A stretch of DNA of 64,000 bases. It comes from Haloplanus vescus. Its GTDB lineage: Archaea; Halobacteriota; Halobacteria; Halobacteriales; Haloferacaceae. Positions within the stretch are counted from its first letter, which is position 1; each line of letters starts with the position of its first letter. The stretch lies in NCBI RefSeq assembly GCF_900107665.1, contig NZ_FNQT01000002.1:64286-128285 (forward strand), written 5' to 3'. The notes below the pieces were generated by a model, which was not told where the DNA came from, ran no database searches, and saw only the letters and a program-made list of their open reading frames with translations. Positions 1-64,000 of this stretch are shown piece by piece. The position numbers and the translations under genes were made by a program.

Positions 1-824
1 GCGCGGCCCTCGGCCGACCGGCGGACGTCGTCCGCGTTGAGAAAGCCGACCGGACGACTATCGACGTGACGGGTTACGGGAGCGAGTTCATCCCCGAAGA
101 CCCGGACGCGAACACCGTCGGCGCGGTCGCCGAGGCGCTCGACGCCCCGGCACACATCCGGATCGACAAGGGGATTCGTCCCTCGTCCGGACTCGGGTCG
201 TCCGGTGCCAGCGCCGCCGCTGCGGCGCTCGCACTCAACGAACTCTACGACCGAGGCCTCTCGCGACGCGACCTCGTCCCCATCGCCGGCAAGGGCGAGG
301 CCACCGTCTCCGGCGAGGTCCACCTCGACAACGTCGCGCCCGCACTCCTCGGCGGCTTCACCGTCGCCACGGGGCGGGACGTGACCGTCGTCGACGCGGA
401 CATCCCCCTCGTGGCCTGTCTTCCCGAGATAGCAATCTCGACGCGCGACGCCCGCGACGTGGTGCCCGCGGGCGCTACGATGGACCAGTTGGTATACACC
501 GTCGGCCGGGCCGCCACGCTGACGACCGGTATGTGTCGCGACGACCCGCGATTAGTGGGGAAGGGCATGCACGACCGCCTCGTCACGCCCGCCCGGGCCG
601 ACCTCATCTCCGGATACAACGAGGTTCGGGAGGCCGCCCTCGCCGCGGGCGCGACGGGCGTCACCGTCTCCGGTGCCGGGCCGGGCGTCCTCGCCGCCTG
701 CTACCCCGACGACCGACACGACATCGCGTCGGCGATGGTCGGCGCCTTCTCCGAGGCGGGCGTCGACGCCAGAGCCTATCAGACGAAAATCGGACGCGGG
801 GCGACGCTGTATCCCGACGACTAA
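1..824 (+). CDS. thrB: Homoserine kinase, 5'-truncated by the window edge
   Basis: This GHMP-family kinase phosphorylates homoserine in the cytosol with ATP, the step before threonine synthase. The reading frame is open from base 3, so the true start lies outside the window. The GTG at 66 is internal, because the residues before it (from A-A-L-G-R-P to T-T-I-D) already read like the family. The ATP-binding signature PSSGLGSSGASAAA is intact. Near the C-terminus, VTVSGAGPGVLAA matches the third GHMP motif. The protein ends about where haloarchaeal ThrB ends. Only the N-terminal tens of residues are missing. The next gene follows on the same strand after a short gap and is unrelated. Confidence 0.95.
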   Translation, partial: AALGRPADVVRVEKADRTTIDVTGYGSEFIPEDPDANTVGAVAEALDAPAHIRIDKGIRPSSGLGSSGASAAAAALALNELYDRGLSRRDLVPIAGKGEATVSGEVHLDNVAPALLGGFTVATGRDVTVVDADIPLVACLPEIAISTRDARDVVPAGATMDQLVYTVGRAATLTTGMCRDDPRLVGKGMHDRLVTPARADLISGYNEVREAALAAGATGVTVSGAGPGVLAACYPDDRHDIASAMVGAFSEAGVDARAYQTKIGRGATLYPDD

Positions 825-887
825 CTCGTCCCAAGACGTTTCTTTTCGCGCGGTGTGTCCCCGCCCGTGGATTCGAACAGCCTCCCG

Positions 888-1247
888 ATGGTCCCCGACC
901 TCCGGGTCGTCTCCAAGCCGGTTCGGTACCTCGTCTTGGGCGTCCTCGGTGCCGGCGTCCTCCTGTTCGCCGTGCTGGTGGTGCTCGGAACGCTGAGTAC
1001 GCCGACGGTCACCGTGGAGGCCACCGTCGTCGATTCGGTCCCGGCCGACGCGACGGACGAGGACGTATCTTCGCTGTCCGACTTCCCCGCCGACAGCCCG
1101 ATTCGGGCGGTCGTCGAGGATGCGCTCGAAAACGGTACCGCGTCGGCGACGGCGACGACGGCGGAGATTCGGGCCGCCGACGCTCCGGGAACGGAATGGT
1201 ACGTCAGACACGACGGACGAGTCGTTCGGGTCGAAGTGAACGCCTGA
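888..1247 (+). CDS. Single-pass membrane protein of unknown function
   Basis: The product is about 119 residues if the ATG at 888 is used; a GTG at 855 would add 11 residues. After a short cytosolic stretch there is one hydrophobic segment (about residues 15-40, L-V-L-G-V-L-G-A-G). An acidic domain of about 75 residues follows, probably outside the cell. It carries an evident D/E-rich start and a C-terminal W-Y-V-R-H-D-G-R-V-V-R-V-E-V pattern that looks like a small beta domain. I recognise no family. The gene is convergent with pdxS, and the two stops are 9 bases apart. Confidence 0.7.
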   Translation: MVPDLRVVSKPVRYLVLGVLGAGVLLFAVLVVLGTLSTPTVTVEATVVDSVPADATDEDVSSLSDFPADSPIRAVVEDALENGTASATATTAEIRAADAPGTEWYVRHDGRVVRVEVNA

Positions 1248-1256
1248 TTGCCGGCC

Positions 1257-2156
1257 TCAGACGCCGCGACCCTGCAGCTTCTCCTCGTCGGCCATGTCGG
1301 CGTTCGACTGGCCTTTCATCCCCTTGCCGACGTTCGTCGCGATATCGGCGAGGCGGTCGGGGTCGTCCCAGTTGTTGACCGCCTCGACGATGGCGGTGCC
1401 CATCGCTTCGGGGTTCTCGGCGCCGAAGATGCCCGACCCGACGAAGATGCCGTCACAGCCGTGGTGCATCATGAGCGCCGCGTCCGCGGGCGTCGCGATG
1501 CCGCCGGCGGCGAAGTTGACGACCGGCAGGCGACCCATCTCCGCCGTCTCGTGGACCAAGTCGCGGGGTGCGCCGTGCTCGCGGGCCCAGCGCTCGCGCT
1601 CCTCGTAGGCCATGCCCTCCAGCTGTCGGATAGCGCCTTTGATGGCGCGCTGGTGGGTGACGGCCTGGTTCACGTCGCCGGTGCCCGCTTCGCCTTTGGT
1701 GCGAATCATCGCCGCGCCCTCGTCGATGCGGCGGAGCGCCTCGCCGAGGTTGCGCGCGCCACAGACGAACGGCGCGGTGAAGTCGCGCTTGTCGATGTGG
1801 TAGTCGTCGTCGGCGGGCGTGAGTACCTCGCTCTCGTCTATCATGTCGGCGCCCGTCGCCTGCAGAATCTCGGCTTCCTTCTGGTGGCCGATGCGGGCCT
1901 TCCCCATGACGGGGATGGACACTTCCTCCAGAATCTCGGTGAGGGCCGCGGGGTCGGCCATCCGGGCGACGCCGCCTCGCTTGCGGATGTCCGCCGGGAC
2001 GGCCTCCAGACTCATCACCGCGACGGCGCCGCAGTCCTCCGCGATGCGGGCCTGTTCCGCGTTGACGACGTCCATGATGACGCCGCCTTTCTGCATCCGC
2101 GCGAACCCTCGCTTCACCAGTTCCGTGCCGCGCCGCAACTCTTCGAGGTCGGTCAT
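1257..2156 (-). CDS. pdxS: Pyridoxal 5'-phosphate synthase lyase subunit PdxS
   Basis: PdxS condenses ribose 5-phosphate, glyceraldehyde 3-phosphate and ammonia to pyridoxal phosphate, with ammonia supplied by the glutaminase PdxT. The near-invariant family start ([20 protein letters not shown]) is present. So are the [21 protein letters not shown] strand, the lysine region VMGKARIGH and the phosphate loop [15 protein letters not shown]. The ATG at 2156 gives about 299 residues and matches the usual length; a start 24 bases upstream would add an untypical M-Y-P-L-V-T-R-H. No pdxT lies next to it, so the glutaminase must be encoded elsewhere. Confidence 0.97.
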
Positions 2157-2272
2157 ATGCCTCGTTACGAGGGGATACACTTAACGCCAGGCTTTCGGTG
2201 GATATTGCCGGTCATCGCACCCACAATAGGTCGGCCGGGACACTGATGGCCGTCGCGTCCCACCTTCGACCG

Positions 2273-2437
2273 ATGAGCGACCGCGACCCGAGTTCGAAGA
2301 ACCCGCTCTCGCCCTACTACCCGTCGGAGACGCCCAGTCTCCCCGGCGACGGACGGACGTGGTTCGCCCTCCTCGTCGCCGGGATGCTCCTCTTGGGTGT
2401 GGTCTATACGTTCCTCACGCTGTTCGTCACGCTGTGA
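2273..2437 (+). CDS. Small single-pass membrane protein
   Basis: A 54-residue protein from the ATG at 2273. A charged, proline-rich head (SDRDPSSKNPLSPYYPSE) is followed by one C-terminal hydrophobic helix of about 22 residues that ends at the stop codon, so it is a tail-anchored topology. Upstream in-frame starts exist but would add unhelpful sequence. Proteins of this shape are common in haloarchaea and have no assigned function. It sits on the same strand as the DUF1405 gene, 66 bases upstream, and could share its transcript. Confidence 0.6.
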   Translation: MSDRDPSSKNPLSPYYPSETPSLPGDGRTWFALLVAGMLLLGVVYTFLTLFVTL

Positions 2438-2503
2438 CCGGCGCTCGCCGACGCCACCCGGTGGACCGCCACCGATTTACCGGCCCGCTCCCTGCCCCCG
2501 ACA

Positions 2504-3241
2504 ATGAGCTCCGGGACGGAGTCACTCGCGGGTCGCGTCGCTTCCCTCTTCGACGGTGCCTCGCTCCCCGACCCCGACCCGCTTCCGCGGTGGCTGGCGC
2601 CGCTGCCCCGCGCCCTCGAGAACTTCGGGCTCTCGATTGCGTGGGTCATCGTCCTCGTCAACCTCGTCGGCACCGCCTTCGGCTTCTGGTACTACCGCTT
2701 CCAGTTCGTCGCCGAGCCCAGCGTCATCTTGCCGCTCGTCCCTGACAGTCCCGTCGCGACGCTGTTTATCGCGCTGTCGCTCGCGACGTGGAAACTGGGC
2801 CGCGAGAGCGAGACGCTGAACGCGCTGGCTTTCTTCGGCTGTTGGAAACTCGGGCTGTGGACGCCCTTCGTCCTCGTCGCGTTCGCGGACGGCTTCCTCG
2901 CCGCCAACTCCCTGCCCATGTACGCCTTCCTCCTCGGCAGCCACCTCATGATGGCCGTCGAGGCGTTTCTCATCCATCGCTACAGCGACTTCCCCGTCCA
3001 CGCCGTCGCCGTCGCCGTCGCGTGGTACGGCCTGAACGACGTGGTAGACTACTTCGTCCCGCTGGTCGGGTCGCCTCACCACACGCTCTTGCCCGGCCAG
3101 CGCATCGTCGACGGGACGATAACCCACCTCTCGCCGACGCACGAAATCGCCGCCGCGGGCGCCGTCGTCCTGACGCTCACGGCTACCTTCCTGACGCTCG
3201 CGACGCGCGTGAAGAAGTTGGAAGCGACCGACCGGCGTTAG
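2504..3241 (+). CDS. DUF1405 family polytopic membrane protein
   Basis: A 245-residue protein with about six predicted membrane helices. The helix sequences F-G-F-W-Y-Y-R-F-Q-F and A-T-W-K-L-G-R-E-S-E match the DUF1405 (YpjA-like) family as I know it, including the aromatic pair after the first helix and the conserved W-Y-G-L-N-D-V-V-D-Y in the fifth. The biochemical role of the family is unknown to me. The stop codon overlaps the stop of the convergent gene 3238-3774 by four bases. Confidence 0.75.
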   Translation: MSSGTESLAGRVASLFDGASLPDPDPLPRWLAPLPRALENFGLSIAWVIVLVNLVGTAFGFWYYRFQFVAEPSVILPLVPDSPVATLFIALSLATWKLGRESETLNALAFFGCWKLGLWTPFVLVAFADGFLAANSLPMYAFLLGSHLMMAVEAFLIHRYSDFPVHAVAVAVAWYGLNDVVDYFVPLVGSPHHTLLPGQRIVDGTITHLSPTHEIAAAGAVVLTLTATFLTLATRVKKLEATDRR

Positions 3242-3774
3242 CCCGCCTGTCGGCGCTCGGTGAACGTAATCGTCTTTTCCTCGGACTGGACCGTCGTCTG
3301 GACGGTCACCCAGCCACCGGCGCTTTCGACGGCCACGGCGTCCGAGAGCGACAGTTCGACCCGCTTGGTCGTCGTGTGCGACTCACTCGCGTTGAGCGAG
3401 CCGACCCGTTCCTGTCCCTCCCAGACCACGTCGCCGTCGGTTCCGTTGCCGGCGAAGATGCGCGTGTAGACCGTTACGTCCGACGCGTCCGCGTCCCCGT
3501 CGTTCGTCAGCGTACTCGTCACGTCACGGCAGGTTCGCCCACACTCTTCCATCTGGTCGACGGTGAACGCGAAGGCCGGACTGGGCGCTGGCTGGGTCGT
3601 CGTCACGTTGTCGCCTCCCGTCCCGGCGGCCGTCTCCGTCGTCGTCTCAGTCGGGAAGGATTCGATGTCGTCTCCCGAACCGCTATCCGACGCGCCGCCG
3701 CCGAGGCCACCGAGACCCACCGCGGCGGCTGCGACGACGGCGACGACACCGAGCGCGATGACCCACTTCCGCAT
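3238..3774 (-). CDS. Secreted or membrane-anchored protein with an FxLYD-like beta domain
   Basis: A 178-residue protein. The N-terminal M-R-K-W then a hydrophobic run V-I-A-L-G-V-V-A-V-V-A-A-A-A-V forms a signal anchor. It is followed by a Thr/Ser/Gly-rich linker (about residues 30-65) and a compact beta domain with D-G-D-A-D-A-S-D-V-T-V-Y-T-R-I-F spacing, typical of archaeal FxLYD/CARDB-type surface domains. Two cysteines (E-E-C-G-R-T-C-R-D) could form a disulfide outside the cell. The ribosome site GAGGAGGTGA lies just ahead of the ATG. Function unknown. Confidence 0.65.
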   Translation of the reverse strand: MRKWVIALGVVAVVAAAAVGLGGLGGGASDSGSGDDIESFPTETTTETAAGTGGDNVTTTQPAPSPAFAFTVDQMEECGRTCRDVTSTLTNDGDADASDVTVYTRIFAGNGTDGDVVWEGQERVGSLNASESHTTTKRVELSLSDAVAVESAGGWVTVQTTVQSEEKTITFTERRQAG

Positions 3775-4035
3775 CGACGCTCACCTCCTCTCCTCGACTG
3801 CCGGGCCCCCGTCGATCCCTGTGCCTGTCGCCCGCGCTCCCGTCGCAACGAGTCTCGCCGCCCCTGTCCTGGCGACGAGCGTCGTTCCGTTCTCATTCAT
3901 CTCGTCAAGGTCGTAGCTGTCCGGCCCCGTATAACTGTACGTCGCTGAACCGCACTTCCCGCGGACTAGTCCAGATTAAATCGGATTAACGGCAGCGCTC
4001 CCACAGCCTTTCACGCTGGAGCGCCTGATTCCGCC

Positions 4036-5082
4036 GTGACCCTCTACGACCACCTCGCGGACCTGCCACTCCGCGTCGAGAGCGAGACCCGAACTCGCCA
4101 CGAGCGAGACACCTCCAGTGGGTTCACCCGTGCGACCACCGTCTTCGAGCTCCGCGGCGACGGGCACGTCGGGCGCGGCGAGGACGTCACCTACGACACG
4201 GAAGACCACGACGCACTCGCCGAGACGGGGTCGCTCGTCCCCACCGGCGAGTACACGTTCGACGAGTTCTCGACGGCGCTCGACGACGTGGACCTCTTTC
4301 CCACGGAAGACCCGGAACAGCCGTCTGCGCGCCATTACCGCCGCTGGGGGGTCGAGAGCGCGGCCCTTGATTTGGCGCTCCGACAGGCCGACACCGACTT
4401 CGCCACCGCGCTTGAGCGGGAGCGTGACCCCGTCCGGTTCGTCGTCAGCACCCGCCTCGGCGACCCGCCGACGACCGACCGCGTCGACGCGATTCTTGAC
4501 GCCCAGCCCGACATCGGCCTCAAACTCGACCCCACGAGCGACTGGGACGACGACCTGGTGACTGCGCTCGCCGACACCGGCGCCGTTCGCCTCCTCGACC
4601 TGAAGGGCCACTACACCGGGACGACGGTCGACCAAGCACCCGACCCGGACCTCTACGAGCGCGTGATTCGGGGCTTCCCCGACGCCGTTATCGAAGACCC
4701 GGCGCTCACCGACGAGACGCGAACGGTGGTGGCGTCGGCGCGGGACCGCCTCTCGTGGGACGCGCCGATAACGAGCGTCGAGAGCGTCCGTGACCTGCCG
4801 TTCGAGCCACGGTGGCTCAACGTCAAACCCTCGCGCTTTGGCACCGTCGAGTCACTCCTCGACACTATCGAGTACGCGCAGGCGAACGACATCGCGTGTT
4901 ACGGCGGCGGGCAGTTCGAACTTGACGTGGGCCGGGAACACATTCAGACGCTCGCGGCGACGTTCTACCCCGACGCGCCCAACGACGTGGCGCCCGGCGG
5001 CTACAATCTCCCCGACCTTCCCGCGGACCTGCCGGGGAGTCCGCTGGTTCCCGAGGCGTCGCCCCGCGGCCTCGACTTCTAG
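4036..5082 (+). CDS. Enolase-superfamily enzyme (o-succinylbenzoate synthase / Ala-Glu epimerase-like)
   Basis: A 348-residue protein starting at GTG 4036. It has the two-domain layout of the enolase superfamily. The N-terminal capping half contains G-V-E-S-A-A-L-D-L-A-L. The barrel half carries I-G-L-K-L-D, R-L-L-D-L-K-G, V-I-E-D-P and C-Y-G-G-G-Q-F-E. The barrel lysine and acidic metal ligands are visible but the family does not fix the substrate. Menaquinone synthesis (MenC) and dipeptide epimerisation are both possible; no men genes lie nearby. AT-rich ATTAAATCGGATTAAC about 50 bases upstream may hold the promoter. Its stop overlaps the convergent regulator gene by four bases. Confidence 0.75.
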   Translation: MTLYDHLADLPLRVESETRTRHERDTSSGFTRATTVFELRGDGHVGRGEDVTYDTEDHDALAETGSLVPTGEYTFDEFSTALDDVDLFPTEDPEQPSARHYRRWGVESAALDLALRQADTDFATALERERDPVRFVVSTRLGDPPTTDRVDAILDAQPDIGLKLDPTSDWDDDLVTALADTGAVRLLDLKGHYTGTTVDQAPDPDLYERVIRGFPDAVIEDPALTDETRTVVASARDRLSWDAPITSVESVRDLPFEPRWLNVKPSRFGTVESLLDTIEYAQANDIACYGGGQFELDVGREHIQTLAATFYPDAPNDVAPGGYNLPDLPADLPGSPLVPEASPRGLDF

Positions 5083-5990
5083 TCGTCGTCCTCGCGGTCG
5101 GCGTGGGCGCGCACCCACAGTTCGCCGATTCGCGACAGCTGCGTTCGGTAGGACTTGCCGTGCTCTTCCTGTTCGATGTAGCCTTTCCCGCCGGGACCGA
5201 GGCGGTCGACGTTGTAGATGACCTTCGACCGGAAGCTGTCGGTGTACTCCTCGCCGAGTTCGGCGGCGAGTGCCTCCGCGAGTTCGGAGACGGATTCGAA
5301 CTCGCCGTGGTCGCCGAGTTCGAACAGAATCACTTCCTCGAAAGGTTTGACGTTCGAGAAGGAGGCGACCGGCAGTTCGACGATGTGGTCCTCGCCGATG
5401 CGCTTGGCGCCGATGGTGGTACCGCGCTCGTCGAACTCGTCGAGGAGTTCCGTCGTGCCCGTCAGTCGCTCCCGAATCGCGTCCTCGTCGACCGACTCGT
5501 CGTCGAGCAGGTCGGTCAGCAGGTCGCGGTTCGCCCGCAGTTCCTCGGCGAGCTCCGTCTCCAGGTATTTCTCGGGGGCGGTGTAGTAGGTGTGGATGCG
5601 GTCGCGGTCGGCCTGCCGTTCGAGCGTGATGGAGTGGGCGGCGGTGGCGAAGGCGAAACTCACGGGCCGGGGCATCGAACTCACGTTGACCCACACCTCG
5701 CCGTCCGGCGCGCCCGCGTCCAGTTCGTCGTTGATGAGGTCGTACGCGCGCTTGAACGCCGCGTCGTAGTCGTAGACGTCCTCGATGACGACCCGAGTCG
5801 TCTCGGCGCCGAGCAGGTTCTGAAAGTCCTGTTCCAGTTTGGCGGAGAGGTTCCGCGAGTACTCCACGTTGGCCTCGCTCCCGACCGCTCCCTCCAACAG
5901 GATGACGCGGTCCACGTCGAACTGGTCGCGAATCAGCGGCGCGATCAGCCGGTCGTAATCGAACCCGACCGGGACGATGTGGGTCTGCAT
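5079..5990 (-). CDS. HFX_2341-type regulator: CARF-like sensor domain plus winged helix
   Basis: A 303-residue protein from the ATG at 5990. Residues 1 to about 150 look like a CARF/DUF6293 Rossmann domain: H-I-V-P-V-G-F-D-Y-D at the start, then V-W-V-N-V-S-S-M-P-R-P-V-S-F-A-F-A-T-A-A near residue 110, the place where CARF proteins bind nucleotide. A helical stretch follows. The C-terminal 100 residues look like a winged helix with S-K-V-I-Y-N-V-D-R-L-G-P-G-G-K-G-Y-I-E. Proteins of this family are annotated in haloarchaea as transcriptional regulators. No CRISPR array or cas gene is in the window. Confidence 0.75.
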   Translation of the reverse strand: MQTHIVPVGFDYDRLIAPLIRDQFDVDRVILLEGAVGSEANVEYSRNLSAKLEQDFQNLLGAETTRVVIEDVYDYDAAFKRAYDLINDELDAGAPDGEVWVNVSSMPRPVSFAFATAAHSITLERQADRDRIHTYYTAPEKYLETELAEELRANRDLLTDLLDDESVDEDAIRERLTGTTELLDEFDERGTTIGAKRIGEDHIVELPVASFSNVKPFEEVILFELGDHGEFESVSELAEALAAELGEEYTDSFRSKVIYNVDRLGPGGKGYIEQEEHGKSYRTQLSRIGELWVRAHADREDDD

Positions 5991-6039
5991 ACGTGGTAGT
6001 GAGCTGGCGCCGTTATATATCTCGCCAAGCAGGTCGGCG

Positions 6040-6852
6040 TCAGTCGCCGACCCGCACCTCGTCACCGACCGCAATCGACTGTTCTCGCGACGCCTCGGGC
6101 ACCTGCGAGATGAGCATCAGGGTGTAGAAATGCGGGAAGGCGTCTTCGTCGGCCCACTCGGGGAAGGTCGCCTCCCGCCGCTCCACGAATCGCTCGCGGA
6201 ACTCCGGCAGTGGGTCGCCCGTCTCCGGGTCGCGACTGGGGACCACACACCGCGCGCAGGGTTCGGCGCCCTCGAACCGAACGCCGTCGCCCACGACGAA
6301 CGCAGGGGCGTCTTCGCCGACGAAGCGGTCCTCCCAGAACGCGGGGACGCCGCTCACCTCGACGTTGGCGCGGAGGCGACGCCGGGCGCTCTCGACGGTC
6401 ATCTCGTCGAACCACGAGGCGACTGCCTCCAGCGTCGCGGTGCTGATGATGGAGGGACCGGCGTCGGGTCGGTCGACGAACGCCGGCGGTTCGCGGCGAC
6501 GCAGGTCGACCGGGTCGCCGATGAACTCGCCGAACCACTCGCCCGCCGTCGCGCGGCCGTCATCGGTCGAGAGGTCGAAGGTCCGTTCATCGCCGTCGTC
6601 CGGGTCGACGGTCAGGACGTGCGTCGAGGGGTCGAAGTCGGTCCGCACGTCGTGCACGCGGTCGGTCTGCTTGCCGTTGTACGCGAGCGTCTGCATGTCC
6701 GATCCCGTCTCGATGCGACTGGCTTCGGGGTCACACAGGGCGTACGCTCGGTCGCCCGCGAGCGTGCCCGCGGCGCTCACCTGCGCGGAGTCGACATCGA
6801 TTCCGTCGAACCCCTTGATGGGGTAACACCGCAGTCGGTCGATTTGCGCCAT
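6040..6852 (-). CDS. MOSC domain protein (molybdenum-cofactor-sulfurase C-terminal type)
   Basis: A 270-residue protein from the ATG at 6852. The N-terminal MOSC beta-barrel is recognisable from R-L-R-C-Y-P-I-K-G-F-D-G at residues 4-15. The MOSC domain proper holds E-P-C-A-R-C-V-V-P-S-R-D-P-E-T-G, including the conserved cysteine thought to carry sulfur or bind the cofactor. The family includes eukaryotic mARC and bacterial YcbX/YiiM, which act with molybdenum cofactor. The partner here cannot be read from the neighbours, though a MoaB homologue lies about 39 kb away in this window. Confidence 0.88.
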   Translation of the reverse strand: MAQIDRLRCYPIKGFDGIDVDSAQVSAAGTLAGDRAYALCDPEASRIETGSDMQTLAYNGKQTDRVHDVRTDFDPSTHVLTVDPDDGDERTFDLSTDDGRATAGEWFGEFIGDPVDLRRREPPAFVDRPDAGPSIISTATLEAVASWFDEMTVESARRRLRANVEVSGVPAFWEDRFVGEDAPAFVVGDGVRFEGAEPCARCVVPSRDPETGDPLPEFRERFVERREATFPEWADEDAFPHFYTLMLISQVPEASREQSIAVGDEVRVGD

Positions 6853-6893
6853 CGGCCTCACCTACAGCCGAGAGGCCCATAACGGTACGCGTC

Positions 6894-8297
6894 TCAGATT
6901 CGTGCCAACACGACCCACAGCAGGGCGACCACGGGGATGGCACCGAAAGGGCCGAGCACGACGACGATGCCGACCGCCGTCGACCGCTCGACCTGTGGCG
7001 CGAGGAACAGACCGGCGGGGACGGCGAGGAAGGCGAGCACCAAGAGTGAGGCGGCGGCGATGACCGTGGGGTCTCGCGCCGGTCGCGCCGTCTCCTCAAC
7101 GGGGAGGTCGAGCGTCTCGGCGGCCGCCTCGGCGTCGCGAACGGGTCCGAGTTGTACGTCTCGCCCGTCGGCCGACGCCACGTCGGCGACGGTGAGCGTG
7201 TCGGTCCCGCGGAGTCGGTCGACGATGGCGTTTTTCACCGAGAACTCCGTCGTCGAATCGACCGGCACCACCCACTGCGGGGCGTCGAGGAGCGTGTCGT
7301 ACGCCACCAGATTCTCGCCGCGTCGCTGGTACTCGATGGTTCCGTACCGGAGGTAAAACGAGCAGACGCGGCCGGCGACGACGGCGAGGAGTGGAACCAG
7401 TCCGAGGGCAATCCAGAGCGGGCGGCGCGTGAGGGCGGCGAATCCGGCGACGACGAGCGAACCCATGCCGAAGCGCGTCGCGAACCCGAACGCGACGGCC
7501 CAGACGCTCCCCAGCAGTACCGACCGCGCGTCGACGCCCACTCGCCCGCGGACGGGCGCGTCGGGCAGGTCGAGCTCCGGCGGTGGCTCGCTCGCGTCGG
7601 CCGTGAACCGCTCCCCGAGCTGGACGAGCGGTTCGCCGACGTGGTCGGCGTAGAAGCGATAGGCCGAGACGGCGGCTTTCACGAGGACGACGCCGACGAG
7701 GAGCGCGAGACTGCCCGCTCGACTGTCGGCGGCGAGGAGGCCGACCGAGAGGACGACGACGCCGAGTTGTATCGGCGTCTGGAGGAGCTCTTGGGCCGAC
7801 ACCGTCGCGTACTCCTCGTCCCCGACGTACTCGGTGACGAAGTCACGCACCTGCGAGACCAGTAACGCGCCGATGCCCGCGAGCAAGTCGAGCGAGAGCG
7901 CGATGTCCGGGCCGTCCGCACCCCAGTGGAGGAGCGTCAGCGGAAGCGCCGTCACGCTCCAGGCGCCGACAACGGAGAGCGCGAAGGGGACGTTCCGGGG
8001 GTAGAGCGGTGGCCAGTTTGGGTGGGGCCGCCAGCCACCGCGTTTCTCGCGGAGTTCGTGCAGGGGTTCGATCGACCCGGAAATCCCCGGCGAGCCACGC
8101 TCGGCGAACAGCGCCTTCACGGCCGCCATCACCATCGTCACGCACGCTTCGACCCAGTAGAGCACCAGCAGCGACGTGAGGTCCCACCCCCAGGCGACGA
8201 CGCCGACGAGTGGGAGGAGGTTCGCGACGACGACCAGCGCCAGTCCGAGCGCGGCCGTCACCGGGAGCGACTCGGGACCAGTCGAAGGGCGACGCAT
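6894..8297 (-). CDS. DUF6498-type polytopic membrane protein
   Basis: A 467-residue protein. The first half has several membrane helices (L-L-V-L-Y-W-V-E-A-C-V-T-M-V-M-A-A-V-K and an aromatic loop H-P-N-W-P-P-L-Y-P-R-N) typical of the haloarchaeal DUF6498 family. A second part, from about residue 250, adds two helices and a soluble domain of about 100 residues (F-Y-L-R-Y-G-T-I-E-Y onward) that resembles a bacterial-PH-like fold; this is a weak inference. Two more helices close the protein. Function unknown. It is transcribed divergently from dnaG. Confidence 0.65.
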   Translation of the reverse strand: MRRPSTGPESLPVTAALGLALVVVANLLPLVGVVAWGWDLTSLLVLYWVEACVTMVMAAVKALFAERGSPGISGSIEPLHELREKRGGWRPHPNWPPLYPRNVPFALSVVGAWSVTALPLTLLHWGADGPDIALSLDLLAGIGALLVSQVRDFVTEYVGDEEYATVSAQELLQTPIQLGVVVLSVGLLAADSRAGSLALLVGVVLVKAAVSAYRFYADHVGEPLVQLGERFTADASEPPPELDLPDAPVRGRVGVDARSVLLGSVWAVAFGFATRFGMGSLVVAGFAALTRRPLWIALGLVPLLAVVAGRVCSFYLRYGTIEYQRRGENLVAYDTLLDAPQWVVPVDSTTEFSVKNAIVDRLRGTDTLTVADVASADGRDVQLGPVRDAEAAAETLDLPVEETARPARDPTVIAAASLLVLAFLAVPAGLFLAPQVERSTAVGIVVVLGPFGAIPVVALLWVVLARI

Positions 8298-8388
8298 AAT
8301 CGCACGTTGGCGGCGGAACGGGCATGTATCTCCTGACTCGGCGCCGTCGCTGGCCAGTCGGAAGTACGACAGGTATTTCCCGGGTCAC

Positions 8389-8402
8389 CAAAAATTATAT
8401 AG
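8389..8402 (+). promoter_or_regulatory. TATA-type promoter of dnaG
   Basis: The run AAAAATTATATAGG stands out in a GC-rich intergenic stretch about 68 bases before the dnaG ATG. That would place initiation near 8420 and leave a leader of about 45 bases. The leader ends in a small CCCC-ACGA-GGGG hairpin whose 3' arm overlaps a purine-rich GAGGGGAT ahead of the ATG. If real, the hairpin could hide the ribosome site. Confidence 0.6.
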
Positions 8403-8464
8403 GCGTACATGGGGCGACCCATGAACTCACCATCACCATCATCACCCCCACGAGGGGATTATCA

Positions 8465-9799
8465 ATGGACGACACAGCCAAATACCTCATTCACGCATCG
8501 ATTGCGGCCGACGGCGTCGTGGAGCGAAGCGACGTGGTCGGCGCCGTCTTCGGGCAGACAGAGGGCCTGCTCGGCGACGAACTCGACTTGCGCGACCTAC
8601 AACAGTCCTCGAAAGTCGGTCGTATCGACGTTCAGATAGACAGCGAAAACGGCCAGTCCTTCGGCCGCATCACCATCGCGAGCAGCCTCGACAAGGTGGA
8701 GACGGCCATCCTCGCCGCCTCCCTGGAGACTATCGACCGCGTCGGCCCCTGTCAGGCCTCGGTCGAAGTGACGAACATCGAGGACGTGCGCGAGGCCAAG
8801 CGCCGGAAGGTCATCGACCGCGCGAAGGAACTGCTCGCGGGGTCGTTCGACGAGAGCGTCATGGACTCCTCGAAGATTCTGGAGGAGGTCCGCGAGAGCG
8901 TCCGCATCGAGGACATCACGGAGTACGAGGGCCTCCCCGCAGGCCCGCGCGTCGCCGACGCCGACGCCATCATCGTCGTCGAGGGCCGTGCCGACGTGCT
9001 CACCCTGCTTCAGTACGGCATCAAGAACGCCATCGCGGTGGAGGGGACGAACGTCCCCGACCCGATAGCCCACCTGAGCGAGGAGCGGACGGTCACGGCC
9101 TTCCTCGACGGCGACAGGGGCGGCGAACTCATCCTCCGCGAACTCTCACAGGTCGGCGACGTGGACTACGTCGTCTTCGCGCCCGAGAACCGGTCCGTCG
9201 AGGACTTGGAGCGCCACGAAGTCATGTCCGCCCTGCGGAACAAGACACCCTACGGCGACATCGTCGGCGAGGGTGACGACTCCGTCGCACCGCCCGAAGT
9301 CGGCACGTCCGACGACTCGCCCGCGTCTCACTCGCCCGTCCCCGTCGCCGAGACGGCGGCCGGGAGCACCACCGTCGAGACGGGCGTCGCGGAAGAGAAC
9401 GGCGAACGCGCCGAAGGGCACGGCGAGCGTGCCGAGGAGAACGGCGAACGCGCCGAAGAGGCGTCGGCCACCGAGAGTGACGCCGCCGAGGCGTCGCCGT
9501 CGACCCTCCGCGAACACGTCCGCGCCGTCATCGACGCCGAGACGGGGACGGCCCGCCTCCTCGACGCCGACTACGAGGTGCTCGAGACGGTGCCCGCGGC
9601 CGACGCCTTCGACGCTATCGCGAACGCCGAGACGCCCCCCTACGCCCTCGTCGTCGACGGCGAGGTGAGCCAACGGATTCTCGACGTGGCAGCCCAGCGC
9701 GGCGTCGAGCAACTCGTCGCTCGTTCGACGGGTGAAGCGGTGAAAACGCCCGTCGACGTCCGCGTTCGGACGGCCGAGCAGTTCGTCGCCGCCGACTAG
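8465..9799 (+). CDS. dnaG: DNA primase DnaG, archaeal type
   Basis: A 444-residue protein from ATG 8465, preceded by GAGGGGAT. The archaeal N-terminal domain (D-D-T-A-K-Y-L-I-H-A) leads into a Toprim domain with V-V-E-G-R-A-D-V at about 171-178 (catalytic Glu 173) and F-L-D-G-D-R-G-G at 213-220. In archaea DnaG has weak primase activity and also associates with the exosome in RNA degradation, so either role is possible. Residues around 310-330 hold a three-fold E-N-G-E-R-A-E heptad inside an acidic linker, followed by a C-terminal domain of about 95 residues. The stop overlaps the convergent acetyltransferase gene by four bases. Confidence 0.96.
   Translation: MDDTAKYLIHASIAADGVVERSDVVGAVFGQTEGLLGDELDLRDLQQSSKVGRIDVQIDSENGQSFGRITIASSLDKVETAILAASLETIDRVGPCQASVEVTNIEDVREAKRRKVIDRAKELLAGSFDESVMDSSKILEEVRESVRIEDITEYEGLPAGPRVADADAIIVVEGRADVLTLLQYGIKNAIAVEGTNVPDPIAHLSEERTVTAFLDGDRGGELILRELSQVGDVDYVVFAPENRSVEDLERHEVMSALRNKTPYGDIVGEGDDSVAPPEVGTSDDSPASHSPVPVAETAAGSTTVETGVAEENGERAEGHGERAEENGERAEEASATESDAAEASPSTLREHVRAVIDAETGTARLLDADYEVLETVPAADAFDAIANAETPPYALVVDGEVSQRILDVAAQRGVEQLVARSTGEAVKTPVDVRVRTAEQFVAAD
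9395..9457 (+). repeat. Three in-frame 21-base repeats in the dnaG linker
   Basis: Three contiguous 21-base units at 9395-9415, 9416-9436 and 9437-9457 encode ENGERAE, GHGERAE and ENGERAE. The first and third units are identical at the DNA level, which indicates recent slippage-type expansion or conversion. They lie in the acidic linker between the Toprim and C-terminal domains. Confidence 0.85.
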
Positions 9800-10209
9800 T
9801 CCCGCCGATACTGAATCGCCGCCCCGTTTTCGAAGAACTCCGGCAGGCGTTCGACTCGTTCGAACCCACACGCTCGGTACAGCGACTGCGCTGCCTCGTT
9901 GTCGGCCGCGACGGTGACGGTCAGGGAGTCGCCACCCTCTGCACACGCCTCCAAGAGTGCTCGCGCCCGCCCCTCGCGGCGATGGGCCGGCGCGACGACC
10001 AGTTCGGCGACGTACACCGTCTCGTCGCCGGGGACGGCGAGGGCGTAGCCGACGACGGCGCCGTCCGCAACCGAGACGAGCGCCGTTGCCGGCGTCGGCG
10101 CCCCCGTCTCGCCGAGCGCGCTCTCCAAGAGCGCCGGACTGGGTTCGGGGAGCAACGACTGTAGGTGAGTGAGTCGGTCAGCGTCTGCCGGCGTCGCCGG
10201 GCGAATCAC
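9796..10209 (-). CDS. GNAT-family N-acetyltransferase
   Basis: A 137-residue protein starting with GTG at 10209; the GTGA overlaps the stop of the upstream DUF92 gene, so translation is probably coupled. The GNAT core is plain: V-A-E-L-V-V-A-P-A-H-R-R-E-G-R-A-R-A-L-L gives the strand plus the acetyl-CoA pyrophosphate loop, and N-E-A-A-Q-S-L-Y-R-A-C-G-F is the last motif. RimI-like length. The substrate cannot be assigned. Confidence 0.88.
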   Translation of the reverse strand: MIRPATPADADRLTHLQSLLPEPSPALLESALGETGAPTPATALVSVADGAVVGYALAVPGDETVYVAELVVAPAHRREGRARALLEACAEGGDSLTVTVAADNEAAQSLYRACGFERVERLPEFFENGAAIQYRRD

Positions 10210-11519
10210 AGGACGAGAACGGCGAGGACGGCGCTCGTGACGGCGCCCCCGAGCGTGCCGAGGAAGTTGACCGTCTGGTTACCGACGCGCCCGCCTTCGA
10301 GCGTCGCCCCGAGGACGCTGTCGACGGTCATGCCTGCGACGCCGCCGGCGACGACGGTAAGGGCCGCGAGCGCCGGCGCGTCGAACGTGAAGCCGATAAC
10401 GGCGACGGCGGCGACGATGGCGGCGCCGACGACGCCGACGGCGTAGCCCTGCCACGTGACCCCGCCGTCGGTGCCGGGTTCGACGCGTTCGAGCGTCGTG
10501 ATGAGTCGGGGCTCACCGAACAGGACGCCGATTTCGCTGGAGAGGGTGTCGCTCATGGCGGCGGCGAGCGATCCGGTGAACGCGAACTGGAAGAGTGCGG
10601 GGTCGAGTTGCATGTTACTGCTCGCGGCGAAGCCGATGACGGCCACGAGCGCCACCGCCGCGTTGCCGAGGACGTTCCCGCTCCCCCGGGCGCCCTCGTT
10701 GTCCTCGGCGACGCCGCGTTCGCTCTTCTCCTCGTAGCGGTACTTCGCGGAGAGGCCGCCGATGCCGAAGAAGGCGATGAGGATGGCGAACCAGCCGATA
10801 CCACCGAAGACGATGGTGAGGAGGCCGAGCAAGACGCCGGTCACCATCCCCGGGACGGAGGCGGTGCCGGTCCGATAGGAGACGTAGCCGAGGGCGACGG
10901 TCACGGCGAGTGCGACGCCGACGTTGACGATGCCGGCGTCGACGCCGATGACGTCGAACAGCCAGAGCAAGAGCCCCGTCGAGAGCATCACGATGGGGTC
11001 GTCGCGTTCGTAGAGCATCGACCGCAAGAGTGCGGCGACGAGGGCGCCCGCGGCGGCGAGAAAGACCACCGACGCTGGCGTCGGCGTTCGACCCAGCGCC
11101 ATCGCGACGAGCACTTGGCCGGCGGCTGCCGCGAGGAAGGCGACGGTACTGAAGCCGGCGACCGACCGTCCCGGGTCGCTCCACAGTCGCTCCACGGCGC
11201 GAGCGCCGACGTTCCCGTACGCGACGACGAGGACGGCGGCGACGAACACGCCCGTCGGCATCGACTCCCGGGGCGCCGTGGCGAGGATAGCGAGGCCGGT
11301 GGCGGCCAGAGAGAAGCCGGCGAGGCCGTTGAGCCGGCCGTCGCGGCGGTCCTGTGGCCGGGCGAAGAGGTCGAAGACCGGCCCCTCGTCGATGACGAAC
11401 GCAGCGAGGAGCGCGACGATAGCGAAGGGGGCGGCGGCCGCCCGCCCGAGTTCGGGCGCAGCGAGCGCGAGCGTTCCGACCGCCGCGAACCCTCCTGCCC
11501 GTCGAAGGGTGGACGTCAC
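10206..11519 (-). CDS. DUF92 membrane protein (phytyl/prenyl-phosphate kinase-like)
   Basis: A 437-residue protein starting with GTG 11519, with about 11-13 hydrophobic helices. The C-terminal half carries family features: G-I-G-G-L-S-A-K-Y-R-Y-E-E-K-S and the acidic helix start S-L-A-A-A-M-S-D-T-L-S-S-E-I-G, then M-T-V-D-S-V-L-G-A-T-L-E. DUF92 includes plant VTE6, a phytyl-phosphate kinase, so a CTP-dependent prenyl-phosphate kinase is plausible. The extended N-terminal half is usual for haloarchaeal members. It is divergent from the cis-prenyltransferase homologue at 11627, which supports a role in isoprenoid-phosphate metabolism, and coupled to the acetyltransferase downstream. Confidence 0.8.
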   Translation of the reverse strand: MTSTLRRAGGFAAVGTLALAAPELGRAAAAPFAIVALLAAFVIDEGPVFDLFARPQDRRDGRLNGLAGFSLAATGLAILATAPRESMPTGVFVAAVLVVAYGNVGARAVERLWSDPGRSVAGFSTVAFLAAAAGQVLVAMALGRTPTPASVVFLAAAGALVAALLRSMLYERDDPIVMLSTGLLLWLFDVIGVDAGIVNVGVALAVTVALGYVSYRTGTASVPGMVTGVLLGLLTIVFGGIGWFAILIAFFGIGGLSAKYRYEEKSERGVAEDNEGARGSGNVLGNAAVALVAVIGFAASSNMQLDPALFQFAFTGSLAAAMSDTLSSEIGVLFGEPRLITTLERVEPGTDGGVTWQGYAVGVVGAAIVAAVAVIGFTFDAPALAALTVVAGGVAGMTVDSVLGATLEGGRVGNQTVNFLGTLGGAVTSAVLAVLVL

Positions 11520-11626
11520 ACCGTGCGGTACCTCGGACGGCCACTTAACCCTCCCGACACGGGGCGCTGTCGCCCCGAAGTCGCCGAACCCGGTGTGCTT
11601 TTGCGCTGTGCCCTCCTGTTGCCCCC

Positions 11627-12235
11627 GTGGGCCTGTACGACCGCTATCTCGCGCTCAGGCAGCGCTTTCACCCCGGCGACCCGCCAGCACACGTCGCGCT
11701 CGTCCTCACGGAGCGGGACCTGTTGGAACAGGGGGCGTACGACCGCCTCGAACGCCTCCTCGGGTGGGTCTTCGACTACGGCGCCGAACGCGCCACCGTC
11801 TCCGTGAGCGTCCTCGACGAGTCCGTGGTGCCGACGCTGGAGCGCGAACTCCGCTCGCTCTCCGTACCTCGCCGCGTCGCCGTCCGCGCTCCGGACGACA
11901 CCGACCCCGTCGACGCGCCCGTGCAGGTGAACGTCGGCCTCGGCGGCAAAGGCGAGTTCGCCGCCGCCGTCCGCTCGCTCGCTTCCGAAGTCGACGCCGG
12001 CGAACTCGACCCGAGCGACGTGGACGAGGCGGACGTGGAACGTCGGCTGGTCTTCCCCGACGAACCCGACCTGCTCATCAAGACCGGCGCCGAACGCCTC
12101 TCGGATTTCATGATTTGGCAGTCCGTCTACTCCGAACTCTACTTCATCGACGTGAACTGGCGGGACGTCCGCGAGCGCGACTACCTCCGGGCAGTGCTGG
12201 ACTACCAGAACCGCCAGCGTCGCTTCGGGCGGTAG
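11627..12235 (+). CDS. Short, catalytically divergent cis-prenyltransferase (UppS) homologue
   Basis: A 202-residue protein starting with GTG 11627. The C-terminal half is clearly of the UppS family: P-D-L-L-I-K-T-G-A-E-R-L-S-D-F-M-I-W-Q, then Y-S-E-L-Y-F, corresponds to region V (R-T-x-G-E-x-R-x-S-N-F-L-x-W-Q). The N-terminal half lacks the D-G-N-R-R pyrophosphate loop; the matching place reads V-A-L-V-L-T-E-R-D-L. Region IV is degenerate (V-N-V-G-L-G-G-K-G-E). The arginine of I-R-T is a lysine. By analogy with NgBR/Nus1 it may be a non-catalytic partner of a true cis-prenyltransferase such as the one at 14082-15017. Confidence 0.85.
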   Translation: MGLYDRYLALRQRFHPGDPPAHVALVLTERDLLEQGAYDRLERLLGWVFDYGAERATVSVSVLDESVVPTLERELRSLSVPRRVAVRAPDDTDPVDAPVQVNVGLGGKGEFAAAVRSLASEVDAGELDPSDVDEADVERRLVFPDEPDLLIKTGAERLSDFMIWQSVYSELYFIDVNWRDVRERDYLRAVLDYQNRQRRFGR

Positions 12236-12239
12236 GCCG

Positions 12240-12926
12240 CTATTCGCTCGTCGCCGTCTCGTTCGCCGTCCCGGTGCTCGTCGCCTCTATCGACTCGTAA
12301 CTCACCGTCGTCTCCTGTGCGACCGGTTTGAGGAGGTACGACCCGCTCTGCCCTCGCTTGACGGGCGTGAAGTCGGCGGTGAACTGCGTCCGCGTGTTCT
12401 CCCGAATGTCGAAGGACTGCTTGAACTGCAGGGGGGCGTTGCCCGGCGTGTCCACCGTCGCGTCGCCGCCGTCGGCGAGGGTTGCCTCGACGCCCGTCAC
12501 GTCGAGCTGGAGGAAGGCGTACGTCCCCGTCTCAAGTTCCTGCTCGCCGATGAGCGCCGAGCGGTCGCCCTGCAGCTCCACGAGGTCGGCCTCCTGCGGG
12601 CTCTCCAACTCGTGGTACTGGCGCGCGTCGCTCTCGTCGGGAGTCTCGGTGCTCTCGGAGTCCGACTCCGTTTCCGTCGCCGTCGCGTCCGATTCCTCGT
12701 CGCTCTCCGGTTTCACCCAGTAGCCTGCGATAGTGACGACACAGGACTCGAAGTCGCCGATGTCGCCCGGTTGGTCGCTCACGCGCGTCGCGAGCGTGCC
12801 GGTCGCGGCTTCGGCGCCGCCCATACAGCCGGCCAGTCCCGCGACGCTCGCGGCGGCCGCCGCGCCAGTCGCTCGCAGGTAGTCACGTCGCGATGCCGTC
12901 GCCGATTCGTGGTCGTGTTCGTTCAC
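12240..12926 (-). CDS. DUF4382 lipoprotein, Tat-exported
   Basis: A 228-residue protein. The N-terminus has a twin-arginine motif (S-R-R-D-Y-L-R-A-T) and a lipobox L-A-G-C at about residue 34, so the mature protein should be lipid-anchored outside the cell. The body has the DUF4382 pattern: a first strand with L-A-T-R-V-S-D-Q-P-G-D-I-G-D-F, then G-T-Y-A-F-L-Q-L-D-V and F-K-Q-S-F-D-I. A Ser/Thr/Glu-rich insertion (about residues 73-100) is low complexity. Function of the family is unknown. It is convergent with the UppS-like gene, with stops 5 bases apart. Confidence 0.85.
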   Translation of the reverse strand: MNEHDHESATASRRDYLRATGAAAAASVAGLAGCMGGAEAATGTLATRVSDQPGDIGDFESCVVTIAGYWVKPESDEESDATATETESDSESTETPDESDARQYHELESPQEADLVELQGDRSALIGEQELETGTYAFLQLDVTGVEATLADGGDATVDTPGNAPLQFKQSFDIRENTRTQFTADFTPVKRGQSGSYLLKPVAQETTVSYESIEATSTGTANETATSE

Positions 12927-13152
12927 GGCCTACCCGACAGGCCGGACAGACATAAACGGGCCACGCCGTTCCGGGCGAATTAACCCGAGTTCAGCCGGGT
13001 TTGCCCGTCGCTCGCGGTTCGTGCCGTTCACGCCGCATCCGGAGGGTGTTTAACGCCGAACGACTGCGTCTCCGGAGCGTACGCACCGTGCCCGCGCACC
13101 GCCGTCACATCGAGCTGCGGTCGGCAGGCTGGGCGGGTGGCGAGCGGTACCG

Positions 13153-14037
13153 TCAGTTCTCTCGGTCCACTTCGAGTCGGCCTTCGAGCTCCCGTTTCGA
13201 CGCCGGGCTGATGGTGATGCCCGCGTCGTCAAGGCGGCGCTTGACCGCGCGGGCGTACGCCGACCGAATCCCGAAGACGTCCTGCCGTCGGGGGTCGCTG
13301 ATCCAGAAGTGGACGCGGACGACGATGGCGTCGTCGCCGAAGTCGTCGACGTACGCCTTCGGCGTCGGCTCCCGTTCGATGGCCTCGACGGCCTCTGTCG
13401 CCGCCGTGAGGTGATCGAGCGCGTCGCTCACGTCGTCCTCGTAGGCGACGCCGACGTGTTCGACGACGCGCCGACGCCCCCGTCCGTAGGGTCGCGTGAT
13501 GGACTGGCTCGTCAACACCGTGTTCGGTACCGTGACGAGTTCACCGTTCGGCGTCAGGACGCGCGTCACGCGGAGCGTGATGGACTGGACGGTCCCCTCG
13601 CCGTCCTCCCACTCGATGTAGTTGCCGACGTTGAACTCGGGGTCGACGACCAGCACCAGTCCGCTGACGATGGAGCCGATGACCGTCTGGCCAGCGACGC
13701 CGACGGCGAGCGTCCCCGCGGCGACGACGAGCGCGGAGTCACCGACGAACCCGCCGTAGCCAGCCGTCCCCGCCGCGACGAAGAAGGCGACGACGAGGAC
13801 GAACAGGCGGACGTACCGCTCGACGGCCTCCTGAATCGTCGGGTTGTTTCGGTTGCGACGCTTGACGTACTCGCCGACGACCGGTTCGACCACGAACCAG
13901 CCGACGAACGTGACGGCGACGAAGCCGACGACGAACCACACGCCGCGCCGGACGACCGGCCAGTAGTCGGCGAGGCCCGCCGGGCCGGGGGTCGACGGCG
14001 GGACTTCCGTGGCCGTCTGGAGCAGAACGTCGAGCAT
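13153..14037 (-). CDS. MscS-family mechanosensitive channel
   Basis: A 294-residue protein from the ATG at 14037. Helices at about residues 25-50, 70-95 and 100-125 precede the pore-lining, glycine/alanine-rich helix (G-T-L-A-V-G-V-A-G-Q-T-V-I-G-S-I-V-S-G). The beta domain then follows: F-N-V-G-N-Y-I-E-W-E-D-G-E-G-T-V with N-T-V-L-T-S-Q-S-I-T-R. Such channels release solutes on hypo-osmotic shock. It lies 44 bases downstream of uppS on the same strand and is probably co-transcribed. Confidence 0.93.
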   Translation of the reverse strand: MLDVLLQTATEVPPSTPGPAGLADYWPVVRRGVWFVVGFVAVTFVGWFVVEPVVGEYVKRRNRNNPTIQEAVERYVRLFVLVVAFFVAAGTAGYGGFVGDSALVVAAGTLAVGVAGQTVIGSIVSGLVLVVDPEFNVGNYIEWEDGEGTVQSITLRVTRVLTPNGELVTVPNTVLTSQSITRPYGRGRRRVVEHVGVAYEDDVSDALDHLTAATEAVEAIEREPTPKAYVDDFGDDAIVVRVHFWISDPRRQDVFGIRSAYARAVKRRLDDAGITISPASKRELEGRLEVDREN

Positions 14038-14081
14038 ACGCTCGCCGACGGGCGGGCTACACAAAGGTCCTCGGCGGGCGG

Positions 14082-15017
14082 TCAGTCCGCCGCGCCGTCG
14101 CGTTCCGTCTCCACGGGCACGCCGTCGACGAGTTCGTCCGCGCCGACGTGGGGGAGTTGCTCGCGCAGGCGCCCGACCACCTCACGGGTTTCGACGAGCG
14201 ACGACCCCGCGACGGCCCGAATCAAGGCGACAGCACGCTCGCGGCGCGTGTGGCGCCACGACGCCTCACGCGCTTCGTAGGTGCGGATGGCGCGCAGGAA
14301 ATCTATCTTCGAGAACTCGGGCCAGTAGGGCGCACAGAAGAAGACGGCGGCCTCGTTGCCGTTCGCGTGCCACGGCAGGAAGTTGCTCGTCCGCTCGTCG
14401 CCGCCAGTCCGAACGATGAGGTCCACGTCGCGGACGGGCCGGGCGTAGAGGCGACGCTCGATGGCCTCGACGGTCACGTCCTCTGGGTCGAGGTTCCCCT
14501 CGTCGACGGCGCGGAGCGTGTCGCGGGCGGCGCTCAGCAGCTCGGCCCGTCCCCCGTAGGCCAGCGCGACGTTCAGTCGGAACCGGTCGTATCCCTCGGT
14601 CCGTGACTCCGCGTGCGCGACAGCGTCGCGGACGCGTTCGGGTAGGCGCTCGATATCGCCCAGCGCGCGGATGCACACCTCGTTCTCGTGAATCTGGTCG
14701 TGGTCGGCGAACTCCCGGAGCTTCGACTCGATGAGGTCGAAGAGGTGTTCGCGCTCCGCTCGCGGGCGCTCGAAGTTCTCCGTCGAGAAGGCATAGAGCG
14801 TGAGTTCCTCGACGCCGAGGTCCTGACACCACCGAAGCACCTGCTCGGTGGTCTGGGCGCCCTCGCGGTAGCCGTCGGTGGTGCCGTCGCCGCGCTCGCG
14901 GGCGTAGCGCCGGTTGCCGTCTTGGATGACGGCGACGTGGCTCGGGCCGTCGTCGATGTTACGACGGAGCAGACGCTCGTAGGCGCGTCGCCCCAGTCGC
15001 CGGACCCGACTTCGCAT
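14082..15017 (-). CDS. uppS: cis-Prenyltransferase (undecaprenyl/dolichyl diphosphate synthase family)
   Basis: A 311-residue protein. It makes long cis-polyprenyl diphosphate from isopentenyl diphosphate, in archaea the lipid carrier for glycosylation. All catalytic regions are present: Q-D-G-N-R-R-Y-A near residue 32, T-L-Y-A-F-S-T-E-N-F, A-L-A-Y-G-G-R-A-E and I-V-R-T-G-G-D-E-R-T-S-N-F-L-P-W. It is longer than bacterial UppS (about 250), with a basic N-terminal 25 residues and a C-terminal tail. Divergent from cofH. A degenerate paralogue lies at 11627-12235. Confidence 0.95.
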   Translation of the reverse strand: MRSRVRRLGRRAYERLLRRNIDDGPSHVAVIQDGNRRYARERGDGTTDGYREGAQTTEQVLRWCQDLGVEELTLYAFSTENFERPRAEREHLFDLIESKLREFADHDQIHENEVCIRALGDIERLPERVRDAVAHAESRTEGYDRFRLNVALAYGGRAELLSAARDTLRAVDEGNLDPEDVTVEAIERRLYARPVRDVDLIVRTGGDERTSNFLPWHANGNEAAVFFCAPYWPEFSKIDFLRAIRTYEAREASWRHTRRERAVALIRAVAGSSLVETREVVGRLREQLPHVGADELVDGVPVETERDGAAD

Positions 15018-15103
15018 ACCTGTCCCGTCGGTATCGACCGATATGGGTCTTTTGACACGGGTGACGACAACCCCTATTAGTCTCGGGCGTCTGGGCTCTT
15101 TCG

Positions 15104-16465
15104 ATGAGCGACCCGCCCGACGCGGGCTTCGAATTCGAGCACGTTCCGGAGACCGACCAATCCTTCGAGAACGCGCTCGCGAAAGCCCGGAACGGCCACC
15201 GCCTCACCGTCGACGACGGGGTCGAACTCCTGACGACCGGAACCGACCGGGACGGCATCGACCCCGTCCGCAAGGAGCGAGTGCTGGAGGCGGCGGACTA
15301 CCGACGCGCCGACGTCGTCGGCGACGACGTGACCTTCGTCGCCAACCTCAACAACAACGTCACGACGGCGTGTGACACGGGCTGTAAGTTCTGTAACTTC
15401 AAGGACCGCGCGTCGGCGTTCGAAGTCGACGCGCCGGACGACCACGGCGGGTTCACCAAGACGCCCGCGGAGTCGCGCCGGCGCGTCGCCGCGGCCGTCG
15501 ACCGCGGCATCTCCGAGGTGTGTTCGGTCAGCGGCCTCCACCCCGCTTTCGCCCTCGACGCGGAGCACCGGGAACTGCTGGAGGCCGTCGACGACCCCAG
15601 CCGCGTGAACTACCGCCCGCCGTCGGCCTACACCACCTCGCCGGGCACCTACGCCGAGCAGATTCGGGCCATGTCCGTCGACGGCGTCCACGTCCACTCG
15701 ATGACGCCCGAGGAGGCCTACCACGCCCGCCGCGGCACCGACTGGTCCTACGAGACGGTGTATCGCCGCCTGCGCGACGCCGGCCTCGACAGCGCACCCG
15801 GCACCGCCGCCGAGATTCTCGTCGACGAGGTGCGCGAGGTCATCTGTCCGGCCAAGATGGATACCGGCGAATGGCTCGACGCGATGGAGGGGGCGATGGC
15901 CGCCGGCCTCCCCGTCACCGCGACCATCATGTACGGCCACGTCGAGAACGAGATGCACCGCGCGATGCACCTGAAGCGAGTCCGTGACCTTCAGGACCGG
16001 ACCGGCGGCATCACGGAGTTCGTCCCCCTCTCCTTCGTCCACCAGCAGACGCCACTCTACGAGCAGGGACTGGTGTCCGGCGGCGCGAGCGACGCCGAAG
16101 ACGAACTCATGATCGCCGTCTCGCGACTCTTCCTCGACAACATCGAGAACGTCCAGACCTCGTGGGTGAAGTTCGGCGACGAGAAGTCGCTGAAGACGCT
16201 TTCCTGTGGCGCCAACGACTTCATGGGGACGCTCTTCTCCGAGGAGATAACCAAACGCGCCGGCGGCGACTACGGCGAGTTCCGGTCGGTCGCCGACTAC
16301 GTCGACATGGTGACCGCCATCGGCCGCCGGCCGGTCGAGCGCTCGACGGACTACGAGCGGCGTCGACCTCTCTCGGCCGACGACGCGCCGTACGGCCCCG
16401 CTCTCGGCCCGCGCGCCGACGGGACGCCGATGCTCGCGGACGCGACGCCCACGGCGGACGACTGA
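15104..16465 (+). CDS. cofH: FO synthase subunit 2 (CofH), radical SAM
   Basis: A 453-residue protein. CofH joins tyrosine to 5-amino-6-ribitylaminouracil in the synthesis of the deazaflavin FO, precursor of coenzyme F420. The radical-SAM cluster motif is C-D-T-G-C-K-F-C (Cys 90, 94, 97). Strand motifs S-V-S-G-L-H-P and V-H-S-M-T-P-E-E match the CofH/MqnC branch. The SAM glycine-rich strand and F-V-P-L-S-F-V-H-Q-Q-T-P-L-Y are present. Its partner cofG and the next-step gene cofC lie 1.7 kb downstream on the other strand. Confidence 0.95.
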   Translation: MSDPPDAGFEFEHVPETDQSFENALAKARNGHRLTVDDGVELLTTGTDRDGIDPVRKERVLEAADYRRADVVGDDVTFVANLNNNVTTACDTGCKFCNFKDRASAFEVDAPDDHGGFTKTPAESRRRVAAAVDRGISEVCSVSGLHPAFALDAEHRELLEAVDDPSRVNYRPPSAYTTSPGTYAEQIRAMSVDGVHVHSMTPEEAYHARRGTDWSYETVYRRLRDAGLDSAPGTAAEILVDEVREVICPAKMDTGEWLDAMEGAMAAGLPVTATIMYGHVENEMHRAMHLKRVRDLQDRTGGITEFVPLSFVHQQTPLYEQGLVSGGASDAEDELMIAVSRLFLDNIENVQTSWVKFGDEKSLKTLSCGANDFMGTLFSEEITKRAGGDYGEFRSVADYVDMVTAIGRRPVERSTDYERRRPLSADDAPYGPALGPRADGTPMLADATPTADD

Positions 16466-16471
16466 TTGACC

Positions 16472-17026
16472 ATGATGGCGACGACGCACGCGGCGGTCGG
16501 CCTCCTCCTCGCCGTACCGCTGACCGTCGTCGCCCCCGAGTTGGCCCCCGTCGCCGCCCTCGCCGGCATCGCGGGCGGCGTCTTTCCCGACCTGGACGTA
16601 CTGGCTGGCGTCCACCGCAAGACGCTCCACTTCCCCGACTACTACTGGGTGGCCGCGCTCCCCGCACTCGGCCTCGCCGCGGCCGTCCCCGGCCCCGCGA
16701 CTGTCGCCGCCGCGTGGTTCTTCCTCGCGGCCGCCGTCCACTCCGTGAGCGACGTTCTCGGCGCGGGCCTCGAACCTCGGCCGTGGGAGCGCACCTCTGT
16801 CGAAGCCGTCTACCTCCACTCCCGACGCCGGTGGCTCCGGCCCCGGTACTGGGTGCGCTACGACGGCGCACCCGAGGACTTCCTGCTTACGCTGGTCTGT
16901 TTCGCACCGGGACTGACCCACTTCGGGCCCACGGTTCGCCGCGTCGCCGTGGCGTTCGTCGTCACTGCCGGCGGATACACCCTCGTCCGGAAGCGCCTGC
17001 CCGACATCGAGGAGCGGTGGCTATAG
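16472..17026 (+). CDS. Membrane-bound metal-dependent hydrolase-like protein (YdjM/DUF457 type)
   Basis: A 184-residue protein from ATG 16472, six bases after the cofH stop. A TTG overlapping the cofH stop region would add two residues but is a poorer start. Family marks are T-H-A-A-V-G at the start, F-P-D-L-D at about 36-40 and H-S-V-S-D-V-L-G in the third helix; these His/Asp residues would bind metal. There are about four hydrophobic segments. Members are often annotated as hydrolases, but I know of no proven reaction. The position between cofH and cofG may be chance. Its stop overlaps cofG's by six bases. Confidence 0.8.
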   Translation: MMATTHAAVGLLLAVPLTVVAPELAPVAALAGIAGGVFPDLDVLAGVHRKTLHFPDYYWVAALPALGLAAAVPGPATVAAAWFFLAAAVHSVSDVLGAGLEPRPWERTSVEAVYLHSRRRWLRPRYWVRYDGAPEDFLLTLVCFAPGLTHFGPTVRRVAVAFVVTAGGYTLVRKRLPDIEERWL

Positions 17027-18145
17027 CCGGGGCGGCCCGCCCACGAACCGGTCCAGCTCCGCCATCGCGTCGACGATTGGCTGACTGAGCCACGACCCAC
17101 TCGCTGGGTCCACGCCGTCGCGGCGGAATCTGGGTGGTAGGTAGCGTTCGTGCGTCGGCAGGCGTTCGCGCAACGGCACGCCCGCCTCGGCGGCCACGTC
17201 CCGCAGTTCGTCGAGCGCGGGCCACGCGTACTCGGGATTGATGTAGTCGTCCGTCACCGGCGACACGCCGCCCAAGTCGTCGACGCCGCAGTCAAGTAAC
17301 TCCCGCGTCGGCGAGAGGTTCGGCGGCACTTGGACCGACACCTCGGCGGGGAGCGCGGCCCGTGCCATCGCCACCGTCTCGCGCATCGTCTCGACGCTCG
17401 GTCGCTCGAAGTCCGAGCGCTCGTTCGGGACGACGTTCTGGACGATGACCTCTTGAACGTGGTCGTAGCGCTCGTGGAGTTCGCGGATGGCGAGCAGACT
17501 CTCGGCGCGGTCACGCCGCGTCTCGCCGATGCCGACGAGAATCCCCGTCGTGAACGGGACGCCCGCCTCGCCGGCGGCGCGAAGCGTCCCCAGTCGGCGC
17601 TCCGGCGTCTTCTGCCGGTTCCCCGCGTGGGCGTCCACGTTCGCCGTCGTCTCTATCATCACGCCCATGCTGGCGTTGACCTCGGCGAGTCGCGCTATCT
17701 CCGATTGGCGCAGGTCGCCGGGGTTGCTGTGGGGGAGCAACCCCTCCTCCAGCGCCATCTCGCAGGCGTCGACGAGGTAGTCGAGGACGGTGTCGTATCC
17801 CCACTCGTCGAGTTGGTCGTGGACCTGCGTGTAGCGTTCGTCGGGCGCGTCGCCGAAGGTAAAGAGTGCCTCCGTACAGCCCGCGTCGGCGCCGTGGCGG
17901 AGCTGTTCGCGCACCGATTCGGGCGGCATCAGCGTCGCCTCGCCGGGCACGTCGTAAAAGGAGCAGTACGTGCAGGTGTAGCGGCAGGCGGTCGTCAGCG
18001 GGAGGAAGACGTTCCGCGCGAAGGTGAGTTCGGGCGCCGAATCCACGTCGGAAGGCGTCGTCCCGAGGAGAGCGTCGACGGCGTCGTCGTCGACGAGCGT
18101 CGACGGCGCGACGCGTTCGTCGTCCGTCTCCGGGGCCCGAGACAT
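17021..18145 (-). CDS. cofG: FO synthase subunit 1 (CofG), radical SAM
   Basis: A 374-residue protein from ATG 18145; an upstream in-frame start at 18172 adds only nine unconvincing residues. CofG converts the CofH product to 7,8-didemethyl-8-hydroxy-5-deazariboflavin. The cluster motif is C-R-Y-T-C-T-Y-C (Cys 54, 58, 61). L-F-T-F-G-D-A-P-D-E and L-P-H-S-N-P-G are typical of CofG. It is 42 bases downstream of cofC on the same strand, giving a likely cofC-cofG transcript. The end is convergent with the hydrolase-like gene. Confidence 0.95.
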   Translation of the reverse strand: MSRAPETDDERVAPSTLVDDDAVDALLGTTPSDVDSAPELTFARNVFLPLTTACRYTCTYCSFYDVPGEATLMPPESVREQLRHGADAGCTEALFTFGDAPDERYTQVHDQLDEWGYDTVLDYLVDACEMALEEGLLPHSNPGDLRQSEIARLAEVNASMGVMIETTANVDAHAGNRQKTPERRLGTLRAAGEAGVPFTTGILVGIGETRRDRAESLLAIRELHERYDHVQEVIVQNVVPNERSDFERPSVETMRETVAMARAALPAEVSVQVPPNLSPTRELLDCGVDDLGGVSPVTDDYINPEYAWPALDELRDVAAEAGVPLRERLPTHERYLPPRFRRDGVDPASGSWLSQPIVDAMAELDRFVGGPPRL

Positions 18146-18187
18146 GGGCTCTGCTCGGCGCCCGACGGGCAAAAAACCGCCGTGTCG

Positions 18188-18799
18188 TCACTCGCGTCGC
18201 ACGCCGACGCGGCCGCCGTCGGCGTCGAGTTCGAACCCCGCCTCGCGGAGCCACGACGCCGCTTCCCCCTCGCCGTGGAGAAGTACCTCGACCAAGTCCG
18301 CAGGCACGTCCACGTCGGTCGCCAGTCGCATCGAGTCGACGACCGACACCGACGCCCCGATGTCGCGGGCGTGCGCCCGGTGGTCGCGGTAGGAGACGCC
18401 GTGGAAGTCGACGCGAAACTCGGGGTGGTCGACGACGAGGGCGTTCGTCCCGCCGCCCCGTCCCGGAGCGATGGCGATGTCTGCCTCGCTCGCGGCGTCG
18501 GTGAGGCGGTCGATGGCCGTCGGCGTCACGAGTGCGAGGTCCGCGACGACGATTCCCACTCGCTCGTCGCCGAGGCGGGCGTTCACGGCCTGCGAGAGCG
18601 GCCGCTCGTCGACGGTCACGGGCGCGTCGACCGACACCGGCGCCGTCGCGAGCACTTCGGCGTCGTGGCCGGCGTCGCGGAGGGCGGTACACACGTCACG
18701 GAGCATCGCTCGCGAAAAGGTGCGGCGTTCGTCGGCATCGAGCACCCCGTCGAGTCGGGTCTTCGGGGTCGTCGACTCGAAGGGGACGAGCGTCCGCAT
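18188..18799 (-). CDS. cofC: 2-Phospho-L-lactate guanylyltransferase (CofC)
   Basis: A 203-residue protein. CofC activates 2-phospholactate (or phosphoenolpyruvate) with GTP for transfer to FO during F420 synthesis. The nucleotidyltransferase start V-P-F-E-S-T-T-P-K-T-R-L, with its basic residues, fits the family. V-G-I-V-V-A-D-L-A-L-V-T-P and I-A-P-G-R-G-G-G-T-N-A-L complete the active site. Length is typical. It sits between the secreted CetZ-neighbour gene (3 bases upstream) and cofG. Confidence 0.93.
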   Translation of the reverse strand: MRTLVPFESTTPKTRLDGVLDADERRTFSRAMLRDVCTALRDAGHDAEVLATAPVSVDAPVTVDERPLSQAVNARLGDERVGIVVADLALVTPTAIDRLTDAASEADIAIAPGRGGGTNALVVDHPEFRVDFHGVSYRDHRAHARDIGASVSVVDSMRLATDVDVPADLVEVLLHGEGEAASWLREAGFELDADGGRVGVRRE

Positions 18800-18802
18800 C
18801 CG

Positions 18803-19603
18803 CTAGCTGAGCGGGTCGTCCGGGCCCTGTTGGGAGCGCCAGTAGAGGACGCCTCCCACGACGAGCGCAAGGACGACGAGCGCGACGACGCCGTAGATGA
18901 GCAGTTGCTGGGTCTGCTGGGACTGCTGGGCCTGCTCGGCCTGACTCGCCGCTCGGGTGGCAAGGTTGGTCGCCACGTCGAAGCTGCCGTCGTTGTACGC
19001 CGTGATGGCGTCCTCGTAGTTGGCCTGCGCGTCGCTCGGGTTCGCGCCGCTCTGTCGGGCTTCATCGAGTTCCGTGCCCGCTCGGTCGATAGCCTGTCGC
19101 GCCGACGCGCTCTGCTCGGTGTAGTGGGTGGCGTCCCATGTGTCGATGGTGTCGCTCGCGCCGCCCGACTGCCCGCGAGTGAGCTCCAGCAGTTGGAACT
19201 CCTGGGCCGGGTCGTAGCTGTACGAGTCGACTTCGGGGACCGTCCCGGTGACGCGAACCTCGACTTCCGAGGTGCCGCTACTGGCCTGGATGTCGACGTT
19301 CGAGAACGATTGGCCCGTCGGCTCGATGAGGTCGACCTGCGACCCGGTCTGGTCGTAGAACACGATGGTCCACGACACGTCGGTCAACTCCGTCGAGCCG
19401 GCGAGTTGCCACTGTTCGCTCTGGGGGTTGCGGTACAGTTCGTCGAGTGTGACTGATGCCGATACTTGCGTGCCGACCTGGGCTTCCTCGGGCACGTCCT
19501 CGCCAGTGACGTTGATGGCCGCCGCGGGGACCGTTGCGGCGAGCAACACGACGACTAGGGCGAGGACGACCTTAGAAGAGTGATTCGAGTTCGTCCTCGT
19601 CAT
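18803..19603 (-). CDS. Secreted protein with C-terminal membrane anchor, overlapping cetZ1
   Basis: A 266-residue protein. A signal peptide (about residues 10-28, V-V-L-A-L-V-V-V-L-L-A-A) is followed by a beta-rich domain and then by a helical region of about 70 residues rich in Q, S and A (D-A-Q-A-N-Y-E-D-A-I-T-A-Y). A membrane helix follows (about 233-253) with a short cytosolic tail. Topology is extracellular domain, single anchor, small tail. The start codon lies inside the last 32 bases of cetZ1, so the two are transcribed together. I do not recognise the family; the overlap suggests a CetZ-linked envelope factor. Confidence 0.8.
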   Translation of the reverse strand: MTRTNSNHSSKVVLALVVVLLAATVPAAAINVTGEDVPEEAQVGTQVSASVTLDELYRNPQSEQWQLAGSTELTDVSWTIVFYDQTGSQVDLIEPTGQSFSNVDIQASSGTSEVEVRVTGTVPEVDSYSYDPAQEFQLLELTRGQSGGASDTIDTWDATHYTEQSASARQAIDRAGTELDEARQSGANPSDAQANYEDAITAYNDGSFDVATNLATRAASQAEQAQQSQQTQQLLIYGVVALVVLALVVGGVLYWRSQQGPDDPLS

Positions 19604-20759
19604 CTTCGACTAAGTTCTGGAGATTGGATTCGCTCTCTTCGCGGATTTCGTTGATGTTGTCCTGTGCTTCGATGGCGACCTGTTGGAGCTCCTTGATGCG
19701 CGGCACGTTCGTGACGCCCGAGAGGAGGATGGCCGAGGCGACGAAGTCACTGCTGTTGAGGGGGTAGTCGCCCCCGCGGACCTCCATGCTCCCGGTCTGC
19801 TCTTCGAGCCACTTCCGCCCGCGCTCGATGCCTTTCCGATTCAGGTAGGCCGAGGGGCCGGCCATCACGAGGAGGGCGCGCTCCGTGCCGTCGATTTCAC
19901 AGGGGAGGGTGAGTCGCCCCAGCGCCGCCTTGCGGACGAGGCTGGTGATGCGGTTCGTCGTGTTCGCAGAGTCGAGCTGGTCTTCGATGGATTCGTCGCT
20001 GCCCGTGAACCGCGAGAGCAGGCCGCCCGACTCCTGCTTGCGTTCGACCGACTCGCGGGCGTAGCCGACCGTCGAGACGCCGCCGCCGGAGAGGGTGTTG
20101 ATGATTTCCGAACTGTCGACGACGGATTCGGCCACCTCTTGGCCCTCTCGGACCTCGCCCGCACCGAAGAGGATGCCGAATCGCTTGACGATTTCCTCGT
20201 TGATCTCGTCGTAACCACTCTGGACGGACTCGCCCGTCTGTCGCCACGCGTCGTTGTCGAACACGAGGAGGTTGTCGACTTCGTTGACGAGCGTCTGGAA
20301 GGAGCGGGCGGCGTTGAGCGTGTAGATGCCACCTTCGTCGCTCCCGGGCAGGATGCCGAGTCCGTAGACTGGCTCCGTGTAGATGCGCTTGAGGTGTTTC
20401 GCGAGGACGGGCGCGCCGCCACTCCCGGTACCGCCGCCGAGGCCGGCGACGATGAGGAAGGCGTCGACTTCGTGGACGGGGATGCCGTCGATGGCGCCTT
20501 GCACCTCGCCGATGTCCTCCTCGGCGACTTCCGCGCCGAGTTCGTTGTCCGCCCCGACGCCGTGTCCTTTCACGCGAGACTGGCCGATGAGCACTCGCTG
20601 GTCCTGCGGGATGTGTTCGAGGCCCATCAGGTCGGCTTTGGCCGTGTTGACGGCGACTGCCGCGCGGACGATTTCACTTCCCGTCCGCTGATCGTATTCC
20701 AGGAACTTGTCGACGATTTTGCCCCCGGCCTGCCCGAACCCGATCATGGCCAGTTTCAT
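19572..20759 (-). CDS. cetZ1: Tubulin/FtsZ-superfamily protein CetZ1
   Basis: A 395-residue cytoskeletal GTPase of the archaeal CetZ family, which controls cell shape and motility rather than division. The tubulin signature is G-G-G-T-G-S-G at 108-114. The N-terminus M-K-L-A-M-I-G-F-G-Q-A-G-G-K and the stretch R-V-K-G-H-G-V-G-A-D-N-E-L-G-A-E match CetZ1 rather than FtsZ. The acidic C-terminal tail ends D-E-D-E-L-E-S-L-F, a plausible partner-binding tail. A TATA-like TTTATGG (minus strand, 20805-20811) lies about 49 bases upstream of the ATG. Confidence 0.95.
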   Translation of the reverse strand: MKLAMIGFGQAGGKIVDKFLEYDQRTGSEIVRAAVAVNTAKADLMGLEHIPQDQRVLIGQSRVKGHGVGADNELGAEVAEEDIGEVQGAIDGIPVHEVDAFLIVAGLGGGTGSGGAPVLAKHLKRIYTEPVYGLGILPGSDEGGIYTLNAARSFQTLVNEVDNLLVFDNDAWRQTGESVQSGYDEINEEIVKRFGILFGAGEVREGQEVAESVVDSSEIINTLSGGGVSTVGYARESVERKQESGGLLSRFTGSDESIEDQLDSANTTNRITSLVRKAALGRLTLPCEIDGTERALLVMAGPSAYLNRKGIERGRKWLEEQTGSMEVRGGDYPLNSSDFVASAILLSGVTNVPRIKELQQVAIEAQDNINEIREESESNLQNLVEDDEDELESLF

Positions 20760-20917
20760 AGTTTCAGACCCCGCTTCATTGGGAAGAACCCAGGCGCAAA
20801 ACGACCATAAACCTTGTGGGCGCGTGAGAGTTCAGTCCCCGATTTCGGCGCCAAAATCGCCCGACAGCGACGTGATTAAAATAGTGACAACTGTGTCTGA
20901 CGGGCGTCTGCCGTCCG

Positions 20918-21805
20918 TCAGCGTTCGCCGAGGTACGCACCGAGCGTCTGGAGGGACGACTCCTCGACGCCGAACGCGTCGACGTCGTTGTGGGTGGTGG
21001 TGTTGTCGAACTGGAGCGACCGGTACTGGTCGGCACCCATCGGCGCGCCGGGAAGCGATCCGAGCACCGAGAGCCCCACCTTCGCCAGCGGCATCGGGAC
21101 CGGAAGCACCGTCATCGGCCGTCCTTCGCTCCCGTGGACGATGCGCGCCACCTCCGCGAGCGTCAGTTTCTCCGGCCCGCCGAGTTCGTAGACGCCGCCG
21201 TCGTAGGCGTCGTCCTCCGTCGCCGTCGCGAGTATCGGCGCCAAGTCACCGATCCAGATTGGCTGGAAGCGCGTCTTCCCGCCGCCCGGAAGCGGCGTCA
21301 GATACGGCGGGGCGAGCTTCTTCGTGAACGAGACGAACTCGCCGCCCTCGCCGAAGATGACTGACGGGCGGAAGATGACGTGGCGCAGCGAGGACGATTG
21401 GACGATTTCCTCGGCCTCGCCCTTCGCGCGGATGTACGCCGTATTGCCGTCGGGGTCCGCGCCGAGCGCGCTCATCTGGACGATTTTCTCGACGCCCGTC
21501 TCCTCGGCGGCCTGCACCACGTTCTCGGTCCCCTGTCGGTGGATTCGGTCGTGCATCTCGTCGCCGCCCGACGGCTTGAACAGCGGTGACAGCGCGACTA
21601 GATTGACGACCACGTCCTGCCCGCGCATCGGTTCGACGAGCGAGTCGTAGGCCGTCACGTCGCCCATGGCCTTCTCAACGCCACCCGGAAGGTCGCCCTC
21701 ACTCGGCCGTCGCGAGAGCGCCGTCACCGAGTGGCCTCGCGATTTCAGTTCACGGCACAGGTGTCCGCCGACGAATCCGCTCCCGCCGGTCACCAGAATC
21801 TTCAT
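20918..21805 (-). CDS. NAD(P)-binding epimerase-like protein (complex I NDUFA9 type)
   Basis: A 295-residue Rossmann protein. The dinucleotide motif is V-T-G-G-S-G-F-V-G-G-H at residues 5-15. The usual catalytic Y-x-x-x-K appears as A-Y-I-R-A-K-G-E-A-E. The pattern V-I-F-G-E-G-G-E-F plus F-Q-P-I-W-I-G-D-L is typical of the NDUFA9-like atypical short-chain dehydrogenases common in haloarchaea. Their substrate is unknown; a role in quinone or lipid handling has been proposed for relatives. Divergent from the thymidylate kinase gene. Confidence 0.85.
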   Translation of the reverse strand: MKILVTGGSGFVGGHLCRELKSRGHSVTALSRRPSEGDLPGGVEKAMGDVTAYDSLVEPMRGQDVVVNLVALSPLFKPSGGDEMHDRIHRQGTENVVQAAEETGVEKIVQMSALGADPDGNTAYIRAKGEAEEIVQSSSLRHVIFRPSVIFGEGGEFVSFTKKLAPPYLTPLPGGGKTRFQPIWIGDLAPILATATEDDAYDGGVYELGGPEKLTLAEVARIVHGSEGRPMTVLPVPMPLAKVGLSVLGSLPGAPMGADQYRSLQFDNTTTHNDVDAFGVEESSLQTLGAYLGER

Positions 21806-21964
21806 AGGCTATACATTTCCGCGAATCGACCTAAAGGTAACGCGCTGTGAAGGGTTCACACGACTGCCAGAATCCGTTCGCGCCCGTTCGCCGGGCGTGT
21901 CACTACGCTGAGACCACCGACGGTGGACCCCGACAGTTAACCCCTCGCCTCGGCAACCCCCGAT

Positions 21965-22546
21965 ATGCTCCTTACGCTGGAGGGACTCGACGGGAGCGGG
22001 AAGACGACGGCTTGGCGGGCGCTCCGCGACCGCTACCCGTCGGCCGTGTTCACCCGCGAACCGACCGACTCGTGGTACGGCGACGCCGTCTATCGCTCCA
22101 TCGACGACGACAACGCCGACCCGCTGGCCGAACTGTTCCTCTACACTGCCGACCACGCAGACCACCTCTCGCGTGTCGTCCGCCCCGCGCTCGACGAAGG
22201 GTCGCTCGTCGTCTCGGACCGCTACTCGGACTCCCGAATCGCGTATCAGGCGGCCACGCTCGCGGACTCCCCCCTCGCGGACCCCTTCGAGTACGTTCGT
22301 GACCTCCACGCACCGTTCTCTCGGTCGCCGGATGCGACGCTGTTTTTCGACGTCGACCCCGAGACGGCCGCCGAGCGGAGTGGCGAGACCAACAAGTTCG
22401 AACGCGCCGACTACCTCCGGGACGTGCGCGCACAGTACGAACGTCTCATCGACGCCGACCCGGAACGGTTCGTGCGAATCGACGCCACCCAGACCCGAGA
22501 GACCGTCCTCGACGACGTGTTCGCGGCCGTCGACCGCCTGCGCTAG
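21965..22546 (+). CDS. tmk: Thymidylate kinase
   Basis: A 193-residue protein that phosphorylates dTMP to dTDP. The P-loop G-L-D-G-S-G-K-T-T is at residues 7-15. The D-R-Y motif is in [13 protein letters not shown]. The lid region is shorter than in E. coli and lacks obvious arginines apart from A-E-R-S-G-E. Length is near the usual 200. The stop overlaps the convergent small membrane protein by four bases. Confidence 0.93.
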
Positions 22547-22860
22547 TCCGTCGTCTCCGGCAGTTCGTACTCCTCTGGCGGGGTGACGTACAACACGTCG
22601 ATGCTCACCCCGAGCGCCATCGGGAGTCCGATCATCAGGCCGAGGACGGCGGCCGTGCTCCCGAGGTCGATGCCCACGCCGAGGCTGAACGTCGTGATGG
22701 TCGTCACGACGAGGACGACCGGCACGATGAACGCGGTGTACAGCGCGCTCCCCCACTGCGTGTGGAGTTTGAGGCGGAAAAACCGCGTCAGCACCGCTGC
22801 GAGAACCGTGTTCGCCCCGAACACGACGGCCATCAGGCCGACGTCCAGAATCGTCGCCAT
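22543..22860 (-). CDS. Small three-helix membrane protein (haloarchaeal conserved type)
   Basis: A 105-residue protein from ATG 22860. It has three hydrophobic helices (about 5-25, 40-62 and 68-90) and a short acidic C-terminal tail [10 protein letters not shown] believe this is a haloarchaea-specific conserved family (DUF7473-like); that name is from memory. It lies 42 bases downstream of the DUF5813-like gene on the same strand, so the two are probably co-transcribed. Confidence 0.7.
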
Positions 22861-22902
22861 AATTGGGGAAGGCACTCCACCGGCTTTTCGGTGTCGGCTC
22901 GA

Positions 22903-23385
22903 CTACTGTCCGGCCCGTTTCGCCTGGTCGAGCAGGCCCGCCACCGGGTCGACGTACTCGTATCCGGGAACAATGCCTTGGACGTACGTCCCCTCGACGT
23001 AGTTGATTATCGCCGCCGCGTCCTCGACGCCGCGTTGCTCGTTGATGTCCGTGTACGCGTATTCGACGACCAGCTCGCCGTCTCGTTGCTCTACCGCGGG
23101 GTCGAAGTCGTGGTCACCGCGCACGACGCCACCCACGTCGGCGACGCGCAGCTCGAACGTCTCGGCCCACCCCTCCGCGACGGCGTCACCCACGTCGCCG
23201 TCGACGGCCGCCGACAGCGTCGGTACCCGGACCGTCACGGCGAAGTCGATGCGGCCGTCGGCGTCGGACGCCTCGGCCGTCGCCTCGAAAGTGGTCGTGG
23301 TCGACGCGAATCGAGCTTCGTCTATCTCTTCGAACGAGTCGTGCCTGCGGAACGTGCGGGCGGCTCTGCCGACTGTTTCGCTCAT
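22903..23385 (-). CDS. DUF5813-like haloarchaeal protein
   Basis: A 160-residue soluble, acidic protein. It has strands F-A-S-T-T-T-T-F-E-A-T-A-E-A and I-D-F-A-V-T-V-R-V-P-T-L-S, and a C-terminal helix region I-I-N-Y-V-E-G-T-Y-V-Q-G-I-V-P-G-Y-E-Y. This pattern matches what I remember as DUF5813, a conserved haloarchaeal family without known function. First gene of a probable two-gene unit with the small membrane protein downstream. Confidence 0.7.
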   Translation of the reverse strand: MSETVGRAARTFRRHDSFEEIDEARFASTTTTFEATAEASDADGRIDFAVTVRVPTLSAAVDGDVGDAVAEGWAETFELRVADVGGVVRGDHDFDPAVEQRDGELVVEYAYTDINEQRGVEDAAAIINYVEGTYVQGIVPGYEYVDPVAGLLDQAKRAGQ

Positions 23386-23460
23386 ACCAGTACGAGGTGG
23401 CGCGCGGCCAAAAGTCCCTCGCGTCGGTCGACCATGCTTGTGGCTCCCTATCGTTCTGCC

Positions 23461-23473
23461 GGCTGCGGCAGCC
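23461..23473. repeat. Small hairpin GGCTG-CGG-CAGCC
   Basis: A perfect 5-bp stem with a three-base loop, the first of three consecutive stem-loops in the gene-free stretch. On its own it would be unremarkable in a GC-rich genome. Confidence 0.5.
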
Positions 23474-23501
23474 TTAAGTCCCTCCCACCGATTGTTTCAG
23501 G

Positions 23502-23531
23502 TGACGCTTCGTCTGGAGGGCCGAAGCGTCA
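23502..23531. repeat. Perfect 10-bp stem, 10-base loop
   Basis: The arms TGACGCTTCG (23502-23511) and CGAAGCGTCA (23522-23531) are exact reverse complements around a 10-base loop. An outer GTCCC/GGGAC pairing (about 23478 and 23535) could close a larger multibranch structure. Confidence 0.75.
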
Positions 23532-23555
23532 GCGGGGACCAATTCAGGGCGGCAA

Positions 23556-23590
23556 GCGAACGTACGGGCCTTTTTTGTCCGTACGCTCGC
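23556..23590. repeat. 12-bp stem (one mismatch) around a T-run loop
   Basis: The arms GCGAACGTACGG (23556-23567) and CCGTACGCTCGC (23579-23590) pair at 11 of 12 positions. The 11-base loop contains six consecutive T on the + strand, and TTTTCGCTTT follows the stem. It could be a terminator-like element, or the last hairpin of a structured RNA. Confidence 0.7.
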
Positions 23591-23654
23591 TTTTCGCTTT
23601 GTCAGTACGACTCCGAGTGATTTCTGTATAGAACTGATTCGGTTCGATACCGGG

Positions 23655-23716
23655 GGATTCGAACCACAGTCGGACGTGCTCGCTGACGCTGCGCGCGCCC
23701 TCCCTGGTTCAAATCC
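23655..23716. repeat. Inverted pair of tRNA T-arm-like motifs
   Basis: GGATTCGAACCA (23655-23666) and TGGTTCAAATCC (23705-23716) are reverse complements at 11 of 12 positions. Each resembles the T-stem/loop of a tRNA, read on opposite strands. The minus-strand copy shares 13 bases (GGTTCGAATCCCC) with the genuine T-arm of the neighbouring tRNA-Leu. This could be a remnant of integration at the tRNA 3' end. Confidence 0.6.
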
Positions 23717-23756
23717 TCACCGCGTTCGTTCGGCGCGCTCTGGCGCCTCACTCACA

Positions 23757-23841
23757 TGCGAGGGAGGGGATTCGAACCCCCGAACTCCTTCGAGAGCGGG
23801 TCTTAAGCCCGCCGCCTTTGGCCTGGCTCGGCCACCCTCGC
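23757..23841 (-). tRNA. tRNA-Leu (anticodon UAA)
   Basis: On the minus strand the gene begins GCGAGGGTGGCCGAG and ends CCCTCCCTCGCA without the base-encoded CCA. The 7-bp acceptor stem GCGAGGG/CCCTCGC is perfect. The anticodon loop reads C-T-T-A-A-G-A, anticodon TAA. A long variable arm and the T-arm GGTTCGAATCC are present, as expected for a class II leucine tRNA of about 85 bases. No intron is seen. Confidence 0.96.
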
Positions 23842-23961
23842 TCGACTGCCCGTTTCCCACACCGCCGCAAGTGGCTTTCGGTCCGCAGAACTCGTGGTGG
23901 CCGTCCAAGCAATTCCCCACTCGGCGTGCCAACTCTCCTTATCGACTTCCAGTCGACAGTC

Positions 23962-24372
23962 TCACGCCTCGTCGGCCGTCTCGAACTCCACCGATGCACC
24001 CAGAATCTCCGCGAGCGATGTCACCGTCGCCTGCAATTCCTCGATTTCTCGTGCCTGTCGGTCCAGTCGCTCTTCCACGTCGTCGACGGCCCCCTCCAGC
24101 TGTGCCAACTCCGCGTCGAGCTCGTCGGGCACCGACGCCGATACCTCCTCGACGGCCTCGCGCAGGTCCGTCGCCGCCGACGCCGACGCCAATCCGTGCT
24201 CGTCGGGGTTCGCCAGCATCTGCCGGTGCGAGAGAATCGCCTCCGAGACGCTTTCGCTGCCGTCCGGGAGCGCAATCGTCAGCGGTCCGGCGTCGTCGAT
24301 GGCGCTCGTCTCGTCGGCCGATTCGGTCGGTCCGTCTGCGTCGGGGCGGCGTTCAGCGGGGTTGATCTTCAT
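23962..24372 (-). CDS. Acidic coiled-coil protein of unknown function
   Basis: A 136-residue protein. Residues 1-35 are polar and disordered-looking. A middle part (L-T-I-A-L-P-D-G-S-E-S-V-S-E-A-I-L-S-H-R) may be a small strand-helix unit. Residues about 68-120 form a heptad coiled coil (L-E-G-A-V-D-D-V-E-E-R-L-D-R-Q-A-R-E-I-E-E-L). It sits between pabC and tRNA-Leu on the same strand. No family recognised. Confidence 0.65.
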   Translation of the reverse strand: MKINPAERRPDADGPTESADETSAIDDAGPLTIALPDGSESVSEAILSHRQMLANPDEHGLASASAATDLREAVEEVSASVPDELDAELAQLEGAVDDVEERLDRQAREIEELQATVTSLAEILGASVEFETADEA

Positions 24373-24431
24373 ACGCGTGTCATGATACTACGCAATGATA
24401 AAGTGTCGTCAGACGCGCGTCAGCGCCCGAC

Positions 24432-25292
24432 TCACGCCTCGTAATGGCTCTCGACCCGTTGGTCGAACGCCGTCGTGAGTCGGTCCGTAATCGGCCCGCC
24501 GCCGACGGGAACGTCGTCGAGTGTTGCCACCGGTCGCACCTCCCACGTCGTGTTCGTCAGGAACGCCTCGTCGGCGGTCCGAAGCGCCTCGATGTCGTAC
24601 GTCCCCGTTTCGACTGGAATCCCGCACTCGGCCGCGAGTTCAAGGACGACGGCCCGCGTCACGCCCGGGAGAATCGGCCCGGCGAGCGACGGTGTCTGGA
24701 GGATGCCGTCGTCGACGAGGAAGACGTTGCTCGTCGCCCCCTCCGCGACGGCGCCGTCGACGTCCCGGACGAGTGCTTCGTCGGCGTCGGTCCCGCGCAG
24801 GTCGAGTCGAGCCAGAATCCCGTCGAGGTAGTTGTGTGTCTTGGCGTCCGCTGGCATCGATGCCTCCGGAATTCGCCGGCGCTCGACGGTTTGGACGGTG
24901 GCGGGGGCGTCCCACACCGATTCGCCTCCGACACCGCTTCGCGGCAGCGATTTGACGATGACGACGATAGATGGGTCTACCTCCTCGGTCGGCGTCAGTT
25001 TCCCCGGCTGGACGCCTCGCGTCACCGACGCGCGGATATACGCGTCTGCGAGGCCGTTCGCGTCCAGCGTCGCCGCGATTCGCTCGCGCAAATCCGCGGG
25101 GACGGCTCCGGCCATCCCCAGCGTCTCGCAGGTGGCTTCGAGTCGGTCACGGTGGGCCGCCCACTCGAAGATGTCGCCGCCGTAGGCCCGACACGTCTCG
25201 AAGGCGGCGTCGCCGTACAGGAAGCCGCGGTCCTCGACGCTGACCGTGGCCTCGCTCGCGTCGACCAGACTGTCGTTCACGTGGTACTGCAT
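24432..25292 (-). CDS. pabC: Aminodeoxychorismate lyase (PabC), class IV aminotransferase fold
   Basis: A 286-residue PLP enzyme. The PLP lysine is in A-K-T-H-N-Y-L, the usual K-T-x-N-Y. The cofactor phosphate region E-G-A-T-S-N-V-F-L-V and the C-terminal L-T-N-T-T-W-E-V-R-P-V fit PabC/DAAT. PabC releases pyruvate from aminodeoxychorismate to give p-aminobenzoate for folate or pterin synthesis. A branched-chain or D-amino acid aminotransferase cannot be excluded from sequence alone, but the operon context supports PabC: its start overlaps the end of pabA by 16 bases. Confidence 0.88.
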   Translation of the reverse strand: MQYHVNDSLVDASEATVSVEDRGFLYGDAAFETCRAYGGDIFEWAAHRDRLEATCETLGMAGAVPADLRERIAATLDANGLADAYIRASVTRGVQPGKLTPTEEVDPSIVVIVKSLPRSGVGGESVWDAPATVQTVERRRIPEASMPADAKTHNYLDGILARLDLRGTDADEALVRDVDGAVAEGATSNVFLVDDGILQTPSLAGPILPGVTRAVVLELAAECGIPVETGTYDIEALRTADEAFLTNTTWEVRPVATLDDVPVGGGPITDRLTTAFDQRVESHYEA

Positions 25293-25858
25293 TGCTTCAG
25301 GAAGTTACGGATGAGTTGTTTTCCGCCGTCGGTCAGGATGCTCTCGGGATGGAACTGGACGCCGATGTGCGGTCGCTCTCGGTGGCGGACGCCCATCACA
25401 ATTTTGCGGTCGTCGTCCGTCCACGCCGTCTCCACCAAACTGTCGGGCACGTCACCGCGCTCGACCGCCAGCGAGTGATAGCGCCCCACCTCGAATCGCT
25501 CGGGCAGTCCGGCGAACACGCCTTGGCCGTCGTGCCGAATCGTGGACCGCTTGCCGTGGACAACCTCGGGCGCGTGACCGACCGTCGCGCCGTGGACCGC
25601 ACACAGCGCCTGATGGCCGAGACAGACGCCCAGCGTCGGATACTCGCGCTCGGCGAAGACTGGCATCGACACGCCCGCGTTCTCGGGCGTGCCCGGCCCC
25701 GGCGAGACGACGACCCCGTCCGGGTCGAGTGCGTCGATGCCCGTGAGGTCGATGTCGTCGTTCCGACGGACGAGCACCTCCTCCGCCGCCTCGCCGACGT
25801 ACTGGACGAGGTTGTACGCGAAGGAGTCGTAGTTGTCGACGACGAGCACTCGGGTCAC
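25277..25858 (-). CDS. pabA: Glutamine amidotransferase subunit (PabA/TrpG)
   Basis: A 193-residue class I amidotransferase. The oxyanion and cysteine loop is G-V-C-L-G-H-Q, with H-P-E-S as the catalytic His-Glu pair. N-Y-D-S-F-A-Y-N-L and S-P-G-P-G-T-P mark the TrpG/PabA branch. It supplies ammonia to the chorismate-binding subunit encoded just upstream. It starts with GTG in a GTGA overlap with the pabB stop, so the two subunits are made in step. Confidence 0.92.
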
Positions 25859-27315
25859 TCCCCGGACACCTCCATCTCTTGGTCGCCGTCGAGCGCGGTG
25901 TCGACGGCGGTGACGAGCGCTCGCGCCTTGGCCAGCGTTTCGTCGTACTCCCGGTCGGGGTCCGAGTCGTGGACGACGCCGCCGCCCGCTCGGAGGTGGT
26001 ATTCGTCGCCGTGGCGCACGAGCGTCCGGATGATGATGTTCAGCGTCGCTCGCCCGTCGAAGCCGATGATGGCCATGCTCCCTGTGTAGGGGCCGCGGCG
26101 GCGGGTTTCGACTTCGTCGATTATCTCCATCGTCCGGGGTTTGGGTGCGCCGGTAATCGTCCCGCCGGGGAACACCGCGCCGATGGCGTCGGCGAGGTCG
26201 TACCCCTCGGCCAGCTCTCCGGTCACGTCCGACACGAGATGGAACACCTCGGAGTAGCGGTCGATACGGCGGTACTCGTCGACCGTGACCGACCCGTACT
26301 CGCTCACCTTCCCGAGGTCGTTGCGTTCGAGGTCGACCAGCATGGCGTGTTCCGCGCGCTCTTTCTCGTCGTTCTGCAAGTCGGCTTCGAGGCGTTGGTC
26401 CTCGGCGTCGTCCGCGCCTCTGGGGCGCGTCCCAGCAATCGGCTCCGTCCGCAGGAAGTCGCCGTCGCGTTCGAGGAGGAGTTCCGGACTCGCGCTCACC
26501 AAATCGATGCCGGGGAACTCAAGCAGGCCGGAGTAGGGCGCCGGATTCACCGTCCGGAGTGCGGCGAAAACCTCGACCGGATGGACCGCCGCCGGCGCAG
26601 TCAGGCGATGCGAGATGTTCGCCTGAAACGTGTCGCCGTCGCGGATGTACTCCTGTACCTGACGCACCCGGTCACTGTACGCCGCCCGGTCGCACGAACT
26701 CTCGAAACTCACCGGGCCGGTGACGGGCGGGTCGCCGACCGACGGGTCACCGGTCGTCGCGGCGTCGACGAGGGCACGCGCCCGTTCGACGCCTCGCTCG
26801 TACGCCGTCTCCGGGTCGTCGCCGACCCGCGGCGTCGCGACGGCGCGGAGCGTCGACTCGCCCGCCCGCCACGCCACGAGACACGTGTAACGGGCGAGTT
26901 GGAGTCGTGGAAGTCCCCGGTCGTCGACGGTCGTTGCGGGCAGAGACTCGATTTCTCTCACCGTGTCGTACGACAGCCAGCCGAAGAAGCCGCCGGGGTA
27001 CGGTATCTCGCAGTCGCCGCGCGCCAGCGACTCGCTCGCCAGCAGGTCTCGTATCGTGTCGAGGACGCCGGGTGACTGACTGCTCGCGCCAACCTCGTGA
27101 ACCGCGTCGGGGTCGACGCCGAAGTACCCCCAGCCGGGCTGGCCGCCGCCAGTTTCGAGAAAGACCGACGGCGAACCGTTTCGGGCGCGTCGATAGGCGT
27201 CGAACGGCTCTGCCTCGAAGGACACGACGACCGGGACGCGCGTCTCCGGCGACGCGTCGGCGGCCGCTGCCCGAAACGCATCGAGCGACGTCTCGACCGT
27301 CGACCTGCGGCTCAC
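25855..27315 (-). CDS. pabB: Chorismate-binding enzyme, aminodeoxychorismate synthase component I (PabB) or TrpE-like
   Basis: A 486-residue protein starting at GTG 27315. The chorismate-binding fold is clear: [39 protein letters not shown] and G-P-Y-T-G-S-M. The diagnostic motif reads P-I-A-G-T-R-P-R-G. Classical PabB has lysine at that third position, and anthranilate synthase has alanine. The reaction is therefore uncertain, although the pabC gene in the same operon favours p-aminobenzoate synthesis. The gene heads the pabB-pabA-pabC unit. Confidence 0.88.
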
Positions 27316-27348
27316 GCCTGCCCTCCGACGTTGAACTCCGCTCCCGTC

Positions 27349-27894
27349 TCAGCGGTCCACATCGACGGATTCGAGCCGCGCGTCGTCGAGCGGCTGGTCG
27401 TCTGTATCCGTCTTCACCGTCCCGAGTTCCTCGACGACGTCCATGCCGTCGATGACTTCGCCGAAGACGGCGTGACTGTCGTCGAGATGGGGCTGTGCGT
27501 CCAGCGTAATGAAAAACTGCGACCCGTTGGTGTCGGGGCCGCGGTTGGCCATCGAGAGCATGCCTGCCTTGTCGTGGCGAAGGTCGGGGTGGAACTCGTC
27601 GTCGAAGGTGTAGCCGGGACCACCGCGCCCGGTGCCCGTCGGGTCGCCGCCCTGAATCATGAAGTCGTGGATGATGCGGTGGAAGGGGATGTCGGCGTAG
27701 AGCGCGTCGCCGCGCGTCTCGCCCGAGTCGGGGTCCTCCCACGTCGTCGTCTCGGGCGCGGGGTCGTCGTTCGCTGCCGGGTCGTGCTCGGCGAGGTTGA
27801 TGAAGTTCTCGACCGTCGTCGGCGCGCGGTCCGCGAACAGTTCGACCGTGATGTCGCCGTGTGTCGTATGCAGCGTCGCAGTCGGATTGCTCAT
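27349..27894 (-). CDS. Cyclophilin-type peptidyl-prolyl isomerase
   Basis: A 181-residue cytosolic protein without signal peptide. It has the cyclophilin core: [22 protein letters not shown], with the catalytic Arg, then [16 protein letters not shown] and [13 protein letters not shown] loop of acidic residues ([11 protein letters not shown]) is a halophilic insertion. It catalyses cis-trans isomerisation of prolyl bonds during folding. It ends 34 bases upstream of pabB and may be the first gene of that transcript. Confidence 0.95.
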
Positions 27895-27941
27895 ACCACT
27901 ATCTGGCGGTCCGATGGGATAACGTTGCTGTCCCGTGTCGG

Positions 27942-28913
27942 TCAGGCGGTCGTCGTCTCGTTTGCCGCGTCGTCGGTCGCCTCGTCCGGACCAGTCGTCG
28001 CTCCGCTCGGCCCTTGGTAGTCGCCCTCGATCATGAACTCGGCCACGTAGGCGACCAGCTCCTCGTTGTCGGCGACACGGTAGCGACTGCTACTCATGAA
28101 CGTCTTGTCGCCGAGCAACAGGGCGTTGCCGCGTCGCACCGCCACGCCGTACTCGTCGGTCACCTCGTCGCTTCCCGACTTGTGCGTGTTGGGCGCACTC
28201 CGCACGAGGACCGTCCCGCCGCGGGCGCTGACTGCCGCCGCGGTGTACATCGCGGCTTGATCGACGCCCTCCACGTCGCCCGCGCTGGTCTGGTGGACGA
28301 GGACGTGCTTGAACGTCCCGTCGGCGTGCTCTTGGTTGTAGAGATACTGCGAGTCGACGCTCATCCGATAGCTGGACGCCAGCGTCGTGAGTCGGCTCTC
28401 TTGGGCTTGGACGCTGGTGCCGCCGAGCGTCGCGGCGACTGTCGTCCGCGTGGGTTCGCCGACCATCACCAGTCGACCACCGTTGCCGGTGAACTGCCGC
28501 ACGTCTTGTACGTCACCCGGCAGGAACTCGGTCCCGGGGTCGATGACGAGGAAGGCGTCCGCGCCGTCGAGGTGGGTCGCCAGGTCGCCTTGCGTGTAGA
28601 ACTCGACTTCGTATCCGGACCGAACCAGCGCGTCCACGAGCGGTTCGATGTCCGCTCGCGAGAACCGGTTCGAGTGGGCCCTGTCGATGACGACGGTTCC
28701 CGTGCCGTCGGCCGCGGGGTCGGGGTTCGGCTCGATTGTCCCAGTCGCGTCGATGGGGTCCGGCGCCACGTCGTCCGGGTTGTACTCCGGATTCTGTAGC
28801 GACTCACCGTCGTCGTCGTTCTGTAACAGCATCGGTGCGCCGGTCACCACCGCGACGACGACGGCGGCCGTCACGGCGAGGACGACGACCCGCTTCCCGA
28901 GTTCACGCCACAT
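27942..28913 (-). CDS. DUF4350-type membrane-anchored protein
   Basis: A 323-residue protein. One N-terminal anchor helix (about 8-30) is followed by a Rossmann-like domain of the amidotransferase-like type: [12 protein letters not shown], then [12 protein letters not shown] and [11 protein letters not shown]. The DUF4350 family is often found beside secretion or MoxR genes; no enzyme activity is proven to my knowledge. Its start overlaps the end of sppA by 11 bases, so the two form an operon. The Thr/Ala-rich C-terminal tail is low complexity. Confidence 0.78.
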
Positions 28914-29886
28914 GGGTCCCTCCAGTGACCGCGACCCTCGCAGGCGACGTGCTCGCTCCTGTCGAGTCGTTCGCCGCCACGCTCGAGTCGTTGGTGGCCG
29001 GTTCGACGTACGTCGCGGGCACCATCAGGAACACCGGCCCGGACGGTGACTCGCCGTAGAGGTACGAGGCGGATACCATCGTCTTGTTCGGCGCCGTCGA
29101 GGCGACGTAGTTCGACCGCGAGAGGAAGCGGGCGGTGCCGTCCGGGCGCATGACGCGCACGTCGTAGCTGTCGAGGCCCGCCTCGCTCGCCGCGTGTTCG
29201 ACGGCGGCCTGTCGCCCCCCGATGGAGTCGGCCATGCCGTTCTGGACGGCCTGCGTACCGCTGTAGATGCGCGCCTGTTCGAGCTCCGACCGCGAGAGCG
29301 ACAGTTCGTCGCCGCGCTGTTCGAACACGGCGCCGACGAAGGCGTTGCCAAGCGATTCGAGGATGTAGTTGAACTCGCGGTCGTCACCCCCGGTCAGTTT
29401 GTTCGGTCCGGTCGTGGCGACGAGGTCCGTCGGCTCCAGCTCTTGGGGCGTCGTCGCGAGGACGCCGACGCTGCCGATGGTCGACGCCGGCTTGGCGTAG
29501 ATGTGGTCGCTCGGTGCGATGGTGTAGTACGCCCCCGACGCCGCCGAGGCGTCGACGCTGGTGACGAGTGGCATCTCGTTCGTGGTCCGCTTGGTCTGGA
29601 GATACAACTCCTCGCTGGCGGCGGCGCCACCACCCCCGCTGTTTACGAGCAACACGACTGCTTTCACGTCCGGGTCGGCGCGGGCCTGTTGGAGCATCGA
29701 CGACACGCCCGCGGCGGTCGAGCCGTCGATAGTCCCCGACACGGGGACGACTGCGACTGTCCCCTCGGTGGAGGTGGCGTCCCACGCAACGGGGGCGACT
29801 GCGAGGCCGACCACGAGACCGATGACGACGAACAGCACGTACGACCGTGCGATTCGCGCCAGGAGGGCTCGGATTCTGCTCGCCAT
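28903..29886 (-). CDS. sppA: Signal peptide peptidase SppA-like (S49 serine protease)
   Basis: A 327-residue membrane protease. A single N-terminal helix (about 12-32) anchors it with the active site outside. The S49 core is V-V-L-L-V-N-S-G-G-G-G, then S-V-D-A-S-A-A-S-G-A-Y-Y, where the serine before G-A-Y-Y is the nucleophile. S-T-I-G-S-V-G-V-L follows. The lysine of the dyad should be in L-Q-T-K-R-T-T or in the N-tandem region. About 90 residues at the C-terminus are extra compared with minimal archaeal SppA. Degrades cleaved signal peptides or membrane proteins. Coupled to the DUF4350 gene. Confidence 0.88.
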   Translation of the reverse strand: MASRIRALLARIARSYVLFVVIGLVVGLAVAPVAWDATSTEGTVAVVPVSGTIDGSTAAGVSSMLQQARADPDVKAVVLLVNSGGGGAAASEELYLQTKRTTNEMPLVTSVDASAASGAYYTIAPSDHIYAKPASTIGSVGVLATTPQELEPTDLVATTGPNKLTGGDDREFNYILESLGNAFVGAVFEQRGDELSLSRSELEQARIYSGTQAVQNGMADSIGGRQAAVEHAASEAGLDSYDVRVMRPDGTARFLSRSNYVASTAPNKTMVSASYLYGESPSGPVFLMVPATYVEPATNDSSVAANDSTGASTSPARVAVTGGTHVA

Positions 29887-29926
29887 GCTCCTCTGTTAGC
29901 ATACCACTACAAAAAACGTCGGCCGC

Positions 29927-30694
29927 CTATCGAGACGCGAGCTGGGTCAGCAATCGCGCCCCCCGGAGCACGCCGGCCCGCGCTGCCGACCGCCCCTTGA
30001 ACGCCCCGACCTTCGCGTAGTACCCACTCTTGCGCGCCGTCCCGATGGCGTAGTGGTGCGCCGACGTGGCGATGGGTTGACTGCGCCCGCGCATCCGCGT
30101 CGCGCCCGACCGCATCGCGTCGAGGACGCTCTCCCCGTCGATGTCTTCGCGCGCGCCGTCGACGACGAGCTCCGTGAACGCGCGCCCGACGTGTGGCACC
30201 GAGTGGGCGTCGCTGGCGGCGACCCCCGGGTAGCCGTGCTCCTCGGCGAAGCGCCGCGCGCGTCGATTCCGAAACCCCGTGAACAGCCACGAGTTGAACA
30301 CCTCGACCGCGTCACAGTCGGTGAGGTGACGCCGCGGGACGCCGTGGCGACTCCGCTGGAACGGATGGGGGACCACCGCGACGCCGCCGTGGTCGCGCAC
30401 CCACGCCACCGTCTCCTCCAGCGGTGCACGCCGCGGTGGCATCTCCCGGACGCCGATGGCGAGCAAGTGGCCGACAGCCGTCGACACCTCGACGCCCGGA
30501 ATCCCGACGAGGCCGTACTCCGGCGCGAGGTCCGCCGCCCGGAGCGACTCGTGAATCACGTCGTGGTCAGTGACGACGATGCCGTCGAGCCCAATCTCTG
30601 CCGCCTGCTCCAACAGGAGTTCGACGGGGTCGTGGCCGTCGTAGGAGGCGTCGGAGTGGACGTGCGGGTCGATACGGAGCGTCGTCTGGCTCAC
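29927..30694 (-). CDS. PHP-domain metal-dependent phosphoesterase
   Basis: A 255-residue protein starting at GTG 30694, chosen because the PHP motif starts only nine residues later; a longer open frame upstream is basic and not halophilic in composition. Metal ligands are visible: H-V-H-S-D-A-S-Y-D-G-H, V-V-T-D-H-D, G-V-E-V-S, V-V-P-H-P-F and A-S-D-A-H. Members hydrolyse nucleotide or phosphate esters, often RNase AM- or histidinol-phosphatase-like; the substrate here is unknown. The last 50 residues are basic, unusual for this genome, and could touch RNA or DNA. Confidence 0.88.
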   Translation of the reverse strand: MSQTTLRIDPHVHSDASYDGHDPVELLLEQAAEIGLDGIVVTDHDVIHESLRAADLAPEYGLVGIPGVEVSTAVGHLLAIGVREMPPRRAPLEETVAWVRDHGGVAVVPHPFQRSRHGVPRRHLTDCDAVEVFNSWLFTGFRNRRARRFAEEHGYPGVAASDAHSVPHVGRAFTELVVDGAREDIDGESVLDAMRSGATRMRGRSQPIATSAHHYAIGTARKSGYYAKVGAFKGRSAARAGVLRGARLLTQLASR

Positions 30695-30749
30695 GGGCGT
30701 AATTTGTGCGGTACGCGCATAAGCCTCGTGGCGCGGTGTGAGTGCGTTG

Positions 30750-30872
30750 TCACGTGGTCGTCTGCGTTCGCGTGCGCTGCTCCTCCGCGTCGCTGGTCGC
30801 TTCGTCGACGACGGCCCGCACCGTCGGCACCAGCGTCGTGCCATCCGCCGAGTCGACAGGTGCGGTTGGCAT
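30750..30872 (-). CDS. Possible 40-residue acidic protein
   Basis: An ATG at 30872 opens a 40-codon frame with mostly G/C third positions and an acidic, Thr-rich product (P-T-V-R-A-V-V-D-E-A-T-S-D-A-E-E-Q). It fills the 219-base gap between the RND exporter gene and the PHP gene. No ribosome site is evident and no family is recognised. It may be spurious. Confidence 0.28.
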   Translation of the reverse strand: MPTAPVDSADGTTLVPTVRAVVDEATSDAEEQRTRTQTTT

Positions 30873-30913
30873 GGCGAGTGCCGCCTCGGCCGGCAAAACG
30901 GTGGCCGTTTCCG

Positions 30914-33211
30914 CTAGGCGGCCTCGCCCTGTACCGGCTCGTCGAAGAACGCCGTCACCCGGTCGGACGCCTCGTCGAGGACGATGAGCGTCGGCGGGAG
31001 CGTCGCGAGCGACGCCACCAGCGTCAGGAAGATGACGCCGACGGTCAGGTAGCCGAAGTCCGCGAGGATGGGGAACGGCGAGAGTGTCAGCGCCGAGAAC
31101 CCGAACACGGTGGTCATCCCCGAGACGGAGATGGCCTTGCCGACGCGGGTCGCCGCCGTCTCGACGGCGTCGAGCTTGCTCACACCGGCCTGCTTTTTCT
31201 CCTCGTAGTAGCGCTCCATCACGATGATGGTGTACTCGGCGCCGATACCGACGGTCATCGCACCGAGTGACGCCCCCAGCGGCGAGACGGGGATATTGAG
31301 CGCCGCCATGTAGAGGTTCTGCCACCCGATGACGAACAGCATCGGCACCAGCGGCGCCGTCGCCTTCACCAGGTTCCGGTAGTACGCCAGTAGCAGGGCG
31401 AAGACGAACAGGACGCCGAGCCCCGTCGTCACGTTCCGGCTCTCGATCTGGTCGACGACGGAGGGCGTTGAGATGACGGCCGACCCGGTCAGCGTGGCGT
31501 CGACACCCGAGGGCGGCTTACTGAACTCGATGGCGTTCCGGACGTTCGAGATGAACGACAGCGTCTGTCCGGTCGACATGTCTTGCGCCCCGATAACCGT
31601 GATGTGGGCGTAGCCATCGTTGTAATACTGCTGTCGCTCCTGTTCCGGCACGTCATCGAGGACCCGCTGGACGCCGCCCTTGGTCTCGGGAATCTCACCG
31701 CCGTTGTGCTCCGCGACGAGCGTCGCTGGCGAGTCGACACCCTGAATCAGGGGGGCGTCACTCGCAACCCGTTCGAACCGCTGCATCCAGTCCAACACCG
31801 CTGGCTGTTTGAGTCCGCTTCCGGTGACCAACACGTCGTACTGGACGGCCGACCCGCCTCCGGTCACGGACCGGAACTGCTGGAGGTCGACGTACGCCGG
31901 GAGGTCCTGCGGCACGAACTCTTCGGTGTCGGCCATCGTATCGAGGCTCTGGCCGGCTTGGAACCCTGCCCCCGTCAGAATGAGGGCGACGAGCAGCACG
32001 ATTCCCGGGTTGGAGGCGAGCGTCCGCGACCCCTGTCCGAGCGCGCGGCCGACCGCCCCGATTCGCTCGTCGTCGCTGTCGTCCTCGACGTGGGCATCGA
32101 CATCAGCATCGTCCGACGGGTCGGGATTCTCCTGGTCGACTTCGTGGCGCCCGAGCTCGCCGAATCCCCGCCGCCGGAACCGCGCGTATATCGTCAGGAT
32201 GGGAAGCAGGACGATGACGCCGGCGAGGAAGGTCAACATTACGCCGAAGATGGACGTCTGGGCGAACCAGACGAACGCGGGCGACCCGATGGTCGAAATC
32301 CACGTCGCGCCGAAGCCGAGCGCGGCGGCGAGCATCGCGATGAACACCGGCGGGCCGATGCCGGACAGCGCCCGTGGCAGTGCGGTCCGCGGTGGTGCCC
32401 GCTCCAGTTCCTCCTCGTAGCGCTCGTGGAACTGCACCGAGTAGTCGATGCCCAAGCCGATGAGGATGGGGAAGACCGAACTCGTCAGCGTCGAGTTCGG
32501 CACCCCCGCGTAGCCGATGGCGCCGAACGTGTAGATGACGCCGGTGAACACCGCCACGATGGGGAGGAGCCGCAGCCGCACCCCTCGGAAGAGGAAGAAG
32601 AGCGCGACGATCATCAGCCCCACCGCGAGCCCGAGCAACTGGTTCGTGCTCTGGCCGATGAGCTCCGACAGTTGCGCGGAGAAGGCGGCCGACCCGGTGA
32701 TGATGACGTTGACGCCCGCGGGGAAGCGCGCCCACTCCTTGGCGTCCAGCGCCTGCGTGTAGATGGGTCGCTCCTCGGGTTGGGTGAGTCCGGGTTCGAA
32801 CACCACCTGAATGAACGTCACGTCGGGCGAGCCGACGACGCGTTCGATTTTCGACTGCGAGTTGGGGATGCGCCCGTACTCGGCCCGTACCGGGTCGGCC
32901 GGGCTGTTGACGTAGGCGACGTCGTCGACAGTCGACATCCGGTCGTCGAATCTGGCGACCGCTCTGAGCGTCGACGGGTCGGTCGTCTCCCCGCGGAGTA
33001 ACACGGAGATAGAACCGCGGTCGAACGCGTCGTTGAACGTGTTGAGCGTCGGATTCTCCGCCGTGAATGCCTGGTCGCCCGTGACGCTCGTAATCTGGGC
33101 GGCGCCACCCAGCGCGGCGAACAGCAGGACGAGCGCTATCAGTAGCGTCGCGAACGGATGCGCCTGAATCTCGTGTCCCGCCGAGCGGAACAACCGTCTG
33201 AGGACGCCCAC
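30914..33211 (-). CDS. RND-superfamily exporter (MMPL/HpnN type)
   Basis: A 765-residue protein starting with GTG 33211, preceded by GGGAGGTGA. It has the two-fold RND layout: helix 1 (about 19-40), a large extracellular loop, helices 2-6, a charged cytosolic linker (D-D-A-D-V-D-A-H-V-E-D-D-S-D-D), then the same pattern again. The proton-relay type sequences G-L-G-I-D-Y-S-V-Q-F and T-V-G-I-G-A-E-Y-T-I-I-V-M-E-R sit in the central helices. Such archaeal proteins move lipids or hydrophobic compounds; the cargo here is unknown. The COG1361 surface protein gene lies just upstream on the same strand and is the usual partner. Confidence 0.93.
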   Translation of the reverse strand: MGVLRRLFRSAGHEIQAHPFATLLIALVLLFAALGGAAQITSVTGDQAFTAENPTLNTFNDAFDRGSISVLLRGETTDPSTLRAVARFDDRMSTVDDVAYVNSPADPVRAEYGRIPNSQSKIERVVGSPDVTFIQVVFEPGLTQPEERPIYTQALDAKEWARFPAGVNVIITGSAAFSAQLSELIGQSTNQLLGLAVGLMIVALFFLFRGVRLRLLPIVAVFTGVIYTFGAIGYAGVPNSTLTSSVFPILIGLGIDYSVQFHERYEEELERAPPRTALPRALSGIGPPVFIAMLAAALGFGATWISTIGSPAFVWFAQTSIFGVMLTFLAGVIVLLPILTIYARFRRRGFGELGRHEVDQENPDPSDDADVDAHVEDDSDDERIGAVGRALGQGSRTLASNPGIVLLVALILTGAGFQAGQSLDTMADTEEFVPQDLPAYVDLQQFRSVTGGGSAVQYDVLVTGSGLKQPAVLDWMQRFERVASDAPLIQGVDSPATLVAEHNGGEIPETKGGVQRVLDDVPEQERQQYYNDGYAHITVIGAQDMSTGQTLSFISNVRNAIEFSKPPSGVDATLTGSAVISTPSVVDQIESRNVTTGLGVLFVFALLLAYYRNLVKATAPLVPMLFVIGWQNLYMAALNIPVSPLGASLGAMTVGIGAEYTIIVMERYYEEKKQAGVSKLDAVETAATRVGKAISVSGMTTVFGFSALTLSPFPILADFGYLTVGVIFLTLVASLATLPPTLIVLDEASDRVTAFFDEPVQGEAA

Positions 33212-33271
33212 GTCAGTTCACCTCCCGCTCTCGGTCCTCGGTCGGCCGCTCCGTGCGCCTCGCTCGGTCGC

Positions 33272-34900
33272 TCATCGCCGACGGTACCAGACGCCGCCAC
33301 CGATCACGAGGAGCAGGACCACCGCGATGACGATGGGCACGACCGGCGGCCCGCTCTCGGATTCGTTCACCGGGACGCCGATGGACATGCCGTCCGTGAA
33401 CTTGGTGTCACCGTCGGCTTCGTCGTACCGGACCTCGATGGACGAGGAGTATTCCTTCGGGAGGGCGTCACTCGTCGCGCTGATGCGGAAGGTGGCTGTC
33501 TGCGTCTCTCCCGGCTCCATCTCGCCGAGGAAGGCCCCGTCGTCGGAGGACGACACCGGGTCGCTCGTGAACAGCTGGGCGTTGACCGCGGAGACGGGGT
33601 CGTCGCCCGTGTATTCAATCTGTGCGCTGAGCTGTGCCGTCCCGCCCGGCGTCACTGTCGTCGAGACGTTCCTGACCTCGAACCGGTCGCGTTCGGGTTC
33701 GATCACCGCCGTCTTTCGAATCGGGTTCGACGCCGTCAGCACGTCGCCGTCGGCGTTCTCGTATTCCACGACGAAGTTGAAGGAGTTCGCACCGGGTTCG
33801 GCCTCACTCGGGATGGATGCCGTGAACGACACGTCGGCGGACTCGCCGCCCTCGAGCGTCCCCACCGCGGTTTCACCGTTCGTCGGCGTCACTGTCCCGT
33901 GGTCTTGCATGCGGACGACGACGTTCCGTGCGGGAGCCTCTCCCGTGTTCACGACCTGCCCTGTGATGGTCGCCTCCGACTCGTCGACGCGGAAGTTCGA
34001 CGTGCTGAGGCCCTCCATGGCGAACGTTCGCTCGGGCTGGACCCGCACGCCTGTCGTCAGCGTCTCGGACTGCTGTGCGATGTCGTTCTCGTCGCGGTAG
34101 GAGACGACGGCGTTGACGGGGTAGGTCCCCGGCGAGACGTCGTTGCTCGACCCGACCTGCACCGAGACGCGGTGCGTCTCACCCGGCTCGAGCGACTCCA
34201 CGAACACGCCCGTATCGCCCGACGGATTCGACGGCGTCCCGAAGAACACGCCCGGCGACCCAGAGGACAGTTGCACCGACGCGTTCCGGGCGGTCTGTGA
34301 CCCGCTGTTCTCGATAGTGAACGCGAGCGACCCCGTGTCACCGGCGTACAGTCGGTTCGTGCCCTCGGAGACGATGTCGAACTGCGCCTGCCGGTCGATG
34401 CGAATCGTCAGGTCGGTCGTCTTGGTTCGCTCGGTCCAGACGTACTCGATTTCGGCCGGTCCGGACGGCGTCTCGTCGTAGAGAATCGCGCGAGCGTGTC
34501 GGTACGTTACCTCGACCGGGATGGTGTACGTCCCCGGTTCGGCGTCACCGATTTCGAGATTGAAGTCGAAGCGAGCGCTTCCACCGGGACCGATGCTCCC
34601 CGTCGTGACGGTCCCCGTCTTCACGTCGATGGGGGCGTTAATCTGCCCCTCCTTGACGTCCATTCGGACGCTTCGGGCGGTCTGCACCTGGTCCTCGAAG
34701 CGCCCGATTCCCCCGTCGTCGATGTCGCCGTCGTTGGTCGCGACGACGCTCAGCGTCGCCCGTTGATTCGGCTGGAACGTGTTGTCGGCGACGCTGTACT
34801 GAATCTCTGGATTTCCTGTCACGACACTCGATGCCATCGCGGGGACCACTGGTGCGAGTAGCAGTAGTCCGACGACTGCTAAAATCGTTAGCCGCTTCAT
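33272..34900 (-). CDS. COG1361-type surface protein with repeated CARDB/NPCBM-like beta domains
   Basis: A 542-residue protein. A signal peptide (residues 1-23, ending A-M-A-S) leads to four or so Ig-like beta domains. Each is marked by a pattern like L-E-P-G-E-T-H-R-V-S-V or M-E-P-G-E-T-Q-T-A-T-F and by A-R-N-A-S-V / A-R-N-V-V-V. A C-terminal helix (about 518-538) followed by W-Y-R-R-R anchors it, with the bulk outside. COG1361 proteins occur beside RND exporters, as here (60 bases upstream of it), and probably act as a periplasm-like adaptor. Confidence 0.88.
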   Translation of the reverse strand: MKRLTILAVVGLLLLAPVVPAMASSVVTGNPEIQYSVADNTFQPNQRATLSVVATNDGDIDDGGIGRFEDQVQTARSVRMDVKEGQINAPIDVKTGTVTTGSIGPGGSARFDFNLEIGDAEPGTYTIPVEVTYRHARAILYDETPSGPAEIEYVWTERTKTTDLTIRIDRQAQFDIVSEGTNRLYAGDTGSLAFTIENSGSQTARNASVQLSSGSPGVFFGTPSNPSGDTGVFVESLEPGETHRVSVQVGSSNDVSPGTYPVNAVVSYRDENDIAQQSETLTTGVRVQPERTFAMEGLSTSNFRVDESEATITGQVVNTGEAPARNVVVRMQDHGTVTPTNGETAVGTLEGGESADVSFTASIPSEAEPGANSFNFVVEYENADGDVLTASNPIRKTAVIEPERDRFEVRNVSTTVTPGGTAQLSAQIEYTGDDPVSAVNAQLFTSDPVSSSDDGAFLGEMEPGETQTATFRISATSDALPKEYSSSIEVRYDEADGDTKFTDGMSIGVPVNESESGPPVVPIVIAVVLLLVIGGGVWYRRR

Positions 34901-35027
34901 GGTCGTTCCTGCGTTCCGTCAGCCATAACGATGACGATTAGACGAAATACACAGAAACAGAGTTAAACTGGAAGAACGTTGTAAATCGAGAGGCAGACCC
35001 TGAGCGGAGACTAACGAGCGCTTTGGG

Positions 35028-36059
35028 TCAGTACGACACCCGGACCGTTCGGTCGGTATCACCGTCGACGAGTTTCAACGTCTCGTGGTCGTTATCGAGG
35101 ACCGGTGACGAGGCCCCCCAGTACACCGTGCCCTCGGTGTTTCGTCCCGACCCCATTCGCAGGACGATTTCCTCGCCCGGTCGGAGCGTCTGTCCGTCGA
35201 AGAAGAAGTGCATCTCGTCGTCGCCGACGATGAGATACCAGTCCGAGAGGTCGACGGTTCGACTGCCGGCGTTCTCGATGACCACGTACTCGTCGTTGAG
35301 TGACGCCGCGTCGTCGCCCGGCGGATTCGGATGGATTGCGTCGATACGGACGTTCGAGGCGTTCGCCTCGCGAAGCGGCCGCGAGGGTTCGACGACCGAA
35401 CAGGACCAGACTCCGATGTGGGCGCTCCGGGCGCTCCGCTCTGCGTCAGCGTAGGTCCGGGTCGTCGCTCGGGCGTTCCCGCGTTCGACCAGTCGCCGGT
35501 TGACCGACCGCCCGTCGGCGACGAGGACGGCGCCGTCCTCGCCCGTCCGGACCGACACCGACTCGTCGACCAGCTGTGCTCGGGTGTCGAGTAGCGCCCG
35601 TCGGCCCTCACGGGCGAGACACGCCCGGCCTCGACTCCCGGTCACCACGCCGTCGAAGAGGGCCGGGTCGGCCCCGCCAGCGCTCGGCACGTCGACTCCG
35701 GCGAGTCGGACCGTCCGCGTCTCGCCGTCCATCCGGTACGTGACCCGTCCGCCGTCGCCGACGCCGACGACTGTCGCGTTCGTCCCGTTCGACACCTCGT
35801 GACTCGCCGTCGGCGCTTCGGCCTGTTCCGCCGCCAGTCGCTCGGGCGTCGCCTCGTCGCTCGCCGCTGACACCGTTCGTTCGACATCTGCCGGCGAGTC
35901 GCTGGGCGCCACCTGCGCCGCCACCCCGCCCGTGACCAGCGCCGCCGCAACGACGACGAGCGCGACTCGACGGTCCAGGGCGTCGAATCGGACGACAGCG
36001 TAGGCGCTGGCGGCGAGTACGAGTGCGACGACGAGCGCGAGTGAAGCGAGCGAGAGCAT
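35028..36059 (-). CDS. Membrane-anchored nuclease-like / lamin-tail domain protein
   Basis: A 343-residue protein. Two N-terminal hydrophobic segments (about 1-22 and 31-50) are followed by a thermonuclease-like domain (about 90-215): R-T-V-R-L-A-G-V-D-V-P, then V-N-R-R-L-V-E-R-G-N-A-R-A and A-E-R-S-A-R-S-A-H-I-G-V-W-S-C. The C-terminal 110 residues are a lamin-tail domain (I-D-A-I-H-P-N-P-P-G-D-D, N-D-E-Y-V-V-I-E-N-A-G-S). The combination suggests an extracellular nucleic-acid-degrading or binding protein. I cannot confirm all SNase catalytic residues, so activity is uncertain. Confidence 0.78.
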   Translation of the reverse strand: MLSLASLALVVALVLAASAYAVVRFDALDRRVALVVVAAALVTGGVAAQVAPSDSPADVERTVSAASDEATPERLAAEQAEAPTASHEVSNGTNATVVGVGDGGRVTYRMDGETRTVRLAGVDVPSAGGADPALFDGVVTGSRGRACLAREGRRALLDTRAQLVDESVSVRTGEDGAVLVADGRSVNRRLVERGNARATTRTYADAERSARSAHIGVWSCSVVEPSRPLREANASNVRIDAIHPNPPGDDAASLNDEYVVIENAGSRTVDLSDWYLIVGDDEMHFFFDGQTLRPGEEIVLRMGSGRNTEGTVYWGASSPVLDNDHETLKLVDGDTDRTVRVSY

Positions 36060-36114
36060 CGTGTGCCGCGTTGCTCACGCTGGGTGTGCGAGCGACTTAG
36101 TTATTCGCCTGCCG

Positions 36115-36708
36115 TCACAGGAATCGGATTCGGCGGACCGTGAGTTCGAGGCTGAAACGCTCGGGGTCGGTCGACTCCTGTGCCTGGCCGTCGCGCTCGA
36201 ATCGGACCGTACCGCGGACGCGTTCCGTCTCGTCGGCGGGCAGTCCGTCGCGCCCGTCATCGTCGTCATCGTCGTCGCTGTCGAACCAGAACCGGGGGTA
36301 GCTCGTCGCGACGATTCGCGAGTAATCCTCGTGTTCGTACCGGACGCGAAGCCGGAATTCGACGTCGCTGATGGTCCGACCGCTCGTGTTCTCGACGTCG
36401 AATCGGTAGACGATAGTCGCGAACTTCTCCAGCTGACTCAGTTCGAACACGAACGCCCGATTTTCGACCTCGATGTTCTCGCTCGGTACCCGAAGCGGCC
36501 GTTCGGTGGGCGTGGCTCGCGGCGTTTCGGTGCGCCGAGTCGTCGGCCTCGCCGTCGCCGTCGCGGTGGGTGTCCCGGTCCCACGGGTCGGCGTCGCCGT
36601 CTCCTCGATGAACAGTCCGCTACAGCCAGCAAGCGACGCCAGCGCTCCAACTCCGACGCCGAGGAGTGCTCGGCGCGCGACACGGTCCTCGCCCATCGAC
36701 CCGGACAT
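36115..36708 (-). CDS. Tat lipoprotein with a beta-sandwich domain
   Basis: A 197-residue protein; a second ATG at 36696 would shorten it by four residues. Twin-arginine A-R-R-A-L-L-G and lipobox L-A-G-C (about residue 28) indicate a lipid-anchored surface protein. A Thr/Pro/Arg-rich linker (about 35-70) precedes a beta domain with V-Y-R-F-D-V-E-N-T-S-G-R-T-I-S-D-V-E-F. An Asp run (S-D-D-D-D-D-D-D-G) sits in a surface loop. FxLYD-like; function unknown. Confidence 0.78.
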   Translation of the reverse strand: MSGSMGEDRVARRALLGVGVGALASLAGCSGLFIEETATPTRGTGTPTATATARPTTRRTETPRATPTERPLRVPSENIEVENRAFVFELSQLEKFATIVYRFDVENTSGRTISDVEFRLRVRYEHEDYSRIVATSYPRFWFDSDDDDDDDGRDGLPADETERVRGTVRFERDGQAQESTDPERFSLELTVRRIRFL

Positions 36709-36812
36709 GGACTGGCGACGGGATTAAACCTCGCCCTTCGTGTGTCATCCGCTGTCAAATCCGGCTGTCGCTCGCGCGAACGCTTTTGCACTCTCGACAC
36801 GAACCGTCGCCC

Positions 36813-37487
36813 ATGACCTACGAGGCGGTCCTGTTCGACAACGACGGCGTCCTCGTCGAACCGGTCGGCCGGTCGGTGCTCCGGCGCGCGACGTGGGAGG
36901 CCTTCGACGCACTCGGCGTCTCTGACCCGGACCCGGACGACGTCGACCGCCTCTCCATCGGCGTGACGCCCGACGTACTCGCCGACGTGTGTGACGACTA
37001 CGGCCTCGCCCCCGAACGCTTCTGGCGCGCCCGCGACTACCACTCCTCGCACGCTCAGCGGGCCGAACTCCGCGCCGGCCGGGCCGCCCTCTACGACGAC
37101 TTCGACGCCGTCCGCGACATCGACGCCCCGCGCGGCATCGTCAGTTCGAACCAGCAAGACACCGTCGAGTTCATGCACGACTTCTTCGCGACGCGCGACC
37201 TCTTCCAGACCGCCTACGGGCGGACGCCGACGCTCCAGAGTCTCGCCCGGAAGAAGCCCGACCCCCACTATCTCCACCGCGCCCTCGCCGACCTCGACGT
37301 CGAATCTGCGCTCTTCGTCGGCGACAGCGAATCTGACCTGCTGGCCGCCCGGAACGCCGGTCTCGACGCCGCGTTCATCCGACGCCCCCACCGCGAGTCC
37401 TACGACCCCTCGGTCACGCCGACGTACGAACTCGACGGCCTGGCCGACCTCCTCGCCCTCGACCGCGTGCCCGTCCGCGGGCGGTAG
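36813..37487 (+). CDS. HAD-superfamily phosphatase
   Basis: A 224-residue protein from ATG 36813. HAD motif I is F-D-N-D-G-V-L-V (nucleophile Asp 9, second Asp 11). Motif II is I-V-S-S-N-Q-Q, motif III K-K-P-D-P-H-Y, and motif IV V-G-D-S-E-S-D. The helical cap between motifs I and II is of subclass I, as in phosphoglycolate phosphatases. Substrate unknown. The first HAD motif has Asn between the two Asp residues, which is allowed. Confidence 0.9.
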   Translation: MTYEAVLFDNDGVLVEPVGRSVLRRATWEAFDALGVSDPDPDDVDRLSIGVTPDVLADVCDDYGLAPERFWRARDYHSSHAQRAELRAGRAALYDDFDAVRDIDAPRGIVSSNQQDTVEFMHDFFATRDLFQTAYGRTPTLQSLARKKPDPHYLHRALADLDVESALFVGDSESDLLAARNAGLDAAFIRRPHRESYDPSVTPTYELDGLADLLALDRVPVRGR

Positions 37488-37524
37488 CCCCCGAGGCTAA
37501 ATCGCTCCAGTTCCTACCCCGGGT

Positions 37525-37929
37525 ATGAGCGACGACCAGCGAACGCTCGCGGACCTGTCCGAGGACGAGTGGCGCGACCGACTCTCCGAGGACGAGTACA
37601 ACATCCTTCGCGAGCGCGGCACCGAACCGAAGTTCAGCGGTGACCTCCTCGACGAATCGCGAGACGGCACCTTCGTCTGTGCCGGCTGTGGCGCCGAACT
37701 CTTCGACGCCGACACGAAGTTCGGCTCCGGGACGGGGTGGCCGAGCTTCTACGACGCCCGCGAGGACGCCGTCGAGTTCGAGACGGACACGCGCCACGGG
37801 ATGACGAGAACGGAGGTTAACTGCGCCGCCTGCGGCGGCCATCTCGGGCACGTCTTCGAGGACGGCCCCGACCCGACCGGCGAGCGCTACTGCATCAACT
37901 CCGTCGCGCTCGATTTCGACCCAGACTAG
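37525..37929 (+). CDS. msrB: Peptide-methionine (R)-S-oxide reductase MsrB
   Basis: A 134-residue protein. It reduces R-methionine sulfoxide in proteins. Zinc cysteines are C-A-G-C (52, 55) and C-A-A-C (100, 103). The catalytic cysteine is in R-Y-C-I-N-S (Cys 123). The substrate-binding G-T-G-W-P-S-F and G-H-L-G-H-V-F are intact. Length is typical. No msrA is adjacent. The stop overlaps the convergent universal stress gene by four bases. Confidence 0.96.
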
Positions 37930-38351
37930 GTGATGTTGACCGTCAGCACCGGCACGTCAGACATGGTCACGACCTTCTGCGAGACGCTCCCGAGCATGTT
38001 TCGCTCGTACTCGGCGCCGTGAGTTCCCATGACGACGAGGTCGATGCCCGCTTCGCCGATGTAGTCGAGCACTTCGTCGGCGGGGTTGCCTTTCCGGATG
38101 GCGGTGCGGACGGTGACGCCCTCGCGTTCGAGGCGGCTGGCCACCTCGGTCGTCGCCGCTTCTCCTTCCTCGCGGAGGCCGGCGACCACGTCGGATTTCA
38201 TGCCCTCCTGTAGCGTCAGGAACGAGCGGTCGTCGACGACGTACAGGGCGTGGACCGTGGCGTCGCGGCGCGCGGCGATGTCTGCTGCGTGGTCGATCAC
38301 CGCGTCCATCGATTCGCTCCCGTCCGTCGGGAGCAGAATGTCGTCGTACAT
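37926..38351 (-). CDS. Universal stress protein (UspA family)
   Basis: A 141-residue protein of the ATP-binding type: the start I-L-L-P-T-D-G-S-E and the loop [17 protein letters not shown] follow the G-2x-G-9x-G-S rule. Cytosolic alpha/beta fold, dimer expected. Haloarchaea carry many copies, and the specific stress cannot be told from sequence. Confidence 0.92.
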
Positions 38352-38404
38352 CGTGTAGCCGCCGCTTCGGCGCGTACCCCCACACCCTTTTCGGTTCCGC
38401 GCGC

Positions 38405-38659
38405 TCAGTGAGTCAGCAACAGGATTCGCTCCGCCGTCCGCGCGAGACAGAACGGCGCGTCCGGCGGGTTTGTGAAACTCACTTGCTCGTCCGTCGAGAC
38501 GAACAGGCGGTCGAACGGCTGGTCACAGACCGGACAGACGTAGTCCGAGCGGTTCGATAGGTACATCGACGAGCCGTCCTGTCGCTGGAGTTTCAGCCCC
38601 GCGCGGTAGTCGTGGACGTCGAACCCGTCCGAGAGGTCGAGCCGTTCCCCGTCGGCCAT
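38405..38659 (-). CDS. DUF7385-type small protein with a CxxC zinc site
   Basis: An 84-residue protein. A lysine/arginine-containing strand (Y-R-A-G-L-K-L-Q-R) leads to V-C-P-V-C-D-Q-P-F-D-R-L-F-V-S, a CxxC knuckle. A C-terminal A-P-F-C-L-A-R-T may supply another thiol. It resembles a haloarchaeal family sometimes called a flagella cluster protein, now DUF7385, but I see no archaellum genes here. It is 31 bases upstream of the next gene on its strand. Confidence 0.75.
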   Translation of the reverse strand: MADGERLDLSDGFDVHDYRAGLKLQRQDGSSMYLSNRSDYVCPVCDQPFDRLFVSTDEQVSFTNPPDAPFCLARTAERILLLTH

Positions 38660-38690
38660 AGCGGGTGGCCGCAGGCGACGACGAAAGCCG

Positions 38691-39422
38691 TTACGGCTCG
38701 TCGCCCGCCGCGACGATGTCGTTGCGGAGGGTGCCGACGCCCTCGTAGGTTATCTCGATGGTGTCGCCCGGTTCGAGGAGGCCGGGGTTGGCCGGACTGC
38801 CGAACGAAATCACGTCGCCCGGGCGGAACGTGTATCGCTCCGAGAGGAAGGCGACGATTTCCTCCGGCGAGAAGATCATCTCGTCGGTCGTCGCCGACTG
38901 CCGTTGCTCGCCCGAGATGACCGTCTCCATCGCCATCCCGTCGAGGTCCGGGTCCGTCTCTATCCATGGACCGAGCGGCGCCGCGCAGTCGAACGTCTTC
39001 CGGGCCGTCCGGCGGTCCTGGTCGTACGCGTCGAGGTCGTTCAGAATCGTATATCCGCGGAGCGCGTCGTCCACCTCGTCGACCGAGAGGTCGTGACATC
39101 GCTCGCCGATGACGGCCGCGAGTTCGCCCGCGTACGTGAACGAACTCACCCAGTCGGGGTATTCGATGGGCTCCTCGGGCGGGTGGAGCGCGTGCGGCGG
39201 CTTGATGAACCAGTCCGGGCGGTCGGGCAGGTCACCCTCGCCCATCTGCTCGATTTTCGCGCCGAAGTTCCGGCCGGTACAGAAGATGGCGTCGGGGTCA
39301 CAAGGCGCCATCAACTGCGCGTCGTCGCCGACGGTGTAGGTGTCGCCCTCGACGGTCACGTCGCCGTCGTCGTACTCGCCCGTGAGAATCCCCTTCGATG
39401 TCGCGATGCGTGCCAGTTTCAT
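38691..39422 (-). CDS. Fumarylacetoacetate hydrolase family protein
   Basis: A 243-residue protein. The FAH fold is shown by I-F-C-T-G-R-N-F near residue 48, W-F-I-K-P-P-H-A-L, E-L-A-A-V-I-G metal-site region, and G-Y-T-I-L-N-D-L-D-A-Y-D. P-G-D-V-I-S-F-G-S-P follows near the C-terminus. Members cleave or decarboxylate 2-keto acids with a C-C bond, or are fumarylpyruvate/acylpyruvate hydrolases. A metal-binding Glu-rich triad appears conserved, although the first Glu position is ambiguous by eye. Substrate unassigned. Confidence 0.88.
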   Translation of the reverse strand: MKLARIATSKGILTGEYDDGDVTVEGDTYTVGDDAQLMAPCDPDAIFCTGRNFGAKIEQMGEGDLPDRPDWFIKPPHALHPPEEPIEYPDWVSSFTYAGELAAVIGERCHDLSVDEVDDALRGYTILNDLDAYDQDRRTARKTFDCAAPLGPWIETDPDLDGMAMETVISGEQRQSATTDEMIFSPEEIVAFLSERYTFRPGDVISFGSPANPGLLEPGDTIEITYEGVGTLRNDIVAAGDEP

Positions 39423-39467
39423 GGCGGCGACGACGGCCGCCCCCTGTCTATTGGTTTCGCTTTCGCT

Positions 39468-40082
39468 CTAGGCCAACTGCGCGAACGCGAGCGTCCCGCT
39501 GATGTTGTCGATGTACGCCTCGACGACCTGCCCCTCCTGTGCGCCGGGGACGAAGATGGTGTACTTTCCCTTCTCCGCGACGCCGTCGCCCTTGCGGCCG
39601 GTGCCCGTAATCTGCACCTGGTAGGTCTTCCCCTCTTCGAGCGTCGCCTGCCCCGACGAGGAGCCGGTCTGCGTGGGTCGCTTCTGGACGGGTCGGAACG
39701 CCCCACACGCCGTACAGCGGAGCATGTCGACGCCGTCCTCGCGGACGAGGTTGGTGTCGGGGAGGCCACACTCGGAACAGGTGACGAACTCGGTGACGTA
39801 GGCGTCGAGGGCGGCGTCGAAGTCGTCGACCGTGAACGAGCCGTTGTAGCGGGCGCGGTCACCGTCGAACTGCCCGTTCGTCCCGAGTTCGCGCTGGATG
39901 GAGCGGTGCAGGTGTTTCGGGTCGCGCCCGAGGGCGTCTGCGATGTCGCCCAGGTTCGTCAGGCGCGTGAAGGCGCCGTCGGTTTCGCCGGCGGGGTCGG
40001 GAACCTGCAGGCGGTCGCCCGCTTCGCGGGTTCGCTCCGGGAGCGTGTCGTACGCTCGGTCGAGTGCTGAATCGTAGTTCAT
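39468..40082 (-). CDS. Translation initiation factor aIF2 subunit beta with a C-terminal TRAM domain
   Basis: A 204-residue protein. Residues 1-100 are the aIF2-beta core (Y-D-S-A-L-D-R-A-Y, L-G-R-D-P-K-H-L-H-R). The zinc ribbon is C-S-E-C (102, 105) and C-T-A-C (123, 126). The last 60 residues form a TRAM RNA-binding domain (G-K-T-Y-Q-V-Q-I-T-G-T-G-R-K-G-D-G-V), here fused to the factor, as is common in haloarchaea. As part of the heterotrimer it delivers initiator tRNA. The role of the TRAM domain is not known. Confidence 0.93.
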   Translation of the reverse strand: MNYDSALDRAYDTLPERTREAGDRLQVPDPAGETDGAFTRLTNLGDIADALGRDPKHLHRSIQRELGTNGQFDGDRARYNGSFTVDDFDAALDAYVTEFVTCSECGLPDTNLVREDGVDMLRCTACGAFRPVQKRPTQTGSSSGQATLEEGKTYQVQITGTGRKGDGVAEKGKYTIFVPGAQEGQVVEAYIDNISGTLAFAQLA

Positions 40083-40140
40083 ACGATGATGACGGCCTGC
40101 CGTCGTAAATCCGTTCCGTGACGCGCGCTCACACGCCCGT

Positions 40141-40213
40141 GATACGGTTTATTGTAAGTCAGTACCGGCCCGTCTCGGCGAACCACCGGCAAACAGTTAC
40201 AATAATCCGTATC
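40141..40213. repeat. 17-bp inverted repeat flanking a 39-base spacer
   Basis: Left arm 40141-40157 (GATACGGTTTATTGTAA) and right arm 40197-40213 (TTACAATAATCCGTATC) are reverse complements at 16 of 17 positions. The right arm overlaps the stop codon of the lyase gene. AT-rich arms stand out. Possibilities are a long hairpin terminating the lyase/CoA-transferase transcript, paired regulator sites, or the ends of a decayed element. Confidence 0.75.
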
Positions 40214-41321
40214 AGTCCGGCGTCTCGAACGTCGACTCCGCCAACGCCGTCGCCGCCGCGGCGTCGAGCGGTCCTCGCTCCGCCAGTCGGTCGAGGAGCG
40301 TGGCCACGCGCGCTTCGGTCGGGTCGACACCCACCGCCGACAGCAGGGCGCGTGCGCTCCCCCGCCCGCTCCCGGCGCCGAACACTAGGCGGCGCTCGCC
40401 CCCGAACGTCGCGGGGTCGAACGGTTCGAACGTCCCCGGGTCGTCGAGCATCGCCGCGGTGTGGATGCCCGACTCGTGGGTCGTCACCGCGTCGCCGAGG
40501 ACGGGCGTTCGGGGGTCGACCGACTCCCCGAGGGCGTCGAGCGCGGCCCGACAGGCGGGGACGAGTTCGGCCCGGTCGACCGCCGCCGCGCAGTCGCCCG
40601 CGCCGTCCACCGCGTCGGCGACGACGACGCGTTCCAGCGCCGCGTTGCCCGCGCGTTCGCCGAGGGCCGCGACGCTCACGTCCGCCGTCGTCGCGCCCGC
40701 GCCCACCGCGGCCAGCGTGTTCGCCACCGCGACGCCCAGGTCGTCGTGGAAGTGGACGCCGAGTCGGTCGCCGTCCATCCGTTCACACAGGTCGCTCACG
40801 ATGCTCCGGACGCGGTCCGGCGTCCGGGCGCCGACCGTGTCCGCGACGGTTATCGTCGGCACCGACGGGAACGCCGCGACGGCGTCGACCAGTCTGTCCG
40901 TGGGCGTTCGGAACCCGTCGACGAAGGTGAGGTGCGCGGCCGCGCCGCCGTCGCGTGCGCGGTCCAGCGCTTCGCCCGCCATCGACAGCGCCGCCTCCCG
41001 CGACTCCCCGAGGACGTGTTCCAGCTGTCGCTCCGAGGTGGGGACGATGACCTCGATGACGTCCGCGTCGGCGTCGAGGGCCGCCTCCACGTCGCCCATC
41101 CTCGCGCGGGCGAGGCCGACCACGTCGGCGTCGACACTCTCCGACAGCTGCCGAATCGCCTCGCGGTCCGTCTCGCCAACGACCGGGAAGCCGGCCTGAA
41201 TCGCGTCGACGCCGAGGCGGTCGAGGGCCTCCCCGGCCTCGACGCGGGCGTCGACGCCGTACTCGCGGCCGGGCATCTGCGCCCCCTCTCTAATCGTCAC
41301 GTCGCGCAGCGAGACGCCCAT
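40212..41321 (-). CDS. DRE-TIM metallolyase of the isopropylmalate/homocitrate synthase family, divergent
   Basis: A 369-residue barrel protein. The N-terminus reads L-R-D-V-T-I-R-E-G-A-Q where the family normally has T-T-L-R-D-G-x-Q, so the metal-binding Asp is Glu. The H-F-H-D-D-L-G-V-A-V-A-N motif (metal His pair) is intact, and so are T-V-A-D-T-V-G and T-H-E-S-G-I-H. It lacks the C-terminal LeuA regulatory domain. The ATG overlaps the stop of the upstream CoA-transferase by one base (TGATG). A CoA-ester synthase or lyase acting with that transferase is likely; the substrate is unknown. Confidence 0.82.
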   Translation of the reverse strand: MGVSLRDVTIREGAQMPGREYGVDARVEAGEALDRLGVDAIQAGFPVVGETDREAIRQLSESVDADVVGLARARMGDVEAALDADADVIEVIVPTSERQLEHVLGESREAALSMAGEALDRARDGGAAAHLTFVDGFRTPTDRLVDAVAAFPSVPTITVADTVGARTPDRVRSIVSDLCERMDGDRLGVHFHDDLGVAVANTLAAVGAGATTADVSVAALGERAGNAALERVVVADAVDGAGDCAAAVDRAELVPACRAALDALGESVDPRTPVLGDAVTTHESGIHTAAMLDDPGTFEPFDPATFGGERRLVFGAGSGRGSARALLSAVGVDPTEARVATLLDRLAERGPLDAAAATALAESTFETPD

Positions 41322-42538
41322 CAGATGACGCCCTCCTCGCGCAGTCGCTCGTACGCCGCGGCGTCGAGGCCGAGCTCCTCGCGGAACACCTCGTCGTTGT
41401 GCTGGCCGTGGCGGGGGCCGGCGTGGTCGACGGCGCCCGGCGTGCGCGTGAACCGCGGCACCGGCGCCGCCGTCTTGAGGCTCCCGAGGTCCTCGTCCTC
41501 GACTTCGACGATGTTGTCCCGCGCCGCGTACTGCTCGTCCTCGAAGATGTCGGCCATGTCGTAGACGGGGCCGACGATGGCGTCCGCGTCCTCCATCGCC
41601 GCGATGGCTTCCTCAGTCGTTCGCTCCCGCGTCCACGCTTCGATTATCTCGTCGAGTTCGTCGGCGTGTTCGACCCGACGCTCGTTGTCGGCGAAGCGCG
41701 GGTCGTCGACGATGTCGGGGCGTCCGACGGCGTCGGCGACGTTCTCGAAGATGGACTGGGCGGACGCCGAGAGCGTCATGTAGCCGTCCTCGGTTTCGTA
41801 GACGTTCCGCGGCGCCGCGTTCTCGTGGTGGTTGCCGATGCGCTCCCGCACCTCGCCGAGGCGGTCGTACGCCTCCACCTCCGAGAGGAAGAGTCGGAAG
41901 AGTGGTTCGTAGAGGCTCATGTCGATGACCTGTCCCTCGCCGCTGCCGCCCCCTCGCCCGATATCGCGCTCGAAGATTGCGAACATGACCCCCTGCACGG
42001 CGAAGTTCGCGGCCGTCAGGTCCGCGAGGCTGATTGGCGGGAGCAGGGGCTTGCTGTCCGGGAAGCCGTTGACGTGCGCCCAGTTCGTGATGCCCTCCGC
42101 GACGGTGCCAAAGCCCGGCTTGTCCGACTTCGGTCCCGTCTGCCCGTAGCCCGACTGCCGGACGACGATAAGTCCCGGATTCTCCTCGTGCAGGTCCTCG
42201 GGGCCGAGGCCCCACTGCTCCATCGTCCCCGGTCGGAAGTTCTCGAAGAGTACGTCGGCGTCGGCAATCAGGTCGAGGAGGAGCGCGCTCCCCTCCGCCG
42301 TGCTCAAATCGAGCGTCACACAGCGCTTGTTGCGTCCGATGGACTTCCACCAGAGCGAGGTTCCCTCGTCGTAGGGCGGCCACTCTCGGAGCGGGTCGCC
42401 CCCCTCGGGGTGTTCGACCTTGATGACGTCGGCGCCGAAGTCGGCGAGTTGCGTCGTCGCGAACCCGCCGGCTATCATGCCGGAGCAGTCGACGACGCGC
42501 AGGCCGTCGAGCGGTCCCTGTCGTTCGCGTGCGGTCAT
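41321..42538 (-). CDS. CaiB/BaiF (class III) CoA-transferase
   Basis: A 405-residue protein. Family marks: L-A-D-F-G-A-D-V-I-K-V-E-H-P-E-G-G-D-P, G-R-N-K-R-C-V-T-L-D-L, F-E-N-F-R-P-G and the catalytic aspartate at about 173 (I-S-L-A-D-L-T-A-A-N). It moves CoA between carboxylic acids through an aspartyl-CoA intermediate. Translationally coupled to the lyase gene downstream, so it probably makes or consumes that enzyme's CoA substrate. Succinyl-CoA dependent mesaconate- or citramalate-type transfer are options, not proven. Confidence 0.92.
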   Translation of the reverse strand: MTARERQGPLDGLRVVDCSGMIAGGFATTQLADFGADVIKVEHPEGGDPLREWPPYDEGTSLWWKSIGRNKRCVTLDLSTAEGSALLLDLIADADVLFENFRPGTMEQWGLGPEDLHEENPGLIVVRQSGYGQTGPKSDKPGFGTVAEGITNWAHVNGFPDSKPLLPPISLADLTAANFAVQGVMFAIFERDIGRGGGSGEGQVIDMSLYEPLFRLFLSEVEAYDRLGEVRERIGNHHENAAPRNVYETEDGYMTLSASAQSIFENVADAVGRPDIVDDPRFADNERRVEHADELDEIIEAWTRERTTEEAIAAMEDADAIVGPVYDMADIFEDEQYAARDNIVEVEDEDLGSLKTAAPVPRFTRTPGAVDHAGPRHGQHNDEVFREELGLDAAAYERLREEGVI

Positions 42539-42639
42539 GTCTCACGGGTACGATTGGGGGTCCGATAAGCTGTCTGGATGGCGGATGTGTGCCTCGTCCG
42601 ACCGGCAGTATATGGTCGTGTAGTGTGTACACATCCAGC

Positions 42640-43812
42640 ATGGCTATCGCCCGTCACGGCACCGGGCCGCGTGCGGCCCTCGGCGCCGTCGCCTCGCAGG
42701 TCCACCCGGTGTTCATGGCGCCGCCGCTGGCCGCGTCGGGATTCGGCGCCGTCCTCGGCGGGTTCGGGCGCCCGCGACTCGCGTTCCTCCACCTCGCCGT
42801 CGCCTTCTGTGCCCTCTACACCGCTCACGTCAAGGACGGCCTCGTCGACTTCTATCGGCGCGACGAGGACGACGACCACCCGCTGACGCGGCAGGGCTGT
42901 CGCGTCGCCATCGCCGCCTCGACGACGTGCTTTTTCCTCGGCCTCGCCGCCCTCGCCGTCCTCGTCGACCCGATTGCCGCCCTCCTCGCGCTCCCGGGGT
43001 GGGTGGTGGCCGTCTGTCACGCCCCGCAGCTCGACACCAATCCGCTGGGGGCGACGCTCGGCTACCCCGTCGGCATCGGCGTCGCCCTCCTCGGCGGCTA
43101 CTACGTGCAGATGCGGGCGCTCTCGACGGCTGCCGTCGCCTTCGCCGCCGTCTTCGTCGTCGTCCTCGCGGGCATCAAAGTCGTCGACGACGCCACCGAC
43201 CACGACTACGACCGCTCCATCGGGAAACGGACCGTGGCCGTCGTCCTCGGGCGCCGCGACGCGCGCCGCCTCGCCGGTGGCCTGATGGGTGCGGGGATGG
43301 CCGCCGTCGCCGCCCTCGCCGTCACCGGCGTCGTCCCGCGCGGGTCGGCGCTCGCCGTGGTCCCGTTCCTCGCCGTCGCCGTCGTCGCCCGCCGGGCCGA
43401 CGCCGGCCTCGCGACCAAGCTCCTCGTCCGCGCCTCGTATCTCTTCTTCGCGTTACTCGTCCTCGCCGTCTGGCTCCGACCGCTCGCGGGCCACGCTCTG
43501 CCGGACGTGACCCTTCTCGGCCCGTACACCTACCTCGCGACAGAGGTGCTGTGGGGCGCGGCGGCGCTGTTCCTCGTCGTCCGCGCCGACGCCCTGCGGG
43601 CCGCCGCGCGAACGACGGCGGTGCTCTACCCCTTCGCGTACGTCTGGGACTGGTACACCCTCTCCGTGGGCGTCTTCGCCATTCCGATGCGGACGGGCGT
43701 CGAACTGCTGGGGGTTCCGCTCGAAGAACACCTGTTCATGCTCGTGGTGCCGACGATGGTCGTCGGCGTTCACGAGACGCTTCGAAAATCCGGGCCGTGG
43801 ATAGGAGAGTAA
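42640..43812 (+). CDS. UbiA prenyltransferase fused to a lycopene-cyclase domain
   Basis: A 390-residue polytopic membrane protein from ATG 42640. Residues 1-285 look like a UbiA prenyltransferase: first acidic motif V-K-D-G-L-V-D-F-Y-R-R-D (66-75) and second motif V-V-D-D-A-T-D-H-D-Y-D-R (181-192), then G-K-R-T-V-A-V-V-L-G. Residues 290-380 look like one CrtYc/d-type lycopene-cyclase domain: Y-V-W-D-W-Y-T (334-340) and P-L-E-E-H-L-F (360-366). The combination suggests action on a carotenoid or related polyprene, like lycopene elongase plus cyclase. No crtB or crtI is in the window. Which activity survives is open. Confidence 0.75.
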   Translation: MAIARHGTGPRAALGAVASQVHPVFMAPPLAASGFGAVLGGFGRPRLAFLHLAVAFCALYTAHVKDGLVDFYRRDEDDDHPLTRQGCRVAIAASTTCFFLGLAALAVLVDPIAALLALPGWVVAVCHAPQLDTNPLGATLGYPVGIGVALLGGYYVQMRALSTAAVAFAAVFVVVLAGIKVVDDATDHDYDRSIGKRTVAVVLGRRDARRLAGGLMGAGMAAVAALAVTGVVPRGSALAVVPFLAVAVVARRADAGLATKLLVRASYLFFALLVLAVWLRPLAGHALPDVTLLGPYTYLATEVLWGAAALFLVVRADALRAAARTTAVLYPFAYVWDWYTLSVGVFAIPMRTGVELLGVPLEEHLFMLVVPTMVVGVHETLRKSGPWIGE

Positions 43813-43828
43813 TCGAGCTCTTCGGCCG

Positions 43829-45583
43829 CTAGTTCTGCTTTGACCCGGGGTCCGTCACCGCGCCGTTGGCCGCCGAGTCGAACATCGCGCCGTACTTCGC
43901 CAGCACGCCGGAGGTGTAGGTCGGTTCGACCTCGTAGTCCTCCAGTCGCGCTTCGAGTTCCTCGTCGCTCAGGTCCACGGAGAGTTCGAGGTTGTCGATG
44001 TCGATGGTGACCACGTCGCCGTCTTCGAGTGCGGCGATGGGACCGCCGACGAACGCCTCCGGGGCGACGTGGCCGATGGAGAAGCCACGCGTCGCGCCCG
44101 AGAAGCGACCGTCGGTAAAGAGCGCCACGTCCTCGGCGTGGCCCTGTCCCGCGACGGCGGAGGTGACGCCGAGCATCTCGCGCATGCCGGGACCGCCGCG
44201 CGGCCCCTCGTTGCGGATGCAGATGACGTCCCCGGACTCGACGTGGCCCTCTTGGACGTACTCCATCGCGTTTTTCTCCTCCTCGAACACCTGCACCGGC
44301 CCCTCGTGGTGGAGGTGGTCCTCGCCGGTAATCTTGATGACCGCGCCCTCGGGGGCGAGGTTGCCGGTGAGGATGCGGATGGCGCCGCGTTCGTGAATCG
44401 GGTCGTCGACGGTGTGGAGGAAGTCGGCGTCAAGGTCCGCGATGGCGGGCGGGTCGTAGCGTTCGACCGCTTCGGCCATCGTCTCGCCCGTCACGGTGAG
44501 GGCGTCGCCGTGGAGCAGGTCGGCTTCGAGCAGTTCGCGCAGGATGACCGGCACGCCGCCCACCTCGTGCAGGTCGTTCATCACTCGTTCGCCGCCGGGC
44601 TGGAGGTTGGCGATTTTGGGCGTGCGGGCGCTGATGCGGTTGAAGTCCTCGATATCGAGGTCGACGTCCGCCTCGGCGGCCATCGCGAGCAAGTGGAGGA
44701 CGGCGTTGGTCGAGCCACCGACTGCGACCTGCAGGGCGATGGCGTTCTCGAAGGATTTGGCAGAGAGGAAATCAGAGGGGGTGCGCTGCTCTTCGACCAC
44801 GTCGAGGACGAGTTTACCCGTCTCGCGAGCCACGTCGTAGCGCGCCTCGTCCTCCGCGGGCGGGGAGGCGGAGCCGAGCGGTGCGAAGCCGATGGCCTCG
44901 CTGATGGAGGCCATCGTGTTGGCGGTGAACATCCCGCCACACGATCCCGCGCCGGGGCAGGCGTTTCGCTCCAGCGTGTCGAGTTCGTCGTCGGACATGT
45001 CGCCGTCGGCGACGGCGCCGACGCCCTCGAAGACGTTCTGGATGGTGACCTCGCGCCCGTCGTGTTCGCCGGGCATAATCGAGCCACCGTAGAGGAAGAC
45101 GGAGGGCAGGTCGGTGCGGATGGCGGCCATCATCATCCCGGGCATGTTCTTGTCACAGCCACCGATGGTGACGAGGGCGTCCATGCGCTCGCCGAAGGAG
45201 ACGAGTTCAACCGAATCTGCGATGACCTCTCGGGAGATGAGCGAGGATTTCATCCCCTCGGTCCCCATCGAGATGGCGTCGGAGATGGTGATGGTGCCGA
45301 ACTCGATGGGCATCCCGCCCGCGTCGTCGATACCCTCGATGGCCGCGCTGGCCACGTCGTCGAGGTGGACGTTACACGGCGTGATGTCGGCGGCCGGGTT
45401 CGGCACGCCGACCATGGGCGATTCGAGGTCGTCGTCGTCGAAGCCCATCGCGCGGAACATCGACCGGTGTGGCGCTCGGTCGCGCCCCTCCGTCACTTCG
45501 CGGCTTCGGAGCTCCGGGTCCTTGCTCCCGGCGTAGGGGTCGTCGGACTCGGCCTCCGAGCGCTCTGGTTCCTGCTGACTCAT
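43829..45583 (-). CDS. ilvD: Dihydroxy-acid dehydratase IlvD
   Basis: A 584-residue enzyme of valine/isoleucine and pantothenate synthesis. Iron-sulfur ligands are Cys 70 (I-T-P-C-N-V-H), Cys 143 (G-G-C-D-K-N-M-P-G) and Cys 215 ([12 protein letters not shown]). [10 protein letters not shown] and G-H-V-A-P-E-A are intact. An N-terminal acidic tail of about 35 residues is longer than in bacteria and fits halophily. It ends 16 bases from the convergent UbiA-fusion gene. Confidence 0.97.
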
Positions 45584-45649
45584 GTGCCGACCCTACTCGC
45601 TCCGGGTGTTAAAACCCTGCCGGCGATGCCTCGACGCCGGGACTGGCCC

Positions 45650-46204
45650 CTAGTCGTCCCGCATCGCCAGCCCCGACAGGTGGCCCGCCTCGGGGACGAT
45701 GACTTCCTCGGCGCCGAGCGTCGCCGCGTTCTCGCTCCCCGGCAGGCAGAACACCGGCGTCCCGTCGACGACGCCGCCGACGGCCCGCGTGCCGACCACC
45801 TTCGTCCCGATTTCGTCGTACGAGAGTCGGCGGAACAGCTCCCCGAACCCGGGCAGGGTCTTGTCGAAGAGGGGGTCGGCGGCCTCGACGGTCACGTCGT
45901 CCGGCGTGACGCCCGTCCCGCCGGTGCTCACGACCACGTCCACGTCCTCCCGTCGCGCGAAGTCCTGGAGCGTCGACTGCACGCGGCCGTAGTCGTCCGC
46001 CACCAGTTCGCGCGCCGCCACCTCGTGGCCCTCGGCCTCGAACGCGGCGGCGATGGCGTCGCCCGCGGGGTCGTCGTCCAGCGTCCGCGACGTGGAGACG
46101 GTGACGATGCCCGCCCCGACCGTCTCGACGTCGTGGTGGTGATGGTCATGGTCGTCGTCGTGATGATGGTGATCGTGGTTGTCGTGATGGTGGTGGTCAC
46201 TCAT
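45650..46204 (-). CDS. moaB: MoaB/MogA-type molybdopterin protein with a natural His-rich N-terminus
   Basis: A 184-residue protein. The domain from about residue 27 is MoaB-like: [15 protein letters not shown] is the molybdopterin-binding loop, then [10 protein letters not shown] and L-P-G-S-E-N-A-A. It adenylylates or binds molybdopterin in cofactor assembly. Residues 2-25 are almost only His, Asp and Asn, with three H-H-H-H runs. Such a segment could hold Ni, Zn or Cu, or just be a slippage product; the His codons give a CAC/CAT-rich repeat in the DNA. It lies next to ilvD with no functional link. Confidence 0.92.
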
Positions 46205-46298
46205 ACCGTCGCCTTCGAGAGCCGACCACTATAGTGGTTCGTGCCGGGGTCGCCCGCCATGCACAGCGTTTTGGTCGTCGCCGCCGTCGTCGCGACGT

Positions 46299-46520
46299 AT
46301 GACGGCCTCAGACTCGGACGACGACCTCGGCCGCGCTGGCTGGGTGCTGGTCGCCGCCGTCGTCGTCGCCGTCCTCGTCGTCCCCGTGAGTATCTACCTC
46401 TGGCCCGCGGGCGGCGCCGTCCTCGGCGCCACTTACCGCTCCGCGATGCTCGTCCTCCCGATGGTTCCCGCGGTCCTCCTCGGCCTCGTCGCCGTCTGGT
46501 CGATGCGGGACCGTCGCTGA
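46299..46520 (+). CDS. Small two-helix membrane protein
   Basis: A 73-residue protein. Polar acidic head (S-D-S-D-D-D-L-G-R), then two hydrophobic helices separated by the short G-A-T-Y-R-S loop, ending in the basic M-R-D-R-R. The His-rich moaB is divergent, 94 bases away. No family recognised; widespread in shape. Confidence 0.68.
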   Translation: MTASDSDDDLGRAGWVLVAAVVVAVLVVPVSIYLWPAGGAVLGATYRSAMLVLPMVPAVLLGLVAVWSMRDRR

Positions 46521-46629
46521 ACGGGCGCCCCTCCGTTTTCGACACCGCTGAAGTCGACCGATTGCGGTTCGACATAAAGGCTCCCGACAAGACTTATACC
46601 GAGTGGTGTGGTAACGTGTGACGAACAGT

Positions 46630-46983
46630 ATGTTCGAAGAGTTCTCTGCGGGTTACTACCTCGGTCGACTGTACGTCGAACCCCACGACGGCGACCGGGC
46701 CGTCATCCACCAGACGGACCACGAACGGATGAACCGCCGGCTCTACGCCGACGGCGAGGGCGTCGAGCGACTTGACGCACCGCTCGTGATGAAACTCGAC
46801 GGGAAACACTTCCCGGTCCACGGCCGCGAGGGCGTCCCCTCCGGCACGCTGGGCCTCCCCCCGAGCGTCACCGACACGACGCTGCCCGACCGGTGTGAAG
46901 TGTTCCTCGCCAAACCGGACCGCGCCGCCGAGCTCCTTCGGTACGCGGGGTACGACGAGGGGCGCGCCCCCGAGGCCGTCTGA
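46630..46983 (+). CDS. DUF5802-like haloarchaeal protein
   Basis: A 117-residue soluble protein from ATG 46630; a GTG at 46618 would add four residues. A TATA-like CTTATACC (46593-46600) about 33 bases upstream favours a near-leaderless transcript starting at or just before the ATG. The sequence has F-S-A-G-Y-Y-L-G-R-L-Y-V-E-P at the start and M-K-L-D-G-K-H-F-P-V-H-G. I know this pattern as DUF5802; no function is assigned. 40 bases upstream of the Vms1-like gene, same strand. Confidence 0.72.
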   Translation: MFEEFSAGYYLGRLYVEPHDGDRAVIHQTDHERMNRRLYADGEGVERLDAPLVMKLDGKHFPVHGREGVPSGTLGLPPSVTDTTLPDRCEVFLAKPDRAAELLRYAGYDEGRAPEAV

Positions 46984-47023
46984 CCGCCGCAGGGTAGAAG
47001 GCGCCGGGCCTCGTCGGGGGCGT

Positions 47024-47908
47024 ATGCTCGATTCGTTGCTCGGACGCGCCGAACTCAAGGCGCGCATCGAGGAACTAGAAGAGGAAAAGCGCCACCTCGG
47101 ACGCCGCCTCGACGCGGAGAGCGAGCGCCGTTCGACCGCCGTCACCGCCAGACAGGAGGCCGAAGAGCGGGTCAACCGCCTCGAAGACCGCATTGCCGAT
47201 CTCGAAGGCCGTCTCGACGAGGAGCGCGAGGGAGCCGACCTCGCGCCCCGCGACACCGAGACGCTCCGCGGTGAACGCCTCGACGAGGTCCTCTCGCGCC
47301 TGCGAAGTGTCGAGACAGACCCCGAAGGGGCGCTGACGGCGATGGTCGACGACGACGTGCCCGAGGCGGTCGAAGACTGTCTCGGCGACCGGGCGACGCT
47401 CGTCGACCGCGCCGCTCCCTGTCTGGTCTGTATCGACGACGCGCGACTCGTGAGCGTCGCCCTCGCCCCGCCGCTCGCCCCCGACCCGTTCGTCGAGTGG
47501 GCCGACGGCTTCCGGGTCGACGACGACTGGTTTCACCCGCCGGACGGCCTCTCGGTCGCGCTGGTGCGCTCGGACCGCTTCGCCATCGGCGTTATCGAGG
47601 ACGGCAGTCTGACCGATATCGAGACAGTCGAGACGGACGTCAAGGCCAGCCACTCCAAGGGCGGCTTCTCGCAGTCGCGATTCGAGCGGCGACGCGACGA
47701 ACAGGTCGCGACCCACCTCGACGACTGCCGGGAGGTACTGGCGCGACGCGACCCCGACCGACTCGTCCTCCTCGGCGAGCGGACCGTCCTCGACGATTTG
47801 GACTGGTCGACCGTCGCCCGCGCGGCAGTCGACGCCAGCGGCCCACCCCGCGAGGCACTCTTGGACGCCCTCGACTCGTTTTTCACGACGCGACTGACGC
47901 TACTCTGA
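47024..47908 (+). CDS. Vms1/Ankzf1-like peptidyl-tRNA hydrolase
   Basis: A 294-residue protein from ATG 47024. Residues 1-70 form a coiled coil (A-R-I-E-E-L-E-E-E-K-R-H-L). The C-terminal 180 residues look like the eRF1-type VLRF1 domain: H-S-K-G-G-F-S-Q-S-R-F-E-R-R-R-D-E-Q, where the catalytic glutamine would lie, followed by L-V-L-L-G-E-R. In eukaryotes Vms1 releases stalled nascent chains from tRNA on 60S subunits; archaeal copies are predicted to do the same. The end overlaps the convergent glycosyltransferase gene by nine bases. Confidence 0.85.
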   Translation: MLDSLLGRAELKARIEELEEEKRHLGRRLDAESERRSTAVTARQEAEERVNRLEDRIADLEGRLDEEREGADLAPRDTETLRGERLDEVLSRLRSVETDPEGALTAMVDDDVPEAVEDCLGDRATLVDRAAPCLVCIDDARLVSVALAPPLAPDPFVEWADGFRVDDDWFHPPDGLSVALVRSDRFAIGVIEDGSLTDIETVETDVKASHSKGGFSQSRFERRRDEQVATHLDDCREVLARRDPDRLVLLGERTVLDDLDWSTVARAAVDASGPPREALLDALDSFFTTRLTLL

Positions 47909-49975
47909 GGATCGGGCCGTCGCGTTCGCCGTCTCGTTGGTCGCGCGCAAGTCGTGCGTGATGCCGGTGCGATTCTGCGCGTCCGGAATGTACGCGGCTT
48001 CGCCACCGCAGCGGAGCGGGCGCTCACAGCGTTCGAGATACGGCGTCAGCGCCCGCGTCTGCCCGCTCTCCGTCGCCGTCGGGAGTTCGGCGCGGTAGCT
48101 GAAGCCGTTGCCAACGCCGTAGTCGGCGAACGCCACCAAGAGCAGTTCGTCCCGGTCGTCGACCGATACCGTGGCGTTCTCCGAGACAGGGGTCACCCCG
48201 CGCACTCTCGCGCGCCCGTCGTCGACGACGAGCGACATCGAGGCCGTCTCCGGCGTCCCGTTCGTGACGTAGTACGTCTCACCGCCCTCCGACGCGAGCC
48301 GAATCGAGACGCGTTCGACGCCGGACGGAATGTCCAGATTCAGGTCCAACACCACCCGCTCGCCGGCGACGTGGTCGACTGGCTGCATCCGGGGCGTCAC
48401 CGCGTCGCCCGTCGGCGGCGCCCACACGCCGCGGTAGGTGTAGCGGTACAGGCTCCGGTTCGGATACGCGTCGACAACCTCGAACTGCCGTTCGCTGATG
48501 GCGTACACCACGTCGCCGTCGAAGTCGGGGTCGTTTCGCAACTGCTGGAACGGGTGGTTCAGCCAGTCGCCGTACGGCGTCGGCAGGAAGACGAGTGCCC
48601 CCGACTCCACCTCGTCGACTGGCTCGTACGCTTGGTCGTAGGTGCCGGTCACGTCGGCGTTGCGCTGGACGGGGTCCGTGAGGACGACGCCCGCCGGCGC
48701 GGCGACGACGAGGACGCCCACCACCGCGAGGGCGACGCCGACCCGCCGCCGTCGCTCGGTGTCTGGCACTCGCGTCGCCAGCCCTCGGCGCACTCGCTCG
48801 CTCACGAGGACGACGCCGTGCGCCGCGAACGCCGCCGTCGGGACGAGCAGGTCGAAGTGGTAGTACGGGCCGAGAAACGCCACCAGGCCGTCGCCCGCCT
48901 CGCCCAGTTCGCCGAGGACGTTCAGGTTCCCCCAGAAGTAGACGTTGCCGACGGCGACGGTGACGAACAGGCCGGCGAGCGCGAGTTGGCGCCAGTCGCC
49001 GGTTCGCTCTCGATACGCGCGCCGACACACGGCGCCGACGCCGACGGCGGCCAAGAGCGTCCCGACGGGGCCGGCGACGACCCACTCCCCGAACAGGAGC
49101 GCGAGGACGTGCGCGTTCGCCCGCACCGCCAGTTCGGGCGTGTACTGCTCCTCGTGGGCGAGAATCTGCCGGTGGCCGAAGCCGAGGCCGTCCTGCGGCG
49201 CGAACGCCTCGTAGGGGAAGACGACCGGCGACCCGGTCACGACGGCGTTGTAGCCGAGTGCGACGCCGACGCCGGCGAGGCCGAGTGCCGCGGTGGTCGC
49301 CTGACAGCCCACCGTCTCGCGGTCCAGTCCGCGAAGCGTCCAGAGGGCGTGTGCGACAAAGGGCGCCGCGAACAGGACGGCCGTGTAGGGCCGCGAGAAG
49401 AAGGCGAGGCCGACGGCGGCGCCCGCGACGGCCGCCAGTCGCACGCTTCCCGTCTGCCGACTCTTCACGTACGCCACGGCGAACGTGAGGTTCAGGAGCG
49501 TCGTCGGGGCGTAGGGGAGAAACGCCGCCGAGTTGATGAGAAAGAGCGGGGACGCCGACAGCAACACGGCCGCGAGGATGCCGCGTCGTCGGTCGAACAC
49601 CTCGGCGACGAGTGTGTACGTGAGCGCGACGTTGCCAGCGGCGATGCCGGCGAGGGCGAGTCGCGGGACGCCGAGGAGCTCTCCCACGGCGAACATCGCC
49701 GCCGCCACGGGGGCGTATTTCGGGTAGAGCGCGCCGCCGGCCGTCTCGACGAAAAACCACGGCCGGAACGCCTCGGGGACCGGCGGGTGCACGAACAGTT
49801 GTCCCTCGAGGAGCATCGCCGCTTGCTGGAGGTAGACGCCCTCGTCGTGGTTGAGGCTGTGGTGCGGAAAGAGGCGGGTGGCGACGAGGAAGACGGCGAC
49901 GCCGGCGCCGAGTGCGAGAGCGAGGGCGGCCAGTCGGTACGCGCGTTCGGTGTGTCGACCGGGCCGACCGCTCAT
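47900..49975 (-). CDS. Polytopic glycosyltransferase (GT39/ArnT-like)
   Basis: A 691-residue membrane protein from ATG 49975. After helix 1 the first outer loop has H-S-L-N-H-D-E-G-V-Y-L, the acidic D-E-x pattern of GT-C enzymes that use polyprenyl-phosphate sugars. About 11-12 helices follow, then a soluble C-terminal domain of about 220 residues outside the cell, beta-rich and containing a Cys pair. The ATG overlaps the ABC ATPase stop in an ATGA, so it is the last gene of the transporter operon. The sugar and the acceptor are unknown. Confidence 0.85.
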   Translation of the reverse strand: MSGRPGRHTERAYRLAALALALGAGVAVFLVATRLFPHHSLNHDEGVYLQQAAMLLEGQLFVHPPVPEAFRPWFFVETAGGALYPKYAPVAAAMFAVGELLGVPRLALAGIAAGNVALTYTLVAEVFDRRRGILAAVLLSASPLFLINSAAFLPYAPTTLLNLTFAVAYVKSRQTGSVRLAAVAGAAVGLAFFSRPYTAVLFAAPFVAHALWTLRGLDRETVGCQATTAALGLAGVGVALGYNAVVTGSPVVFPYEAFAPQDGLGFGHRQILAHEEQYTPELAVRANAHVLALLFGEWVVAGPVGTLLAAVGVGAVCRRAYRERTGDWRQLALAGLFVTVAVGNVYFWGNLNVLGELGEAGDGLVAFLGPYYHFDLLVPTAAFAAHGVVLVSERVRRGLATRVPDTERRRRVGVALAVVGVLVVAAPAGVVLTDPVQRNADVTGTYDQAYEPVDEVESGALVFLPTPYGDWLNHPFQQLRNDPDFDGDVVYAISERQFEVVDAYPNRSLYRYTYRGVWAPPTGDAVTPRMQPVDHVAGERVVLDLNLDIPSGVERVSIRLASEGGETYYVTNGTPETASMSLVVDDGRARVRGVTPVSENATVSVDDRDELLLVAFADYGVGNGFSYRAELPTATESGQTRALTPYLERCERPLRCGGEAAYIPDAQNRTGITHDLRATNETANATARSSE

Positions 49976-51102
49976 TCCGCCGGATACCACGCGAGCTTGT
50001 GGTCGGCGACCAGGTCGACGGTCACCCGCTCCCCGAGTTCGTGATTCGTCGCGTGGTTGTGTTCGCAGTGGACGACTTCGCCGCTGTCGAGTTCGACGCC
50101 GTAGACGAAGGAGGGGCCGGTGTACTGGCGTCCGACCAGCGTGCCGTTGCCGGTCTGCATCTCCTCGTCACACGGCGTCGCCCGCAGGTCGTCGGGGCGG
50201 ACGAGGACGTCGAGTCGAGCCCCGTCGTACTCGTCCGACAGTCCCTGAAGCATATCGGCGGAGAGCGTCCCGATGCCCGTCTCGATTTTGTTGCGTGCCA
50301 GCCGGCCGCCGAGGAAACTCGCTTGGCCGAGGAAGTCGGCGACGAAGCGAGATTTCGGGTGTTCGAAGACGGTTTCGGGACGACCCACCTGTTCGATGTG
50401 CCCGTTGCTCATGACCGCGACGCGGTCGGAGATGGAGAGCGCTTCCTCTTGGTCGTGGGTGACGGAGACGGCGGTCACGTCCGTCTCCTTGATGATGCGG
50501 CGGACCTCCTCGCGCATCCGCTCCCGGAGGCGGACGTCGAGGTTGGCGAACGGTTCGTCGAGGAGGAGGACGTCGGGTTCGGGCGCCAGCGAGCGCGCGA
50601 GGGCGACGCGCTGGCGCTGGCCGCCGGAGAGATTGTCGGGAGAGCGGTCCGCGAAGTCGCCGAGGCCGACGAGTTCAAGCAGGTCGGTCACTCGCTGTTC
50701 GCGTTCGTCGGCGTCCCAGTCGTCGATGCCGAAACCGACGTTCTCGGCGACGGTCAGGTGGGGGAAGAGCGCGAACTCCTGAAACACCATGCCCACGTCT
50801 CGTTCCTCGGGGGCGACGCCGTCGCCGTCGGCGGCGACCACGTCGTCGTCGACGCTAACGCGGCCGTTGGTGGGCATCTCCAGCCCCGCAATCATGCGGA
50901 GGGTCGTGGTCTTGCCGCATCCGGACGGCCCCAAGAGCGTGAGGAATTCGCCGTCACGCACCGTCAGGTCGATGTCTTCAACCGCCGTCTCTGGGCCGTA
51001 GCGTTTCGTCACGCCGTCGAGTTGCAGCATCGTCGCCGTGTCAGATGCTGGTTCTTCCACCTCGTACTCGCGGCGAACTGCGGCTACTGAGTCGTTATGC
51101 AT
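49972..51102 (-). CDS. ABC transporter ATPase (ferric-iron/FbpC type)
   Basis: A 376-residue ATPase. Walker A is G-P-S-G-C-G-K-T-T (58-66), then L-S-G-G-Q-R-Q-R-V, Walker B V-L-L-L-D-E-P-F, and the switch histidine in V-T-H-D-Q-E-E. A C-terminal TOBE-like regulatory domain (V-R-P-D-D-L-R-A, Y-G-V-E-L-D) completes a CUT1/FbpC-type subunit. An ATG at 51030 would remove the first 24 residues; the ATG at 51102 overlaps the permease end by 8 bases and is preferred for coupling. Operon order: binding protein, permease, ATPase, glycosyltransferase. Confidence 0.93.
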   Translation of the reverse strand: MHNDSVAAVRREYEVEEPASDTATMLQLDGVTKRYGPETAVEDIDLTVRDGEFLTLLGPSGCGKTTTLRMIAGLEMPTNGRVSVDDDVVAADGDGVAPEERDVGMVFQEFALFPHLTVAENVGFGIDDWDADEREQRVTDLLELVGLGDFADRSPDNLSGGQRQRVALARSLAPEPDVLLLDEPFANLDVRLRERMREEVRRIIKETDVTAVSVTHDQEEALSISDRVAVMSNGHIEQVGRPETVFEHPKSRFVADFLGQASFLGGRLARNKIETGIGTLSADMLQGLSDEYDGARLDVLVRPDDLRATPCDEEMQTGNGTLVGRQYTGPSFVYGVELDSGEVVHCEHNHATNHELGERVTVDLVADHKLAWYPAE

Positions 51103-52729
51103 TGGTTCCCTCCTGTCGCAAGAGCAGAATCATCGAGAGCGCAGAGACGACGACTAAGACGAGCGCGGGGAGTGCAGCGCGTCCGTAGTACCCTGCTTCT
51201 TGCACACGCCAGATGTACGTCACGAGAGTTGTAAAGCCCGTCGGATGCAGGATGAGCGTCGCCGGCAGTTCTTTCATCGTCGTCAGGAAGACGAGCGCGG
51301 CCCCGGCGACGAGGCCTGGCGCGATGAGCGGCAGCGTCACGCGCCGGAACGCGCCGCTCGGAGACTCGCCGAGCGTCCGGGCAGCGCCGAGCAAGTCGGC
51401 GTCCACCTGCAACACCGACGACCGTGTCGCGCCCACCGCCTGCGGCAGGAAGCGGACGACGTACGCGAACACCAAGAGCGGGAGCGTCTGGTAGAGCCAG
51501 GGGAGGTAGTTGGCGCCGAGAAACACCAGCGAGAGCGCGAGGACGATACCCGGCACCGCGTAGCCGACGTACGTCGAACGCTCCAGCAGGCGGGCGACTC
51601 GCGACCCGGAGCGAGCGGAGACGTAGGCGATGGGAAGTGCGGCCAGCCCCGTCACCACCGCGGCGATGGCGGCGACGTAGACGGAGTTCATCGCGAAGGC
51701 CCACTCGAACGCGAACCCGCCGCCGACGTAGCCCGGGCCGCTCCGCAGGAGCCACATGCCGAAGATGGCGACGGGTACCACGAGCGTCAGCGTCGCGACG
51801 AGCGCACAGAACGCCAGCGCCGGCACCGTCAGCCACCCGAGCGACGCGACGGGCGTATCGGAGCCAGCCACGCCGCCGCCGTAGCCTGCGCCGTCGCCGC
51901 CGAGTCGCGATTCGAGGAGCAACACCAGCGCCGTCACGCCGAGCAGTTGAATCGAGAGCAGCGACGCCGTCCCGCGTCCGAAGTTGTTGTACTGGACGTA
52001 GATGACACGCGTGAAGGTGTCGAAGTGCATGATGGCCGGCGTCCCGAAGTCCGAAAGGGCGTAGAAGGCGACGAGCAGCGCCCCCGCAGTCATCCCCGGC
52101 GCAATCTGGGGGAGGACGACCCGCCGGAACGCCGACCGGAAGCCGTGGTTGAGCGTCTGCGCCGCTTCGAGCTGTCGGGCGTCGAACGACACCAGCGACG
52201 CCCGGGTCGTCAGGAAGACGTAGGGGTAGACGAAAAGCGCGAGGACGAGCGTCGCCCCCTCGAACCCGTAGATGGTCGGAATCGTGATGCCGAGCGGCGA
52301 CAGCAGCTCCGCGAGCGTCCCGTGTGGACCGAACGCCGAGACGAACGCGAACGCGCCGAGATAGCTCGGCACCACGAGCGGAAGCGACAGCACGATGGTC
52401 CAGAACCGCCGAAAGGGCAGGTCTGTCAACACGGTCAACACGGCGAGTGGCACCCCGAGGACGACGGAGACGAGCGTCACCGACGCCACGAGCGCGAGGC
52501 TGTTCACGAACACCTCTATCGTCGACGGCGCGACGAGAATCGACCACGCCTCGGCTAGCCCAACGTCGGCGGCGCGGAGGAAAATCCACAGCAGTGGCGA
52601 GACGACGGCGACTGCGACGAGCACCGCTGCGGCCACGACGACCGGATGGGAGTCGTCGCCGGTCGGTGAATCGAGCGCCTCCCGCAGGCCGTCGATCAGC
52701 CGCCACACGCCGGAATCGCCACGTTCCAT
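51095..52729 (-). CDS. ABC transporter permease (two fused BPD domains, ferric-iron type)
   Basis: A 544-residue permease with about 12 helices made of two homologous halves. Each half ends with an EAA-like loop: E-A-A-Q-T-L-N-H-G-F-R-S-A-F-R-R-V-V-L-P in the first, and A-A-R-T-L-G-E-S-P-S-G-A-F-R-R-V-T-L-P in the second. This fused FbpB/SfuB layout is typical for Fe(III) or thiamine importers. It starts 5 bases after the end of the binding-protein gene. Confidence 0.92.
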   Translation of the reverse strand: MERGDSGVWRLIDGLREALDSPTGDDSHPVVVAAAVLVAVAVVSPLLWIFLRAADVGLAEAWSILVAPSTIEVFVNSLALVASVTLVSVVLGVPLAVLTVLTDLPFRRFWTIVLSLPLVVPSYLGAFAFVSAFGPHGTLAELLSPLGITIPTIYGFEGATLVLALFVYPYVFLTTRASLVSFDARQLEAAQTLNHGFRSAFRRVVLPQIAPGMTAGALLVAFYALSDFGTPAIMHFDTFTRVIYVQYNNFGRGTASLLSIQLLGVTALVLLLESRLGGDGAGYGGGVAGSDTPVASLGWLTVPALAFCALVATLTLVVPVAIFGMWLLRSGPGYVGGGFAFEWAFAMNSVYVAAIAAVVTGLAALPIAYVSARSGSRVARLLERSTYVGYAVPGIVLALSLVFLGANYLPWLYQTLPLLVFAYVVRFLPQAVGATRSSVLQVDADLLGAARTLGESPSGAFRRVTLPLIAPGLVAGAALVFLTTMKELPATLILHPTGFTTLVTYIWRVQEAGYYGRAALPALVLVVVSALSMILLLRQEGTNA

Positions 52730-52734
52730 GCCGA

Positions 52735-53898
52735 TTAGAGGACGCCCACGTCCCGCATGAGGTCAAGCGTCGGCTGGACGTTCGACAGCTCCTGCAGGTC
52801 GAGCGACGGCGGGTTCAGTTCGTCGATGCTCGGAAGCCCGCCGACCGGCGGTACGCCCGGAATCATCGGGTAGGCGAACGTCCGGGTGGCGAAGAACTCC
52901 TGGGCTTCGACCGTGAGCAGGTGGTGGATGAAGTTCTCGGCGAGTTCCTGCTGGTCGGTCCCCTGCACCACTGCCGCGCCGGCGACGTTGATCAGGGCGC
53001 CCGCGTCGCCGCTGGTGAAGGCCAGGTCAAGCGGGGCGTTCGAACGGGCCGAACGCACGCGGAGCGCGTAGTAGTGATTCGCGAAGCCGGCGCTGATTTC
53101 GCCGTTGGCGACGGCGTTGGAGGTGAGGAACTCGTCGGGGTATTCGCTCACGCCCGAATCGAGCATGCCCTGCAACCACTCACGGGTCGCGGACTCGCCC
53201 TCGATGAGTCGCATCGCCGTGACGAACGACTGGAAGGCGCCGTAGGTCGGCCCCCAACCCATCGCGCCTTCGAGCGCGGGCGTGTCCGGGAAGTCCATGA
53301 CCGTATCCGGAATCTGGTCGGCGCTCAGCGCGTTCGTGTTGTACGGAACGCTGCGCGCTCGGCCCGCGGTGCCGACCCACTGGTCCGTGGGGTGGAACTC
53401 GTCGGGGACGTCCTCGACGACGGAGGAGGAGAGCGTCGCGGCCATGTCGGCCTCGGCGACGGAGCCGAGCGACCCGGCGTCGACGGCCCAGAACACGTCG
53501 GCCGGGCTGTTGTCGCCCTCCTCGACGATGGTGTTCGCCAACTGTGCTGTGCCGCCCTCGCGCGGACGAACGTCGAAGTCGGGGTAGATGTCCGAGAACA
53601 GCGTCAGCAGGTCGCGGTACAGCCCGCCTTCCCCACCGCCGAGGTACACCGTCAGCGACCCCGAGAGGTCGGGCAGGTCCGAGATGCTCGTCCCGCTCAG
53701 CGACGGCCGGCCCTCGACGAGCGGTCCGGAACCGCGGAAGGAACTCATCGTCACGGCGCTGGACCCCTCGCCGCTCTCGCCGCCGCCACCGCTCCCGCCG
53801 GGAAGCCCGTTACAGCCCGCGAAACCGCCGAGCGCTGCGGCGGCACCAGTCGCGAGAAACCGTCGCCGTCGAAGAAGTGACGAACTATCGTCGTCCAT
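52735..53898 (-). CDS. ABC substrate-binding lipoprotein (ferric-iron type), Tat-exported
   Basis: A 387-residue protein from ATG 53898; an upstream GTG at 53913 is within the operator and is not preferred. Twin-arginine R-R-R-R-F-L-A-T-G and lipobox F-A-G-C indicate export and lipid anchoring. The body is a class II binding protein: L-T-V-Y-L-G-G-G-E-G-G-L-Y, Y-N-T-N-A-L, W-G-P-T-Y-G-A-F-Q and the tyrosine pair N-H-Y-Y-A-L-R, the usual iron-ligand position in FbpA. An iron-box palindrome lies six bases upstream of the ATG and a TATA (53924-53930) about 29 bases upstream. Confidence 0.92.
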   Translation of the reverse strand: MDDDSSSLLRRRRFLATGAAAALGGFAGCNGLPGGSGGGGESGEGSSAVTMSSFRGSGPLVEGRPSLSGTSISDLPDLSGSLTVYLGGGEGGLYRDLLTLFSDIYPDFDVRPREGGTAQLANTIVEEGDNSPADVFWAVDAGSLGSVAEADMAATLSSSVVEDVPDEFHPTDQWVGTAGRARSVPYNTNALSADQIPDTVMDFPDTPALEGAMGWGPTYGAFQSFVTAMRLIEGESATREWLQGMLDSGVSEYPDEFLTSNAVANGEISAGFANHYYALRVRSARSNAPLDLAFTSGDAGALINVAGAAVVQGTDQQELAENFIHHLLTVEAQEFFATRTFAYPMIPGVPPVGGLPSIDELNPPSLDLQELSNVQPTLDLMRDVGVL

Positions 53899-53904
53899 AG
53901 GTTG

Positions 53905-53920
53905 TTTAGGCACGCCTAAA
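53905..53920 (-). promoter_or_regulatory. Iron-box palindrome (DtxR/SirR/Idr type) before the binding-protein gene
   Basis: TTTAGGCACGCCTAAA is a perfect TTTAGG-N4-CCTAAA palindrome (the inner bases C and G also pair). It lies between the predicted TATA box and the start codon, where a repressor would block a leaderless promoter. The shape matches the TTAGG/CCTAA sites used by haloarchaeal DtxR-family metalloregulators as I know them; the exact consensus is from memory. Confidence 0.8.
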
Positions 53921-53923
53921 TCA

Positions 53924-53930
53924 CTTATAC
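53924..53930 (-). promoter_or_regulatory. TATA box of the iron ABC operon
   Basis: On the minus strand this is GTATAAG, centred about 29 bases upstream of the ATG at 53898. That is the spacing expected for a leaderless haloarchaeal transcript. The operator at 53905-53920 sits immediately downstream. Confidence 0.65.
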
Positions 53931-54051
53931 TTGCCGATTCGATGTCTCGTGGACGTTCGTGAGGAACTGCGAGTGCTGGTGAAAACAGTTGTCGCGATTG
54001 CGTATCAGCGTGGTGCCGAACGGCGCGGCGACACGCCGGTCTTCCGGCGAT

Positions 54052-55203
54052 TCAGTCGTCGGCGGGAACGGCTCGCTCGACCGACTGGAGTTCGTCGAGG
54101 CAGTCCAGCCAGTCGTGCATGTGTTCGCCGACGTAGGCGAGGAACTCGCCGTTGCGGTAGTCGGCGTCGGCCGCACAGAGCGCGTCGGCCATCGCCGCGA
54201 ACACGTCCGCGTAGGTATCGGCGTCCTCGCCCGCGTCGTCGACGATAGTCCAGAGGTGTTCGTTGAGTTCTAGCCCCGCAACCTCGTTGTGCAGGTCGTC
54301 GAACGTCGAGCGCGGCGCCTTGTCGTGACGACAGAGGGGGTCGCCGGTCACGACGTCCTTGCCGAGGACGTCCGCCGCACGCTTGAGGAACACGCCGCTC
54401 CAGATGTCGTCGAACCGGCCGACCGACCACTCGTTGTCGTCCATCGGGCACTGGTAGAAGGCGGGCACGACCTCTCGGCGGAAGCCGAGGTTCATGGAAC
54501 AGACGGTGAGATACTGGCCGGGTTCCGCGACGAAGTCGGGGCCGAAGTCGTCGGCGGTCAGCCGCGTCTCGGCCTGTCCCTGCAGGTCGCCGTCCATCAG
54601 AATCCGGACCGCGTCGAGGTCCGGGACGTTCGTCCACAGGCCCTGAGACGCCACCACGTCGTCGACCTGTCGCTCGTCCGTCTCCACCGTCTCGTCCATC
54701 GCCGAATACGGGTAGCCGCGGGGGTAGAGGCCGTGTTCCTCTGCCTCGTGGTAGAGCACGTTCACCCAGTTCTCGTCGGAGCGGACGGACTCGACCGTCT
54801 GCGTCTCCGTCAGGTTCCGCAGGTGCGTCCCGAAGAAGTCCACGTCCTCGTGGGGGCGGGTGTCGTCGTCGATGAAGACGGCGTACGGGTGGTCGTGGGC
54901 CCACAGATAGAGCAGACCGAAGCTCGTCTGGGCGTGGCTCCGCGCCGGAATCAGGTGGTTGTACTCCCCGACGCCGTGGTCGGCCATCCACGACTCGCGT
55001 CGCTCGCCGTCGAACACTTCGCCGGCGACGCCCAGTTCGTCGAGCATCGCTTCCATGTCGTCGGTCGGACAGTGGTCTTCGGTGACCAGTACGAACTCCA
55101 GTCGGTCGGTGTCGAACCCGTGGCGCTCCGCGTTCGCGACGTACGAGCGTACGCACTCGTACTCTCTGATCGTCGGCACGATGACGCAGACATCCGTCTT
55201 CAT
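54052..55203 (-). CDS. GT75-type glycosyltransferase (alpha-1,4-glucan-protein synthase / reversibly glycosylated polypeptide-like)
   Basis: A 383-residue cytosolic protein. The first 120 residues are a GT-A Rossmann start (V-C-V-I-V-P-T-I-R-E-Y) leading to the metal-binding D-x-D-like F-I-D-D-D-T-R-P (112-114). G-D-L-Q-G-Q-A-E-T-R, S-M-N-L-G-F-R-R and V-G-R-F-D-D-I-W-S-G follow, the pattern of plant UDP-arabinopyranose mutase/reversibly glycosylated proteins. It is annotated in haloarchaea as glucan-protein synthase; whether it transfers or isomerises UDP-sugars is not known. An iron-box palindrome lies 11 bases upstream of the ATG. Confidence 0.85.
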   Translation of the reverse strand: MKTDVCVIVPTIREYECVRSYVANAERHGFDTDRLEFVLVTEDHCPTDDMEAMLDELGVAGEVFDGERRESWMADHGVGEYNHLIPARSHAQTSFGLLYLWAHDHPYAVFIDDDTRPHEDVDFFGTHLRNLTETQTVESVRSDENWVNVLYHEAEEHGLYPRGYPYSAMDETVETDERQVDDVVASQGLWTNVPDLDAVRILMDGDLQGQAETRLTADDFGPDFVAEPGQYLTVCSMNLGFRREVVPAFYQCPMDDNEWSVGRFDDIWSGVFLKRAADVLGKDVVTGDPLCRHDKAPRSTFDDLHNEVAGLELNEHLWTIVDDAGEDADTYADVFAAMADALCAADADYRNGEFLAYVGEHMHDWLDCLDELQSVERAVPADD

Positions 55204-55214
55204 GCCAGCCCCTC

Positions 55215-55230
55215 TTTAGGCGTACCTAAA
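55215..55230 (-). promoter_or_regulatory. Iron-box palindrome before the GT75 gene
   Basis: TTTAGGCGTACCTAAA, again TTTAGG-N4-CCTAAA, with the same outer bases as the site at 53905-53920 but a different central four. It starts 11 bases upstream of the GT75 ATG. A TATA-like TACTTTA (minus strand, about 55227-55233) overlaps its far arm, so a bound repressor would occlude the promoter. Confidence 0.78.
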
Positions 55231-55261
55231 GTACCTGTCGCTCTTCGTCGGCGAGAGCGTG

Positions 55262-57565
55262 TCAGTCGCCCGTCAGCGACTCCAAGAGGTGGACTGCGGG
55301 GTCGGGGTCGAGGGGGTCGTTCGCATTCCCGCAGTGGGGCGACTGGACGCAGGCCGGACAGCCCTCGGCGCAGTCACAGGCGGCTATCATCCGCCCCGTC
55401 CGCGCCAGCAGGGGTTCGATGCGCTCGTAGCCGCCGCGGGCGAGGCCGACGCCACCCGGGTAGCCGTCGTAGACGAAGACGGTGCTCGCGCCGGTGTGTT
55501 CGTGGTACGGCGTCGACAGGCCGCCAACGTCCGCCCGGTCACAGAGGAGTTCGAGCGGGAACAGCGAGATGAGGCCGTGTTCGGCCGCGTGGATACCGCC
55601 GTCGAAGTCGCCGATGCCGCGCATCTCTTGCTCTACCTCCACCGGGACGGTGAAATACAGCCCCGTCGTCGTCAGCGACGTTTCGGGGAGACTCACCGCC
55701 TCCTCTCCCAGCACCTCCCCCCGCGTCGCGTCGCGACGCTCGAACCCCGTCACCCGTTCCGTGACGGTCAGGTCCGCGAGGCGAACTTCGGTGTCGGGCC
55801 GCGCCGAGAGCGGCGTCGCATCCCGGTCGCGCTTGACCGTTATCGACTTCTCGGTCAGGACGCGCGTGTAGTAGTCCGCCCACGTCGACTGGAGCGTGGC
55901 CACGTCCCGGTCCAAATCGAGGTCGGTCACCTCGTAGGACTGGCCCTGGTGGTGGTAGATGGCACCGGGATGAGCGTCTCGGAGGGCGTCGCCAAATTCC
56001 AGCGTCGCGATGACCTCGCCGTCGGCCAAGAGGTCGACCGCTCGGTCGTCGGCGGTTCGAAGACTTGTCTCCTGTTGGGGGCTGCGTTCGCCCGCGTACG
56101 TCCACCGTGGCCCGTCGTCGGTGTCGCGGCGTTCGAGTCGCCCCTCGGACTCCAGTCGCGTGACGATGTCCGCGAAGCCGTCGCCGAAGTGGGCGTCGTC
56201 GTCGGGCGACAGCCAGTTCTCCCGCGCCGCCGCCGCGACGTGTGCCGGGCGCAGGTGGTCGTTCTCCGGGTCGACGGTCGCTCGCTCCGGGTCGCCCTCG
56301 AACAGGTCGTCGGGAGCGCTCATGAGATACTGGTCGAGCTGGTCCTCGCCGGCGACGAGGGCGACGAGCGCGGGGTCGGTGCCCCGGCCCGCCCGGCCCG
56401 CCCGCTGGAACGTCGACATCCGGGTGCCGGGGTAGCCGTCGAGCAAGACGGCATCGAGGCCGCCCACGTCGACGCCGAGTTCGAGCGCGCTCGTGCTCCA
56501 GACGCCCCGCACGTCGCCGTCGTGGAGTCCGGCTTCGATTTCGCGCCGTCGGTCGTCGCGTAGCGAGGCCTGATACGCCTCTATCTGACTCGCCATCCCT
56601 CGCTCGCCTCGGTCCCGGAGTCCGTCGGCGCTCTGGGTCGCGTACCGCTCCGCAGTCTGGCGAGCGCGGGTGAACACCAGCGTCTGATACCCTTGCGTCA
56701 CGAGGTCGGTGAACAGCTGCTTCGTCTCGACGTGACTCGACCGCCGGCGCCCCGACCCCTCGTTCCCGTCGTGTTCCGGTGGATTCCACAGGAACCAGTG
56801 GCGCGGCCCGCGACCGCTGGCGTCCGCATCGACGAGCGTAAACCCCGATTCGGGGCGCCCGGTCAGGCGGGCGGCGTGTTCGACCGGGTTGCCGATGGTG
56901 GCCGAACAGCAGACGAACTGCGGGTCGCTCCCGAACCGCTCACAGAGGCGGGCGAGTCGCCGCAACACCAGCGCGACGTGACTGCCGAAGACGCCCCGGT
57001 AGTCGTGTACCTCGTCGACGACGACCAACTCCAGCGACGAGAACAGCCACTCCCACAGGCGGTGGCCGTGGGGCAGGAGGCCGTAGTGGAGCATGTCGGG
57101 ATTCGACAGCAGGACCGTCGGCCGCCGGTCGCGCACCTCGCGTTTCTCCGTCTGCGAGCGCCGGCCGGTGTAGGTGTCGACCGAGACGCGACTGCCGAAG
57201 CCGAGGTCACGCGCGAGCGACGACAGGCTCTCGGCCTGGTCAGCGATGAGGGCGTTCTGCGGGCCGAGATACAGCGTCCGACCGCCGTGGTCCATCGCTC
57301 GCTCGAACGCGGGGACGGTGTACGCCAGACTCTTTCCGCTCGCCGTCGGCGTCGCGAGCACCACGTCGTCGCCGTCGCGGACGGCCTCGATGGCCGTCGC
57401 TTGGTGGTCGTAGAGGCGGTTGACCCCTCGCTCCGCGAGCGCACCCTCTAGCCGCGATTCGAGGTCCACGTCGGCGTAGGTCGGGTCGCGGCCGGGCACG
57501 AGTCGGTAGTCGGCGAGGCGTCCGTCCTCCCCCTTCGCCCGGAGTCTGTCGACGGCGTCGTCCAC
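55262..57565 (-). CDS. DEAD/DEAH-box ATP-dependent helicase with DUF1998 (COG1205 type)
   Basis: A 767-residue protein; the GTG at 57565 is chosen because the sequence becomes acidic and family-like there, and the longer upstream frame is arginine-rich. Walker A is T-P-T-A-S-G-K-S, motif II V-V-D-E-V-H-D-Y, motif III-like C-C-S-A-T-I, and motif VI-like Q-R-A-G-R-A-G-R. The C-terminal DUF1998 has C-D-C-A-E-G-C-P-A-C-V-Q-S, a cysteine cluster. Bacterial and archaeal relatives (MrfA/Hrq1-like) act in DNA repair. Confidence 0.92.
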   Translation of the reverse strand: MDDAVDRLRAKGEDGRLADYRLVPGRDPTYADVDLESRLEGALAERGVNRLYDHQATAIEAVRDGDDVVLATPTASGKSLAYTVPAFERAMDHGGRTLYLGPQNALIADQAESLSSLARDLGFGSRVSVDTYTGRRSQTEKREVRDRRPTVLLSNPDMLHYGLLPHGHRLWEWLFSSLELVVVDEVHDYRGVFGSHVALVLRRLARLCERFGSDPQFVCCSATIGNPVEHAARLTGRPESGFTLVDADASGRGPRHWFLWNPPEHDGNEGSGRRRSSHVETKQLFTDLVTQGYQTLVFTRARQTAERYATQSADGLRDRGERGMASQIEAYQASLRDDRRREIEAGLHDGDVRGVWSTSALELGVDVGGLDAVLLDGYPGTRMSTFQRAGRAGRGTDPALVALVAGEDQLDQYLMSAPDDLFEGDPERATVDPENDHLRPAHVAAAARENWLSPDDDAHFGDGFADIVTRLESEGRLERRDTDDGPRWTYAGERSPQQETSLRTADDRAVDLLADGEVIATLEFGDALRDAHPGAIYHHQGQSYEVTDLDLDRDVATLQSTWADYYTRVLTEKSITVKRDRDATPLSARPDTEVRLADLTVTERVTGFERRDATRGEVLGEEAVSLPETSLTTTGLYFTVPVEVEQEMRGIGDFDGGIHAAEHGLISLFPLELLCDRADVGGLSTPYHEHTGASTVFVYDGYPGGVGLARGGYERIEPLLARTGRMIAACDCAEGCPACVQSPHCGNANDPLDPDPAVHLLESLTGD

Positions 57566-57642
57566 GCCCTCGCTCCGCCCGCCGCCGACAAACCGATTGC
57601 GGTCGCGACACCGTTTTGCGCTCCGGCCCCCGACGCCGACGC

Positions 57643-58068
57643 ATGGCCGATTCGACCGGCGGGACGTACACGCTCGTCCTCGCGCTGGACCGTCCGGTGA
57701 CCATCGAGGTGGGCGCGCTCGGCGACCGTGCGTTTCCGGCGGGCGCGTACGCCTACACCGGCAGCGCACTCGGACAGGGTGGCTTCGCGCGCGTCGACCG
57801 CCACCGCCGAGTGGCGGCGGGCGAACACGACGTGCGTCACTGGCACGTCGATTACCTGACCGGCCATCCGGCCGTGGAACTGGTCGACGTAGTCAGAGCG
57901 CCCGGGGCCGACGTCGAGTGCGCCGTCGCGGCGCGCCTCCCCCAAGGGCCCGTCGCGGGCTTTGGCGCGTCGGACTGCGACTGTCGCTCGCATCTCGCGG
58001 CCGACGAGGACGTCGACCGACTCCGCGAGCGCGTCACGTCGGCACACCGGGCGGTCACGGAGGACTGA
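57643..58068 (+). CDS. DUF123 / GIY-YIG-like nuclease family protein
   Basis: A 141-residue protein from ATG 57643. Hallmarks of DUF123: G-T-Y-T-L-V-L-A-L-D, G-A-Y-A-Y-T-G-S-A, the arginine in R-V-D-R-H-R-R, R-H-W-H-V-D-Y-L and G-F-G-A-S-D-C-D-C-R-S-H. The fold is GIY-YIG nuclease-like; a DNA-binding or endonuclease role is inferred only. Divergent from the helicase gene. Confidence 0.88.
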   Translation: MADSTGGTYTLVLALDRPVTIEVGALGDRAFPAGAYAYTGSALGQGGFARVDRHRRVAAGEHDVRHWHVDYLTGHPAVELVDVVRAPGADVECAVAARLPQGPVAGFGASDCDCRSHLAADEDVDRLRERVTSAHRAVTED

Positions 58069-58257
58069 TGGTCTCGAAAACCGGGGTCGTTCGCGGGCGC
58101 GAATCCGGGCAAATCCACGCCGTCGAACACCGGATCGGGCGGCAGGCCGGGCACCCCGCCGCGACCCCGTTTTGTCAGAGGCACCCCGGCGCAAAAATAG
58201 ACAGCCCCCGATACCTTCATGTTTCCCGCTGCTGGATTGCTCACAGTATGAGAACTA

Positions 58258-58270
58258 CAATATATGTATT
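58258..58270 (+). promoter_or_regulatory. TATA-type promoter of the HTH regulator gene
   Basis: CAATATATGTATT, centred about 29 bases before the ATG at 58293, in an otherwise GC-rich gap of 224 bases. The spacing suits a leaderless transcript. The sequence between it and the DUF123-like gene has no other feature I can support. Confidence 0.6.
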
Positions 58271-58292
58271 GGGGTAACGGTGGAAAAGGGGG

Positions 58293-59051
58293 ATGACTGG
58301 CGAGCGACCGACAGCCGTCGTCGAGCGCCGCGGCGACACGCTCCGAGCGCTCGCGTCGGGGCCGGCTTCGACGACTGACGTCGCGACGCGCATCGACGCC
58401 TCTCGGTCGACGGCGGACCGCGCGCTCCGCGAACTCTCGACGGCTGGCTTCGTGACGCGCTCCGACGAGGGGTATCGACTGACGACGGCGGGACAGGCCG
58501 CACTCGACGCCCACCACCGACAGGCTCGGCGAATCGACGGAGCCGCCGAGGCCGCCGCCCTGTTCGACGGGGTGGACCTCGGCTTCGACGTCGACCCGGC
58601 CGTATTCGAGGGTGCACGCGTGGTCCAAGCCCGGCCACACGCCCCGAACCGGCCGGTCGAGTGTGTCAACGCCCTCGTCGCCGACGCCACGCACGTCTCG
58701 GTGTACACGGGGCGCGTCCTCTCTCGGTACACGCGCATCTACCACGACCGGCTTCGTGACGGGATGTCGGGCACGTTCGTCGCCCCCGAACGCGTCTTCG
58801 AACGACAGAGCGCCCTCCGGGCCGACGATTGGGACCCGTCGGCCGTCCGTGGCCGCATCGCCCGGCGCTACACCGACCGCGACGCGCCCGTGACGCTGGT
58901 GCTCGCGGAGACGCCCGACGGCCCGGCGATGGGTCTGGTCGTCTTTCGCGACGAGGCTCCGCGGGGTTTTCTCGGCACCGACGCCCCGGCGGCGACGCGG
59001 TGGGCGCGCGCCCTCCACGAACGCGTGTGGGCCGACGCGGACCCGGACTAA
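58293..59051 (+). CDS. Winged-helix transcriptional regulator with a C-terminal sensor domain
   Basis: A 252-residue protein. Residues 1-70 are a winged helix: L-R-A-L-A-S-G-P-A-S-T-T-D-V-A-T-R-I, R-S-T-A-D-R-A-L-R-E-L as recognition helix, and G-Y-R-L-T-T-A-G as the wing. The 170-residue C-terminal domain resembles the FilR1/methanogenesis regulator type (V-E-C-V-N-A-L-V, T-H-V-S-V-Y-T-G-R-V). Its stop overlaps the end of the convergent lactate-dehydrogenase-type gene, which makes it a candidate, but unproven, lactate regulator. Confidence 0.82.
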   Translation: MTGERPTAVVERRGDTLRALASGPASTTDVATRIDASRSTADRALRELSTAGFVTRSDEGYRLTTAGQAALDAHHRQARRIDGAAEAAALFDGVDLGFDVDPAVFEGARVVQARPHAPNRPVECVNALVADATHVSVYTGRVLSRYTRIYHDRLRDGMSGTFVAPERVFERQSALRADDWDPSAVRGRIARRYTDRDAPVTLVLAETPDGPAMGLVVFRDEAPRGFLGTDAPAATRWARALHERVWADADPD

Positions 59052-62000
59052 TCCAGCGCGGCCGCGAGTGCTTCGACCGGCGTCGGCGGCTTCTCGTCGT
59101 ACTCGTCGCCGAGCTGGGTGCGACAGGAGGCGCCCGGGGCGACGACCCGGTCGCCGTCGCTCTCCTCGACTTGGTCGAAGAGCACGTCGCCGATGGCCTG
59201 ACTCATCGAGTAGTGTTCGGCCTCGTAGCCGAAGGAGCCGGCCATGCCACAGCAGCCGGAATCGAGGGGGTCGACCGCGTAGCCGGCGCGGCGCAACACG
59301 CCGACGGCGTGGTGGTCTTTCCGCGTCGACTTCTGGTGGCAGTGGCCGTGGTAGGTCAGCGTCTCGGCCGGCGTCTCGGTTGAGAGGGCTTCGTCAAGCT
59401 GGAAGGAGTCGAGATACTCCATGACGCCGTAGGTGTTGGCGGCCACCGCGTCCACGTCGTCGCCGGTGAGCAGGTCCCGGTAATCGGATTGCAGCATAAC
59501 CGCGTCGGACGGTTCGACGACGACAACGTCCCAGCCGTCGCGGACGCGGGGCGCGAGGGCGTCGACGTTCGTCCGCGCTTGGTCGCGCGCCTGGTCGAGA
59601 AAGCCCTTCGAGAACGGGGGGCGACCGCTGCCGGTCACGTCGTCCGGAATCTGGACGTGGACGTTCGCGGCTTCGAGGACGCGGACCGCGGCCTTCCCCG
59701 CGTCCGGCGCGTTGTACGTCGTGTACGTGTCGGGGAAGAGGAGGACGCGACGGTCCGCCGTTGCGGCGCTCACCTGCGCACCGCCTCGACTCTCGAACCA
59801 GTCGACGAGCGACTCGCGGTGGAACTCGGGGAGCGACCGGTCGCTCGCGATACCGACTGTCTTCTCCATGAGCGTGCGGGCGCCGGGCACCTTCGCCAGC
59901 CAGTTCGAGAGGGGAGCGAGCGCGGAGCCCACGGCGTTCAGCGCGTCGATGTTCGCGAACAGGCGGTCACGGAGGCTGGAGCCGTGGCGCTGGTGGTGTT
60001 CGTGGGTCACTTCGGCTTTCAGTTTCGCGAGGTCGACTTCGCTCGGGCAGTCCTTCGAACAACCCTTGCAGCCGATACAGAGGTCGAGCACCTCGTGCAT
60101 GAACTCCACGTCCGTCGCTTCGTGGTCGAGGTCGCCGCTCATCGCCTGCCGGAGCAGGTTCGCTCGACCGCGGGTGGCGGTAATCTCCTCCTGACTCGCG
60201 CGGTAGGTCGGGCACATGACGCCGCCGGTGGTCTCCTGCGGGCCGCGACAGCCCCCACAGCCGTGACAGAGTTCGACCATGCCCTGCATGCCGTTCTCGT
60301 TGTCCCAGTCGAGTTCGGACTCGAAGCCGGCGTCGAAGTCGTAGTCGGCATCGAACCGCAGGTTCTCGGTCATGTCCACGTCGCCACAGATGTTGCCCGG
60401 ATTCAGGAGCCAGTCGGGGTCGACCGCGCTCTTCAGGTCGCGGAACGACTGCCAGAGGCGCTCGCCGTACAGTTTCCGGTTCCACTGGGTGCGCGCCCGA
60501 CCGTCGCCGTGTTCGCCCGAGACGGAGCCGTTGTATTTCACCACGAGGTCCGTTGCGGCGTCGGCGATGGACTCCATCTGCTCGATGCCCTCCACCGTCT
60601 TGGTGTTGACCAGCGGGCGGATGTGGAGGACGCCCGGCCCGGCGTGGGCGTAGTAACTCGCGAAGGTGTCGTGGTCGTCGAGAATCGCCTGGAAGTCGGC
60701 GACGTAGTCGGGGAGGTTCTCCGGCGGGATGGCGGTGTCCTCGATGAACGCGATGTGTTTCGCGTCGCTCGTGCGGCCGAGCAGGATGGGGAGGCCCGCC
60801 TTCCGCATCTTCCAGAACTTCTCCCTCGTCTCGGCGTCGTGGGCCTCCATCGCCGCCCGGGCGCGCGGCGGGGCATCGGTCACGTCGGCGGCGCCCTCGC
60901 TCGGGTCGGCCGCGGCAGTACCGTCCGGCACTCGGTCGGCGATGAGGTCAGCGACCTTCTGGCGGCCGTCCTCGTCGCTCTCGGCGTAGAACTCCACGAG
61001 GAGGACCGAATCCGTGTTCTCGGGGAGCATCCCCACTACGTCCGCGAACTCTGCCGTGTCCCGCGCTAGGTCGAGCAACACGTCGTCCATCACCTCGACT
61101 GCGGCGGGGTCGTGTTCGAGGATGGGCGCTACGTCCGCCATCGCGTCGAGTAGGTCGTCGTAGGTCAGGAGGCCGATGGCCTTCGTCTCGGGGACGGGTT
61201 CGAGCGAGACGGTCGCCTCGGTGATGACCGCGAGCGTTCCCTCGCTCCCCGCGAGGAGGCGCGCGAGGTTGACCGACCCCGTCTCCGCCTCGTCGACGAG
61301 GCGGTCCAGATTGTACCCCGAGACGTTGCGCTTCAGGTCGGGATACTGCTCGCGAACCTCGTCGGCGTCTTCCTCGACGATGCGGTTCACTTCGGCGTAG
61401 AAGCGTTCTTCCAGGTCGCCGTCCGGGTCGGCCTCGGCGCGGAGTTCGTCGAGACTCACCTCGCCGAACGTCGTCACCGTCCCGTCCGCGAGGACGACTT
61501 CGACCTCTTCGACGTAGGCGTCGGTCTTGCCGTACTTCAGGGAGTGTGACCCGGTCGAGTTGTTGCCGATGGCACCGCCGAGGACGCTCTTGTCGCCCCA
61601 CGCGGGGTCGGGTGCGAATTTCAGCCCGTGCGGGGCGAGTTCGGCGTTGAGGTCCTCGAGTTTCACGCCGGGTTGGGCGCGGGCGCGCCGAGACTCGGGG
61701 TCGGTCTCCACCACGTCGGTCATCTCCTTCGAGAAGTCGAGGACGACCGCCTCGTTGACGGTCTGGCCGGCGAGACTCGTCCCGCCGCCGCGTGGGAGGA
61801 CGGGTATCTCGCGCTCGGCGCAGTACTCGACGACGGCGGCCACGTCGGCCGTCGACGCGGGGATGACGACGCCGATGGGCGTCATCTCGTAGGCACTCGC
61901 GTCGGTCGCGTACAGTTGGCGAGAATAGTCGTCGAACCGCACGTCACCGTCGATCAGGCGGTCGAGGTCGTCGACCATTCCGGGTCGGTCGACGTCGTCA

Positions 62001-62062
62001 CTTCGGTAGTCGTAATCGCCCGCCTGCGACGGATCGTCCGCGGGGTCGCCTCTCGTTGCCAT
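59048..62062 (-). CDS. FAD/4Fe-4S D-lactate dehydrogenase-type oxidoreductase (GlcD-GlpC fusion)
   Basis: A 1004-residue protein from ATG 62062. Residues about 50-510 are a VAO-type FAD domain: V-L-P-R-G-G-G-T-S-L-A-G-Q, G-A-I-G-N-N-S-T-G-S, G-S-E-G-T-L-A-V-I-T-E. C-terminal half: C-H-G-C-G-G-C-R-G, then C-I-G-C-K-G-C-S-K-D-C-P, two clusters. The heterodisulfide-reductase-like end has G-H-C-H-Q-K-S and G-C-C-G-M-A. It oxidises D-lactate or glycolate and passes electrons to the membrane. The lactate permease gene lies 53 bases upstream on the same strand. Confidence 0.94.
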   Translation of the reverse strand: MATRGDPADDPSQAGDYDYRSDDVDRPGMVDDLDRLIDGDVRFDDYSRQLYATDASAYEMTPIGVVIPASTADVAAVVEYCAEREIPVLPRGGGTSLAGQTVNEAVVLDFSKEMTDVVETDPESRRARAQPGVKLEDLNAELAPHGLKFAPDPAWGDKSVLGGAIGNNSTGSHSLKYGKTDAYVEEVEVVLADGTVTTFGEVSLDELRAEADPDGDLEERFYAEVNRIVEEDADEVREQYPDLKRNVSGYNLDRLVDEAETGSVNLARLLAGSEGTLAVITEATVSLEPVPETKAIGLLTYDDLLDAMADVAPILEHDPAAVEVMDDVLLDLARDTAEFADVVGMLPENTDSVLLVEFYAESDEDGRQKVADLIADRVPDGTAAADPSEGAADVTDAPPRARAAMEAHDAETREKFWKMRKAGLPILLGRTSDAKHIAFIEDTAIPPENLPDYVADFQAILDDHDTFASYYAHAGPGVLHIRPLVNTKTVEGIEQMESIADAATDLVVKYNGSVSGEHGDGRARTQWNRKLYGERLWQSFRDLKSAVDPDWLLNPGNICGDVDMTENLRFDADYDFDAGFESELDWDNENGMQGMVELCHGCGGCRGPQETTGGVMCPTYRASQEEITATRGRANLLRQAMSGDLDHEATDVEFMHEVLDLCIGCKGCSKDCPSEVDLAKLKAEVTHEHHQRHGSSLRDRLFANIDALNAVGSALAPLSNWLAKVPGARTLMEKTVGIASDRSLPEFHRESLVDWFESRGGAQVSAATADRRVLLFPDTYTTYNAPDAGKAAVRVLEAANVHVQIPDDVTGSGRPPFSKGFLDQARDQARTNVDALAPRVRDGWDVVVVEPSDAVMLQSDYRDLLTGDDVDAVAANTYGVMEYLDSFQLDEALSTETPAETLTYHGHCHQKSTRKDHHAVGVLRRAGYAVDPLDSGCCGMAGSFGYEAEHYSMSQAIGDVLFDQVEESDGDRVVAPGASCRTQLGDEYDEKPPTPVEALAAALD

Positions 62063-62115
62063 TGGCGGCCACTTAGCGCATGGCCGCATAAAATGCGTGG
62101 ACTAGACCCGCAGGT

Positions 62116-63825
62116 CTAGAACACGCCGGGGAAGAGGACGTACCCGAACAGGAGCGTCAGGATACCCGTCATCGTCGCGTAGTACGCGAGCGGGATGAGT
62201 TCGTAGCGGATAACCCGACCCTCCTCGCCGACGAGACCGACGACGGCGAGCGCTGCGACGACGTTGTGAACGGCGATGAGGTTCCCGATGGCACCACCGA
62301 CGGCCTGCGCGCCGAGCAGGATGGTGTGCGGGAAGCCAATCGTGTCAGCAACGCCGTACTGGAACGTCCCGAACAGGATGTCGGAGACGGTGTTCGACCC
62401 GGCGAGGAACGCCCCGAGCGCGCCGACGAGCGACGCGAAGAAGGGGTAGGCCCCGCCAGCGAGGTTCGCCATGGCGTCCGAGAGGATGATGAGCATCCCG
62501 TCGGTGTTCGTGGCGGTCCCCGACTGAAGCATAATCTGGACCGTCGCGACTGCGAACAGCAGGGCGATGACGGCGGGCGTCACCTTCTCGATGGTTTCGG
62601 TCCACGAGCCCTTGATTTCCTCAGTGGACATCCCGTGGAGCGGGATGGTGAGGAGGTGGACGGCGACGAACACCGCACCGGGCAGGTACAGCACCGCGAG
62701 CGACCCGGACAGCGACGTGCCGAGGATGGACTGCCACTGCAGGACGAGCGTCGACTGCAGGAACGAGGTCACCGGACCGACGACGCGAGTAACGACCAGG
62801 AGAATCGCCACGAGGGCGTAGGGCGCCCACGCTCGCGGCAGGGACATCGTCTGGACCGTCCCGCCGTCGGCGGCGACCTGCGTGTCTCGGTCCGAGGATT
62901 CACCGGGTTCGATGTCGCCGACCCAGTGTTCGGGCCACTGCGACTGCGGGCCGAAGTCCCACTCGTCGTCCGGGTGGAAGAAGCCGGCCTTGAGTGCACT
63001 GACCGTGATGAACAGCCCGACCATGGCGCCGATGAGCCCCGGGAACTCCGGCCCGAGGAAGTACGCCGTCGCCCAGTAGGGCGCGGCGAAGGACGCCCAC
63101 GCGAACAGGCACAGCGGCAGCACTTCGAGGGCGGGCTTGATGGAGCGCTCCTCACCGAAGAAGCGCGTCATCATCGCCACGCCGATGAACGGGAGGATGG
63201 CACCGACGACGACGTGGAAGGAGGCGGCCCACACCGCGATTTCGCCGACCCACGCTTCCACGGTCAGTCCCTGGGCCGCGACGGCCGAGGAGATGACTTC
63301 GACGTCCTCGAAGATGTCGATCATCCCGATAATGAGCGGTGTCCCGACGGCGCCGAACGTAATCGCCATCAGGTTACCGGTAAGCGCGACCACGACGGCG
63401 GCCAGCGGCGGGAAGCCGAGGCCGACGAGCAGCGGACCGACGATGGCTGCCGGCGTCCCGAACCCGGCGGCCCCCTCGATGAACGACCCCATCAGGAAGA
63501 CGAGCAGGACGACCTGCACGCGTCGGTCGTCGCTGATCGACGCGAAGCCCTGACTGATGGCGTCGAACGCGCCAGTGCGCTTGAGCGTATAGAGCAACAG
63601 GATCGCCCCGAAGACGATCCACAGGATGCTCGCAGCCGTGATGAAGCCGTTAATAGTTGCTGCAGCAATCCATTGGAAGGACATTCCCCAGCCGACATAG
63701 CCGGCCGCGATGGCGACGACCCACGCGATGGGCATCGCTCGCGTCGCGGGCCAGAACCGCCCGACCATCAGATACGCGATGGCCACGAGCGGCAACACCG
63801 CGACGAGGATGTCTATAGCTGCCAT
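62116..63825 (-). CDS. lctP: L-lactate permease family transporter
   Basis: A 569-residue membrane protein with about 13-14 helices. LctP family features: [33 protein letters not shown] and [20 protein letters not shown]. It takes up lactate or glycolate with protons or sodium. First gene of the likely lctP-dehydrogenase operon. A loop at about 290-330 is acidic and longer than in E. coli. Confidence 0.95.
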
Positions 63826-63901
63826 ACTGCCCTCCGGCGCGACTCGGCGGTCGCGCCCATTCCACGATCATTCTTGATTCGATCGAACATCGGTCCATGC
63901 C

Positions 63902-63916
63902 ACCAACTCCCTTGGT
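63902..63916 (-). promoter_or_regulatory. Candidate operator ACCAA-N5-TTGGT upstream of lctP
   Basis: A perfect 5-5-5 inverted repeat directly downstream (in transcription sense) of the TATA box at 63916-63925. A second palindrome TTCGATCGAA (63878-63887) lies in the leader. Either could bind a lactate-responsive regulator; no regulator is proven. Confidence 0.5.
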
Positions 63917-63925
63917 TTATATTTA
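63916..63925 (-). promoter_or_regulatory. TATA box of lctP
   Basis: The minus strand reads TAAATATAAA in a gap otherwise richer in GC, about 95 bases before the lctP ATG. That gives a leader of about 65 bases. The remaining bases to 64000 are AT-rich and hold nothing else I can support. Confidence 0.65.
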
Positions 63926-64000
63926 ACGTTCCTCGCTTTTCGTTATAGTTCTCGGTCGATAATCATCGACTCGTGGAGAAATTCTAACACGTATAGAAGA

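Follow-up and report, generated by a model that had tools for sequence, protein, structure and literature searches.

A degenerate cis-prenyltransferase homologue of haloarchaea is very probably the non-catalytic partner of UppS

The window analyzed here, a stretch of 64,000 nt from Haloplanus vescus, carries two genes of the cis-prenyltransferase (cPT) family. The first (11627-12235, + strand) is an intact open reading frame with a GTG start, and its reading frame, Pfam match, predicted structure and conservation mark the 202-aa product as a putative non-catalytic (NgBR-like) cPT subunit. Its PF01255 match covers residues 97-201 only (profile positions 115-219 of 219; E 2.9e-24), and its TIGR00055 score of 80.3 lies below the cut-off of 109.55. 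The second (14082-15017, - strand) encodes a 311-aa UppS, the proposed catalytic subunit, with a PF01255 match of E 1e-68 and a TIGR00055 score of 233.8, which passes that cut-off. The family models tie the short protein to UppS, though synthase activity would not be expected of it alone. The initial annotation had described a complete UppS about 2 kb away and a divergent DUF92 neighbor, and both were borne out: the gap to the UppS gene is 1,846 bp, and a DUF92 (PF01940) membrane protein gene (10206-11519, - strand) lies 107 bp from the short gene in divergent orientation. Between the two cPT genes are genes for a DUF4382 protein (12240-12926), with a Tat-like signal at its start as judged by eye, and for an MscS-type channel (13153-14064). 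The window genome (2.78 Mb, 99.8% complete) contained exactly two PF01255 loci, one complete and one degenerate.

Alignment and a site table based on E. coli UppS showed that T-E-R-D (residues 28-31; 11708-11719, + strand) occupies the position of the D-G-N-R-R catalytic loop, which is absent from the short protein, as the initial annotation had proposed. Residues E29 and D31 were invariant in a 29-sequence alignment. Region V (K152-W164; 12080-12118, + strand) was kept in the C-terminal half as claimed, albeit with a deletion of one residue relative to catalytic cPTs and with R194 (E. coli numbering) replaced by K. Region IV had been called lost; it is instead altered, with its G-G-(K/R) core retained (G147 and K/R148, each in 46/46 short proteins) and variation at N144 and Y145. 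The chain ends in R-F-G-R (residues 199-202; 12221-12232, + strand), which in our alignments is an R-x-G tail followed by one residue and the stop codon; an equivalent ending is described for NgBR (PMC7573591). Neither sequence nor model gave an N-terminal transmembrane anchor, and the chain goes straight into the cPT domain, beginning with a short charged helix (residues 3-13). Most relatives measured 201-205 aa; the short proteins of the Halorubrum loci L151, L155, L157, L160, L166, L170, L178 and L180 have an insertion and reach 218-232 aa.

A structural model of the short protein (35 sequences, built with 34 of the 35 thinned relatives; pLDDT 81.7, pTM 0.76) predicted strands and helices in the order typical of cPTs from one end to the other. 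In VIA-align it matched NgBR (7pax_B; Z 13.1, residues 1-202, rmsd 4.4, 178 aligned) and DHDDS (7pb1_A; Z 13.4, rmsd 3.5, 189 aligned), with Z values tied among NgBR, DHDDS and bacterial UppS. The modeled UppS matched DHDDS 7pb1_A with Z 27.6 (rmsd 2.4, 244 aligned; the structure alignment had 28 rows and left out L137). Judged by its model, the short protein is not half a gene; what is missing are the loops that bear the donor-site residues. The N-terminal losses of the initial annotation hold for the substrate loops, which are deleted, but not for the half itself, which is degenerate yet complete, with its strands and helices present.

We tabulated active-site positions, in E. coli UppS numbering, for 46 short proteins (13 haloarchaeal, 33 other) and 30 long proteins (12 haloarchaeal, 18 other). 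The long proteins had D26, G27, N28, R30 and R77 in 30/30 cases and lacked G244 in all 30. Among short proteins, R39 was absent from 46/46 and R77 fell in a gap in 44/46, and the 13 haloarchaeal members uniformly had T for D26, R for N28 and L for R30; E213, R242 and G244, like G147, were kept in 46/46. Over a wider set, R242 and G244 (R-x-G) occurred together in 166/166 different short and 0/146 different long proteins, counts that exclude UppS fragments of less than 285 aa and the MM_0014-type proteins L212 and L214, include L137 (N-terminus out of frame), and were made apart from divergent sequences found later (G202, G211) and the long protein of G267. Two long proteins had an R-x-G-like triplet nearby, out of register, and the D26 equivalent was D in 6/166 short proteins, all from other families of the phylum. 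Neither window protein combines the catalytic loop with R-x-G. The homodimeric UppS of E. coli, IspU, has the same fold (PF01255), but there the catalytic residues and R-x-G lie on one chain and here on two.

The window UppS carries its D-G-N-R-R loop at residues 33-37 (14907-14921, - strand; alignment and site table). At the position where homodimeric enzymes have R-x-G it reads S-W-R (residues 253-255; 14253-14261, - strand; site table and motif counts), and the chain continues into a C-terminal extension from residue 255 on (14082-14255, - strand; sequence and predicted structure). Helices were predicted at 237-270, 275-287 and 290-299, with low confidence beyond about residue 260. In 72 tails measured, the length past the R-T-Y motif was 40-95 residues. 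Several haloarchaeal genomes have three or four PF01255 matches, and two genomes (G068, L085; G148, L093) encode an additional UppS that carries D-G-N-R-R and lacks R-x-G; a single short protein may there serve both catalytic subunits.

The human enzyme illustrates how such a tail can act. According to the description of the complex in PMC7573591, the NgBR end R290-L291-G292-K293 crosses the interface into the DHDDS active site, where L291 and G292 coordinate the IPP-site phosphate through their backbone and K293 contacts DHDDS R37 and R85; the C-terminal helix-turn-helix of DHDDS is described there as incompatible with such a contact network between two DHDDS chains. It is thus the R-x-G tail that reaches the partner's site in that complex, and not region V, to which the initial annotation had given this role. 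The catalytic subunits are alike in having a C-terminal helical extension, and R-L-G-K in NgBR corresponds to R-F-G-R in the window short protein. The latter differs from NgBR and Nus1 in lacking an N-terminal membrane anchor and in keeping region V better. The tail is not indispensable everywhere, since yeast Nus1 is described as being without the Arg of R-x-G (PMC7573591).

We assessed whether the two proteins occur together. In a class-wide draw, the short protein was present in 194/194 haloarchaeal genomes and a full-length UppS in 193/194, with a best E of 1.8e-65 or better. The remaining genome (G072, a draft of 120 contigs) yielded only the short protein (L257), and its UppS is probably missing through an assembly gap. 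In a phylum-wide draw the short protein was found in 116/120 genomes; it was clear in 114/120, with a best E of 1.2e-27 or better against 4.2e-26 for the best long-type protein among the matches listed. Genomes G202 and G211 encode, along with long proteins lacking R-x-G, very divergent short proteins that end in D-R-R-F-G-A and E-R-R-F-G-R. One of the 120, G267 (89% complete), had the long protein only. The remaining 3/120 belong to one family, f17, in which no PF01255 match over the cut-off was obtained in 5/5 genomes searched (G200, G209, G218, G338 and G339; two of the five at least 90% complete). These archaea may be without any cis-prenyltransferase, and both subunits are thus absent together. 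In a tree of 78 rows, made by a quick method and with long branches flagged, short and long proteins fell into two separate clades (SH-aLRT 99 and 92), the pattern that a single old duplication would leave. Among viral contigs, 40 pattern matches included no relative.

The gene neighborhood was compared in the best 80 of 592 haloarchaeal loci found. The UppS gene lay within the flanks in 56/80 and was convergent with the short gene in 56/56; the DUF92 gene was present in 60/80 and divergent in 60/60. Loci without UppS in the examined flanks were mostly from Halorubrum, along with short contigs. In many relatives only 10-100 bp separate the cPT genes; in Halobacterium salinarum (L156) the distance is 26 bp. 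Convergence was also seen outside the class (G199, G217, G239), and in some genomes, such as G033, G050 and G008, the cPT genes were far apart or on different contigs. As the two cPT genes face each other, they do not form one operon. The DUF92 and short genes may have a common promoter region and may both serve one lipid pathway. In the divergent family f19 (L258, L259), the short gene adjoins one encoding a multi-pass membrane protein that by eye resembles an archaeal presenilin-type protease.

Two-subunit cPTs have precedents in the same phylum. Emi et al. (2019) reportedly described a heteromeric M. mazei cPT formed by MM_0618 and MM_1083, and a heteromeric cPT of Archaeoglobus fulgidus, another archaeal two-subunit enzyme, is said to have appeared in J. 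Biochem. in 2022. The M. mazei paralogues MM_0618 and MM_1083 are stated to form a heteromeric cPT with C45-50 products (PMC8131916). We identified G298 as Methanosarcina because its third cPT, of 223 aa, is a close match to both the MM_0014 chain of M. mazei (441 bits) and the 7vq9 chain (452 bits). Its other clear cPTs are a long protein without R-x-G (L211, a 343-aa frame) and a short one ending in R-R-Y-G-R (L213); a fourth PF01255 match was weak (E 0.119). L211 and L213 grouped in the tree with the window UppS and short protein, respectively, and by elimination would be of the MM_0618/MM_1083 type. The M. mazei pair would then represent the same two orthologous genes, one with D-G-N-R-R and without R-x-G, the other the reverse. 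The arrangements differ: in G298 the pair lies about 0.6 Mb apart and is accompanied by the MM_0014-type cPT, whereas the window genome has two cPTs near each other. Human DHDDS/NgBR and yeast Rer2/Nus1 likewise combine one catalytic and one dead subunit, and archaeal dolichols, given as 8-12 units (PMC4476749), are shorter than in those two systems.

The relationship to NgBR was examined with profiles. With the haloarchaeal profile, human NUS1 (E 4.6e-4 to 7e-3) was the sole PDB protein whose alignment began at residue 17 and ran to the end; bacterial UppS scored far better, but their alignments were confined to the C-terminal half (85-201 in the best row). The phylum-wide short profile aligned with NUS1 end to end (12-198 to 24-213; E 2.4e-11), but again scored higher with bacterial UppS (119.5 versus 47.5 bits), some of which aligned nearly end to end. 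The haloarchaeal N-terminal half alone had no significant match in the PDB. With 31 phylum-wide sequences, this half retrieved DHDDS (E 1.5e-4) and NUS1 (1.8e-3) first, with a bacterial cPT level with them (2e-3); this suggests, but does not establish, that NgBR is an especially close relative. At the lost D-G position, the alignment has T-E in NgBR, S-E in the archaeal profile and T-E in the window. Common descent of the archaeal short protein and NgBR is possible; their likeness could also reflect the convergence of two dead subunits.

We conclude from these comparisons that the short protein and the UppS encoded at 14082-15017 very probably form a heteromeric polyprenyl diphosphate synthase, with UppS as the catalytic and the short protein as the non-catalytic subunit. 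The initial annotation had considered a haloarchaeal heteromeric synthase plausible, and complementary residues, co-occurrence, convergent adjacency, a common (predicted) fold and Methanosarcina orthology by elimination now lend that proposal strong support. The two proteins would associate by the face that cPTs usually employ for dimerization, with UppS providing the allylic-diphosphate and IPP sites. UppS appears unable to complete its own site, since it has no R-x-G and a helical extension stands there instead; the short protein, its own donor site dead, would lend its R-F-G tail to the UppS site from across the interface. Such an enzyme would make a medium-length polyprenyl diphosphate, the precursor of dolichol phosphate for S-layer N-glycosylation. 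In Haloferax, dolichol phosphate is reported to be the carrier on which N-glycans are assembled (PMC3871713), and this is the likely use of the product.

UppS could instead work alone as a homodimer, and the short protein could have a separate role in regulation or lipid binding, perhaps in concert with the DUF92 membrane protein. In the best 80 of 592 loci, DUF92 accompanies the short gene as constantly as UppS does (60 versus 56), and DHDDS alone retains activity that is described as poor but real in homodimers (PMC7573591). We nevertheless consider this improbable, because the tail used by homodimeric enzymes is missing from 146/146 UppS and found in 166/166 short proteins, and because short and long proteins are present or absent together across the phylum. 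An activity of the short protein itself, for example IPP binding through its nearly complete region V, would account for the retention of the R200, S202 and E213 equivalents in 13/13 haloarchaeal short proteins (E213 in 166/166). The loss of the donor-site residues, and of the loops bearing them, makes this highly improbable; prenyl transfer by the family mechanism is not expected without those residues.

The absence of the catalytic loop might also suggest a decaying UppS copy, or a spurious reading frame. This explanation has practically no standing and was rejected: the gene occurs in 194/194 haloarchaeal genomes, 62 of its 202 residues are invariant among 35 sequences, its length and C-terminus are near-constant among relatives, and dN/dS was 0.11-0.19 in 6/6 pairs drawn from four same-genus sequences. 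Neither chance nor decay would produce this pattern.

Heteromeric cPTs were already known from eukaryotes and Methanosarcina. The literature that we searched, mostly outside subscription journals, gave no prior report of a two-part haloarchaeal cPT; our comparison adds all haloarchaea examined, nearly the whole phylum, and a fully complementary active site. A broader and rather doubtful reading is that the split cPT is ancestral to the phylum, that every haloarchaeon depends on it, and that NgBR/Nus1 of eukaryotes did not arise anew but goes back to an archaeal subunit of this kind. One duplication would have been followed by reciprocal loss of R-x-G and the donor site, and then by obligate pairing. 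The shared T-E, the ending of R-x-G plus one residue and the end-to-end NUS1 profile match would fit such an archaeal origin.

If the two-subunit assignment is correct, the sugar-carrier lipid of all haloarchaea, including the genetically tractable Haloferax and Halobacterium, would come from an enzyme of the NgBR/DHDDS type, and the split would be dated to the base of an archaeal phylum. The haloarchaeal pair would also offer a simple soluble model, free of a membrane anchor, for the human enzyme, whose subunits are encoded by disease genes.

Follow-up and report, generated by a model that had tools for sequence, protein, structure and literature searches.

A divergent UbiA prenyltransferase fused to a single lycopene-cyclase half in Haloplanus vescus, part of a haloarchaeal two-part membrane module and a candidate substitute DGGGP synthase

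The window analyzed here is a stretch of 64,000 nucleotides from Haloplanus vescus (G000:C2:64286-128285; source assembly of 2.78 Mb). An ORF at positions 42640-43812 of its forward strand, on which all features given below lie unless stated otherwise, is open from ATG to TAA and encodes a protein of 390 amino acids. Full-length homologues are found in 47 of 293 haloarchaeal genomes, and the closest named relative originates from a Haloplanus MAG. A preliminary description of this DNA had read the gene as a single-chain fusion of a UbiA prenyltransferase with one half of a lycopene cyclase, and domain searches bear this architecture out. The UbiA moiety (42736-43392; residues 33-251) matches Pfam PF01040 with 43.8 bits against a cut-off of 34.2, which places it in the UbiA superfamily. 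The conserved unit extends over residues 1-284, which is the length of the stand-alone version of this protein (homologues of 282-285 aa). It is followed by a short linker (43492-43506; residues 285-289) of low confidence in the AlphaFold model, with a pLDDT below 50 at residues 285-287, and the stand-alone UbiA ends at 282-285. The remainder is a single lycopene-cyclase half (43507-43791; residues 290-384) with three predicted membrane helices, related to PF18916 and TIGR03462. Upstream, a TATAT read from the sequence (42609-42613), some 29 nt 5' of the ATG, has a position that would suit a leaderless archaeal promoter. A scan for sigma-70-type promoters, a type of scan not made for archaeal promoters, found no match.

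The UbiA domain displays the two Asp-rich Mg-diphosphate motifs that characterize its superfamily, both noted in the preliminary description, although the Asn of the first is replaced by Asp. Motif 1 (42835-42882), which reads D66-G-x-V-D70 ... E76-D77-x-D79-H80-P81, is invariant or nearly so in the alignment, while motif 3 (43186-43212; D183 D184 x x D187 x x x D191) is invariant. Accordingly, D66, D70, D183, D184, D187, and D191 are the same in all 21 aligned fusions, and so are H127, A128, P129, D132, and P135 at the position of motif 2 (43018-43044; H127-A-P-Q-L-D132-T-N-P). Compared with canonical enzymes, the DxxDxxxD of motif 3 is intact, the N of the NDxxDxxxD in motif 1 has become D, and the Y...K of motif 2 is replaced by H...D. 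Motif 1 N and the Y-x(4)-K of motif 2 are both part of the canonical DGGGP synthase motifs (PMC9385802).

As for the family to which this domain belongs, it scores below every NCBIfam cut-off. The best model is of the MenA type (36.8 bits, cut-off 264), followed by the canonical DGGGP synthase model NF009521 (27.5 bits, cut-off 296) and the LyeJ model NF009516 (18.3 bits, cut-off 205), and neither PRK13105 nor PRK13595 is matched, whereas the LyeJ of the same genome matches both. In a profile-profile comparison, the nearest families are MenA (DHNA polyprenyltransferase; E 7e-7) and DGGGP synthase (2.5e-6), ahead of CtaB (0.012) and of LyeJ, which is not significant at 0.035 with a profile built from six sequences only. 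Despite this local resemblance to MenA, the true MenA of the genome is a separate gene. LyeJ, for its part, shares with the fusion its superfamily, a similar length, and the same genome, but is likewise encoded separately, beside cruF and crtD. When the AlphaFold model was submitted to Foldseek, the best matches were UbiA enzymes, led by the DGGGP synthase of M. jannaschii (6m31/7bpu), with TM-scores of 0.74-0.77 depending on the target. These matches of a predicted structure back a UbiA fold rather than a particular substrate. The UbiA of this module is thus distinct from LyeJ, MenA, CtaB, and canonical DGGGP synthase, just as the module is distinct from CrtY.

Profile searches assign the half to the cyclase family, as the preliminary description had it, with borderline scores. 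Pfam Lycopene_cyc (PF18916) matches residues 296-380 with 27.0 bits, exactly at its cut-off of 27, and NCBIfam TIGR03462 (CarR_dom_SF) reaches 39.1 bits, 0.3 under its cut-off of 39.4. The marginal scores are nevertheless no accident, and the domain is real: ~100 relatives share 57-87% identity, the Tyr, Trp-Asp, and Glu-Glu-His residues are nearly invariant, and the half matches CrtY by profile. The two cyclase motifs singled out in the preliminary description hold up well: in W336-D337-W338-Y339 (43645-43656) the first two residues are found in 106 of 106 halves, and E362-E363-H364 (43723-43731) is kept in 105 of 106. The half matches both halves of the two-half CrtY encoded elsewhere in the genome (E 3e-8 and 3e-5), with D337 and E362/E363 falling at matching positions in the CrtY halves; family profile and conserved residues alike are those of a CarR/CrtYcd domain. 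In contrast to CrtYcd/CarR-type cyclases, the module has one half only, present as one copy in the chain and tied to a UbiA. The AlphaFold model, which realizes the modeling proposed earlier, shows three well-defined helices in the half (pLDDT 91) beyond the floppy linker; the pTM of 0.72 for the whole fusion makes the placement of the two domains relative to each other less certain. A fold search with the half alone returned no significant PDB match and hence no solved relative. Judged from its profiles and motifs, the protein is a member of the UbiA and CarR domain families, different from LyeJ/CrtEb and from canonical DGGGP synthase, any lycopene-cyclase activity being hypothetical.

The distribution of the domain pair, which the preliminary description had recommended checking, is wide within the order. 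The module is found in 240 of the 293 genomes (~80%), fused in 47 and otherwise encoded by two genes; most non-fusion genomes have a UbiA of 282-285 aa and, encoded on its own, a half that usually measures 98-137 aa. UbiA and half co-occur in 233 genomes, and one part is found alone in only seven, several of which are incomplete; in another draw of genomes, both genes were present in 27 of the 27 split genomes listed. In ~240 genomes from outside the order, the only match was a weak one to the UbiA region, and there was no clear homologue. Of 80 named loci, 43 have the two parts fused, 12 have them near each other (divergent, or on the same strand and down to 8 bp apart), and 25 show no linkage within the sequence covered. 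The fused state requires at least four changes on the UbiA tree, some deeper forks of which are weakly supported, and the Haloplanus fusion sits among split versions from Haloferacaceae. This near-strict co-occurrence, together with repeated fusion/fission, is strong evidence that the two parts are linked in function. The protein is therefore best described as the fused version of a membrane module that is specific to haloarchaea and has two parts, a divergent UbiA and one lycopene-cyclase-like half of three helices.

To our knowledge, there is one precedent for such an architecture, LbtBC of Dietzia. In LbtBC, an elongase of the UbiA superfamily is fused in frame to a single CarR-type cyclase subunit, and the protein, whose gene belongs to a carotenoid cluster, acts together with a partner half, LbtA (PMC6393565). 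By analogy with LbtBC plus LbtA, or with the actinobacterial CrtEb plus CrtYe/Yf, the fusion could elongate and/or cyclize lycopene to C50 cyclic carotenoids. The preliminary description raised cyclized, elongated carotenoids as a possible product, or else cooperation with another half protein, and the cyclase motifs are indeed intact. We regard this function as improbable in view of the rest of the genome. A crtB, cruF, lyeJ, and crtD cluster lies at ~389.5-393.6 kb of the contig that carries the fusion at 106.9-108.1 kb (crtB and crtD were called by reading and context), its LyeJ scoring 436 bits with NF009516, while rhodopsin, the two-half crtY, and blh form a second cluster (L007 156-2826; G000:C1 ~1316.5-1319.2 kb). 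Bacterioruberin and retinal synthesis are thus covered by these separate sets without the fusion gene, which cannot be the LyeJ of this genome as that gene is a separate one, and by profile the fusion UbiA falls outside the elongases. Moreover, no other half-cyclase match was seen in 12 of the 47 fusion genomes, in a search of limited sensitivity where true CrtY scores only ~18-31 bits. The second half of a two-half lycopene cyclase is thus not seen there, which also speaks against a partner half elsewhere as a general rule. An obligate LbtA-like partner is consequently unlikely, and a homodimer, or one half acting with the UbiA, fits better. The domain assignments and single-half fusion of the preliminary description were correct, and the carotenoid function that it suggested finds no backing.

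A second possibility, which concerns the half only and is compatible with any role of the UbiA, is that the half is a noncatalytic membrane adaptor or a lipid-binding subunit of the UbiA enzyme. It is single, partnerless in several genomes, and physically joined to the UbiA in many lineages, all of which would suit an adaptor, but we find this rather unlikely because W-D and E-E-H, which line up with the corresponding residues of the CrtY halves, are 99-100% conserved.

In agreement with the preliminary description, there is no carotenoid gene near the fusion, the nearest cluster being ~0.28 Mb away on the same contig, and no isoprenoid gene is found among its neighbors in the window. Upstream are genes for a family-III CoA transferase and an HMGL-type enzyme (both on the minus strand), and downstream are ilvD (minus strand) and then a gene for a molybdopterin-binding protein. 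The latter (45650-46204, minus strand) is MogA/MoaB-like, with a His/Asp-rich N terminus that may be a metal-binding tail, and a release-factor-like protein (acVLRF1, baeRF family 10) is encoded further downstream (46895-47908). Across relatives, the conserved neighbors of the module are only unrelated or lineage-syntenic genes (ilvD and the CoA transferase in the window; CBS-domain, trpD/trpF/trpE, GTPase, bactofilin-like, and UspA-like genes in other genomes), with no carotenoid or lipid gene among them.

A different function is suggested by the UbiA inventories. DGGGP synthase converts GGGP and GGPP to DGGGP and so makes the second ether linkage in the lipids of archaea, a step that defines their membranes. 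The enzyme has been reported for every archaeon sampled other than three DPANN bins, although Thaumarchaeota may lack the orthologue and may use another UbiA paralogue, which would be a precedent (PMC6431249). Among the 293 haloarchaeal genomes, 75 lack the canonical enzyme, including that of the window, and 70 of these 75 have the module (20 fused, 50 split); canonical enzyme and module coexist in 170 genomes, and 48 have the canonical enzyme only. The 5 genomes with neither compare with 13.6 expected if the two were independent (Fisher p = 0.003, kinship ignored), and four of the five are only 58-78% complete. The Haloplanus vescus genome encodes five UbiAs (CtaB, MenA, a DPPR-synthase-like protein, LyeJ, and the fusion), none of which is a canonical DGGGP synthase. 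CtaB, MenA, LyeJ, and the module are the only UbiAs in another genome of the same genus (G199), in G020, G059, and G103, and in Halomicrobium katesii, the classes in the G genomes being read from Pfam score and position. The inventories likewise show no canonical enzyme in Haloarcula amylolytica or Halogranum rubrum. The literature that we found does not note this gap in the 75 genomes, nor in named members of Haloarcula, Halomicrobium, and Halogranum.

Lipid data nonetheless show normal diethers in such lineages. GGGPS, which makes the acceptor, is encoded in 10 of the 10 genomes tested. Halomarina oriensis JCM 16495 (G206, L152), which lacks the canonical enzyme and has one further UbiA without an assigned class, has been shown to contain glycerol diether lipids (PMC10067837). 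Haloarcula argentinensis, a relative of H. amylolytica, makes C20:C20 archaeol (PMC10704169), and normal diethers are found in the genus (PMC10704169, PMC12189638). Since normal diethers are present in lineages without canonical DGGGP synthase, some enzyme must perform this step there, and the module UbiA is the obvious candidate.

We therefore propose, with a probability that we put at about 0.4, that the module is a substitute DGGGP synthase (GGGP + GGPP -> DGGGP). The two Asp motifs of the UbiA domain would hold Mg2+ together with a prenyl diphosphate, GGPP being the likeliest, and the domain would move the prenyl group onto a lipid acceptor. The half would dock in the membrane beside the UbiA, possibly as a dimer, where its conserved acidic side chains may help to bind the substrate or to transfer protons. 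Formation of the second ether bond would be the most likely reaction, because many module genomes are without the known enzyme and the module is the only UbiA left without a class in them. The module UbiA shares with canonical DGGGP synthase its fold, its Asp-rich motif 3, and its length, and its presence in genomes tends to complement that of the canonical enzyme. However, it scores far below the cut-off of the canonical profile, is fused to or accompanied by a cyclase half, and differs at the motif 1 N and at motif 2. Furthermore, in 170 genomes the module would have to be redundant or specialized alongside the canonical enzyme, no lipid gene is a conserved neighbor, and haloarchaeal core lipids are acyclic, which leaves a catalytic cyclase half without an obvious product in the DGGGP pathway.

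The anticorrelation with the canonical enzyme was also considered in a phylogenetic framework. A Pagel-type test of dependent evolution on a CruF tree, which is a single-gene tree of 83 chosen rather than randomly drawn genomes, went in the predicted direction but was not significant (LR 5.0, p = 0.29). In the fit, DGGGP synthase is lost only with the module present, and the module is lost about seven-fold faster when DGGGP synthase is present.

One genome that speaks against a substitute DGGGP synthase is G003 (L241, L303, L304, L375), a single contig of 2.7 Mb that is 99% complete, with neither the canonical enzyme nor the module. Its UbiAs are CtaB, MenA, and LyeJ only, and its sister group in the CruF tree is a clade that has the module but not the canonical enzyme. 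No DGGGP synthase gene is split across the contig ends, and the weak Pfam matches in G003, G075, and G209 look on inspection like non-UbiA membrane proteins (an M48-type protease in the case of G003) rather than hidden UbiAs. There must then be a third enzyme in G003, unless the gene was missed or is absent from the assembly. The sole GGGPS match in G003, at 418 aa, belongs to a divergent, long type that is also seen in G277 (424 aa). In G183, a weak UbiA Pfam match of 24.7 bits was left without a class.

That G003 manages without either enzyme would also suit a third explanation, namely that the module makes another prenylated, possibly cyclized membrane compound, such as a minor lipid, a quinone-like compound, or a glycolipid carrier, and that a separate enzyme makes DGGGP where the canonical one is absent. 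We hold this to be a serious possibility, though short of probable. The canonical enzyme is also present in 170 of the 240 module genomes, motif 2 of the UbiA departs from the canonical form, and the near-invariant, catalytic-looking half suggests a cyclization or protonation step. Conversely, a further DGGGP synthase would be needed in at least five genomes that have no other UbiA without a class, and we know of no candidate product.

If the module is indeed a substitute DGGGP synthase, haloarchaea would possess a second, non-orthologous enzyme for this step, a divergent UbiA with a recruited half, which would have replaced the classical one several times, the half having moved from carotenoid chemistry to membrane-lipid synthesis. 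We offer this evolutionary scenario only tentatively. The open-access literature that we found assigns no function to the module, which is the best candidate for the seemingly missing lipid enzyme in about a quarter of haloarchaea. Roughly a quarter of the 293 genomes are without a known DGGGP enzyme and nearly all of these have the module, so that a hole in a central pathway comes down to a single gene that can be tested. Should the lipid role prove incorrect, a pair kept together in ~80% of haloarchaea, with near-invariant residues of catalytic type, would still be a good target for study in organisms amenable to genetics, and an annotation like "lycopene cyclase domain" may mislead here as to the pathway.

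Several loci show further arrangements. Some haloarchaea, among them Haloplanus vescus (L003; G000:C7) and Haloarcula amylolytica (L307), have an accessory UbiA that resembles decaprenyl-phosphate phosphoribosyltransferase, with 214-219 bits, just under the cut-off. The chromosome of Halobaculum litoreum DT92 carries the fusion twice (L137 and L139), ~65 kb apart across the ends of the record, and one copy appears frame-disturbed. At L143, L172, L189, and L200, the UbiA and the half diverge from one short intergenic region. Finally, at L129, L149, L152, L178, and ~23 other loci, the unlinked half is often divergent beside a CBS-domain gene of ~380 aa, with tryptophan-biosynthesis genes often nearby.
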